This document shows, in pieces, positions 1 through 35,092 of a DNA stretch of 35,092 nucleotides (its first letter is position 1; each line of letters opens with the position of its first letter). The stretch is from Phycisphaerales bacterium (GTDB lineage Bacteria > Planctomycetota > Phycisphaerae > SM23-33). The stretch covers positions 1 through 35,092 of the forward strand of contig JABGPF010000019.1 of NCBI GenBank assembly GCA_018645065.1. Direction: 5' to 3'. The translations under genes and the position numbers were made by a program. The notes under the pieces were generated by a model. It saw only the letters and a program-made list of their open reading frames with translations. It did not search any database and was not told the DNA's origin.

Positions 1-22
1 AGCAAAAAATATGGCCTCTTTT

Positions 23-94
23 TTACGGCTGAACCGCCAAAATCAACAAACTCATCCCGACTCGCCGGTGCGTATTTTTCGTTGCATAGCCCAT
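23..94 (-). CDS. possible 23-residue leader peptide or gene remnant
   Basis: A short reading frame (MGYATKNTHRRVGMSLLILA then VQP and TAA) has a good ribosome binding site (GGGAG, 8 bases before ATG) and lies downstream of the AACGTTATATATAC element at 138-152. The peptide has a basic N-terminus and then a hydrophobic stretch, like the start of an exported protein. The stop is clear in this window. It may be a leader peptide, a degraded gene start or chance; no function can be assigned. Confidence 0.2.
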   Translation of the reverse strand: MGYATKNTHRRVGMSLLILAVQP

Positions 95-137
95 GGTCGA
101 ATCTCCCGTTTTGGTACGAGGCGATTATCGTCGATTA

Positions 138-152
138 GTATATATAACGTTT
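138..152 (-). promoter_or_regulatory. promoter-like element AAACGTTATATATAC
   Basis: Read on the minus strand this is AAACGTTATATATAC. The identical 15-mer occurs at 18572-18586 and a close variant at 28445-28459, where each sits roughly 30-50 bases before the first gene of a minus-strand transcription unit. This copy lies about 45-60 bases before the small frame starting at 94. A shared promoter or activator site is inferred. Confidence 0.3.
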
Positions 153-338
153 CTGCGCCGCCGATATGACAAAAAAATGATCCGCCTTATCGGAAAGTAA
201 GCTCGCACACGACAGGGGGCGGAATTTGTTTGAAGAATTTTTTATAACGGTGAAAATCGTAGTGAATGAGCCTGTATTGAGTTGTGAAAGTCGAAGGCTG
301 GGCGGGGCAAAAAACTCAATGTTTTGAGATGAATATCG

Positions 339-367
339 TTGACAGAAAATCCCATGGCTCGTACTAT
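339..367 (+). promoter_or_regulatory. sigma70-type promoter, TTGACA-N17-TACTAT
   Basis: A perfect -35 hexamer TTGACA (339-344) is separated by exactly 17 bases from TACTAT (362-367), which matches the -10 consensus at four of six positions. The predicted transcript starts near 374, about 20-25 bases before the ATG at 397. Confidence 0.65.
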
Positions 368-396
368 CAATCTATCGTGCCGTGGGGTCGGGGCGT

Positions 397-699
397 ATGA
401 AAAAGCGGGTGGCTGGTGAGTGTCAACCGGAAGATTGCAGGTGGATTATGCGTAGAAATGTGGTAGCACTTCCAGACGAAGAATATGATGCAATGGCCGC
501 ACCGCTGGTGGACGAGGCCTGTAGGCTCATAGAAGAAATCGGAGGTTCCAGAGCTTATTTGCTCCCAGTGATCATAGCATCGTTGCGGCCATACGCTCGC
601 GATTATGAAGTATCGCAAGGGGACGGGGGGGCGGTTCAAAGCAAAGCGCCGAAGATGCACCGCCCGCATTTGCGCATTCACAAGCCCGACGTTTTGTAG
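397..699 (+). CDS. small hypothetical protein of the phage-like module
   Basis: This gene encodes about 100 residues of unknown function. It lies directly behind a near-consensus promoter (339-367), which is the main reason to believe in it. The start chosen is ATG 397 behind a G-rich stretch. A GTG at 382 and an ATG at 448 (preceded by AGG six bases upstream) are alternatives; the latter gives a protein beginning MRRNVVALPDEEYDAMA. The middle is acidic and probably helical (VDEACRLIEEIGG), and the C-terminus is basic and rich in His and Pro. I see no membrane segment or recognised motif. It points toward the convergent repressor gene at 824-1258 and may belong to the same element. Confidence 0.5.
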   Translation: MKKRVAGECQPEDCRWIMRRNVVALPDEEYDAMAAPLVDEACRLIEEIGGSRAYLLPVIIASLRPYARDYEVSQGDGGAVQSKAPKMHRPHLRIHKPDVL

Positions 700-823
700 G
701 CTTAATGTCTGCGCCGGTTGTGCATTTTAGATGTGATCAGTTGCCCCAGGATTAACCGGAGCAATACCGGGAGTTCCCTGCGCGCATGCGAACGAAAGAG
801 TCGGCCCGGGCGATACCGCGATA

Positions 824-1258
824 TCACGCCGACGTATCGCCAGTCTGCTGGCGACGCTTGTTCTTTACGCTGTGATGATGCGCCTCTGCCGCTGCGAGAT
901 TGCTGCTCAGATCGGCGCCGAGTATCCCGCCTTCTTCGGTCCCACCACCGGAGGCAAGACCGAAAACAAAACCCGCCGCGCGAGCCTGCAAAACCGGATC
1001 AAGCTTCCGGAAGGCTGCAAGCAATTCTCGCTCCTGACCGGTGACAGGCATTGGCGCAGAATCACCAGATATCTGCATCAGAGTCTTGGGCGGCACACCG
1101 GTGGCTTGGGCTATCTTGTGCAGAATACCAGTACCACCAAGATTGTGCTCGGCGCGACTTATCGTTATACGCGAACAACCTATCTCCGCCGCCAAGTCGG
1201 ACTGAGTCCGGAACCCGCTGGCGATTCGTGCGTCTCGTACTGCTTTACCATTGATCAT
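824..1258 (-). CDS. Cro/C1-type (XRE family) HTH repressor
   Basis: This 144-residue protein has an N-terminal helix-turn-helix of the XRE/C1 type (about residues 5-60: VRDARIASGFRTQSDLAAEI, then SRITISRAEHN), in which the QSDLAAEIGCSRITISRAE part is the typical HTH core. The C-terminal half has a hydrophobic helix (about residues 85-100) and a low-complexity basic tail. In the family, such proteins repress a divergent lytic or transfer operon and often their own gene. Here the gene is divergent from the 1464-4070 operon, with candidate operators between them, so it is probably the regulator of that operon. No ribosome binding site is visible. Instead the -10 hexamer ends only six bases before ATG, suggesting a leaderless mRNA. 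Confidence 0.8.
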   Translation of the reverse strand: MINGKAVRDARIASGFRTQSDLAAEIGCSRITISRAEHNLGGTGILHKIAQATGVPPKTLMQISGDSAPMPVTGQERELLAAFRKLDPVLQARAAGFVFGLASGGGTEEGGILGADLSSNLAAAEAHHHSVKNKRRQQTGDTSA

Positions 1259-1264
1259 GTATGT

Positions 1265-1294
1265 ATTCTACGCGCCGAACAAGGGACCATGCAA
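1265..1294 (-). promoter_or_regulatory. promoter of the repressor gene, probably leaderless
   Basis: On the minus strand TTGCAT (1294-1289) and TAGAAT (1270-1265) are separated by 18 bases. The start codon at 1258 begins six bases after the -10 hexamer, so transcription would begin at or next to the ATG, as known for lambda cI transcribed from PRM. This explains the absence of a ribosome binding site. Confidence 0.55.
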
Positions 1295-1400
1295 CTTTCT
1301 TGAACATTTTTTTTGGTGATGCAACTCACGCTGTACACGGAGATAACGATACCCAAAAACACGATTTGACCAAAAAGCGTTACAAATGAAACATTTATGC

Positions 1401-1428
1401 TTGCACAATGATGCATCACTGTTACAAT
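1401..1428 (+). promoter_or_regulatory. promoter of the divergent operon, TTGCAC-N16-TACAAT
   Basis: TTGCAC (1401-1406) and TACAAT (1423-1428) are spaced by 16 bases. The predicted start of transcription is near 1435, about 30 bases before the GTG at 1464. The spacer contains the palindrome described separately, so repressor binding there would block RNA polymerase. Confidence 0.55.
1409..1418. promoter_or_regulatory. candidate operator, palindrome TGATGCATCA
   Basis: TGATGCATCA is a perfect 10-base palindrome inside the spacer of the 1401-1428 promoter, and its flanks extend the symmetry to 14 of 16 positions. The half-site TGATGCA recurs at 1317-1323 and ATGCAAC at 1289-1295, overlapping the -35 region of the repressor promoter. 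A second inverted repeat, GTTACA (1421-1426) with TGTAAC (1440-1445), overlaps the -10. Binding by the 824-1258 repressor is inferred. Confidence 0.45.
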
Positions 1429-1463
1429 AATAGCTGTAATGTAACCAAATGAGGTCAGATGTA

Positions 1464-1793
1464 GTGGAAAAGGGAAGTAAAAACATAACAGCGGGGCAGC
1501 AGTTGGGTCAGTTGGTTAACGGACGAATAATTCCCGCGATTGCGGAATTACGTGCTCGTTGGGACCGATTATACCCGGCTGTTCGCGACTCAAAACGTCC
1601 GGATGTTTTTGTGTGTCGCGGTTGCGGGCATCGGGTCGAGTCGAGTTTGATCGATGGCGGAGCCTATCAGATCAGGACGGTGGCAGGGCGTCATTTCGGG
1701 CATCCTGACCTGGACTCGCCCGACGAGTTTGTAACATTATGCCCCGATTGCGGAGCAACTGAGAGTTTCGGGGAGGTCGCCCATGCGGAGTAA
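1464..1793 (+). CDS. zinc-ribbon-like small protein, first gene of the module operon
   Basis: This is a protein of about 109 residues with two Cys pairs: CRGC followed by GHR in the middle, and CPDC near the end. Together these could bind one zinc as a ribbon. The N-terminal half is probably helical (GRIIPAIAELRARWDRLYPA). I chose GTG 1464 because GAGG at 1451-1454 sits nine bases before it. The upstream in-frame ATG at 1449 has no ribosome binding site and lies only about 14 bases after the predicted transcript start, but remains possible. The gene overlaps the next by 11 bases, so the two are probably translated together. The function is unknown; a nucleic-acid-binding role is a guess from the zinc ribbon and context. 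Confidence 0.65.
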   Translation: MEKGSKNITAGQQLGQLVNGRIIPAIAELRARWDRLYPAVRDSKRPDVFVCRGCGHRVESSLIDGGAYQIRTVAGRHFGHPDLDSPDEFVTLCPDCGATESFGEVAHAE

Positions 1794-2163
1794 GAAGCAA
1801 CTTCCTGACAACGCGATCGGGTTTCGCTGCACCGGTCCGGAGTGCGGGCAGTGGGTTGGCGATGTTCGATATGTCGGCCCGATGGGCCACGCGCCCCGAA
1901 ACCTCTGTTTCGAATGCTGGGTCGAACATTGGGAGCGTGTGGAGGCGATCGCCATGAACGGTGGACGCTGGACTGATATCGACGAAGCGCTCTGGTTGGT
2001 CTGTCATGGTCTGACGTTCAGCCAGGCCGCCGACATCATCACCATAAATCGCAAAACGCTGCATCGCTGGATTACGAAAATGCGCCGCCAGCCCGATCTC
2101 ATACCCGGTTGGTTGATTCACAAAAACGAAGTTCTGCGTCAAACAATCTCGCAGGCAATCTGA
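1783..2163 (+). CDS. small protein with Cys-rich N-terminus and HTH-like C-terminus
   Basis: This 126-residue protein has two parts. The N-terminal part carries CTGPEC and, about 28 residues later, CFEC, a spacing that could form a zinc-binding site. The C-terminal part (about residues 80-105, LTFSQAADIITINRKTLHRW) reads as a helix-turn-helix, similar in style to the DNA-binding part of small transposase or terminase-like phage proteins. It overlaps the preceding gene by 11 bases and is followed 13 bases later by the next gene, so it sits in one operon. It may bind DNA. Family membership could not be recognised. Confidence 0.65.
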   Translation: MRSKKQLPDNAIGFRCTGPECGQWVGDVRYVGPMGHAPRNLCFECWVEHWERVEAIAMNGGRWTDIDEALWLVCHGLTFSQAADIITINRKTLHRWITKMRRQPDLIPGWLIHKNEVLRQTISQAI

Positions 2164-2176
2164 CAGGAGAAATCAA

Positions 2177-2635
2177 ATGAGCAAATTAACGAACAAACCG
2201 CACCCCCAATTCACAAGACGCAAAAAGCTTTTGTGGCGGATGGCGATGGCTATTTGCGGGGCACATGGCCTGCACGCATCGATCCGCAAAGAGGCGGCTG
2301 CTGAGATCACTGCAAACGCCTACAGAATCCCTCCGGAAAAACTGCAGGCCTACGCCCATCAGGTGGCCAGTAGAGCCCTAGCCGCCGATTTGCATATCCC
2401 GCGACGAGATATACCACTATCCCGCATAGCCTCAAAAGCAATCGCCGAATACGAATACGAACGCAGGAGGCGAGATGTGAGGCGAATGATTACCGACGGG
2501 GTCGACAACTGGGTGTCCGGGTTCGACTACCAAAGCCGACGCTTTGCCATCGAAAACGGCGTCTGCCCAAGATGCGGAGAACTCGGCGCTTTTACAGAAG
2601 ACGGTGGGGCCTGCCAGTGCGGATTCAAGTTCTAA
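2177..2635 (+). CDS. hypothetical protein with C-terminal zinc ribbon
   Basis: This 152-residue protein is preceded by a clear ribosome binding site (CAGGAG seven bases before ATG). It is rich in Lys and Arg at the N-terminus and along the predicted helices. It ends in a compact zinc-ribbon pattern, CPRCGE then CQCGF, about 17 residues apart. The N-terminal region (RRKKLLWRMAMAICGAHGL and following) appears helical and basic, compatible with nucleic-acid binding. The short spacing to both neighbours and the ATG overlapping the TAA stop (base 2635) place it in the module operon. No specific function can be assigned. Confidence 0.65.
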   Translation: MSKLTNKPHPQFTRRKKLLWRMAMAICGAHGLHASIRKEAAAEITANAYRIPPEKLQAYAHQVASRALAADLHIPRRDIPLSRIASKAIAEYEYERRRRDVRRMITDGVDNWVSGFDYQSRRFAIENGVCPRCGELGAFTEDGGACQCGFKF

Positions 2636-2658
2636 TGAGAAAACGAAAGGACGAAAAA

Positions 2659-2868
2659 ATGGGATCAGGAAACGAACATGCGGTCTTGGAACCGATATGC
2701 GAATTGACGGAGATGAAGCCCGAACGCTCGCCAGGGCTCGACGTCCCGGACGTCGTGATAGTTTTCGAACTGGATCAGGGCCAATACGCCTCAGCCAGAG
2801 AGCATCTGGATCATTTGATCGACGTTCACAACCTTTCAGCACACGTACATTTTGAGGACCAACAATGA
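2659..2868 (+). CDS. small acidic hypothetical protein
   Basis: This is a 69-residue acidic protein beginning MGSGNEHAVLEPICELTEMK. The start at 2659 is chosen because AAAGGA sits seven bases before it. An in-frame ATG at 2635, overlapping the previous stop, would add eight residues but has no ribosome binding site. The C-terminal half contains a strand-like VVIVFEL and a helix with several His residues (SAREHLDHLIDVH). Its TGA overlaps the next ATG (ATGA, 2865-2868), so it is translationally coupled to the ABC-GNAT gene, which suggests the two products act together. No known family was recognised. Confidence 0.6.
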   Translation: MGSGNEHAVLEPICELTEMKPERSPGLDVPDVVIVFELDQGQYASAREHLDHLIDVHNLSAHVHFEDQQ

Positions 2869-4070
2869 AACTTTCATGCAGTTACGCCTCGGCGCCAAAG
2901 CGCCCTACGTGCAATACGTCGTACATTCGCGACATGTTCGGGATCGACTTCGAGACCGCCCGAACTGTCATCGCACGCGATGTCGAGATCGATTATCGCC
3001 CAGGCCGTATCGTGTTGTTTGTAGGCCCGAGCGGTAGCGGTAAGTCGAGTTTACTTCGCGCAGCGGCGGGGCGGTTGGCCGGGGGCGTGAGTTTGGATGA
3101 TTCGTTCGACGATTCGCGAGCGATTATCGACACGCTCGGTCCAGACGCACGCCGGGCGGTTCATTATCTGGGCGTCTGCGGATTGTCCGAAGCGATGGTC
3201 CTGCTACGAACGCCCGGTGAACTGAGCGACGGGCAACGCTACCGATACGCATTGGCCAGATGCCTTGCCAGCGAGTCGAAGACCATCGTAGCCGACGAAT
3301 GGTGCGCCTCGCTCGACCAGGTGGCTGCACGAGTGATAAACTATAATGTTCGTCGTCTTGCCGACACGCGAGGGGTGGGGTTTTTGCTGGCGGGCACTCG
3401 TGAAGATATTATTGACGACCTCCGTCCCGACGTGATTGTTTATTGTCGCGGCGGCGGGGTGGTCGATGTGCAGAACATGTCCCAACCGCAGCCTCGCGGG
3501 CCGATCAGCTTCAGTCACGAATTGGAGATATGCGAGGGGAAACTGTCGGATTGGCCATATTTCGCCAAGTGGCACTATAGGGGCCATGGGATCGGACCGA
3601 TCCGACGGGTGAATCTGCTGATGCACCATGGGCGGAAGGTCGGGATATGCATATTCGGATTCGGACCGCTGGCAAGTGCTCAGCGTAATCGGTTGTTTGG
3701 TCTCAAGGGGAAAATAACTTCCGCTCGGGCCAGATTGATCAACGAAAACTTCGCATGCGTGTCGCGTATCGTTTTGGAGCCTACTTATCGGGGCGCGGGT
3801 ATTGGCGGGCTCTTTCTTCGCAGGGCGTGTGAGGCGGCGCCGTGGCCTTGGATTGAACTTATAAGCGAGATGGCCAATCTCGTACCGTTCTATAGGTCGG
3901 CGGGGTTTGTACTCACCGGTCGCTCGACATGCGCGTCTGTCAAAAAACCGGACACAAGCGCCGGTCGCGCGTTCTGGGGCAAGTCAAACTGGACCGACGC
4001 CACATACGCTAAATACAAAAAACGCACCCGTCACAGCCGCCCAGCCTACTGCATCCGAGACAACCGATAA
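2865..4070 (+). CDS. ABC-type ATPase fused to GNAT (Mom-like) acyltransferase, COG2401 type
   Basis: This 401-residue protein has an ABC ATPase half and an acyltransferase half. In the first, Walker A is GPSGSGKS (about 54-61), the signature is LSDGQ (120-124, a variant of LSGGQ) and Walker B is TIVADEW (about 140-146, with D144 and E145). The usual switch His appears to be missing (LLAGTRE). No membrane segments are present, so it is not a transporter. Residues about 215-350 are a GNAT domain with the acyl-CoA loop RGAGIG (309-314) and a FYRSAGF ending. The architecture matches COG2401, an ABC-type ATPase fused to a predicted acetyltransferase. The WHY near the start of the GNAT half, followed by a GICIFG strand, recalls Mom-family enzymes that modify adenine in phage DNA. 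That link is an inference from pattern memory. It is the last gene of the coupled operon. Confidence 0.85.
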   Translation: MKLSCSYASAPKRPTCNTSYIRDMFGIDFETARTVIARDVEIDYRPGRIVLFVGPSGSGKSSLLRAAAGRLAGGVSLDDSFDDSRAIIDTLGPDARRAVHYLGVCGLSEAMVLLRTPGELSDGQRYRYALARCLASESKTIVADEWCASLDQVAARVINYNVRRLADTRGVGFLLAGTREDIIDDLRPDVIVYCRGGGVVDVQNMSQPQPRGPISFSHELEICEGKLSDWPYFAKWHYRGHGIGPIRRVNLLMHHGRKVGICIFGFGPLASAQRNRLFGLKGKITSARARLINENFACVSRIVLEPTYRGAGIGGLFLRRACEAAPWPWIELISEMANLVPFYRSAGFVLTGRSTCASVKKPDTSAGRAFWGKSNWTDATYAKYKKRTRHSRPAYCIRDNR

Positions 4071-4154
4071 CGATCAATGGTTGCCCGAGGCGCCGGGGGA
4101 TATATAATTGCTGTCGGTGATGTTGCGAAATACGCGATTGTGGGAGTTGCCATT

Positions 4155-4628
4155 GTGAAATATATGAAATATACTCAAAAATTGTGCCTGATGCTTCTGG
4201 GGCTTTTTGTTGCCTGTCAGGTGTCTTGCACTTCGGCGGGACCCGGTAAGTTGGTCGAACTGGCTCGGCCTGCGCCGGAATCGACAAAACCGGTGATCCG
4301 GACTGGCGCTACGATCAAGGAGGCGATGTCGATCGCGAGGGCAAAAGCCAAATCCGGTGAATATGACTTCATTATCGATAATATGCTCTCCGAGGAGTGC
4401 ATAAATGATGTGATCCGCAAGTTCGGTAAAGACAAATGGCGTGAGAAGATAAAGCAAGAAGGCCTCAAACGCCTCCCGTACTACTACGGATGGATGAAGA
4501 ATCCCTCCGCCCGCACATTCGGTGATAAGACGATCCTGACCGGTCAGCATGGTTGTTACGCCGAGTACGTCAAAGTCGGTGACGCGTATCTGATAGTGGA
4601 TTTCGGTCAGCGTCTTACGTCGATGTAG
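4155..4628 (+). CDS. putative lipoprotein, function unknown
   Basis: This protein of about 157 residues begins, after a GTG start, with a basic and hydrophobic signal (KYTQKLCLMLLGLFVACQVSC) that ends in one of two Cys residues and could be lipid-modified. GTG 4155 is chosen because GGGAG lies eight bases upstream; the ATG at 4164 is too far from it. The mature part has a Pro-rich linker and then a mostly helical domain (SGEYDFIIDNMLSEECINDV), ending in beta-like segments (CYAEYVKVGDAYLIVDFG). I do not recognise the family. The gene lies between the phage-like module and the sulfatase and may belong to either side. Confidence 0.65.
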   Translation: MKYMKYTQKLCLMLLGLFVACQVSCTSAGPGKLVELARPAPESTKPVIRTGATIKEAMSIARAKAKSGEYDFIIDNMLSEECINDVIRKFGKDKWREKIKQEGLKRLPYYYGWMKNPSARTFGDKTILTGQHGCYAEYVKVGDAYLIVDFGQRLTSM

Positions 4629-4692
4629 GCTGGGTTCAGCGCTATCTATGCTGTACTTCGATATGATGCTATGTTATGCGCCGAGGCATCGT

Positions 4693-4730
4693 AACTGGCG
4701 TCTGGTGCATAATACCAGAGTTTTCCAGTT
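4693..4730. other. nested hairpin in the intergenic region
   Basis: The outer arms AACTGG (4693-4698) and CCAGTT (4725-4730) enclose inner arms CTGGT (4702-4706) and ACCAG (4714-4718). The RNA could fold as one interrupted stem-loop. No T-run follows, so a simple Rho-independent terminator is unlikely. It may mark the end of the lipoprotein transcript or a leader structure ahead of the sulfatase. Confidence 0.3.
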
Positions 4731-4843
4731 AAAGATTGTCCCACATCTTCTGCTGGTGTAGTCTATTGTTAACGTTCAGGTGATGCGGTTCGAAACGTCT
4801 GGACGCAACAATCAATTTGCACTGCAATAAAGGAATCTGCGAT

Positions 4844-6724
4844 ATGAAATCAGGGATCAATAGAAGAGATTTTTTGAGGGTTACCGGCGCGACGATTGGG
4901 GCAATGTGTCTGGCGCCGGGCGGGTGTGCGGGACCGACGATTTCAGGTAGCAGTTTTACCGCCAAAGATGCACCTCGACCAAATATTGTCCTGATCATGT
5001 CCGACGATATGGGCATCTCGGATATCGGGTGCTACGGTAGCGAAATTAAAACACCTACACTGGACGCACTTGCCGAAAGCGGCGTGCGGTTCAAACAGTT
5101 CTACAACACCGGACGATGCTGCCCAACTCGCGCAGCACTCCTTACGGGCCTGTACTCACACCAGGCCGGTATCGGACACATGCTCAGCGACAAAGGCTAC
5201 GCAGGCTACCGCGGCGAACTGGCGCCAAACAGCGTCACCATCGCCGAGGCTCTCCGACCGGCGGGCTACAGCACGTATATGATCGGAAAATGGCACGTCA
5301 CCACGAACATTCGTGATACTGGGAAGCGTCACAACTGGCCTTTGCAGCGCGGGTTCGATAAGTTCTACGGAATGGTTATCGGTGCGGCGAGCTTTTTCGA
5401 CCCGGCCTCGCTCACGCGCGGTAACAAGAACATCACGCCGGTTAATGACGCCAAGTACAAACCCAAACAGTTCTACTTCACCACGGCGATAACCGACAAT
5501 ACGCTGATGTACCTCAAAGAGCACAAGGCGAAGGAAGAGAAAACCGGCAAGGAAAAACCGTTCTTCGCCTACGTGGGCTACACCGCGGCCCACTGGCCGA
5601 TGCACGCGCTACCCGAAGATATCGCCAAGTACAAAGGCTGCTACGATAAAGGCTGGGACGAACTCCGCAAAACCCGCCACAAGAAGATGATCGATATCGG
5701 ACTGGTCGAAAAGGAATGGGGCATTACTCCGCGCGACCCGAAGGTTCCGGCGTGGGAAAGCCTCTCGGATGCGAAAAAGAAAGTGCAGCCCACGCGGATG
5801 GAGGCTTACGCCGCGATGGTCGACTGCATGGATCAGGGCATCGGCAAGATCGTCGCAGAGTTGAAGGCCCAGGGCAAATACGACAATACGCTGTTCCTGT
5901 TCTTACAGGACAACGGCGGTTGCGCCGAGCCGTTCGGCCTGTGCGAAGAGACAATCCCGCCGATGGACACCAAGGAGCGCGTGCCAGCGCTGGACCCGGA
6001 TCATTTGCAGTTTAACCTGGCGCCTAACTGGACTCGCGACGGTAAGCCGATTCATCGCGGAGCGAATGTTGTGTCTGGTCCGGCGACTACGTATATCGCC
6101 TGCGGGCGTGAGTGGGCAAACGCTCAGAACACACCGTTCAGACTCTACAAACACTGGGAGCACGAGGGCGGGATCGCATCACCGCTGATAGCGTCGTGGG
6201 GCAATTTGTTCAAGAAGCACGGCGCCAAGAGTGGCGGGTGGGTCCAGGGACCCGGACACCTGATCGACTTGATGGCCACCTGCGTAGACGTAGCCGGCGC
6301 CACGTATCCGCAGAAACGCAAGAATGTGCCCGTAATACCGGCAGAGGGCGAGAGCCTCGTCAAGGCGTTCCTGGGCGAGAAGCTGGATCGCGACACGTTG
6401 TATTGGGAGCACGAGGGTAACTGTGCTGTGCTCAAGGGCGACTGGAAGTTAGTTTCCGACGGTTCGGTTAAGGGCCCTTGGGAACTATACAACCTGCGCA
6501 CAGATCGTTGCGAGATGAAGGACCTGGCCGCAAAGATGCCCAAGAAGGTCGCCGAGTTGAAGAAACTCTGGCAGGCCTGGGCCGAGCGAGCACAGGTGCT
6601 GCCCCTGAACCCTCCGCAACTGGACCCCAGCGAACTGAGGGCGGACATGCTGGAAGGGCAGATTTTCCCCATGGACCCGCGACCCGGCGCTAAGATTATC
6701 CTGCCGAAGAAACCCCAAAAATAA
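4844..6724 (+). CDS. Tat-exported Cys-type sulfatase
   Basis: This is a 626-residue sulfatase of the alkaline-phosphatase-like superfamily, predicted to remove sulfate esters from a polysaccharide outside the cytoplasm. The signal carries a twin-arginine motif (NRRDFLRV) followed by a hydrophobic stretch and GGC, a possible lipobox. The metal-binding pair D54-D55 (MSDDMG) and the signature CCPTR are present. C92 is the first residue of the C-x-P-x-R motif and the one expected to become formylglycine. Further family motifs include GKWH and HWP. ATG 4844 is chosen because AAGGA lies just upstream. The protein is longer than the other two sulfatases here, with inserts in the middle. It is followed after 17 bases by the GH10 gene, so the two are probably one operon. 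The substrate is unknown. Confidence 0.93.
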   Translation: MKSGINRRDFLRVTGATIGAMCLAPGGCAGPTISGSSFTAKDAPRPNIVLIMSDDMGISDIGCYGSEIKTPTLDALAESGVRFKQFYNTGRCCPTRAALLTGLYSHQAGIGHMLSDKGYAGYRGELAPNSVTIAEALRPAGYSTYMIGKWHVTTNIRDTGKRHNWPLQRGFDKFYGMVIGAASFFDPASLTRGNKNITPVNDAKYKPKQFYFTTAITDNTLMYLKEHKAKEEKTGKEKPFFAYVGYTAAHWPMHALPEDIAKYKGCYDKGWDELRKTRHKKMIDIGLVEKEWGITPRDPKVPAWESLSDAKKKVQPTRMEAYAAMVDCMDQGIGKIVAELKAQGKYDNTLFLFLQDNGGCAEPFGLCEETIPPMDTKERVPALDPDHLQFNLAPNWTRDGKPIHRGANVVSGPATTYIACGREWANAQNTPFRLYKHWEHEGGIASPLIASWGNLFKKHGAKSGGWVQGPGHLIDLMATCVDVAGATYPQKRKNVPVIPAEGESLVKAFLGEKLDRDTLYWEHEGNCAVLKGDWKLVSDGSVKGPWELYNLRTDRCEMKDLAAKMPKKVAELKKLWQAWAERAQVLPLNPPQLDPSELRADMLEGQIFPMDPRPGAKIILPKKPQK

Positions 6725-6741
6725 CGCCGGGAGATAAGACG

Positions 6742-8067
6742 ATGACCCGTTTGAACCACGCCGCGACCGTTGCGATTTTAGTGGCTTGTTCGCCCGTGTT
6801 GGCTTGGGCGGCAAGCGATCCGCTTTCGGATAAGGCCGTTGACGCTCGCATCGCCAAACATCGCACAACCGAGGTTACGCTTACTGTTCGCACCGCTGAC
6901 GGCAAGCCGCTGCGCAACGCCGAAGTTACCGTCGAAATGGTGCGCAACAAATTCCTGTTCGGTTCAAATATGTTCGCCTACGATCAGCTCGGTAGTGATG
7001 AGCTTAACGGTAAATACGCCAGGCAGTTTTCCGGGCTGCTGAACTTCGCGACGCTTCCGTTTTATTGGGGTATGTACGAGCATAAAGCCCAACCGGAACG
7101 GCCGACGCAGATCAAACAAGTAACCGCAATGGCCAAATGGTGCAAGGCCAATGGGCTTGTCGCCAAGGGCCATCCGCTTTGTTGGCATGAGGTTCAACCC
7201 AAGTGGCTAAAGGGTAAACCGACTGACGAAGTTATGAAGCTTCAGCTCGGGCGGATTGAGCGTGAGGTTAAGGATTTCGGCGGCCTGATCGAGACGTGGG
7301 ACGTGTTGAACGAAGTTGTAGTGATGCCCAAGTTCAGCCGTAAAGGTCAGACCGCTCTGCGTGACGTTTGCAAGAAAACCGGCCAGGTTGAGCTTATTAA
7401 GCAGTGCTTCGCCGTAGCGAGAAAAACCAACCCCAAAGCCACGCTCCTGCTGAACGATTACCAACTCGGTCGGAGCTACGAGAAGCTCATTGCCGACTCT
7501 CTTGCCGCCGGTGTTAAGATTGATGCGATCGGCCTACAGTCGCACATGCACTCGAAATATCGTGGGGCCAAGTGGGCCTGGGATGTCTGCCAGCGATTCG
7601 CGAAGTTCAAAAAACCGCTGCACTTCACAGAACTTACGATTCTCTCGGGCGATTTGAAGAAAGATGGCGACTGGCACAAGCGTCGCACCGATTGGCATTC
7701 AACGCCCGAAGGCGAAAAACGCCAAGCCGCACAAGTTGTCGAATTCTACCGCCTGCTTTACAGCCATCCGTCGGTCGAGGCGATCACCTGGTGGGATTTC
7801 TCCGACGCGAGATCATGGCAGGGCGCCCCGGCGGGGCTAGTGCGAAAAGACATGTCGCCCAAACCGGCGTACACAGCGTTGCACAAGTTGATCAAAGGCG
7901 AATGGTGGATGACGCCCACGAAATTCAAAACCGACGCCCAGGGCAAAATAACCTTCCGAGGCCACCTGGGAACATACAAAGTCAAAACCCAAACCACCGC
8001 AGCAGGTTTCGATCTACCCAAAGCAGGGAAGGCGGACATCATCGCCAAGCTCAAGAGTATTCGGTAG
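6742..8067 (+). CDS. secreted GH10-family endo-beta-xylanase-like glycosidase
   Basis: This 441-residue protein has a Sec signal (about residues 1-24, ending AWAA) and an N-terminal beta-type segment (TEVTLTVRTADGKPLRNAEV). A GH10 barrel follows. Recognisable GH10 features are GHPLCWHE (143-150), the acid/base glutamate in WDVLNE (E191) and the nucleophile glutamate in HFTEL (E297), with a late WWDFSD segment. GH10 enzymes cut beta-1,4-xylan and related glycans with retention of configuration. No separate carbohydrate-binding module is obvious. A GGGAG site lies upstream and the gene follows the sulfatase by 17 bases. This pairing suggests action on a sulfated, xylose-containing polysaccharide, which is an inference. 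Confidence 0.92.
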   Translation: MTRLNHAATVAILVACSPVLAWAASDPLSDKAVDARIAKHRTTEVTLTVRTADGKPLRNAEVTVEMVRNKFLFGSNMFAYDQLGSDELNGKYARQFSGLLNFATLPFYWGMYEHKAQPERPTQIKQVTAMAKWCKANGLVAKGHPLCWHEVQPKWLKGKPTDEVMKLQLGRIEREVKDFGGLIETWDVLNEVVVMPKFSRKGQTALRDVCKKTGQVELIKQCFAVARKTNPKATLLLNDYQLGRSYEKLIADSLAAGVKIDAIGLQSHMHSKYRGAKWAWDVCQRFAKFKKPLHFTELTILSGDLKKDGDWHKRRTDWHSTPEGEKRQAAQVVEFYRLLYSHPSVEAITWWDFSDARSWQGAPAGLVRKDMSPKPAYTALHKLIKGEWWMTPTKFKTDAQGKITFRGHLGTYKVKTQTTAAGFDLPKAGKADIIAKLKSIR

Positions 8068-8071
8068 GTGT

Positions 8072-8227
8072 GTAACGGCACCGCGGCGACACGCCGCGGC
8101 TCTGTCCATGCGCGTAGTAGCGATAGGACTGGTTGTTAACGTGGATGTGTGCGAATTAATTTTCACACGAACAAGACGCGAGGGTTCTACGGTGTAGAGC
8201 CGCGGCGTGTCGCCGCGGTGCCGTTAC
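8072..8227. repeat. REP-like pair: 32-base perfect inverted repeat
   Basis: The arms at 8072-8103 and 8196-8227 are perfect reverse complements of 32 bases, separated by 92 bases. Each arm itself contains a hairpin with an 8-base stem, CCGCGGCG and CGCCGCGG, around a 3-base loop. Two palindromes in inverted orientation resemble paired REP elements or a small non-autonomous mobile element. They lie between the converging GH10 and antitoxin genes, where they may also act as a two-way terminator or mRNA-stabilising structure. Confidence 0.7.
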
Positions 8228-8245
8228 GGGTGCATGTGGATCATG

Positions 8246-8437
8246 CTACGAACTCCTGCGGCGTGGGATCGGTTTTAGTTTTTTCTCGGTCCCGCCGAGT
8301 GCGGTAAGACGCTTGGCGCTGAAGCGGGCGATCAATGCTTCCAGCCCCATTTGCACCAAGGCGGTTTTCTCCTGTACGCCAGTAAGTTTTGAAGCATGCG
8401 TCAAGACGTCGTCATCAATATTTAGCGTAATTTTCAT
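8246..8437 (-). CDS. VapB-type antitoxin, without adjacent toxin
   Basis: This 63-residue protein begins MKITLNIDDDVLTHASKLTG, the ribbon-helix-helix start typical of the VapB/DUF2191 family. The central helix (KTALVQMGLEALI) is typical too, and a basic tail follows (RRRSS). VapB proteins neutralise a PIN-domain ribonuclease, VapC, normally encoded immediately downstream. Downstream here there is only the REP-like repeat and the opposite-strand GH10 gene, so the toxin is absent and this is an orphan antitoxin. No clear ribosome binding site precedes the ATG. A TTGACT hexamer upstream and AT-rich sequence next to the start suggest a very short leader. The direct repeat GCATAC upstream could be its operator. 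Confidence 0.75.
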   Translation of the reverse strand: MKITLNIDDDVLTHASKLTGVQEKTALVQMGLEALIARFSAKRLTALGGTEKKLKPIPRRRSS

Positions 8438-8485
8438 GAATATAAGTATGCATTCGATATGTATGCGTCAGTCAAGCAAAAACCG

Positions 8486-9829
8486 TTATTTTCGCGGCTT
8501 TGGCATCTTTCGTCTGCGGGCGTCTACTTCTATGAGCATTTCTGCTGCCCATTTTTCGATGGCGGCTTGCATTTCTTTGGCGCGTTTTGGGTGCTTGTCG
8601 ATAATGTTGTTCTTTTCGGCGATATCGGTTTTCAGATCGTAGAGTTGGGCCTTGCCCTTCTTTGCGATCATTTTCCACTGCCCGTCTCGCAGTGCGGTTC
8701 CGAGTTTGGGTTCGTAGCCGAAGAAGATTTTTCGATCGGGGAAATCGGCGCCGTTGAAGATGAGGTCCTTCATGCTGGTCCCGTCGAGTTTGCGGGAGGG
8801 GGGTACTTTAATGCCCACCAGGTCGGTTATCGTCGGCAGCAGGTCCATCCCAACTGTCAGGGCGTCTGTGGTTGTCCCGGGTTTGATTCGTCCAGGCATC
8901 CAGGCGATCGCTCCACCGCGATGTCCGCCTTCGTAATGGCTGAACTTCCCGCCGCGGTAGGGTGCGTTCGACCCGAAACCGGTCGCGCCATTATCGGAGA
9001 AGAAGAACACGAACGTATCTTTCTCGATATCGCACTTTTTGAGCGTATCGAAGATTTCACCGATCCCCTTGTCCATTTCTTCGACCATGATTTTGTATTT
9101 CGGGCGGATCCGATCCCGGTTCCATCGCATGCTCTTGGGGAACGGCTTCCTGTCGGCCACCGTGTCGGCGGGGGTTTGGAAGGGCAGGTGCACCGATTCG
9201 TGAGCAACGTACAGGAAGAACGGTTTGTCCTTGTTGCGTTTGATAAAATCGACGGAATTGCTGGTGATCAGGTGCGTTGAGTAGCCTTTTTGGGGCTCTA
9301 TTTTCAGTCCGTTGAACCATTCCTTAGCGTGATCGTGGTAGTCAATGCACCCGTCCAGGTAGCCGCGGAATTCGTCGAACCCGTGATGGATCGGATTGTT
9401 TTCGAGCTCCTTGCCCAAATGCCACTTACCGAACAATGCCGTGCGATAACCGCCTTGCTTCATCAGGCGAGAGAGCGTTAGTTCCTTCGGCGAGAGGCTT
9501 GGCGTATCGAGGTGGCGGGCCATTACGTCGACGATCCCGACCCGCTGCTGATACCGCCCGGTGAGAAATGCCGCTCGCGTAGGGCTACAGACCGAACTGT
9601 TGGTGTGGAAGTCGGTGAACGTCAGGCCCTCTTTGGACATGCGTTTAATGCGGGGTGTTTTGATCCATCCGTCGAATATAGTGGTGTCGGCGTTGCCCAG
9701 ATCGTCGGCAAGGATGACAATGACGTTGGGTTTGCGTTTCCCATTGGCGGCCCGCAGCGTAGCGGCTGGGAGCAGCGAAAGACCGGCAGCGCCGAGTCCG
9801 ATAGTCTGGATAAATTTTCGTCTGTTCAT
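8486..9829 (-). CDS. exported Cys-type sulfatase
   Basis: This 447-residue sulfatase has a Tat-like signal (MNRRKFIQTIGLGAAGLSLL). The metal-binding D42-D43 (ILADDLG) and the modification motif CSPTR starting at C81 are present, followed by RAAFLTGRYQQRVG as expected for sulfatases. GKWHLG and a late FFFSDNGA segment are also present. ATG 9829 is chosen because AAAGGA sits just upstream; a TTG at 9844 is the only earlier start. The protein ends in a basic tail. It is compact, close to the usual length for arylsulfatase-like polysaccharide sulfatases, and differs strongly from the other two copies in the window, so it probably has a different substrate. It lies 48 bases upstream of the antitoxin start on the same strand. 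Confidence 0.93.
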   Translation of the reverse strand: MNRRKFIQTIGLGAAGLSLLPAATLRAANGKRKPNVIVILADDLGNADTTIFDGWIKTPRIKRMSKEGLTFTDFHTNSSVCSPTRAAFLTGRYQQRVGIVDVMARHLDTPSLSPKELTLSRLMKQGGYRTALFGKWHLGKELENNPIHHGFDEFRGYLDGCIDYHDHAKEWFNGLKIEPQKGYSTHLITSNSVDFIKRNKDKPFFLYVAHESVHLPFQTPADTVADRKPFPKSMRWNRDRIRPKYKIMVEEMDKGIGEIFDTLKKCDIEKDTFVFFFSDNGATGFGSNAPYRGGKFSHYEGGHRGGAIAWMPGRIKPGTTTDALTVGMDLLPTITDLVGIKVPPSRKLDGTSMKDLIFNGADFPDRKIFFGYEPKLGTALRDGQWKMIAKKGKAQLYDLKTDIAEKNNIIDKHPKRAKEMQAAIEKWAAEMLIEVDARRRKMPKPRK

Positions 9830-10019
9830 AATGTTCCTTTTCAAGTTGACGACAGTTTACCCTATTACCGCTGGGGCACGCACGTTAAATTATGATTGTC
9901 GATCCGATTGCGTTCCATTGCCTGCAGGTTTTCCCTTGCCATCGGATTATTGGTGTTCGAGAATTGAAGCGCCGGTGGCGTCGGATATTGAATTACCCGT
10001 ATTAGCGGAGAGAACGACT

Positions 10020-10211
10020 ATGATATTTGCTTCCACGTTGGAGGTTTTCGAGCGTCTGGCAATCCCGATCGGTATTGGATTAGGCGTTCTGCTAACCCTG
10101 CTTATCCCTGCGTTCCGACGAAACTTCACCGACAGTTACAAGAAGGGTAAGCAAATGCGGGAGCGATTAACCGGAAAGGACTCCCAGGAAGACCAGGGAG
10201 ACTCCAATTGA
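10020..10211 (+). CDS. small single-pass membrane protein
   Basis: This 63-residue protein begins with a short amphipathic segment and then one membrane helix (LAIPIGIGLGVLLTLLIPAF). A strongly charged cytoplasmic-type tail follows (SYKKGKQMRERLTG) and then an acidic end. GGAGAG about eight bases upstream supports ATG 10020. An open frame continues upstream but without a good start or a natural protein pattern. The function is unknown. It stands alone between the divergent sulfatase gene at 8486-9829 and the convergent gene at 10258-10473. Confidence 0.55.
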   Translation: MIFASTLEVFERLAIPIGIGLGVLLTLLIPAFRRNFTDSYKKGKQMRERLTGKDSQEDQGDSN

Positions 10212-10257
10212 CCTGCACCCAATCGGGTTGGCAGGGCGCGTTTGGTCGTCTCACGTT

Positions 10258-10473
10258 TTATTCGCTGTAGGTGCGGCCTGGCGTTGAGCCTACGTGCCAG
10301 TGTTCGCTTTCGTCTTCGTCGGTCCACACCACCAGGGCGAAGTGTCTTACAATGCCGCCGTCCATCGCCGACGACAGTGACACGCTGATTATGTCGTGCT
10401 GCTTGTCGGCGGTGATTTCGTTTAGAGTGTCGCTCTGGTCGGGGAGGTCCAGGATCACGTTCTTTGTTTTCAT
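10258..10473 (-). CDS. small hypothetical protein
   Basis: This 71-residue acidic protein begins MKTKNVILDLPDQSDTLNEI. A strong ribosome binding site (AGAGGAG six bases before ATG) supports it. The sequence alternates strand-like segments (DIISVSLSS, RHFALVVWT) with a His and Trp-containing end (SEHWHVGSTPGRTYSE). No signal peptide or membrane helix is visible, so it is probably cytoplasmic. I do not recognise a family. The gene lies downstream of the sulfatase at 10591-12108 on the same strand, with a 117-base gap that could hold its own promoter. Confidence 0.6.
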   Translation of the reverse strand: MKTKNVILDLPDQSDTLNEITADKQHDIISVSLSSAMDGGIVRHFALVVWTDEDESEHWHVGSTPGRTYSE

Positions 10474-10590
10474 GTTTGCTCCTCTGGCGTCTGCCGAAAA
10501 TATTGTATGCGGTATACTTACACTATAGGCTCATAACTGGTGATATATTCATTCTTTCGACCAAACTATATCAACAGGGCCGATTGTATT

Positions 10591-12108
10591 CTACTTTTTT
10601 ACCCTTTGCTTGCCTAGTCGGGGCTTGTGTTTCTTCTTCGGATTCTTACGGCCCGGATTGGGCTTGGGGATTTTCGCGTTTGTTTCTTTGAGGAAGCCGA
10701 CCAATTTGGTTTTAAGGGCGCGGGTTTTGTCGGGCATGGAGGCGGCGAGGTCGTTCTTCTCGTGGGGATCTTTGGCGATATCGTAAAGAAGCACATCTCC
10801 GTGGTGATAGTTCATTATCAATTTGTAATCGCCCTGGCGGATGGCGCTGGCGGGATAACCGCCCTCGCCCTGATAATGCGGGAAATGCCAGTAAAGAGCG
10901 TCGCGTTTGAAAGTTTTGCCCTCGATTAGAGGCACCAGGCTTACACCGTCAACATGTTGCTTTGGCTTGGCGGGCAAGTGGGCCATCTCAAGCAGAGTTG
11001 GGTAAAAGTCCATGCCGATAACAGGCGTCTGGCAGTTCGTTCCCGGCTTGGTGCGTCCTGGCCAGTGTATCAGCAGAGGCGTGCGTAAACCGCCTTCAAA
11101 AACATATGTCTTCCCGGCGCGTAGCGGCTGGACAGATGTCGGTGGTCCGTGGAAGAATCCCGTGCGTCCTCCGTTGTCGCCGGTGAATATGATGATGGTG
11201 TTCTCGTACAGCCCGCCGTCCTTGAGGGCTTTTACCAGGCGGCCGATGTTTTCGTCCAGAGTAGCCAATTCGCCCGCGTATTCCGGTTCGTCCTGGCGTT
11301 TCTTATACGGTTTGGACCCGTAGGGGTCGTGAATCATGCTTTCGGTTTTGGACAATGGCGGTAGTTTTTTCGCCTTGGCTTCAAACTTCCGCCGCAGCTC
11401 GGGCTTGGATGCGATGGGTGCGTGCATGGCGAAATGGGCGAGGTAAAGGAAGAAGGGTTTGTCGCGTTTGGTTGTGACGAACTCGACGGCCGCGTCGGTC
11501 AGTTTATCCGTGAAATTGTCTCCCTTTTTGGCGTCCGGAAAGTATTTGGGGTGATTGTTAAACGGATAGAACATGGCGCATTTGTTGGTTTCGATAACCG
11601 CCAATTGCGAATCAAACCCGTGGTTTTTTGGTCCGCCGGTTTTCTTGAGAGCTCCCATGTGCCATTTGCCCAGAAAACCGGTGGTGTAACCGCCTTCTCG
11701 GAATGCTTCGGCCAGGGTGGTTTCTTCTTTCTTCATATGCGAAAAGGTTTTGGCGCAGAGAACTTTCTCGTTTTTCACCTGGCGGCCCGGGAGCCACTGG
11801 GTCACACCGTGACGCGCTGGCGATTTCCCCGTCATTACGCTGGTGCGCGTTGGAGAACACATGGGGCTGGGAGTGTAGCAAAAGTCAAAACGCATCCACT
11901 CGGTTGACAATTGGTCTATGTGCGGGGTTTCATAGAATGTCGAACCGTTGTATCCTACATCGTTCCACCCGAAATCATCGACCAGGATAAACAGGACATT
12001 GGGCCTGCTCCGGGCCGGTTGGGCGACTATGCGGGCAGGCAACACCAAAGCCGCCGCTCCCATACCCGCAATTTTCAAGAATTCTCGCCGTGATGCGTGC
12101 GCTGTCAT
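10591..12108 (-). CDS. Tat-exported Cys-type sulfatase
   Basis: This 505-residue sulfatase has a twin-arginine type signal (SRREFLKIAG) and the metal-binding D44-D45 (ILVDDFG). Its formylglycine motif CSPTR starts at C84, and GKWHMG and FTGDNGG appear further on. The C-terminus is a long basic Lys and Pro-rich tail (from about KIPKPNPGRKNPKKKHK), unusual for an exported enzyme and possibly a surface-binding tail. ATG 12108 is chosen because the Tat motif starts just after it and AGGA lies about ten bases upstream; the frame stays open further upstream over a GC-rich hairpin but lacks protein character. It follows the two HzsA-related genes on the same strand and may share their transcript. 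Confidence 0.93.
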   Translation of the reverse strand: MTAHASRREFLKIAGMGAAALVLPARIVAQPARSRPNVLFILVDDFGWNDVGYNGSTFYETPHIDQLSTEWMRFDFCYTPSPMCSPTRTSVMTGKSPARHGVTQWLPGRQVKNEKVLCAKTFSHMKKEETTLAEAFREGGYTTGFLGKWHMGALKKTGGPKNHGFDSQLAVIETNKCAMFYPFNNHPKYFPDAKKGDNFTDKLTDAAVEFVTTKRDKPFFLYLAHFAMHAPIASKPELRRKFEAKAKKLPPLSKTESMIHDPYGSKPYKKRQDEPEYAGELATLDENIGRLVKALKDGGLYENTIIIFTGDNGGRTGFFHGPPTSVQPLRAGKTYVFEGGLRTPLLIHWPGRTKPGTNCQTPVIGMDFYPTLLEMAHLPAKPKQHVDGVSLVPLIEGKTFKRDALYWHFPHYQGEGGYPASAIRQGDYKLIMNYHHGDVLLYDIAKDPHEKNDLAASMPDKTRALKTKLVGFLKETNAKIPKPNPGRKNPKKKHKPRLGKQRVKK

Positions 12109-12172
12109 TATTTGCCGATCCTTTCGGCCGGGCCAAGGCTCCGCCTGCCGCAAAGCCTCTTCATGCGAAGCC

Positions 12173-12188
12173 GCCCCGGCCGCGGGGC
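12173..12188. other. GC-rich hairpin between HzsA-related gene and sulfatase
   Basis: GCCCCG (12173-12178) and CGGGGC (12183-12188) form a 6-base stem with a 4-base loop in the 150-base gap between the two minus-strand genes. No T-run follows. It could slow transcription or protect the downstream sulfatase mRNA. Confidence 0.35.
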
Positions 12189-12258
12189 GATCCCTCGCTG
12201 CCAAACAGAGATGTTCGTGACATCCATATGCGTATTTTCGATCTCGATATACGTTCGT

Positions 12259-15200
12259 TTATCGCTGGTCTTCAGGCAGCGGGGCGGTGGTTGATCTTGC
12301 ATTCTCGAACGTCGGGACCGGGCGGAAGTTCGGGTGGTCCTTGTACTTCAGGTTGCGCCTGCCGTAGTAACTACCGTAATATTGCCCGTTGGCCTCCACC
12401 CATGTCTGCAGGCGGATCATGTCCTCAAGAGGTAAGTTCACTTTGCCCTCTTCGTGCACCTTGGCCAGTTTCGCTGCTATCTCGGCCTGCTTGGGGTCCT
12501 TGAGTTTGACCTTACCCTTCGAGTGCATCGCGATCAGAATACTCGCGTGCGAACCGAGCGAACGGGCTGGTAGATATTCGGTGTTACCGGCTTTGGGGTG
12601 ATTCTCGCCGATCGTGGGGAACAGGTCGAATCGTCTGCGGCCGTTACCGCGTCGTCGCTCTTTTACTAGGTTTTCGTACGAAACGCTGAACAGTGTTGTC
12701 AGCGTACCGGAAAGGTCAAGTTCGCCCTTGGGCTTGTCGCCGGAGTGGCATTTTACGCAATGCTTATCCAGCACAGGCTGGACGTCGACCGGGTAATACA
12801 GCGGTTTCGAGCCGGACTTTTCGCCAGGCTGCGGGCCGGGCGTTGAAGGCTTACGCTTCAGCGCGCTTACCACGCGACTCTTGGCCGATACGATATCATT
12901 CGGCGTTTCATGGCAACCCATGCACGAACGCGACTCACCGGGCCGATAGTTCACGCACGTGCGTTCACGCTGAACTTCCATGTAATTTTCATCGAGCGCC
13001 TGGAAGTATACGTTCTTGTCGGCAGGCACGTAGAAGTTCGCCGATCCGTCTTTCTCAACGGGAACTATGCCAACCTGAATTTTCAGGCCGAGGTGGGTGT
13101 CCTTGGTGATCGTTACGTGTTGCTGATCGTATGAATCTCCGCCCCAGCGTCGCCTGGAGGCCCAGGGACGCGGGATTTGCTCGTTGACGCGGATGTATTT
13201 GATCGATCCGCGCGGGGTGTCTTCCATTCCCTGGTAGATATCGGTGACGATGCACAAGGCAAGGCCCTTTTTTGCCAACTCGGGGTTGATCGCGCCTTTG
13301 AGCACTACTGGCGTCTTGCGTTTTTTCAGCGGGATAGGTTGGAACAGGCCAATTTTCGGGTCCGAGTGGATCACGGCGGTATCGCCCGATTCGCTCAGCA
13401 GGCAGATGTCCCAGGCGGTGGGGTGTTTCCAGTTCTTCTCGACGTTCATCGAGACTAAGAAGAACTCTTCGCTCAGCGGGAAGGGTTCTTTGAACAGGCG
13501 GTGCGGACCCCATTTGCCGTCGCGATCGTGCCAGAATCCGCCCTGGCCGCGTACGTCAACATCAGGCGTGATGTACGTCATCGGCTCACGTGTGCGGATG
13601 TTCTTGGTCATGTCGATTCGGATAACCGTGCCCACACCGTTCTGCGGATAGTGCGGTACGCCCAGGAATACGAACTTCGTGTTCGTACCGGGGATGGCAC
13701 GTCCCTGGTGGAACGATGCCGGATACGTGATGTCGCTACCGTAGATCTCGGCCTGGCCGGTTCCGTCGGGTCGAACCGCCCACAAGCATTTGTTAGTCAC
13801 CGAGCCTTTATCGAGATATTCCCAGCGGGTGTACATGATTCGGCCGTCGTTCAGGATCGTGGGCGTGGCTTCACTTACCGCTGAGTTGGTGAGCTTCTGC
13901 AGGTTCTTGCCGTCTGCATCGATTCGATACAGCAGCGTGGTGCAGAAAACGTCCGGATTGTCGCAGAGGATACCGTACATGCAGCGTGACGAGATGAATA
14001 CTATCCCGCCGTCGGGCAGGTAGACCGGATTCATGTCATCGGTTCCGTGGTGGTAACCTACGCGATATTTTTCCTGTATCTCTTTTTCATTGGCCGGAGC
14101 CTGGAGGACCTGGCGAACTTTCCCGGTGCGTTTGCCTGTTTTCGGATCGATGGGGACTTCGTAGATACGGAAGCCTTCTTCCTTCTCTTTCTTCCAGGCG
14201 AATACGACTTTATCGGCATTGAAGTGCAAGTCGAATCTGCCGAAGATTCCTGTGTTCATTTCCGGGATCAGATCGATCACGTCGCCGCTTTTCAGATCGA
14301 GCACGCACAGGTTTCCGCCGAACGTTTTGCACCCGTTAATGAAGTCGGTGTAGTAGTGGTTCGACTGATATTTGAATCGTTTGACGAACAGGAGTTTTTC
14401 GAAGTCCATCAGCGGGTTGTTCTTGATCAACGCGTCGTATCGCACCTGCTGAACGTCTTTTTTGAATGCGATCATGGCGTCGGGTGTGATTTCGGTTTCG
14501 GCCATTTTTACCGCTTTGGCTTCGATCGCGTCGAGTAGCGCCAGAGTCTTGTCAGTTTTGGCGCCCGTTTTCTCCAGGTTGCCGAGCATGCGTCGCAGGC
14601 CGACGATATCGAGCTCCTTGAGCTTGTCCATTACGCTTTCGTATGCTCTCGATCGCAGATACGCCTGGCGGACTTTCGCCAGACCGGCGGCGTCTTTTGT
14701 ATTGGCCGCCAGTTTTCCAGCCTGTTTAGCGTGCGTCGGCGAGCGGTGCGATGCGGCTGCGTATCGCTTGGCCAGTGCTGCGTAATCGCCGGTTTTCCAA
14801 TCGTTACGCCATATGCCGTCTTCAATTTCCCAAGTCATCTCATTGCGTGCGGCCTCGTCGGTGAAACTTTTTCGCAGGAACGACCAGATCGGAATGTTGG
14901 GGTTCTGCTTTTGTCCGGGTGCGGTCATGAGGATTTTGACCTGCCCGTTGAGATCCAACGCCTTGCCGATTTTTCCGGTAGAGAGTTTGGCGCCCTTCAT
15001 GCTTATTGCGTGGTTGTTGTTGCCCGAGGCGTCCATAACGCCTGAGTCGAAGGGCCAGTAGCCGGCCAGTCCGTTGGGGCTGAGGGAGTCGGGTTTGGCC
15101 ATAATGCTCGCGAGTTCCTTTGCCGACAGGACGCGGTTGTAAATCCGTACATCGTCGATCAGTCCTGTGAAGTGCGAGTTGCGTCTCGGGAAATCCTGTG

Positions 15201-15708
15201 CTGTGTATCCGATTTTTCCGACTGAGCCTTTGGGGGCTGGTCGCAGAGCGAGGTTGCCGGTGGCTTCGGCTTTTCCGTCGACGTATATGATCTGTCCTTT
15301 TGAGGTGCCCACTAGTGCGACGTGATGCCATTTTCCGTCGGTCACTCTCGATGTGCCTCCGAAGGAGCCCACCGAATGGGAGTCCATGCGAATGCGTCCG
15401 CCGCCGATGAACAGGGTTTTGCCGTTGCGTGTCCAACGTTTTCCGGGCGGGCATTTCGCGAAGATCGTTCCGTCGCTTTTGGTTTGAATCCATGCGGCGA
15501 TGGTGTAGGGGTCTCTGGACATGTCCGGCAGACCGGCAGGTTCCATAGACGCCGGCCGCTTGCCAACCATTGCTTGGCGAGTGGCGAACATCGACTCGTG
15601 CCATGTGGCTTTTTTAACGTAGTCGGCGGCGCGTGCGGGCGTGAGTATCGCGCTGATAACGATAGCTGCGAATACTGCGGCGATGCGTTTGGTCGCTTTG
15701 TTGGACAT
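12259..15708 (-). CDS. HzsA-related secreted protein: LamG, beta-propeller and two c-type haem sites
   Basis: This 1149-residue protein has a Sec signal ending ARAA (about 1-28). A LamG-like domain follows (about 60-210; DPYTIAAWIQT, GKWHHVALVG, DDVRIYNRVL). The middle region has TolB/PD40-type propeller blades (YLPDGGIVFISSR, LNDGRIMYTRWEY). The C-terminus carries two haem c motifs, CMGCH (C929-H933) and CVKCH (C984-H988). This layout matches the family NCBI calls HzsA-related, named after the hydrazine synthase alpha subunit. No HzsB/C-like partners are visible, so hydrazine synthesis is not implied; a periplasmic redox role in carbohydrate metabolism is a guess. AGGAG before ATG 15708 supports the start. 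It follows its paralogue by only 22 bases. Confidence 0.88.
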   Translation of the reverse strand: MSNKATKRIAAVFAAIVISAILTPARAADYVKKATWHESMFATRQAMVGKRPASMEPAGLPDMSRDPYTIAAWIQTKSDGTIFAKCPPGKRWTRNGKTLFIGGGRIRMDSHSVGSFGGTSRVTDGKWHHVALVGTSKGQIIYVDGKAEATGNLALRPAPKGSVGKIGYTAQDFPRRNSHFTGLIDDVRIYNRVLSAKELASIMAKPDSLSPNGLAGYWPFDSGVMDASGNNNHAISMKGAKLSTGKIGKALDLNGQVKILMTAPGQKQNPNIPIWSFLRKSFTDEAARNEMTWEIEDGIWRNDWKTGDYAALAKRYAAASHRSPTHAKQAGKLAANTKDAAGLAKVRQAYLRSRAYESVMDKLKELDIVGLRRMLGNLEKTGAKTDKTLALLDAIEAKAVKMAETEITPDAMIAFKKDVQQVRYDALIKNNPLMDFEKLLFVKRFKYQSNHYYTDFINGCKTFGGNLCVLDLKSGDVIDLIPEMNTGIFGRFDLHFNADKVVFAWKKEKEEGFRIYEVPIDPKTGKRTGKVRQVLQAPANEKEIQEKYRVGYHHGTDDMNPVYLPDGGIVFISSRCMYGILCDNPDVFCTTLLYRIDADGKNLQKLTNSAVSEATPTILNDGRIMYTRWEYLDKGSVTNKCLWAVRPDGTGQAEIYGSDITYPASFHQGRAIPGTNTKFVFLGVPHYPQNGVGTVIRIDMTKNIRTREPMTYITPDVDVRGQGGFWHDRDGKWGPHRLFKEPFPLSEEFFLVSMNVEKNWKHPTAWDICLLSESGDTAVIHSDPKIGLFQPIPLKKRKTPVVLKGAINPELAKKGLALCIVTDIYQGMEDTPRGSIKYIRVNEQIPRPWASRRRWGGDSYDQQHVTITKDTHLGLKIQVGIVPVEKDGSANFYVPADKNVYFQALDENYMEVQRERTCVNYRPGESRSCMGCHETPNDIVSAKSRVVSALKRKPSTPGPQPGEKSGSKPLYYPVDVQPVLDKHCVKCHSGDKPKGELDLSGTLTTLFSVSYENLVKERRRGNGRRRFDLFPTIGENHPKAGNTEYLPARSLGSHASILIAMHSKGKVKLKDPKQAEIAAKLAKVHEEGKVNLPLEDMIRLQTWVEANGQYYGSYYGRRNLKYKDHPNFRPVPTFENARSTTAPLPEDQR

Positions 15709-15730
15709 TATGGCTTGCTCCTGTGGGGCG

Positions 15731-18538
15731 TTATTTCAGGTCGGGGAGGACTATCTCACCGGCTGCTTGTTCTTTCGTTTTGTAGTAGGCGCCGTAGAAT
15801 TCTGAATTGCTGTCGAGCCAGAGTGTCAGGCGATGCAGATCGTCTGCGGGCAGTTTTAAATCGTGGTGTCCTTTTTCGAGCATCTTGAACAGTGGCGAGG
15901 CGATGGCTCCGAACTTACCGGCGATGGATCTGCTGCCGCCATGAACGCCCGATCTGATCGAACCGTTGGTTACGTGGAAGTAGAATCCGTATTTGCCCGC
16001 CAGCGACACGTACGATTGGGTCCATCCGTTCTTGTTTGTGATAATGTTTCGCAGGTCGGGGGCGGTTTTTTTGCGGTCCTTCTTGGCGTTGTTTTGGGTG
16101 TGGCATTTTACGCAGTGCTTGTCGAGCACCGGTTGGACGAGTCGGGGATAGTTGAACGGATTCGATCCGTCAGCTTCGGGGCGTATTTTCGAGGGTTTGC
16201 GTTTCATCGCCAGCGGCATTTTTGGCGCGTTGGAGGCCTTGGGCGTGGCGAGTTTGCGTTCGTGGCAGCCAAGGCATGTAAGGCGTTCGCCCGGGTGGAC
16301 GTAAGTGGCTGACCGCATCGATTGGACCGCCAACCCGCGCGAGTCCAGGGCCTGGAAGTAGATCGGTACGCCCACCGGAGCCTGGAAGTAGCAGCTTCCG
16401 TCGGCCTCGACTGGAACGTCGCCGAGGACTGCTCGGGCGTTTGTCTGGTTGGCCACGCCGATTCGCGGTTTGTTAGGCGGAGCGGTGGACTTGGGAAGCA
16501 TCTGCACGATTCGCAGCGATTTGATCTTCGTGTCCTCGGGCCACTCGAAGTCAGCATTGTACACATTCATTACCGCTATTGTCGCCGGGCCTGACTTGTT
16601 TGTCTGGTTGGGTATTACAGGCGGTTTGGTGCGGGCCCGCAGCGGGATGGGGCTCAGGCACGACACCGATGCGTCGCGGTATATCAGTTCGCGGTTGCCG
16701 AAGCGGTCTATCAGGTGCAGTCCGCGATTCCTGGCTGCCGGGTCGTGAACGCAGAGGTAGAAGTCTTCGCTCAACGGCCAGGGCGTTCCGTATCGCATTC
16801 CGGTTCTGGTGTTGGTTTCGGATTCGGGGAACGGGGCCTCTGGCGTGAGGCGTTTCAGCTGGCTCATGGCGTTGTCGTCTTCGATGCGTTGATCGATCAG
16901 CACCAGCGAGCCGAGCGCATTACCGTGATGTGCGCCGGTGACAGCGACGTATCTGTGCGAACCGGGTATCGCTCGGATCTCCATTTCCATCCACGGGCGT
17001 TTGTTGCGGTCAACGGGATAGTTCCCGTGGAGGCTGCGGGGGTCGCGTCCGTCGGGGTACGAAATCCATATGTGATGTGCGACGTTAGTGTCGCGGTCGA
17101 TATAGTCCCATCGCGTGTAGACCAGCATCCCGTCGTTATCGACGCTAGGCTGCCATTCGTGGGTTTCGTGATGGCTCAGAGGGGTGATCTTGCTGCCGTT
17201 GGGGTTCATCGCAAACAGTGTGTAGACCGGGCAATGACGCCCGCAGCGGAGATATCCGCCTCGGCGCAGCGAGATGAAGGCGATGCGGCCGTCGGGCAGG
17301 AAGCACGGGTCGAAGTCGTCGGCCTCGCCGTCTGTGAGCTGCTGGAGCTCTGAACCGTCGACGTTGCACTTGAAAATGTGATAGCTGATCTCGGGTCCCC
17401 AGGTGTAAGTCTTTTTGCCCTTGGCCTGGGTCCAGGCAAACAGGATCGTCTTACCGTCGTACGACAGTTCCGGTGAGAGGAACGAACCGCCGGTGAGTTT
17501 TTGGCCCTTCAGGCGCCCGGACTGGACCACCGAATTGGCCAGCAGATTCGTTACTTTTGGCTTCGCCGAGAACGCATCGGACAAAACGTACAGCCCTCCG
17601 CCGGGTTTGGCGTTGCATCCGTAGAACTGATCGCACATGTGGAACGGTCCGCCCGGGTCATGTCGCGTGATGAACAGCAGCTTGTCGAAGTTGAGCAGGG
17701 GGTTCGCAAATGCGATTTTGCGTCGGAGTTTGCAGGCCTTGTCGAACAGTTCGCGACTTGGCGATTCTGAGCGAAGAGCTTTGAGTTCGGCGATTAGCTT
17801 GGAGATGTCCGGCGCGTTTTTCATTGAGAATATCTGCGTCGCCAGGGCCTCTGTTCGCCGCAGGACTACGTCTATAGGTGTTTTGTCGGACGGGAGTATC
17901 AACGCCTCTTTCGCCAGAGATTGGTCACCGATACTGTCGAACCATCTTCGATTGGCGATGTCCCGCGTGAGATAACCGTACTCATCGGAGGCAGCGGGCG
18001 ATTTCCTGGCCGATTTGCGACGGGGCGCCTTGACGGTTGGGCTGGCGATTTTCAGATTTTCGATTTTTCCTGCCGCTATTATGGCACCCCATCTGTCAGA
18101 CGCGGGGATTGAGATCGCTGTACCTGCTTTAGCGTCGAGGCTGAAGATCGCCCATGGGTAACTTCTACCCTTGATGACGGTGTCCATTTGCCAGGTGGGT
18201 TTCCAGGCGCCGGTGAGTTTCATCGCCTTGGGAGTCAGCGGTTTTTGCAGGCAAATATACAACCGGCCGGACGTTTTAATGGTGCAGGTGTAACCGGCCG
18301 GTTTTTTGTGCTGATGCGAAGTAAACTGTAGTCCCTGAAGGGGTTTGGGGACCTTGGTGAATGTGTAATCTCGATTGGGATGTATGCCTGCGTTTTCGCC
18401 CAGAGTCCCCATCGCCAACGATCCGCTGGCGGAGATCGACACCGTCGCTGTATTCGGATCGGTCGACGCCGCGTCGCTCGTGCAAACCAGCAGACACGAT
18501 ACCGCCAATGATAGCATTATCAATCGTGGGTTCATCAT
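15731..18538 (-). CDS. HzsA-related secreted protein with two c-type haem sites
   Basis: This 935-residue paralogue of the next downstream gene lacks the LamG domain. It has a Sec or lipoprotein-like signal (MMNPRLIMLSLAVSCLLVC) and an N-terminal beta-rich domain. Propeller blades follow (FLPDGRIAFISLRR, DNDGMLVYTRWDYID). The haem c motifs are CLGCH (C755-H759) and CVKCH (C809-H813), each in the same context as in the paralogue, after a segment ending YVHPGERLT. A TAAGGAG ribosome binding site precedes two adjacent ATG codons at 18538 and 18535. It is the first gene after the AAACGTTATATATAC element and probably starts a transcript that continues into the second HzsA-related gene. Its function is unknown; the haems point to electron transfer outside the cytoplasm. 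Confidence 0.88.
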   Translation of the reverse strand: MMNPRLIMLSLAVSCLLVCTSDAASTDPNTATVSISASGSLAMGTLGENAGIHPNRDYTFTKVPKPLQGLQFTSHQHKKPAGYTCTIKTSGRLYICLQKPLTPKAMKLTGAWKPTWQMDTVIKGRSYPWAIFSLDAKAGTAISIPASDRWGAIIAAGKIENLKIASPTVKAPRRKSARKSPAASDEYGYLTRDIANRRWFDSIGDQSLAKEALILPSDKTPIDVVLRRTEALATQIFSMKNAPDISKLIAELKALRSESPSRELFDKACKLRRKIAFANPLLNFDKLLFITRHDPGGPFHMCDQFYGCNAKPGGGLYVLSDAFSAKPKVTNLLANSVVQSGRLKGQKLTGGSFLSPELSYDGKTILFAWTQAKGKKTYTWGPEISYHIFKCNVDGSELQQLTDGEADDFDPCFLPDGRIAFISLRRGGYLRCGRHCPVYTLFAMNPNGSKITPLSHHETHEWQPSVDNDGMLVYTRWDYIDRDTNVAHHIWISYPDGRDPRSLHGNYPVDRNKRPWMEMEIRAIPGSHRYVAVTGAHHGNALGSLVLIDQRIEDDNAMSQLKRLTPEAPFPESETNTRTGMRYGTPWPLSEDFYLCVHDPAARNRGLHLIDRFGNRELIYRDASVSCLSPIPLRARTKPPVIPNQTNKSGPATIAVMNVYNADFEWPEDTKIKSLRIVQMLPKSTAPPNKPRIGVANQTNARAVLGDVPVEADGSCYFQAPVGVPIYFQALDSRGLAVQSMRSATYVHPGERLTCLGCHERKLATPKASNAPKMPLAMKRKPSKIRPEADGSNPFNYPRLVQPVLDKHCVKCHTQNNAKKDRKKTAPDLRNIITNKNGWTQSYVSLAGKYGFYFHVTNGSIRSGVHGGSRSIAGKFGAIASPLFKMLEKGHHDLKLPADDLHRLTLWLDSNSEFYGAYYKTKEQAAGEIVLPDLK

Positions 18539-18571
18539 TCAGCTCCTTATACACGCACAGTAACCGCCATT

Positions 18572-18586
18572 GTATATATAACGTTT
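18572..18586 (-). promoter_or_regulatory. promoter-like element AAACGTTATATATAC
   Basis: This is identical to the 138-152 element when read on the minus strand and is similar to the one at 28445-28459. It ends 34 bases before the ATG at 18538, with the ribosome binding site between. The position suits a -10 or an extended promoter box for the HzsA-related genes. Confidence 0.45.
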
Positions 18587-18612
18587 GAGTGATGGTAGTC
18601 TTGCCATCGGCG

Positions 18613-19620
18613 CTATTTTGGTTTGGCTGCTGATTTCTTCTTCTGCTTCGAGAGCCATTGCAGGGCGGCGCCGGGGATTATCTCGTGTCCGCCTTTGAAT
18701 ATCGTTACGCGGGCCGTGCCGGACACTTTCCGCATCAGCGGAATTTTGGGCCCGTAGCTGCGATCAGACATTTTCTTCCGCAGGTGTGTGGGGATTTCTG
18801 ATTTCTGGACCATATGGGCGATGTCGGCGTCTGAGATGCGATCGGCGGGGTTTGCTACTGCGTTGAACGCCCGTAGCGTGTGGCTGATCGGGACTGAGCC
18901 TTTGTGTCCGTCGAAGATTCCTGTGTTAATGTCGAGGTTTACGCCCGCCTTTTTGGCTGCGGCTAGCCAGGTAAGCGGTGATCGGTTCTTGTACTCCAGG
19001 TCCACCGCGTCGCTTGCCCCGGGCGGTCCGCCACAGGATTTTTCAATGTCCGAGGCGTAGCGGCGTTTGGCCTTTTTGCACTCGGCGTGCCATGCCTTCA
19101 GGTCGGATATTCCCGCCCATGCCGAGACGCCGGCCCAGATTTCCGGCGTGCGACCGGCCATTAACATCGCCATGTGCCCGCCGCCCGAGACGCCGACCAG
19201 GTAGATGCGGTTGGCGTCGATGTTGGCGACTTTCTGTGCGTATTTCACCGCACTGACGATATCGTCGACAGCCAGTTGCGACCCGCAGGCCTGCGGTCTC
19301 CTGTTCGGCCCGCGGAAGTCAGGCCCAATGAACGCCCAGTTGTTTTTAACGCACCACGGACCGTAAGGGCAACGCCCGCCGACTTGCCTGTAACTCGCGC
19401 TCCATGTGTGCAGGCCGACCAGCAACGGGACCGGTGTTTTCGAGTCCGGCGCGTAGAAGATCGCCGGCTGATCGGTCGAATCGGCGGTGCTGGGGTACTT
19501 TATTGTGCGCGCCGAATTCCCGCCCAGCAGTTGGTCGGCCCGGCAGGGTGAACCTGTCCAGATCGCCGCACCGGTAATGGCCGCGGTGCGCAGGAAATCA
19601 CGTCGCGATTGGGATATCAC
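18613..19620 (-). CDS. Tat-exported alpha/beta hydrolase (prolyl-oligopeptidase or esterase type)
   Basis: This 335-residue protein has a twin-arginine signal (SRRDFLRTAA). The alpha/beta hydrolase core has an early LVGLHTWSA oxyanion-hole region and the nucleophile elbow GVSGGG (Ser145). A possible late His lies in GGHEIIPG, near an Asp in the preceding region. The fold resembles prolyl-oligopeptidase-like (S9) hydrolases and acetyl-xylan-esterase-type enzymes; context with sulfatases and a xylanase favours a carbohydrate esterase, but this is inference. The start is GTG 19620, one base after the stop of the FIST gene, so translation is probably coupled. A strong ribosome binding site is lacking, which fits coupling. 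The protein ends in a short Lys-rich tail. Confidence 0.85.
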   Translation of the reverse strand: MISQSRRDFLRTAAITGAAIWTGSPCRADQLLGGNSARTIKYPSTADSTDQPAIFYAPDSKTPVPLLVGLHTWSASYRQVGGRCPYGPWCVKNNWAFIGPDFRGPNRRPQACGSQLAVDDIVSAVKYAQKVANIDANRIYLVGVSGGGHMAMLMAGRTPEIWAGVSAWAGISDLKAWHAECKKAKRRYASDIEKSCGGPPGASDAVDLEYKNRSPLTWLAAAKKAGVNLDINTGIFDGHKGSVPISHTLRAFNAVANPADRISDADIAHMVQKSEIPTHLRKKMSDRSYGPKIPLMRKVSGTARVTIFKGGHEIIPGAALQWLSKQKKKSAAKPK

Positions 19621-19621
19621 T

Positions 19622-20689
19622 TTAGCGTCCGATGAACGTGATCATCGCGTGCCAACCCATTCCGCTGGATAGCACGCCGGGTGTCTTGTCTTTGACGTCG
19701 GCTGGTCCGAATTCGCCTGCACAATAGCAACCGAACAACGTGATGTCCTTACCCGTTACGCCCTGGAACGCCGAAAGCTCGTCGCTGAGGTTGTCGAGTT
19801 TGCCTTTGCGCCCGGCGCAGTCGAAGGCCAGCATTGCGATCGGTTTGGCGTCGAGCGCCTTCAACGCTTCAGCCGCTCCGTCCTTGGCGGTGGCGATCAC
19901 CGCATCATTGGTTTTCGCCTGGCGACCGGCGAGGGATACTTTGAAATCGCCCGAGAGCATTATCGCTATCGCAGAGTCGCTGTAGAGTTCGCCCTTGTAG
20001 TGGAGGAACGTTTCGCCATCGTTCTTGGAGATCGAACCGCCGGTGATTGGGAAGTCCTTACCGACGACGTCCTGCAAGCCGTTCATGAACAGTTGGTTCT
20101 TGGGCGAGTGTGCGTCGGCGATGGCGATCAGGAGTTTTGAGTCGGGCTTCTTTTGGACCTGCTTGGCCAGCTTGCGTGCTGCGTCGCCCAGAGCCTTGGT
20201 GAGTGCGGCGTTATCGTCTTCGAACGATAGGCTCTTGCCGTCCTTGTCCTTACCGCCCATGTTCTTCACCAACGCCAGTTGCACGTCGATCCCGGCTCCG
20301 CCGATTCCCATTACGCAAACCGTATCGAGGTCCTGTGCTCCGGCTTGAGCGAAGGCACCGTATCCGGAGAAGCCGACGACTACATCTTTGGAGAACACTG
20401 CGGTTACGGCTTGGACTACTTTGGTTTTCAGTTCTTTATCGTCGAAGCAGTCGGTTACGAGAACAACTTTCGGCGCCGTATCGCCGAGAGCTTTTTTCAA
20501 AGCCTCAGCCGCAGTCTTGCCCGCCAGTGTCGGATCTTCATTTTCCGCCAACGCCGATTTGATAACGATCGCGCCTTTGGCTGCGGCGCCTGAGGTCTTC
20601 ACGGTAGGCTCTTCGCAGCCCGCAACGAAAACGACGCCGCACATAGCGACAACAAGCAAGCTGATCAAAGTTGTGGATTTAAGATTCAT
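19622..20689 (-). CDS. FIST-domain lipoprotein
   Basis: This 355-residue protein has a lipoprotein signal with lipobox VAGC (C25) and then a short Thr/Ser linker. A FIST-type sensor domain occupies the rest. Strand and helix patterns such as VVLVTDCFDD, VVVGFSGYGAF and the late LFGCYCAGEFGP are typical of FIST N and C regions. FIST domains are predicted to bind small ligands, perhaps amino acids, and are usually fused to signalling modules or found in the cytoplasm. A lipid-anchored stand-alone form is unusual. AAAGGA upstream supports ATG 20689. The next gene, an exported esterase-like protein, starts one base after the stop, so the two probably form a functional pair. Confidence 0.8.
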   Translation of the reverse strand: MNLKSTTLISLLVVAMCGVVFVAGCEEPTVKTSGAAAKGAIVIKSALAENEDPTLAGKTAAEALKKALGDTAPKVVLVTDCFDDKELKTKVVQAVTAVFSKDVVVGFSGYGAFAQAGAQDLDTVCVMGIGGAGIDVQLALVKNMGGKDKDGKSLSFEDDNAALTKALGDAARKLAKQVQKKPDSKLLIAIADAHSPKNQLFMNGLQDVVGKDFPITGGSISKNDGETFLHYKGELYSDSAIAIMLSGDFKVSLAGRQAKTNDAVIATAKDGAAEALKALDAKPIAMLAFDCAGRKGKLDNLSDELSAFQGVTGKDITLFGCYCAGEFGPADVKDKTPGVLSSGMGWHAMITFIGR

Positions 20690-20787
20690 TGTACAGTCCT
20701 TTTTCTGGTGATAACTTTGGTTAGGTTGGAGCAAACCGATGTGTCAGGCTCGCGTTAACGATTCGCCAGCCTCAACGTGGTTTACGT

Positions 20788-20955
20788 TTAGGTTCGTTGT
20801 AGGCTGGGCTTAGGCGGGAACGAGACTTTCGGTCCTTTGTCCTGAGCTTCTCTTGTTTTCAAGTCGGAAAAAATTGCATCCAGATCATGCCCGTGTTTGG
20901 CTGCATGTTCCTGGCGAATACGCCTGACTTCTTTAACGATCGGGTCTTCTTTCAT
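20788..20955 (-). CDS. small conserved-type protein, possible antitoxin-like partner
   Basis: This 55-residue protein begins MKEDPIVKEVRRIRQEHAAK, continues with HGHDLDAIFSDL and ends in a basic Pro-rich tail. The pattern (acidic-DPIV, EVRRIR, H-x-DLDAIF) matches, from memory, small uncharacterised proteins common in cyanobacteria and planctomycetes, sometimes found in two-gene toxin-antitoxin-like units. The frame is strongly protein-like although short. There is no clear ribosome binding site just before the ATG. An upstream partner is not seen; the sequence at 20960-21070 holds only short fragments. It might regulate a toxin elsewhere. Confidence 0.6.
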   Translation of the reverse strand: MKEDPIVKEVRRIRQEHAAKHGHDLDAIFSDLKTREAQDKGPKVSFPPKPSLQRT

Positions 20956-21071
20956 GATTTCACACTTCGATTCTACCGGTAATCATTGGGGGTTGGCAAC
21001 TCATTTGTCTTCAATCACCGTTAGTAAATGCATTTGCTTGCGGGTGATGGTAGCTACCCGCCTCTTGTCGA

Positions 21072-22100
21072 TTAGTGTATTGATGTACAGAAGCCCCATT
21101 CGAGTTTGCTGTCGAGCAGGGGCTTTTCGGGGAATTTGGCTCCGATCCATTTTTGCCATGCGTATTTGTTGGTTGATCCGGGCAGGGGGCTTGTGACTTT
21201 CGCCATCTCCCGCACGCCTGCGCCGTCTGGATCGTGGACGATCAAGCCGAAGTTATACTTACGCCCGGTGGTCGGTTTGAGCACTTTCATCATCGGGCGC
21301 ATCGGGATTGACACTTCGTATGTTGTGATGTCCTTTGCCCGTTTGATAGCGACTTCCGACTTGGCGACGGGCTCTGTCGGCAGCGCGGCGGGTTTCAGCG
21401 TATCGCCCAGCGGGGCGCCCGGTTTTACCAGTTGGTAGCACTTCCCGCCGACGATCACGAATTCGTAGCGTGCGGTCTTGTCGTCCGCCGACTTACCGGT
21501 CGACGCCTTGCCGTAGGCCAGGGCGAACTGGACAGCATCGGCGGCCGGTTCGTATTTGTCTTCCTGCACTTCCAGGCTCAGGCAGAAGTTACGCTTGTTC
21601 CAGTACGTTCGCACGACAGTCTTCTTGCCCTTGCAGTCAAACGCAACCGGCACCGCGTCGTCGAACCACTCAGCCAGGTCGCCGTCGATCTTCGGTTTGA
21701 CGTACGGCGTGGTGGCGCAGATCAGCTTTTGATTAACGGTTACAGTTTGCCCGCCGCCGACGGCGGTTATCGTATACGGATACACGTGGTCCTTGTTGGC
21801 GGCCGCTTTTTCGAGCGAGAACTCGATCTGCTTCTTTTCGTTCGGTTCGAGCGTGACATCGAACTGGGTTTGGTTGGCCTTCCATCCGTCGGGCAGGGTG
21901 ACTGTGACCTTGCCCGTGTACGGTGCGTTGCGGAGGTTTACGATCGTCACGCCGCTAACCGGACCGGTGGCTGGGGGGACTAGTATATTGTCAGCCCGCA
22001 GCGCCACCGGCGGGGTTTTGGCTGAGTCCTGGGCCAGGGCTACGCACAACCCTGTCAGTGTCACCAGTATGCAGGATGCGACTATTTTGCGGGTGTTCAT
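21072..22100 (-). CDS. secreted protein with Ig-like and CBM9/DOMON-like domains
   Basis: This 342-residue protein has a Sec signal (about 1-24, ending in VALAQ). The N-terminal half (about 30-125) has an Ig-like or NEW3-type beta pattern with GKVTVTLPDGW. The C-terminal half starts with PKIDGDLAEWFDDAVP, the typical opening of CBM9 or DOMON-like domains, which bind sugars or haem. It is probably the last gene of the operon entered at 28413: the DUF1080 fusion gene ends only five bases upstream of its ATG. AAGGA precedes that ATG. Sugar binding is plausible in this setting but no ligand can be named. Confidence 0.78.
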   Translation of the reverse strand: MNTRKIVASCILVTLTGLCVALAQDSAKTPPVALRADNILVPPATGPVSGVTIVNLRNAPYTGKVTVTLPDGWKANQTQFDVTLEPNEKKQIEFSLEKAAANKDHVYPYTITAVGGGQTVTVNQKLICATTPYVKPKIDGDLAEWFDDAVPVAFDCKGKKTVVRTYWNKRNFCLSLEVQEDKYEPAADAVQFALAYGKASTGKSADDKTARYEFVIVGGKCYQLVKPGAPLGDTLKPAALPTEPVAKSEVAIKRAKDITTYEVSIPMRPMMKVLKPTTGRKYNFGLIVHDPDGAGVREMAKVTSPLPGSTNKYAWQKWIGAKFPEKPLLDSKLEWGFCTSIH

Positions 22101-22105
22101 TGTTG

Positions 22106-23587
22106 TTATTCCTTGGCGGGTTTGATGACTTTGACTCGGATATTTCGGAAGCGGTAAATCTTGCCCTTCTCGCCATGATGCTGCAGTGCTAGGTAGCCTT
22201 GCGCGTCGGTTGCGTCTTTGAAATCGGTTGTCATCACACCGTTAACGGATATCTTCAGGCTCATCCCGACGCATTCGATGCGGTACTTGTTCCAGTCGTT
22301 GCGTTTGAAGGTTTCTCCCGCATTTTTACGGAAAGCTGCGATGGTTTCCTTTTTCTTTTTGTTGGGGTAAAGCCATCCGCGACGCCCTTCGTCGTACAGT
22401 CCGCCGGACCATTTGCGATCTGACGGGTCGACCTCGGCCTGGTAGCCGAATACCTTGTTGGGCTTGCGGTGGCAGCGGAACATGAACCCTGAGTTGCTCT
22501 TACCTTCGGGCATTTTGACTTCAACTTCGAAGATGAAGTCGGCGTATTGCTTGGCGGTGGTCAGGAAGAATTTGCGTTTGGTGGTCGTCAGGTGGATTTC
22601 GCCATCGACGATGGCGGCTTTGCCCCATTCGTAGGGGTTGGTCCAACCGTTGAGCGTTTTTCCGTCGAACAGGGCGGTCCACTGGCCTGCATCGGCGGGG
22701 GATGTGGTTGGTTTGATCTCGTCTGTCAGCAGAACGTTGGTGAGCACCTTTGCGGTTTTGTGATCGCCCCATGTCCAGATGACTTTGTTCTTCTTGTCGA
22801 ATTCGATGAGGTGCTTGCCCTTGCCCTGGTTACCGTGTCCCAGCCAGTTGGCTACGACCACATTCCCGTTTTTCAGCGTATCGAAGCCCGAGAAGCAGTC
22901 CAGCAGCATGTCCGGATGTGACTTTTTCCCGCCGACGCAGTTTACGGTTTTACCGTTTGCGTCGAACTCGACTATCTGCACGGCGTTGGCCGTTGAGACA
23001 AGCGTGTTTCCGCAGGGCAGGCGTGTGGCTTTGTAGCCCTTGCCCGGTAGTTTTGCCTGCCAGACGATTTTTCCTTTGGCGTCAACTTCGACAGCTCGGT
23101 AGGGTCCGCCGATGGTCAGCAGAATGTTCCCATTTTTCAGCGCCCTCATCAGGCGAAGGTCCCGCATTCCCTTGAGGATCCGCGTGTTGAGCGTTTTTCC
23201 CTTGGCGTCTACGGTGTAGATGGCGATTCCGCCTTTACCAGCTCCGCCCAGCAGGGTGTTTCCGCACGGTAGGCGGCGGGCCGAGTTGATGCCTCTGAAC
23301 GAATCGATCGACCAGAGCTTTTTGCCCGTAGCCAGGTCGTATTCACCGGCTCCGTTACCGTGGCTGACGAGCACCTTGTTCCCGTCGATAATCTGCAGAT
23401 CGCGGGATCCGCCGGGGATCGCGGTCGTCCAGTTTTTCGCGGCGTCTGTCTGGTCGACGTATATGAGGTTGTTGGCCTTGTTGTCGACGCCAAGGAACTT
23501 GTGGGTAATGTCGGCGGCCCGGGCGACAGGCGCCAAGGCGCAGACCGCTGCGATAAGTGCGACGATACGGATGATCGATGATTTCAT
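22106..23587 (-). CDS. secreted beta-propeller fused to 3-keto-disaccharide hydrolase (DUF1080) domain
   Basis: This 493-residue protein has a Sec signal (about 1-24, ending ARAA). An N-terminal propeller (about 30-290) has PQQ-like and NHL-like blade motifs, for example EYDLATGKKLWSI, the repeated LPCGNTL, and LIEFDKKNKVIW. A C-terminal DUF1080 domain (about 300-493) starts with WTALFDGKTLNGW and ends in a concanavalin-like fold with GYLALQHHGEKG. DUF1080 domains include 3-keto-glycoside hydrolases acting on oxidised disaccharides. The fusion suggests a substrate-sensing or docking propeller joined to a hydrolase. CAGGAG upstream supports ATG 23587. It follows the PQQ-like genes by 19 bases and precedes the CBM9-like gene by five, so it sits in the same operon. 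Confidence 0.85.
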   Translation of the reverse strand: MKSSIIRIVALIAAVCALAPVARAADITHKFLGVDNKANNLIYVDQTDAAKNWTTAIPGGSRDLQIIDGNKVLVSHGNGAGEYDLATGKKLWSIDSFRGINSARRLPCGNTLLGGAGKGGIAIYTVDAKGKTLNTRILKGMRDLRLMRALKNGNILLTIGGPYRAVEVDAKGKIVWQAKLPGKGYKATRLPCGNTLVSTANAVQIVEFDANGKTVNCVGGKKSHPDMLLDCFSGFDTLKNGNVVVANWLGHGNQGKGKHLIEFDKKNKVIWTWGDHKTAKVLTNVLLTDEIKPTTSPADAGQWTALFDGKTLNGWTNPYEWGKAAIVDGEIHLTTTKRKFFLTTAKQYADFIFEVEVKMPEGKSNSGFMFRCHRKPNKVFGYQAEVDPSDRKWSGGLYDEGRRGWLYPNKKKKETIAAFRKNAGETFKRNDWNKYRIECVGMSLKISVNGVMTTDFKDATDAQGYLALQHHGEKGKIYRFRNIRVKVIKPAKE

Positions 23588-23606
23588 TATTCGCTCCTGA
23601 TGCTTG

Positions 23607-25223
23607 TTAATTATCTGACGGCTTGGTCTCGGCCTGGACGGCGTAGAGATATCGCCCTGTGTTCACGTACAATACTCCGCCAGCGGTTACCGGCGTGCTG
23701 GACATATTATCCAACAACTTGATCTTGTTGAATATCTTTTTCTTTTTTGACGCTTTAAATATCCACATCTCTTTCCGCTGTGTGCCGAGGTATACTTTCC
23801 CGTCGACGGCGAACGTTGAGCTCCACAGCGGTGAGGTGGGTCTGTACGGATGCTTTTCGAATTGCGGGTCGGTGTGATGGATCCAGTATCGCTTACCGGT
23901 ATCGGCGTCGAAGCAGTGGACGCTGCCGGAATAGTCGGCGATATAGAGCAGCCCGTTGTAGATCGAACAGGTTGACAGCGAGCGTTCGATTTTTCGCGAG
24001 TCCCACACCTTCTTACCGGTGGCGGCGTCTACGCACGAGAGCATACCGTCGCCGGTTCCATGGTTCGGGTCGTGTCCGGTGGCTACGTAAACGCGGTTGT
24101 TATGGAATACCGGCGTGGCGATGATTTCACTTGGCCCGTTGCGACGAACTTTGTTCCTCGCCGGTCCGGTAAGCCTTTGGTACAGGCGTTTTTTGCCCTG
24201 GGCGTCGAAGCGATAGTCATGCGGATTGCAGTCGTATGACCAGACTTTTTTCAGTGTCGCCGGTTTGTCGCCTTCGGGTGATTTGGACAGTGGCTCGAAC
24301 GCGTAGAGCAGTCCGTCGCCGGCTCCGTAGAATATCAGCGTTTTGTCGCCAACTTTCCCCATCGCCGGTGACGACCATTGGCCGTGCAGCATCCGACGCC
24401 CGATTTTCTCGTCGTCAACCGCCGCCAACTTACCGGTTTTCTTGTTCAACGCGATAAAGCTCGGCGCGTCGGGGTAGGGCAGATTGATATGCGAAAGGTC
24501 AGGCCCGTTTGACGTGCCGACGTAAATAAAATCACCGCAAATCAGGGCGGCGCAGCTTACCGCGTCGTGCGGGCGCACGGGCAGTTGTGTGACCATATCG
24601 TATCGCCAGATGATGTCGGCGTCGGACTTGTTCAGCTTCGCGGCGGGTCGTCCAGAGGCGACGATGAACTTCCCTTCATCCTGGAAAGGCCCGTCGTTGC
24701 CGTCAGACTGCCCGTTCATGTCGAGGCATAGAATCTCGCCTCGACCGGTCACCAGATACGCCCGATCGCCTTCGATAGTCGCCGAATTGCATATGCCCAG
24801 ATTCATCTGGTCCATATAGAACCCGCGTTCCTTGATCACATATCGCGGGACGGCGAGCTGCCAGAGCGTTTTGCCCGTTTTGGCGTCGCAGCAGATCACC
24901 AATCCGCCTCGGGTGCGGGTCAGCCGCTTGTCCGACAATATCGCATCGTTCGTGCCTACGATGATCTTACCGTCTGAAACCACCGGGTTGCCGTAAGTTT
25001 GGCTGCCCAGAGTAATCGCCCATTTAACGTTGCGGGTCGTGGACATGTCGATCTGGCGGCGCCCGTCTTTAGTTTTGCCCATCCCGAACGATAGCGGGAT
25101 ATTCTTAGCGTCTGAGGCCATGTTGCGCCCCGGGCCTCCGCCCCATTCGGGCCAATCTTCAGCCCAGACGGCGCCGCTCGACATCGCCAGGGTCAGCGTT
25201 ATGATGATACGGATCAGTTTCAT
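23607..25223 (-). CDS. secreted PQQ-like beta-propeller protein (third tandem copy)
   Basis: This 538-residue protein has a Sec signal (about 1-21, ending VWA) followed by DWPEWGGGPGRNMAS. Eight-bladed propeller motifs of the PQQ/quinoprotein type follow, for example CCDAKTGKTLWQL and CVDAATGKKVWD. A vicinal Cys pair, C111-C112, lies in a blade motif and is shared by all three copies. The cofactor-binding residues of true quinoprotein dehydrogenases cannot be confirmed here, and no haem motif is present, so enzymatic activity is uncertain; a binding or scaffold role is possible. The junction with the previous copy is 8 bases with TAAGAGGCC before the ATG, nearly the same as at the other junction. 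Confidence 0.85.
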   Translation of the reverse strand: MKLIRIIITLTLAMSSGAVWAEDWPEWGGGPGRNMASDAKNIPLSFGMGKTKDGRRQIDMSTTRNVKWAITLGSQTYGNPVVSDGKIIVGTNDAILSDKRLTRTRGGLVICCDAKTGKTLWQLAVPRYVIKERGFYMDQMNLGICNSATIEGDRAYLVTGRGEILCLDMNGQSDGNDGPFQDEGKFIVASGRPAAKLNKSDADIIWRYDMVTQLPVRPHDAVSCAALICGDFIYVGTSNGPDLSHINLPYPDAPSFIALNKKTGKLAAVDDEKIGRRMLHGQWSSPAMGKVGDKTLIFYGAGDGLLYAFEPLSKSPEGDKPATLKKVWSYDCNPHDYRFDAQGKKRLYQRLTGPARNKVRRNGPSEIIATPVFHNNRVYVATGHDPNHGTGDGMLSCVDAATGKKVWDSRKIERSLSTCSIYNGLLYIADYSGSVHCFDADTGKRYWIHHTDPQFEKHPYRPTSPLWSSTFAVDGKVYLGTQRKEMWIFKASKKKKIFNKIKLLDNMSSTPVTAGGVLYVNTGRYLYAVQAETKPSDN

Positions 25224-25231
25224 GCGGCCTC

Positions 25232-26833
25232 TTATTTTTTCGCGGATATCGCGTAAAGGTATCGTCCGGTGGCGAGGTACAGTATACCGTTTGCGGTTAT
25301 CGGGGTATTGGACATCTTCTCCAGGAGGCGAATTCGATTCAGTATTTTCTTTTTCTTACCGGTGCGGAATATCCAGAGTTCTTTCTTTTCGGTGCCGAGG
25401 TATACCTTTCCGTCGGCGGCGAATGTGGAGCTCCAAAGCGGTGAGTTGGTTTTCAGTATCCACTTACCGTACTCCGGATCGGTGTGGTGCACCCAATGTC
25501 GCTTACCCGTATCCGGGTCGAAGCAGTGCAGGTTGCCTGTATAGTCGGCGATGTAGAGCAAACCGTCGTAAATTGAACAGGTCGACAGGGAGCGTTCGAC
25601 CAGTTGCGACTCCCAGACTTTCTTACCGGTGGCGGCGTCCACGCATGAGAGGCATCCCTTGCCCGTTCCGTGGAGCGGATCTTGCCCAATTGTCACATAT
25701 ACTCGCCCTTTATAGAGCACAGGCGTGGCGATGATCTCGCAGGGACCCTCGCCGCGCGTGGTGTTGCGAGCGGTTCCGTGTATACGCTGATAAACGATCT
25801 TCTCACCGTTGGGTCGGAAGCGATACTCGCGAGGATTGCAGTCGTATCGCCATGCTTTTCTGAGCGTTGCGACCTTGCCTGCCCCGGGCGCCTGGGACAA
25901 CGCCTCGAACGCGTAAAGCATTCCATCTCCGCCACCGTAAAAAATGAGCGTTTTGTTTCCGATTTTCCCCATCGCAGGTGAGGACCACTGCCCGTGGAGC
26001 ATGCGGCGTCCGATTTTCTCGTCATCTTTGGCAAGAAGCTTACCGGTCTTCTTGTTCAGCACGATCAGGCTCGGAGCGTCGGGATATTTAACGTTGATGT
26101 GGGACAGGTCCACGCCGTTGCCAGTGCCTACATATATGAAATCTCCGTGAATCAGCGGGCTGCAGCTCATTGCGTCGTGAGGCCGGACGGGCAGGCTGGT
26201 GATTATGTCGTATCGCCAGATGATGTCGGCGTCTGACTTATTGAGCTTGGCTGCGGGGCGGTTTTTGGCGACCATGTACTTGCCCTCGTCCTGGAACGGT
26301 CCGTCATTTCCATCGGCCTGTCCGTTCATGTCGAGACAGAGCACATCACCGCGATTTGAGACGATGTATGCCCGATCGCCTTGGATAACCGCCGAGTTGC
26401 AAATGCCCAGATTCAGTTGGTCAATGGAGAACCACTTCTCACTTAACATCTGACGCGGGACAACGAGTTGCCAGAGCCTTTTGCCCGTTTCGGCGTCGCA
26501 GCAGATAACCAATCCGCCGCGAGTGCGCTTGAAGCGATCATCGGACAGAACAGAATCGTTCGTGCCGACGATGATTTTACCGCCTGATATTACGGGGTTA
26601 CCGTAAGTTTGGCTGCCCAGAGTAATTGCCCACTTCACGTAGCGGGTTGTGGACATATTGATCTGTCGGAGCCCGTGTTTTTGCTCACCAGGGGCGAACG
26701 ATACGGGCAGGTTCTTCGCATTCGAGGCCATGTTGCGACCCGGACCGTAACCCCACTCGGGCCAATCTTCAGCCCAGACCGCGCCGCTCGATATCGTCAG
26801 GGTCAGCGTAATGATAATGCCGGTCAGTCTCAT
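25232..26833 (-). CDS. secreted PQQ-like beta-propeller protein (second tandem copy)
   Basis: This 533-residue paralogue is closest to the third copy (23607-25223). The signal peptides and the region after them share long runs, such as SSGAVWAEDWPEWG. Blade motifs include CCDAETGKRLWQL and CVDAATGKKVWE. The vicinal Cys pair C111-C112 is at the same place. The start is ATG 26833, eight bases after the previous stop, with AAGAGGCC as the ribosome binding site. The near-identity at the N-terminus, compared with greater divergence of the first copy there, suggests that copies two and three arose from the later duplication or exchanged sequence. The role is unknown; surface location is likely. Confidence 0.85.
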   Translation of the reverse strand: MRLTGIIITLTLTISSGAVWAEDWPEWGYGPGRNMASNAKNLPVSFAPGEQKHGLRQINMSTTRYVKWAITLGSQTYGNPVISGGKIIVGTNDSVLSDDRFKRTRGGLVICCDAETGKRLWQLVVPRQMLSEKWFSIDQLNLGICNSAVIQGDRAYIVSNRGDVLCLDMNGQADGNDGPFQDEGKYMVAKNRPAAKLNKSDADIIWRYDIITSLPVRPHDAMSCSPLIHGDFIYVGTGNGVDLSHINVKYPDAPSLIVLNKKTGKLLAKDDEKIGRRMLHGQWSSPAMGKIGNKTLIFYGGGDGMLYAFEALSQAPGAGKVATLRKAWRYDCNPREYRFRPNGEKIVYQRIHGTARNTTRGEGPCEIIATPVLYKGRVYVTIGQDPLHGTGKGCLSCVDAATGKKVWESQLVERSLSTCSIYDGLLYIADYTGNLHCFDPDTGKRHWVHHTDPEYGKWILKTNSPLWSSTFAADGKVYLGTEKKELWIFRTGKKKKILNRIRLLEKMSNTPITANGILYLATGRYLYAISAKK

Positions 26834-26841
26834 GGGGCCTC

Positions 26842-28413
26842 TTACTTTTCAGCGGATATTGCGTAAAGGTATCGTCCGGTGGCGATGTAGAGTACGCCGT
26901 TTGCGACGGTGGGGGTGTTGGCCATTTTTTCCAGCAGCTTAATCTTGTTGAGGACCTTCTTTTTCTTACCGGTTTGCAGCACCCACAGCTCGCTGTTCTC
27001 GGTGCCCAGGAATACTTTCCCATCCACCGCGAATGTTGAACTCCACAGCGGTGATTTGGTTTCGTGCACCCAGTATCGCTGCCCCGTTTCGGCGTCGAAG
27101 CAGTGCAGGTTGCCCGTATAGTCCGAGACGTAAACCAGATCGTCGAGGATTGAACAGGTCGACATTGTCCGGTCAACCTGCTTCGAGATCCAGACCCTTT
27201 TGCCCGTGGCTGCATCGATGCATGAAAGGGCTCCGTCGCCTATACCGTGACGCGAGTCCTGCCCGATCGCCACGTAGATTTTTCCTTTGTAAAACACGGG
27301 CGTTGCGATGATCTCCGAAGGCCCTCCGCCGCGCTTACCGCTCTTGTAACTGGCGTGACGCTTCTCGTACGGGCGTTTCTTTCCGTTCTTGTCGAACCGG
27401 TATTCCTTGGGGCTGCAGTCGTATTTCCACGCTACTTTGAGTATTTCAGGCTTGTCGCCGTCGGGCATTTTTGTCAGGGCTTCGAAGGCGTAGAGAACTC
27501 CGTCACCGCATCCGTAGACCAGCAGCTTCTTACCGCCTGCGGTAATTAACGCTGGTGACGACCACTGGCCGTGCAGTATGTTCCGGCTGGTTTTCTCGTT
27601 GTCCTGCGCCAGGAGTTTGCCCGTCTTTCGGTTCAACACGATAATGCTCGGCGCGTCGGGGTATTTGCACTTGTTGTGCCCGCGATCAACACCGTTTGAC
27701 GTGCCTGCGTAGACAAAATCACCGTCTACTATAACCGCGCAGCTAGATGCGTCCTGCGGATTCATGGGCAGTTCGGCGATCATGTCGTATCGCCAGATTA
27801 TGTCGGCGTCAGTCTTGTTGAGTTTGGCGGGGGGCTTTCCAGCTTCGACCATGTACTTGCCCTCGTCCTGGAACTCGCCGTCGTTCCCGTCGGCCTGGCC
27901 GTTCATGTCGAGGCAGAGCACTTCACCGCGACTCGAAACGATATAGGCTCTGTCGCCCTGGATCGCCGCTGAGTTGCAGATGCCCAGGTTAAGATTATCG
28001 TAGTTGAACTTTCGGTCTTTGGTGCGGAATCGCGGGACGACAAGGCGCCAGAGCGTTTTACCCGTTTCGGCGTCGCAGCATATCACCAGCCCGCCGCGAG
28101 TGCGTTTGAACCGCTTGTCCCTGAGCATTCCGTCGTTTGTGCCGACGATGATTTTTCCGCCGGCGATAACGGGATTGCCGTAGGTCTGGCTGCCGAGTAC
28201 GAGTGACCATTTAACGTTTCGCGTGGTTGAAGGGTCGATCTGTCGCGAGTCGTCTTTGGACTTTCCAGGCCCGAACGACGTGGGGATGTTCTTTTCGACC
28301 GACGCCATGTTGCGAGTTGGCCCACCGCCCCAGTCGCCCCAGTCGCCCGCCTGGGCAGCCGTCGACATAAACGCGGTGATTAAGGCGACGATACCGATGT
28401 TCGAAAGTTTCAT
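26842..28413 (-). CDS. secreted PQQ-like beta-propeller protein (first tandem copy)
   Basis: This 523-residue protein is the first gene of the operon that runs leftwards to 21072. It has its own signal peptide (MKLSNIGIVALITAFMSTAA, ending QAG), different from the other two copies. The mature part then aligns from DWGDWGGGPTRNMAS onward. Blade motifs include CCDAETGKTLWRL and CFDAETGQRYWV. The vicinal Cys pair is C112-C113. A GGAGACACC site precedes ATG 28413, and the AACGTTATA element lies about 30-45 bases upstream. It lacks the short insertion before SPLWSSTF seen in the other copies. The exact function is unknown. Confidence 0.85.
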   Translation of the reverse strand: MKLSNIGIVALITAFMSTAAQAGDWGDWGGGPTRNMASVEKNIPTSFGPGKSKDDSRQIDPSTTRNVKWSLVLGSQTYGNPVIAGGKIIVGTNDGMLRDKRFKRTRGGLVICCDAETGKTLWRLVVPRFRTKDRKFNYDNLNLGICNSAAIQGDRAYIVSSRGEVLCLDMNGQADGNDGEFQDEGKYMVEAGKPPAKLNKTDADIIWRYDMIAELPMNPQDASSCAVIVDGDFVYAGTSNGVDRGHNKCKYPDAPSIIVLNRKTGKLLAQDNEKTSRNILHGQWSSPALITAGGKKLLVYGCGDGVLYAFEALTKMPDGDKPEILKVAWKYDCSPKEYRFDKNGKKRPYEKRHASYKSGKRGGGPSEIIATPVFYKGKIYVAIGQDSRHGIGDGALSCIDAATGKRVWISKQVDRTMSTCSILDDLVYVSDYTGNLHCFDAETGQRYWVHETKSPLWSSTFAVDGKVFLGTENSELWVLQTGKKKKVLNKIKLLEKMANTPTVANGVLYIATGRYLYAISAEK

Positions 28414-28444
28414 CTGGTGTCTCCAATGATGCGTATATAGTTAT

Positions 28445-28459
28445 AATTTATAACGTTGG
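28445..28459 (-). promoter_or_regulatory. promoter-like element AACGTTATAAATT
   Basis: On the minus strand CCAACGTTATAAATT lies 32-46 bases before the ATG at 28413, followed by further TATA-like sequence (TATAACTATATAC). It shares AACGTTATA and its placement with 18572-18586 and 138-152. It is probably the promoter of the five-gene propeller operon. Confidence 0.45.
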
Positions 28460-28497
28460 CGACTCGCCTGTGTGCGCAGATAAAAGAAAATTTTGCG

Positions 28498-29055
28498 CTA
28501 GATGGCGACAGTTGGCGCGGTGCGGACGCACGCAGCTTCAATTTCGAAAAAATCTTCGCGTTGGAATGTGAACACCCCGGCGATCAGATTCGATGGGAAC
28601 ACTTCGATTCGCGTGTTAATATCGCGTACGTTTGCGTTGTAGAAGCGGCGTGCGGCTTGGATGCGGTCTTCGGTGTTCGATAGCTCGTTTTGCAGCTTCA
28701 GAAATTGCTCGCTTGCTTTCAGGTCCGGGTAGCTTTCTGATACGGCGAATAGTTGTTTGATCCCGTCGACGAGCACGTTTTCGGCTTGTGCTTGTTCGGC
28801 GGGCGATCCGCCGGCGGATTGGGCTCTTGTGCGTGCTTCGGTTACCGCCTGGAAAACTTCGCGTTCGTGGGCGGCGTATCCCTTGACGACTTCCACGAGA
28901 TTTGGGATCAGATCGTAGCGGCGCCGCAGTTCGGTGTCGATCCCGGACCATGACTCCCTGCAATGCTGGCGAAGGCGAACCAGTATGTTGTACGTGGCGA
29001 TGGCCCAGCCGAATATCAGCAGTAGCGGAATTCCAATAATTAGCAGCGGTTCCAT
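28498..29055 (-). CDS. lemA: LemA family protein
   Basis: This 185-residue protein starts with one membrane helix (PLLIIGIPLLLIFGWAIA), followed by the typical LemA core. Motifs include SWSGIDTELRRRYDLIPNLV, VKGYAAHEREVF and the late YNANVRDINTRIEVFPSNLI. LemA proteins are membrane-anchored helical bundles of unclear function, often beside protease or membrane-protein genes. AAGG before ATG 29055 and a 10-base gap to the preceding gene show that the two are coupled. The C-terminus is slightly longer than the usual end of the core and carries a single Cys. Confidence 0.93.
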   Translation of the reverse strand: MEPLLIIGIPLLLIFGWAIATYNILVRLRQHCRESWSGIDTELRRRYDLIPNLVEVVKGYAAHEREVFQAVTEARTRAQSAGGSPAEQAQAENVLVDGIKQLFAVSESYPDLKASEQFLKLQNELSNTEDRIQAARRFYNANVRDINTRIEVFPSNLIAGVFTFQREDFFEIEAACVRTAPTVAI

Positions 29056-29065
29056 AATTTTCGCC

Positions 29066-29731
29066 TTATTTGCCCGTTTGCTGTTTGATCAGGTATTCCG
29101 GGAATCGTTCGATCATGCCATCTATCAGATCGAACGCCGATTCGAAATCGCCAGTGGTGAACGTTCTTCGGTTCCAGGCGATTATCGAGTCGTCGGAGAA
29201 CTGGATCGAGAATCCCGGAGCGTTTAGAAGGTACTCCATCATTCGCTGGTGGATTATGTCGTAGGCCCATTTCTTGTTGGTCGACTTGACGAAAAACTTG
29301 CGGCTGAATTCCGCCGATTCGAAGTCTATATCGTCAGCGCCGAAGAACTCTGTGACCTTGTCGAAGAACCCCTCCCGCCGGATGAACAGCGGTTCCAGCG
29401 GTATCGGCGCTACGACGATAATCGCAGATAAGTGGTGCGTTTTACGATTCTTGCCCGAACCGGTTGTGTAGCGGTAATCGAAGGCTGTGATTTGACGCTG
29501 GTTCAGCAGGCCGGTGATGATGTTGTAGGCGTATCGATTGCGCCCTTTGTTCAGGCATTTAAACTCGACGTACCGCGAGTCCATATCGTGGGATTTGCCC
29601 GGGTTGAAATGCAGGCCGTGACTGTGCGCCCACTCGTGCAGTTCCTTGCGCCTCTTGGCGGCCGTGTAGATCGAGAAGGCGATAAAGCCTGCTATAACAA
29701 TGACAATCAAGATAATAACGGATGGTTCCAT
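29066..29731 (-). CDS. membrane-anchored protein partnering LemA
   Basis: This 221-residue protein has an N-terminal membrane helix (SVIILIVIVIAGFIAFSIY), then a basic patch (AAKRRKELHEWA), and then a soluble alpha/beta domain. That domain includes a beta segment ITAFDYRYTTGSGKNRKTHH and a late LIDGMIERFPEYL helix. The order (membrane helix, HEWAHSHGLHF, a FDY strand followed by polar loops) recalls proteins found next to lemA in many bacteria, of the DUF3137 kind, but I cannot confirm membership. It is immediately upstream of lemA (10 bases), and the two are probably one unit in the cell envelope. Confidence 0.75.
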   Translation of the reverse strand: MEPSVIILIVIVIAGFIAFSIYTAAKRRKELHEWAHSHGLHFNPGKSHDMDSRYVEFKCLNKGRNRYAYNIITGLLNQRQITAFDYRYTTGSGKNRKTHHLSAIIVVAPIPLEPLFIRREGFFDKVTEFFGADDIDFESAEFSRKFFVKSTNKKWAYDIIHQRMMEYLLNAPGFSIQFSDDSIIAWNRRTFTTGDFESAFDLIDGMIERFPEYLIKQQTGK

Positions 29732-29862
29732 GCGGCGTCCTTACAGCTTTGTGCGATCAGTTACTTGCATTACCAGAGAAGTTTACCGCAGATCGAGGGG
29801 CAATGGAATGCAGAAATGCGCATGAAACCCCGTTGTGTGCGATATGAAATGGTGGTTGGTTA

Positions 29863-30002
29863 AAAACGACAACGACGAACGACAACGGCGTCCCGACTTC
29901 GTCGGGATGAAGGCCGACGTACCGTCGACCGCTAAACGGAATTGCGTAGCGTTGTTTGTTATCTGATCAATGTTGCCTGTTTAGCGGCGGGGCAACGCCC
30001 CG
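29863..30002. repeat. cluster of hairpins in a 287-base intergenic region
   Basis: The gap from 29732 to 30018 holds no gene. Within it are AACGAC-type repeats (29863-29890) and a hairpin GTCCCGAC-TTC-GTCGGGAT (29890-29908). An inverted repeat CCGCTAAAC (29929-29937) pairs with GTTTAGCGG (29979-29987), and a perfect stem CGGGGC-AAC-GCCCCG spans 29988-30002. These resemble REP-type palindromes and may end the selenoprotein transcript. The AACGAC/AACGGC units recur in the right-end repeats. Confidence 0.55.
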
Positions 30003-30018
30003 CGTTCGTCGTTACTGA

Positions 30019-30762
30019 TCACTGTTTACTGATAACTACCTTTCCGCCGTTGGCCAGAATTTCCTTCAACGCTGCTTCGGCGTCTTTCGGTTTGAAACCC
30101 CATGGACCGCGTTTGCTGTGGTAGGCGACTTTACCGTCGATATCGACCACGCAGAGACGATCGGGCGCTCCACCGTAGGCGGCGTCGACTTTATTGTCGA
30201 TCCCGTCGACCACGCAGGGGATAGTCATTTTGAGCCCGTCGCGGCAGGCCTTGGCGACTTTCGCTCGCTCCTGGAATGTCTTGGGCTGCTTGAAAATCAC
30301 GCCGTCTTTAACGTTCTGCCTGGTCTGCCATCCGTCGCTGGGGTGCGCTTCGCGAATGTAGACCATCAGGAATTGTGCTTTTTTCCCGTACTCCTTGTAC
30401 AGGGCTTCCAGGCCGCCAGCGACGGGCCTGAAAGGATGTCACGTATAGCTCGCGAATATCAGATAAACCGGCTGCTTTCCGCGGAAGGACGATAGTTTTA
30501 TCTTCCCTTTCGCCGGTTGCGTCGCCGGTTGGCTGGTCGGTTTGGCGGTTGGCTTGGCCTTCATTGCGACTGCGTGTTCGAGTGTGTACAGCTCGAAGTC
30601 GGGGGCGAGTTGCCCGATTTTTAATGCTACATCCACGCGTTTTGGGCGTTTCTTACGCGCGGGCGCCTTCTTGGCTGCGCCGGGGGCGACAATGCAAATC
30701 GACGCGATCGCCAACATGCATACTACGCCAGCCGACAGCAGTTTTGCTCTTTTCGTTATCAT
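30019..30762 (-). CDS. iodothyronine-deiodinase-like selenoprotein (in-frame TGA = Sec108)
   Basis: One open frame of 248 codons is interrupted only by a TGA at 30441-30439. Reading it as selenocysteine gives a 247-residue exported thioredoxin-fold protein. The N-terminus is a signal (MITKRAKLLSAGVVCMLAIA) with a basic linker, followed by GQLAPDFELY and a Thr/Pro/Lys-rich insertion. The active-site segment is YLIFASYT-U-HPFR, which corresponds to FGSCT-U-PPF of deiodinases. Later VYIREAHPSDGW (133-145) matches the deiodinase segment VYIEEAHxSDGW containing a conserved His. In animals these enzymes remove iodine reductively; the bacterial substrate is unknown and peroxiredoxin-like activity is possible. 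A ribosome binding site (GGAG) precedes ATG 30762, and the PilZ gene lies 25 bases upstream. A conventional caller would split this into two genes. Confidence 0.88.
30409..30441 (-). promoter_or_regulatory. Sec codon and candidate bacterial SECIS hairpin
   Basis: After the TGA (30441-30439) and eight bases, CAGGCC (30430-30425) pairs perfectly with GGCCTG (30414-30409) around a 10-base loop beginning C-G. A stem-loop shortly downstream of the UGA with a G in the first two loop positions fits the general bacterial SECIS model, which is bound by SelB. The fold is judged by eye only. Confidence 0.6.
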
Positions 30763-30787
30763 GCGTTATCTCCGTGTGCCTGCGTTT

Positions 30788-31120
30788 TTATGCTTCGATT
30801 GGCAGGTGCATATGCTGGGTGAACTGCAACGCCAGGCCGATCAGCTCGTTGTTTTCGCAGTAATCCTGACGAAGCACGGTTGCGTTGGCGGCGAACCCTT
30901 CCATCTGGTGGTCCGGACCGGTGTCGGGAATTGAGAATGCGACGTTCACGTTTTTGGCGTCTTTGACGCTCTCGTGATCGACCGTCACGTAGGCTCCGCC
31001 GTGCGACAGGTCGGCGGTGTCGGCTTTGACGAGCACCTGCCCGCCACGGCCGAACAGTGTTATCGGGCAGGTCAGCTTGTGTCTTTTATGCTGCCTTCGT
31101 TCGTTTGAGCGGTTATCCAT
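30788..31120 (-). CDS. PilZ-domain protein
   Basis: This 110-residue protein has the PilZ-type start RRQHKRHKLTCPI, in which an RxxxR-like basic cluster is followed about 25 residues later by DLSHGGAYV. That corresponds to the D/NxSxxG motif that together with the Arg residues binds cyclic di-GMP. The rest is a beta-barrel pattern (ANATVLRQDYCENNELIGLAL). ATG 31120 is chosen because AAGGA lies seven bases upstream; a TTG at 31126 is the only earlier start. PilZ proteins act as c-di-GMP receptors. The gene is 25 bases before the selenoprotein gene, which suggests co-transcription. Confidence 0.85.
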   Translation of the reverse strand: MDNRSNERRQHKRHKLTCPITLFGRGGQVLVKADTADLSHGGAYVTVDHESVKDAKNVNVAFSIPDTGPDHQMEGFAANATVLRQDYCENNELIGLALQFTQHMHLPIEA

Positions 31121-31139
31121 TCGCAATTCCTTCTAACCG

Positions 31140-31178
31140 ACACCCGGAATTATTATACCAATATCTCGCCGCGGGTGT
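31140..31178 (-). promoter_or_regulatory. extended -10 promoter inside an inverted repeat, upstream of the PilZ gene
   Basis: On the minus strand TGGTATAAT (31160-31152) is an extended -10 box with a perfect TATAAT, lying 32 bases before the PilZ ATG. Seven-base arms ACACCCG and CGGGTGT (31178-31172 and 31146-31140) flank it, so the same sequence can form a hairpin or serve as an operator. One arm overlaps the stop codon of pyrC. Confidence 0.4.
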
Positions 31179-32449
31179 TAGAGTTGAAATTTCACTTCGC
31201 CGCCAACGATTGTTGTGACGGCTTTGCTCTTCAATTTCCATCCGTGGTAGGGGCAGTTCCTGCCTTTGGAGGCGAATTTGTTCACGTTTACTGTCCACCG
31301 CTTTTTGGGATCGATTATCGTTATGTCGGCCGGGGCGTCTTTTTGCAGGAGTCCCAGCGTTGGCGCGATAATTTTCGCGGGGTTTACCGTTAGTCTGGCC
31401 AGCATTTCGGGCCAGTCCATCAGTCCGCTGTGGATAAGCGCCTTTGTGTACAGGCCCAACGCGCAATCCAGCGAAACGATTCCGAACGGAGCCAGCGCGA
31501 ACTCCATTTCTTTTTCTTCTTGTGCGTGCGGTGCGTGGTCAGTGGCCAGGCAGTCTATTGTCCCGTCGGCAACGCCCAGACGAAGCGCCTCCACGTCGCT
31601 TGCAGACCTCAGCGGTGGGTTCATTTTGTAGTTCGGGTCGTATCCCATGCATGCTGCGTCGGTTAGCAGGAGATGGTGGGGGGCGGCTTCTGCGGTTACG
31701 GGAAGGCCTTCGGCTTTGGCTTGTCGGATGATTTCGACCGAGCCAGCCGACGAAAGGTGCATCGCGTGATACCTTGCTCCGGTCCGTTTGACCAGCTCCA
31801 GATCGCGTCGGAGCATTATTTCTTCACCGGAAGCGGCGATACCCGGAAGCCCAAGTCGCACTGCTACGGCGCCTGAGTTCATCACTCCGCCGAACAGATC
31901 GGGGTCCTGGCAGTGCTGCATTAGCACCACGCCGATCATCTTGGCGTATTGCAGTGCTCGTTGCATTACGATGGTGCTGGCTACTCCGGTCCCGTCGTCA
32001 GTGAACGCTACGGCTCCGGCTTCGAGCATCATGCCCATTTCGGCGAGTTCTTTTCCCTCGCGCTGTTTGGTGATGCAGCCGGCAGGCAGGACTCGTGCCT
32101 TGCCCGCACGCGCCATTCGCTGGAGAACGTACAGGATTGACGTTTCATCGTCCTGGGGCGGATGAGTGTTGGGCATCGCGCAGATAGTGCTGAACCCGCC
32201 TGCGACTGCGGATGCGGCGGCAGTTGCGATGGTCTCTTCTTCTTCGTGGCCCGGTTCGCGACAATGTGCGTGCAGATCGATCAGGCCGGGCGATACGATC
32301 ATTTCCGAAGCGTCAATCGTCTGATGGGCCTTTGGCGCCGCTCGTCCGATTTTGGTGACGAATCCGTTTGAGATCGCGACGTTTGCGATTTCGTCTCGCC
32401 CAGAGGCCGGGTCGATCACGCGTCCGTTTGTTATGAGGATATCGATCAT
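31178..32449 (-). CDS. pyrC: dihydroorotase
   Basis: This 423-residue amidohydrolase converts carbamoyl-aspartate to dihydroorotate in pyrimidine synthesis. Near the N-terminus it has the metal-binding DLHAHCREPGHEEEETI (H60, H62). CAMPNTHP follows, then the class I dihydroorotase helices, a TAEAAPHHL segment and the late DCLATDHAPHAQEEK. This sequence pattern is typical of dihydroorotases that work with an aspartate carbamoyltransferase. It lies 24 bases downstream of pyrB, in an operon with pyrR. The length fits the family. Confidence 0.95.
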   Translation of the reverse strand: MIDILITNGRVIDPASGRDEIANVAISNGFVTKIGRAAPKAHQTIDASEMIVSPGLIDLHAHCREPGHEEEETIATAAASAVAGGFSTICAMPNTHPPQDDETSILYVLQRMARAGKARVLPAGCITKQREGKELAEMGMMLEAGAVAFTDDGTGVASTIVMQRALQYAKMIGVVLMQHCQDPDLFGGVMNSGAVAVRLGLPGIAASGEEIMLRRDLELVKRTGARYHAMHLSSAGSVEIIRQAKAEGLPVTAEAAPHHLLLTDAACMGYDPNYKMNPPLRSASDVEALRLGVADGTIDCLATDHAPHAQEEKEMEFALAPFGIVSLDCALGLYTKALIHSGLMDWPEMLARLTVNPAKIIAPTLGLLQKDAPADITIIDPKKRWTVNVNKFASKGRNCPYHGWKLKSKAVTTIVGGEVKFQL

Positions 32450-32473
32450 GTGTAAATCCGTTTGCGTTTGCGA

Positions 32474-33460
32474 TTATTCCCGACCGCGGCTTACCAGGTA
32501 CAGGACGGCCATTCGCACCGCCAGCCCGTTGGTAACCTGCTGGAGGATGCAACTGTTTGGTCCGTCTGCTACATCGCTGGTAAGCTCCACACCGCGATTA
32601 ATCGGGCCGGGGTGCATTATCAGGACGTTTTTGCGGCATTTCGCCAGGCGTTTTGAGTTCATTCCGAACAGGCTGCTGTATTCTCGCACCGAGGGGAACA
32701 GGTTGCTGGCGAACCGTTCGAACTGGATTCGAAGCATGTTTATCACGTCGACCTGGTCGAGTATGTCGTCAAGGCTGTTGGATACTTCACAGCCCATCGC
32801 GGTGATCGTGCTTGGTACGAGCGTTGGCGGTCCGACAACAACGACCTCGGCGCCAAGTTTTTTCAGGCCCAGGATATTACTGCGCGCCACCCGCGAATGT
32901 GCGATATCGCCCACGATTGCAACTCTCACGCCTTCGAGGGTTCCGAGTTTCTGGCGGATGGTGAAGATATCGAGCAACGCCTGGGTGGGGTGCTCGTGTT
33001 GCCCGTCGCCTGCGTTTATGATCGGTACGTTGACCTTGTCCTGCAGCAGATGCGGGGCTCCGCTCTGTGAGTGACGTATCACAAAGGCGTCTACGCCCAT
33101 CGCCTCGACGTTCCTGACCGTATCGAGCGTGGTTTCGCCTTTTGACGTGGACGACCCCTTGCCCGACAGGAACACCGTATCGGCGCTGAGCCTGCTGGCA
33201 GCGAGTTCGAAGCTCATCCGCGTGCGGGTTGAATCCTCGAAGAACAGCAGCGCCACGACCTTGCCGCGCAGAGCGGGCACTTTCTTGATCGAACGCGTGG
33301 AGACTTCCTGGAAGCTCTGTGCGGTGTCGAGAATGTGAACAATCTCCTCGGCCGACAGTTCGTCCAGGCCGACGAGATCTTTCCGAGTCCAGACAAACTT
33401 GTCGTTGTCCGGTTTGCTGTCAGTCTCTTTTGACGAGGAAGACGCCTTCTTTGTCATCAT
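32474..33460 (-). CDS. pyrB: aspartate carbamoyltransferase, catalytic chain
   Basis: This 328-residue enzyme joins carbamoyl phosphate and aspartate, the first committed step of pyrimidine synthesis. The carbamoyl-phosphate motif FFEDSTRTRMSFE contains S77-T-R-T-R81. HPTQALLD (157-164) and HPGPINRG near the C-terminus are all present. The N-terminal 20 residues are a Ser/Lys-rich extension not normally present. GAGGGAAC precedes two ATG codons at 33460 and 33457. The gene overlaps the end of pyrR by 41 bases, so the two are translationally coupled. No pyrI regulatory chain gene is seen. Confidence 0.96.
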   Translation of the reverse strand: MMTKKASSSSKETDSKPDNDKFVWTRKDLVGLDELSAEEIVHILDTAQSFQEVSTRSIKKVPALRGKVVALLFFEDSTRTRMSFELAASRLSADTVFLSGKGSSTSKGETTLDTVRNVEAMGVDAFVIRHSQSGAPHLLQDKVNVPIINAGDGQHEHPTQALLDIFTIRQKLGTLEGVRVAIVGDIAHSRVARSNILGLKKLGAEVVVVGPPTLVPSTITAMGCEVSNSLDDILDQVDVINMLRIQFERFASNLFPSVREYSSLFGMNSKRLAKCRKNVLIMHPGPINRGVELTSDVADGPNSCILQQVTNGLAVRMAVLYLVSRGRE

Positions 33461-33983
33461 GTTCCCTCAGCCTGACCTGGATTCTTGTATCCGGTTTGGC
33501 GGTGAGTTTCTTTCCGATGAAATCCGCGCTGATGGGCAGTTCTCTGCCCCCGCGGTCTATAAGTACGCCCAGGCGAACCACCTGAGGGCGTCCGAAATCG
33601 TGTATGGCGCCAAGTGCGGCGCGGATCGACCGCCCGGTGGCCAGCACGTCGTCGACCAGCAGCATCCAGGTGTCGTCGATATCAAAGTCAATCTCGGTGG
33701 CCCGCACCATCGGGGCTCCGCGCTGACGAGACAGATCGTCGCGATAGAACGTTATGTCCAGAACTCCGTGGTTAATGCTCAATTCGGGATGATCGCTGGT
33801 CATACGTTCGACGAGTCTGGTCGCGAGGATCTCACCGCGAGTGCGTATCCCGATTATTGCAATGGGGCGATCGGAGGGTAATTGCTTTTCAATCGCTTTA
33901 TAGAGCGTGTCGATAGCGACTTGGACTTGTTCTGCTGAGAGTTTCTTTTTCATCTGCTCGGAATCCATTCGTGTTGGCCGCAT
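33420..33983 (-). CDS. pyrR: PyrR bifunctional regulator / uracil phosphoribosyltransferase
   Basis: This protein of about 187 residues has the PRPP-binding motif LLVDDVLATGRSIRAAL in its second half and IAIIGIRTRGEILATRL in the first, as in PyrR. PyrR binds pyrimidine mRNA leaders and represses the operon by attenuation; it also makes UMP from uracil. The start is uncertain: ATG 33983 has a G-rich stretch eight bases upstream, while ATGs at 33968 and 33953 would give lengths of about 182 and 177, closer to the family norm. It is the first gene of pyrR-pyrB-pyrC and directly follows a strong promoter. The leader is short, so classic attenuation upstream of pyrR is not evident. Confidence 0.88.
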   Translation of the reverse strand: MRPTRMDSEQMKKKLSAEQVQVAIDTLYKAIEKQLPSDRPIAIIGIRTRGEILATRLVERMTSDHPELSINHGVLDITFYRDDLSRQRGAPMVRATEIDFDIDDTWMLLVDDVLATGRSIRAALGAIHDFGRPQVVRLGVLIDRGGRELPISADFIGKKLTAKPDTRIQVRLREHDDKEGVFLVKRD

Positions 33984-34019
33984 AATAAAGCCCCATAGGT
34001 CAAAGGGCAAGCGCAATTC

Positions 34020-34048
34020 ATAATATGGACAACAGCCTTCCAGGTCAA
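34020..34048 (-). promoter_or_regulatory. sigma70-type promoter of the pyr operon, TTGACC-N17-TATTAT
   Basis: On the minus strand TTGACC (34048-34043) and TATTAT (34025-34020) are separated by exactly 17 bases. The predicted transcript starts near 34013, about 30 bases before ATG 33983. It lies just after the stop of the gene at 34054-34599. Confidence 0.65.
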
Positions 34049-34053
34049 TCTTG

Positions 34054-34599
34054 TCAGATCAGTTCGAACAGTGATTGGGTTTTCACTATTGTCAGGTCGT
34101 CAGGAAATGCGTGGAATGCGAATACGTGCAGGCCGGAGGGCTTGGCTTCGTAGTCTATGAAGGTGAACGGAGTTAGCGGAGGGTTCGTCATCCAGGTTGG
34201 GAACGGGACGAACATTCCGCGAGCGGCGCCGATTTTGGCAAGGTCGTGATGAGTTTTGTGATAGACCATCGGGCTCATCTGCTCGACCTGGAAGTTCATC
34301 ATGTAATTGATGCCTCCGCTACGCTTATGCTGAAGGACCTTCTCACCGCGAAAGGCGACATGCTTGATCATCCCGCGCTGGGGCAGGTCGGCGCGATCGT
34401 CGGCTGTAAGCTCCACCAGGGAGCGTCCGTCACGGAAGAAACCGATAACGTGCGTGCAGCCGGTGACCCATATCTGGGCCTCGTAGCCACTGGTTATCAG
34501 GTGACGATCATTGTATATCTCGAACAGCTCCGGATGGATAGGGCGGTCGTACAGATAATACTTGAGCGACGAAATACTTTGTTGTTGACGCGCAGTCAT
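34054..34599 (-). CDS. conserved hypothetical protein (possibly DUF2617-like)
   Basis: This 181-residue soluble protein has no signal peptide. It begins with polar residues and then YYLYDRPIHPELFEIYNDRH. This is followed by a beta-rich region (YEAQIWVTGCTHVIGFF, SLVELTADDRADLP) and a His-containing middle (MVYHKTHHDLAKIGA). The pattern around HPELF and a beta-sandwich-like continuation reminded me of DUF2617, but I could not confirm it. It is upstream of the pyr operon on the same strand but separated from it by that operon's own promoter. The function is unknown. Confidence 0.65.
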   Translation of the reverse strand: MTARQQQSISSLKYYLYDRPIHPELFEIYNDRHLITSGYEAQIWVTGCTHVIGFFRDGRSLVELTADDRADLPQRGMIKHVAFRGEKVLQHKRSGGINYMMNFQVEQMSPMVYHKTHHDLAKIGAARGMFVPFPTWMTNPPLTPFTFIDYEAKPSGLHVFAFHAFPDDLTIVKTQSLFELI

Positions 34600-34742
34600 A
34601 ATGCTCGAACTTCTCTCTCGGATTACCGGACGGCCCGTGCCTTCCGGGGGGCCATTGTGTCATGCCCGCATTATAACATTTTGGGCGGCGCATTCAAAGC
34701 GACCCAGCCGATTGAGCAGGGCAAACGCATTCTCACCATTAT

Positions 34743-35060
34743 TAACGGCAAACGGCCTTGCCACAGAGAGCACAGAGAACGGCAACGGCAACGACAAACG
34801 GCCTTGCCACAGAGATCACAGAGAACGGCAACGGCGGAAAAGATGTTAACGGCAACGGCTTACGGCGAGAACACAGAGGACGGCAACGGCAACGACAAAC
34901 GGCCTGGCCACAGAGATCACAGAGAACGGCAACGGCGGAAAAGATGTTAACGGCAACGGCAACGGCTTACGGCGAGAACACAGAGGACGGCAACGGCAAC
35001 GGCAAACGGCCTTGCCACAGAGAGCACAGAGGACGGTAACGGCAACGGCCTTGCTACAGA
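34743..35060. repeat. imperfect tandem repeat of AACGGC and CACAGAG blocks
   Basis: No gene is seen from 34600 to the window end. From 34743 the sequence is built of AACGGC hexamers, GCCACAGAG(A/G)(T/G)CACAGAG blocks and two copies of GGAAAAGATGTTAACGGC. The larger unit repeats with spacing of 101 (34791 to 34892) and then 107 bases (to 34999), the difference being one extra hexamer. Predicted short peptides from this stretch are artefacts of the repeats. Confidence 0.8.
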
Positions 35061-35092
35061 AGGCCTATCGTGGCCGTTGGCTGCAACCAAAT

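What the first reader, a model, noticed from the sequence alone, without database searches (positions are those of the whole stretch)
1464..4070. Coupled operon ending in an ABC ATPase-GNAT (Mom-like) fusion: possible DNA-modification or defence module
Five overlapping or closely spaced genes, three of them with zinc-ribbon or HTH signs, end in a COG2401-type ABC ATPase joined to a GNAT domain whose WHY, GICIFG and RGAGIG pattern recalls the Mu Mom DNA-modification family. A phage-type repressor gene is divergent. I know of no characterised system with this exact set.
Basis: partly seen in the sequence, partly recalled or inferred. Interest (0 to 1): 0.75.

Follow-up and report, generated by a model that had tools for sequence, protein, structure and literature searches.

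The report
Domesticated phage DNA-marking gene cassette
A small set of genes in a marine planctomycete ends in an enzyme that viruses of bacteria keep beside their DNA-packing motor and that probably tags DNA bases; planctomycetes seem to have kept it as their own, which makes its unknown purpose testable.

Summary
The operon is real and under purifying selection: all seven cassette genes recur in order in two sibling genomes. The last gene (2865-4070) is an ABC ATPase-GNAT fusion. Its GNAT half shares an invariant His-Tyr with phage Mu Mom, and Mom is its best VIA-align match, though tied with ordinary GNATs; unlike Mom it keeps a standard CoA loop. Relatives sit in a phage module, ParB - ABC-GNAT - TerS - TerL. 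The window's fourth gene is a ParB gene without its core. In Planctomycetota the module is often chromosomal, with fixed host flanks, co-inheritance with a host gene and, in Planctomycetaceae, one matching portal gene in 18 of 18 genomes: like a gene transfer agent or a domesticated prophage. The window's version lost ParB core and terminase but kept regulators and enzyme. Most likely it acylates DNA bases; the substrate is untested. Defence has no positive evidence. DNA modification by ABC-GNAT was already predicted in print; the packaging link and chromosomal fixation were not found in the papers searched.

The parts
382..699 (+). orf105, conserved small protein upstream of the cassette, no family
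   Evidence: 60-68% identical in G001 (two copies) and 64% in G002 at the same place; pN/pS 0.28-0.42; no Pfam/PHROG/NCBIfam hit
824..1258 (-). divergent XRE/Cro-type regulator, 144 aa
   Evidence: HTH_3 3.7e-4, PHROG 8 6.8e-6; 71-83% identical in siblings
1449..1793 (+). Zn1, small protein with two CxxC pairs (zinc-ribbon-like)
   Evidence: sub-threshold Zn ribbon hits; siblings 64%
1783..2163 (+). Zn2-HTH, CxxC protein with C-terminal helix-turn-helix
   Evidence: HTH_23 2.3e-4; found in 6 of 60 genomes, own included; in G017 upstream of Zn3, ParB and a phage-type fusion
2177..2635 (+). Zn3, 152 aa with C-terminal CxxC zinc-ribbon-like tail
   Evidence: homologues in G001, G002, G015
2635..2868 (+). 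C-terminal remnant (77 aa) of a ParB-like protein; ParB core missing
   Evidence: aligns to the last ~60 aa of the 203-aa ParB protein of G002; G002 protein hits PF02195 3.1e-5 and ParB PHROGs; same loss in G001
2865..4070 (+). ABC ATPase-GNAT fusion, 401 aa
   Evidence: AlphaFold model pLDDT 91.3, pTM 0.86
3024..3050 (+). Walker A region (GPSGSGKSS, residues 54-62) of the ATPase half
   Evidence: invariant G54 S56 G57 G59 K60
3570..3578 (+). WHY motif (residues 236-238), shares His-Tyr with Mom
   Evidence: H and Y invariant over 21 GNAT halves and over 8 Mom proteins
3789..3806 (+). RGAGIG, GNAT CoA-binding loop (residues 309-314)
   Evidence: the Mom alignment has no such loop

Best explanation
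The cassette is a domesticated piece of a tailed-phage late region. In phages a ParB-like protein, an ABC ATPase and a Mom-like GNAT acyltransferase stand just before the terminase. I propose that the ParB-like protein and the dimerising ABC ATPase load on DNA, and that ATP turnover lets the GNAT half move an acyl group from a CoA thioester to an exocyclic amine of a base (adenine N6 as Mom does, or cytosine N4 as TmcA does on tRNA), marking DNA about to be packaged. In the window's genus the terminase neighbours are gone and, in two of three genomes, the ParB core too, but the XRE switch, three small zinc/HTH proteins, the ParB tail and the fusion enzyme are kept under purifying selection, so the host now uses the enzyme, probably to mark its own or transferred DNA when the repressor is lifted. 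Shown: gene content, conservation, phage packaging context, fold. Inferred: DNA as substrate, acyl-CoA as donor, base position, regulation by XRE, the purpose.
For: Packaging context: ParB directly upstream in 50 of 68 viral contigs with room (43 of 56 after removing near-copies) and 56 of 61 ParB hits in the 80 contigs are the adjacent gene; TerL within 5 kb downstream in 23 of 58 with a limited seed set, further TerL families in the rest; named phages BiggityBass, Pmp13, LE3, RHph_X66, nickie, SSU5 show ParB - ABC-GNAT - Ter. Relatives: 29 of 47 fusion-positive genomes have TerL on the same contig within 5 kb (my count of the rows). Domestication: no close relative in IMG/VR against 76-78% identity in siblings; fixed host flanks in relatives; co-inheritance with ThiF r 0.66-0.85; purifying selection here. 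Chemistry: shared His-Tyr with Mom and hhalign E 4.6e-6; Mom rank 1 by VIA-align; Foldseek rank 1 is TmcA, an ATPase-GNAT that acetylates a base; the Mu-like phage Komp_PAO1_1 carries the fusion after its tail-fibre genes, much as Mu carries mom.
Against: No test of substrate. Pfam's Mom family does not match the window protein. Foldseek ranks Mom only 23rd and VIA-align Z values are tied within 1, with a worse rmsd for Mom. Ordinary GNAT profiles also match. TerL and ParB are not always near in viruses (Komp_PAO1_1, pT24, VmeM-32). In the window ParB core and TerL are absent, so the phage function cannot be simply read across. The GNAT could acylate a protein (terminase, capsid, polymerase) instead.
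Confidence: 0.55

Rival explanations
1. It is part of a gene transfer agent (GTA): a host-owned phage-like particle that packs chromosomal DNA. The module marks or prepares the packed DNA, and structural genes lie at other loci.
For: In Planctomycetaceae the ParB - fusion - TerL locus has a fixed host flank (ThiF) and 18 of 18 genomes hold one close portal gene, often on another contig, with head genes; trees agree. Thaumarchaea have GTA-like proviruses proposed in print (PMC5797428, PMC6563490, passages) and some archaeal relatives here also carry ParB and TerL.
Against: In the window's genus, siblings lack TerL and both portal types tested, so no GTA of a known type there. In Planctomycetaceae some genomes keep only a portal and one portal match is short with a stop inside: that looks like decay. 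Integrases and particles not tested.
Confidence: 0.25
2. The GNAT acylates a protein (terminase, portal, host polymerase) and has nothing to do with DNA modification.
For: Ordinary GNAT profiles match; phage GNAT Rac acetylates host RNA polymerase (PMC7824862, passage).
Against: Invariant His-Tyr and closeness to Mom beyond ordinary GNATs; ParB and ABC partners suit DNA loading.
Confidence: 0.25
3. Anti-phage defence island by base modification.
For: PADLOC mad3 3e-16 and mad8 3e-8 for the ABC half, mad1 2e-4 for XRE.
Against: These fall on ATPase and HTH stretches, as for any ABC protein (NCBIfam gives transporter ATPases at 4e-17); no nuclease or methylase in the cassette; relatives are in packaging modules.
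Confidence: 0.08
4. Decaying prophage remnant without function.
For: ParB core lost, TerL gone, different flanks in siblings.
Against: pN/pS 0.13-0.43 with near-saturated silent sites in all seven genes over three species, no broken frames.
Confidence: 0.07

Closest known systems
ABC ATPase-GNAT system predicted as DNA acyl modifier in phages such as Tenacibaculum pT24 (PMC7824862, citing earlier work of the same group)
   Same: Same fusion family: pT24 is among the tblastn hits of the window protein; same predicted chemistry.
   Different: The passage read does not mention ParB, terminase or host chromosomes; the window cassette has zinc/HTH genes, a ParB remnant and no phage around it.
Phage Mu Mom (Pfam PF25680; structure 8bv8)
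   Same: GNAT fold, invariant His-Tyr, invariant Arg on the next strand.
   Different: No Pfam Mom hit; keeps the standard RGxGxG CoA loop that Mom lacks; fused to an ABC ATPase.
TmcA / NAT10 RNA cytidine acetyltransferases
   Same: ATPase coupled to a GNAT that acylates a base; TmcA is Foldseek rank 1 for the GNAT half.
   Different: Helicase-type ATPase and RNA substrate (recalled); no sequence relation shown.
Thaumarchaeal provirus-derived elements proposed as GTA-like (NCAV2-Pro1 and others)
   Same: Terminase-bearing chromosomal elements without replication genes; a Nitrosocaldus relative here carries ABC-GNAT, ParB and TerL (L221).
   Different: The passages read do not name an ABC-GNAT gene; identity of the loci was not tested.

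Membership tests
ABC ATPase-GNAT fusion family of phages (PHROG 11143 / 293 / 886) | ABC ATPase and GNAT halves matched by the family profiles | tested here: met
   PHROG 11143 2e-29 over residues 17-324; 293 5.6e-25; 886 6.1e-15
ABC ATPase-GNAT fusion family of phages (PHROG 11143 / 293 / 886) | Intact Walker A, signature and Walker B | tested here: met
   GPSGSGKS, LSDGQ, DE at 144-145
Mom DNA modification family | Match to Pfam Mom PF25680 | tested here: not met
   no hit at E 0.1 for the window GNAT half; Mu Mom 2.4e-75 as control
Mom DNA modification family | Invariant His-Tyr pair in the acceptor half | tested here: met
   aligned in register
Mom DNA modification family | Fold nearer to Mom than to other GNATs | tested here: inconclusive
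   VIA-align Z 13.5 vs 12.8 next (tied); Foldseek rank 23
Mom DNA modification family | Transfers a group to a DNA base | not testable with these tools
   needs nucleoside mass spectrometry
Gene transfer agent (Planctomycetaceae relatives) | Vertical inheritance in a fixed place | tested here: met
   ThiF flank, 12 loci; Mantel p 0.001
Gene transfer agent (Planctomycetaceae relatives) | Complete head and tail genes | tested here: inconclusive
   portal in 18 of 18; head block in most loci with room, more genes in some, portal alone in two
Gene transfer agent (window genus) | Terminase and portal present in all members | tested here: not met
   no match in G001 and G002; present in G000 on other contigs
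Gene transfer agent | Particles carrying host DNA | not testable with these tools
   no wet data
Known anti-phage defence system (PADLOC) | Full set of system genes | tested here: not met
   only generic ABC and HTH matches

The most novel reading that the evidence does not exclude
Planctomycetota as a phylum own a domesticated phage DNA-packing machine, ParB - ABC-GNAT - TerS - TerL, in fixed chromosomal places, complete with separate head loci in Planctomycetaceae (a new GTA lineage) and reduced to a capsid-free motor plus base-marking enzyme in many Phycisphaerae; the window shows the most reduced state, the repressor-controlled DNA-marking enzyme alone.
Probability: 0.3. Interest if true: 0.85.

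Novelty: new variant of a known kind. Interest (0 to 1): 0.62.

Why it matters
ABC-GNAT proteins were predicted to modify DNA but I know of no shown reaction. Their usual place beside ParB and the terminase says when the marking would happen (at packaging) and gives the missing partner for an assay. Chromosomal, vertically kept copies in a whole phylum raise a direct question: do planctomycetes run gene transfer agents, and is transferred DNA chemically marked so that recipients do not destroy it?

Tried and rejected
The IMG/VR scan with the window protein alone found 5 pattern matches and no relative, which I read as absence of close viral relatives in that collection. Pfam, PHROG, NCBIfam gave nothing beyond weak hits for orf105, Zn3, the 77/98-aa gene and the 183-aa gene at 4077-4628. 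My first gene clusters joined fusion and terminase because overlapping frames were merged; replaced by direct family searches. Structure search with the whole model returned only ABC ATPases in PDB, so the GNAT half was folded alone. Portal PHROGs 145 and 21 in relatives: 9 and 24 of 60 genomes, several copies in some, so read as ordinary prophages, not as partners of the capsid-free loci. Paper searches were listings (titles, starts of abstracts, term counts); passages were read in PMC7824862, PMC5797428, PMC6563490 and PMC8072286. The statement that the packaging link or a planctomycete GTA is not in print rests on these searches of an open-licence library only. The 2013 prediction paper and the Mom mutagenesis paper were not held. 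Recalled, from no call: the reactions of Mom and TmcA, the meaning of the motifs, and the names of host genes such as ThiF, prs and ATP synthase, which I read from their sequences.

The fold alignment A11 used 65 of 82 stop-free loci plus the window; A12 used 59 of 60. In the tree test sets held 11-16 of 17 genomes; one short portal was left out. One search used 18 loci of this type (L197, L205, L208, L210 not sent). In one search groups are by record title, all others counted as Planctomycetota; L237 and L250 are titled as other phyla, but L250 is syntenic with planctomycete loci.
Full report
What is there. The window is a whole contig (C204) of a draft planctomycete genome, 5.85 Mb in 529 contigs. 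Reading right from 1449 there are five coupled genes: Zn1, Zn2-HTH, Zn3, a 77-aa gene and a 401-aa ABC ATPase-GNAT fusion, with a divergent XRE gene at 824-1258 and another small gene at 382-699. Genes overlap at 1783-1793, 2635 and 2865-2868, as in translationally coupled operons.

It is a functional unit. Two genomes of the same genus (G001, G002; GTDB titles Phycisphaerae bacterium BS750m-G57 and Arabian11_MAG_18) carry the same seven genes in the same order, with different flanks. pN/pS is 0.13-0.43 for every gene and pair and silent sites are near saturation.

The fourth gene of the operon is a worn ParB. In G002 the matching gene encodes a full ParB-like protein of 203 aa (PF02195, ParB PHROGs). 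In the window and in G001 the core is missing and only the C-terminal ~60 aa survive, still under selection. The only ParB_N hits in the own genome are on C231 and C322, not here.

Phage context. The best phage matches are only 33% identical. I read 11 of the 55 matching records. ParB stands directly or within two genes before the ABC-GNAT in 7 (SSU5, BiggityBass, Jace, Pmp13, LE3, RHph_X66, nickie); the terminase large subunit follows within 5 kb in 6 (all of these but Jace; in SSU5 across the ends of the record); ANB28 is not annotated in this respect; Komp_PAO1_1, pT24 and VmeM-32 show neither. In 80 IMG/VR contigs, ParB is directly upstream in 50 of 68 with at least 600 nt of room, 43 of 56 after collapsing at 80% identity; of 61 ParB hits in these contigs 56 are the adjacent gene. 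TerL follows within 5 kb in 23 of 58 (20 of 49 collapsed) with my seeds; among 17 further downstream proteins of the rest, terminase PHROGs 9, 15, 675, 2 and 38 are matched by 4, 3, 3, 3 and 1, overlaps not resolved.

Planctomycete chromosomes. With E up to 1e-10 the fusion query finds something in 47 of 60 relatives, 36 of 39 good ones; several matches cover only the ABC half. TerL is found in 43 of 60, and by my count of the rows 29 of the 47 have both on one contig within 5 kb. The usual order in Phycisphaerae is CI-like repressor, HTH, ABC, GNAT, ParB, TerS, TerL and then host genes. Six loci of different records share the same two membrane-protein neighbours (L236, L242, L245, L246, L250, L267), some also a ferredoxin. 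Among 80 GTDB loci close to the window type, ParB lies within 2 kb in 50, TerL within 3.5 kb in 60, either in 68, and a portal of my seed set within 9 kb in 10; many loci are cut by contig ends.

Planctomycetaceae. Here the locus is ThiF (host), HTH, ParB, fusion, TerL. ThiF was found in 12 loci. The ~497-aa protein is a terminase (PHROG 9, 7.5e-21 to 3e-29). In L207 and L216 genes that I read as ATP synthase follow. A portal query from L204 finds one close match in each of 18 genomes, 54-66% identical apart from its own, mostly on another contig. Around it are full head-tail blocks, head-only blocks with shared host flanks, or the portal alone. Distances of fusion, TerL, ParB and portal agree with each other and with ThiF (r 0.52-0.85, Mantel p 0.001). 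This is what a gene transfer agent, or an old prophage being taken over and worn down, would look like.

The window's organism. TerS-TerL-portal lie on C375 beside prs, scaffold and capsid genes on C525; the siblings have no match for TerL or these portal types at 90% and 89% completeness. So the fusion cassette is the genus-wide part and the structural genes are a separate, sporadic prophage. G017 shows the ancestry of the small genes: XRE, Zn2-HTH, Zn3, ParB and a phage-type fusion in one stretch.

Chemistry. In 21 GNAT halves His26-Tyr27, Arg90 and Gly101 are invariant; eight Mom proteins keep His58-Tyr59 and Arg111. hhalign puts His-Tyr in register: P 71%, E 3.6e-5, and P 86.5%, E 4.6e-6 with 60 sequences. 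Against Mu Mom as a single sequence the whole-fusion alignment gave nothing useful (P 0.9%). Ordinary GNATs of the own genome score P 12%, E 2.5e-3 against Mom and 63-76% against the GNAT half. The model of the GNAT half (pLDDT 85.7) has Mom as VIA-align rank 1 (Z 13.5, 5.3 A over 157) with an ordinary GNAT at 12.8 (3.1 A over 133), a tie; Foldseek puts TmcA first and Mom 23rd. The viral model library gives the Leptospira LE4 fusion first and Mom of FSL SP-031 at rank 20. The fusion keeps the standard CoA loop that Mom does not have, so an acyl-CoA donor is the simplest guess.

Verdict. A domesticated, repressor-linked, probably DNA-acylating enzyme of phage packaging origin. The family is known, its proposed chemistry is in print, and the packaging link with chromosomal fixation is the new part. 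Searches for prior mention.

Noticed in passing
G000:C375 (L040) 340-3825 and G000:C525 (L291): Sporadic prophage of the own genome: TerS, TerL, portal beside prs, and scaffold, capsid and further genes on another contig.
   Followed up: partly
G000:C322 (L058) 1265-2549: ParB-like gene followed by a possible methyltransferase fragment on a 3.3-kb contig.
   Followed up: no
L236, L242, L245, L246, L250, L267: Capsid-free CI-HTH-ABC-GNAT-ParB-TerS-TerL locus at one shared chromosomal place in Phycisphaerae.
   Followed up: partly
L221, L228, L229, L211, L215: Archaeal (Nitrososphaeria, Bathyarchaeota) ABC-GNAT genes with ParB and/or TerL beside them; L227, L230, L232 without.
   Followed up: partly
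L275, L276, L283: Head-only blocks (portal, protease, small protein, capsid-like) with the same host flanks in three Planctomycetaceae: possible capsid reuse.
   Followed up: no
window 34246-34950 and L017 3261-3340: A similar repeat-like peptide occurs in an ORF at the right end of the window and in G001 just before the ParB remnant: a dispersed repeat near the lost ParB core.
   Followed up: no
window 23607-28413: Three tandem, closely similar ~530-aa secreted beta-propeller-like proteins (read from sequence).
   Followed up: no
window 31178-34016: Dihydroorotase, aspartate carbamoyltransferase and PyrR-like genes in an overlapping run (names recalled from sequence).
   Followed up: no
L080 6944-8673 (Komp_PAO1_1): Mu-like phage with the fusion after its tail-fibre genes followed by a formyltransferase-like gene, a possible extra modification step.
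   Followed up: no

Follow-up and report, generated by a model that had tools for sequence, protein, structure and literature searches.

The minus strand of a contig from a Phycisphaerales bacterium carries, at 30019..30762, a deiodinase-like gene of 247 residues interrupted by an in-frame UGA (30439..30441) at codon 108. The stretch of DNA analysed, 35,092 nt in length, is referred to here as the window. We are highly confident that this gene encodes one exported or membrane-anchored selenoprotein with a thioredoxin fold, belonging to the bacterial deiodinase-like family, in which the UGA would be decoded as selenocysteine (Sec). This confidence covers the selenoprotein claim, and the function is graded separately below.

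The reading frame and its family

The frame running from the ATG at 30762 to the stop UGA at 30021..30019 (minus strand) comprised 247 codons, had a Shine-Dalgarno-like GGAG a short way upstream, and had the UGA at codon 108 as its sole internal interruption, with no frameshift. Under translation table 11 it was divided into two minus-strand ORFs, of 107 residues (30439..30762) and 115 residues (30019..30366). The original prediction had described these two apparent genes as a single frame split by a TGA, and its coordinates were exact. It had also placed the TGA at the catalytic position of deiodinases, and the residues surrounding codon 108 (SYT-U-HPF), as well as the EAHPSDGW motif further downstream (YIREAHPSDGW), were indeed found in the frame.

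An N-terminal hydrophobic stretch (residues 8-28, 30679..30741, minus strand) is a putative signal peptide or membrane anchor. Its mean hydropathy was 2.6 across residues 8-26, it was preceded by K/R residues, and it was also present in the nearest relative (L071). The protein had been predicted to be exported, which fits this stretch, as does membrane anchoring. At the other end of the gene, the terminal UGA (30019-30021) was followed, 15 nt on, by the hairpin GCGGGGC-GUU-GCCCCGC, which is probably a terminator-like structure. We also considered whether the terminal UGA, with this GUU-loop hairpin after it, might encode a second Sec, but the nearest relative has no UGA end there, and the codon was therefore taken as a normal stop.

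A PilZ-domain gene (30788..31126, minus strand; PF07238, 1.7e-9; likely start ATG 31120) preceded the deiodinase-like gene by 25 nt in the same orientation and is probably co-transcribed with it. The predicted linkage to PilZ thus exists, but beyond the window it was seen in the nearest relative alone (L071/L054) and does not extend past the genus. It is consequently uninformative on the general function of the family, and we rejected it as a functional clue.

With TGA read as U, the check proposed originally, the protein matched PF00837 (T4_deiodinase) at 8e-29, with 101.1 bits against a cut-off of 27, and the match crossed the UGA. The NCBIfam deiodinase family NF038285 was matched at 6.7e-59, its 200.1 bits being under the cut-off of 250, and over the C-terminal half of the model only (positions 190-341). 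PF08534 (peroxiredoxin/redoxin) scored 25.3 bits, under its cut-off of 26.6, and PF00578 was also just under. The PDB sequence matches were the catalytic cores of mouse Dio3 (4tr3, 2.8e-18) and Dio2 (9h48). An AlphaFold2 model (pLDDT 86) gave Dio2 (9h48, 3.1e-13) and Dio3 (4tr3, 1.3e-12) as its best Foldseek matches, followed by exported ResA/DsbE.

The protein shares with the known bacterial deiodinase-like selenoproteins the PF00837 domain, a UGA at the catalytic position, a bacterial SECIS just downstream and the existence of Cys homologues. Unlike the usual members, it is a short, putatively exported form without EF-hands, and has UHPF instead of UPPF or UGPF. It has the C-terminal catalytic domain in common with the EF-hand/deiodinase fusions reported in PMC9402790, which probably correspond to NF038285 (347 aa), but lacks the N-terminal half. 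With Dio2 and Dio3 it shares the thioredoxin fold, the catalytic Sec, T-U-x-P-F, EAHPSDGW and the Ser-Thr-Tyr-Glu-His relay, while its SECIS is of the bacterial kind and lies inside the coding region. Peroxiredoxins and redoxins (PF08534, PF00578) resemble it in their thioredoxin-fold core, single redox residue and distant candidate resolving Cys, but the window protein falls below both Pfam cut-offs and has the deiodinase-specific EAHPSDGW loop.

The UGA codon, the hairpin and the selenocysteine machinery

By surveying the phylum, searching relatives and scanning named genomes, we collected 113 distinct homologues possessing the core motif, with the catalytic residue left free. In the contig search, an alignment query retrieved homologues and a single-protein query retrieved none. 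The catalytic codon was TGA in 97 of the homologues, TGC or TGT in 16 and any other codon in none, so that position 108 was always Sec or Cys, as the original prediction proposed to check. The nearest relative, an independently assembled Phycisphaerae metagenome-assembled genome (79% identity) whose affiliation puts the window in Planctomycetota, kept UGA at the same codon. Between the two genes dN/dS was 0.06 before the UGA, a rough figure because dS there was near saturation, and 0.13 after it. The gene is under purifying selection on both sides of the UGA.

Synonymous divergence from L071 was about 2.7 upstream of the UGA but only 0.70 downstream of it (30019-30438), lower than the 1.3 to 3.9 of neighbouring genes. 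An antisense frame was open in both the window and L071. An antisense gene was considered as a reason for the low dS and set aside, since open antisense frames are common with such codon usage. Eight distant homologues from the same class (L058, L060, L061, L062, L063, L064, L066 and L068) carried Ser, Ala or Glu in place of the catalytic residue, or lacked a Cys/Sec at this site. Nearly all were in genomes without selA, an apparent loss of the redox residue.

A SECIS-like stem-loop just downstream, with a G early in its loop, had been predicted, and computed folding recovered it at 30405..30434 (minus strand). It consisted of a 10-bp stem with one bulged pyrimidine (C, 30424), a 3-bp upper stem and an apical loop GCU (30420..30418). 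In the minimum free energy structure the G was first in the loop and the uppermost stem was marginal. Folded within a segment of 45 nt, the hairpin had an energy of -18.8 kcal/mol and a z of -2.2, 6/200 shuffles were as stable, and an equally stable downstream fold followed only 9/942 TGA trinucleotides in the window (1%). Taken alone it was only moderately unusual, with a z of -1.8 when the downstream codons were redrawn among synonyms and the fold compared with expectation. Rfam searches of the window and of the hairpin returned no match to a SECIS family. Applied to the homologues, the same codon-shuffle test gave a mean z of -0.95 in Sec forms (p 1e-10) and -0.06 in Cys forms (p 0.56), a difference with p 6e-4, all of these p-values ignoring kinship among the sequences. 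RNA folding beyond codon choice thus accompanies the UGA in Sec homologues and is absent from Cys homologues. The apical loop in Sec forms mostly started 16-17 nt past the UGA, and G occupied one of the first two loop positions in 78/97 Sec forms vs 8/16 Cys forms.

Absence of the Sec machinery from the genome had been named as a potential refutation, and this refutation fails. Contig C102 of the window's genome carried selA (3.7e-156), selB (2.3e-96), selD (3.1e-100) and tRNA-Sec (selC, 72.3 bits), all within about 8 kb. The anticodon of the tRNA was UCA (ARAGORN) and the SelB protein had winged-helix domains. In known SelB proteins these domains bind SECIS RNA. Within the class sample, selA was found in 11/11 genomes with a UGA-type deiodinase vs 1/11 with a non-UGA homologue (p 3e-5), and in the phylum sample in 89/96 UGA-type genomes vs 150/296 (p 3e-15); these counts were tallied by hand from the matches listed. 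The 7/96 UGA-type genomes without a strong selA match were mostly incomplete assemblies. UGA-type deiodinase genes therefore track selA across genomes.

Several further features were recorded around the sel genes. In three other assemblies (G393:C90, G171:C2 and G109:C9), though not in the window's own, a deiodinase-like gene and selA were separated by about 6-11 kb. On C102 (G000:C102, region L151), SelD was encoded in a 585-residue frame (7077-8834) which also included an AhpD core domain at residues 509-559, a SelD-AhpD fusion. A gene for a ResA-like thiol-disulfide oxidoreductase (9118-10176) adjoined selD, and the ORF lying between selB and selD (5711-6904, 397 residues) matched no NCBIfam family.

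Two readings dispense with Sec altogether. The UGA could have arisen by nonsense mutation or by an error in sequencing, the gene being a pseudogene or the codon really TGC or TGT. The assembly is indeed a draft of 529 contigs and broken copies occur in the family, such as the family-level relative L067 (G394:C241), in which the UGA is joined by an in-frame TAG six codons on, through gene decay or an assembly error. The recurrence of the same UGA in an independent genome and of TGA in 97 homologues excludes sequencing error, and the low dN/dS on both sides and the excess of hairpins in Sec forms only leave this reading as a whole very improbable. It is just as improbable that the UGA ends one protein and a second restarts at Met133 (ORF 30366..30019). 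Each half is an open frame and has a possible start, but the restart would fall inside a core strand (residues 130-135) of what AlphaFold2 predicts, with high confidence, to be one domain, the Sec residue would be lost, and Cys homologues run through this point as single proteins. For the selenoprotein reading, we envisage that the hairpin, within 34 nt after the UGA, would recruit SelB with Sec-tRNA(UCA), because of which the ribosome would insert selenocysteine at UGA 108.

Catalytic residues and possible function

The deiodinase relay and loop edge (Y135, E138 and H140 plus PSDG, residues 135-144) were encoded at 30331..30360 (minus strand), and Y135, E138 and H140 were invariant in the 113 homologues and Dio2/Dio3. 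Relative to the proton relay described in PMC11592359, the window protein kept Ser105, Thr107, Tyr135, Glu138 and His140, and its Arg218 corresponds to Dio3 Arg275. The second relay His (Dio2 His182) was replaced by Pro160, with Pro in 100/113 homologues. The proximal Cys of Dio1/Dio3 was replaced by Tyr106, and Ile181 occupied the column of the distal Cys of Dio1-3 (PMC9141512). With one relay His changed to Pro and the distal Cys missing, thyroid-hormone chemistry is not supported by the sequence.

The window protein has instead a cysteine, Cys173 (30244..30246, minus strand), in a helix predicted by the AlphaFold2 model (residues 163-176). Cys was present at 173 in 95/113 homologues and at 174 in 11 more, the residue being Leu in Dio2/Dio3. 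The three homologues possessing the proximal Cys (SCTU, C106; L040, L117 and L138) all fell among the 7 without the helix Cys (helix Cys 105/112; p 1.5e-4), and they sit in separate parts of the tree. From this pattern we infer that the helix Cys, a candidate resolving cysteine, resolves the oxidised Sec. The near-invariance of the helix Cys and its absence from proximal-Cys homologues suggest an exported, peroxiredoxin-like Sec/Cys redox enzyme.

In such an enzyme the Sec selenolate would attack an oxidised small molecule, for example a peroxide; a carbon-halogen bond is another possible target. Cys173 would then resolve the oxidised Sec as a selenenylsulfide, which an extracytoplasmic thiol carrier would reduce. 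We give this peroxiredoxin-like cycle on a deiodinase scaffold, judged from conservation, about an even chance of being the function. The main rival is a true dehalogenase acting in the envelope, where it would strip aryl halides of iodide or bromide in the way that animal deiodinases deiodinate thyronines. Dio2 and Dio3 are the nearest proteins by sequence and fold and most of the Dio relay is kept, including the counterpart of Dio3 Arg275, but the Pro at the second relay His, the missing distal Cys and the different function expected in bacteria by PMC1088965 make this reading rather unlikely. Slightly less likely again is a thiol-disulfide oxidoreductase, a ResA/DsbE-like exported reducer of disulfides in envelope proteins. 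ResA and DsbE were the best folds after Dio2/Dio3 and this genome has a ResA-like gene near its sel genes, but neither CxxC nor UxxC was found, position +3 after the Sec being Phe or Tyr in 113/113 homologues. The reviews PMC9312934 (2022) and PMC13188914 (2026), which also include bacterial deiodinase-like selenoproteins, give the motif as UxxC, unlike what was found here.

Returning to the peroxiredoxin-like reading, a broader and more tentative proposal is that the bacterial deiodinase-like selenoproteins may form an exported peroxiredoxin-like group with its own resolving Cys at 173/174, from which the SCTU lineages would have lost the helix Cys, leaving two exchangeable resolving routes on one scaffold. 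We found no earlier description of this mutually exclusive Cys pattern, and our literature search found no reported function for any bacterial deiodinase-like protein.

Distribution and history of the family

PF00837 was detected in 118 of the 392 genomes of the phylum survey, nearly all with one internal TGA, and a UGA-type copy was present in 96 (about a quarter). Judging by record titles, the family occurs in Planctomycetota, Acidobacteriota, Verrucomicrobiota, Chloroflexota, Armatimonadota, Myxococcota and others. In a tree of 114 rows the Cys forms required two changes, giving a group of 15 and a singleton, each nested inside Sec forms. This suggests that the Sec form is ancestral to the Cys forms in the family. 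Animal deiodinases were weakly placed in this tree.

The original prediction had called the family only sparsely known, which is contradicted both by its frequency in the sampled planctomycete genomes and by earlier reports. Bacterial deiodinase-like selenoproteins with a bacterial SECIS were described from the Sargasso Sea in 2005 (4 Sec and 6 Cys sequences, PMC1088965) and from the GOS data in 2008 (22 Sec and 21 Cys sequences, PMC2398784). A published tie of these proteins to Planctomycetota was not found in a search that left outside its scope the supplement of PMC4807772, which covers the selenoproteins of two planctomycetes.

The family is probably under-counted, because ordinary gene callers split the UGA-type deiodinase gene in two. 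The mutually exclusive Cys positions offer a concrete, testable hypothesis for how the oxidised Sec may be recycled, a point that is open for the animal deiodinases (PMC9141512).
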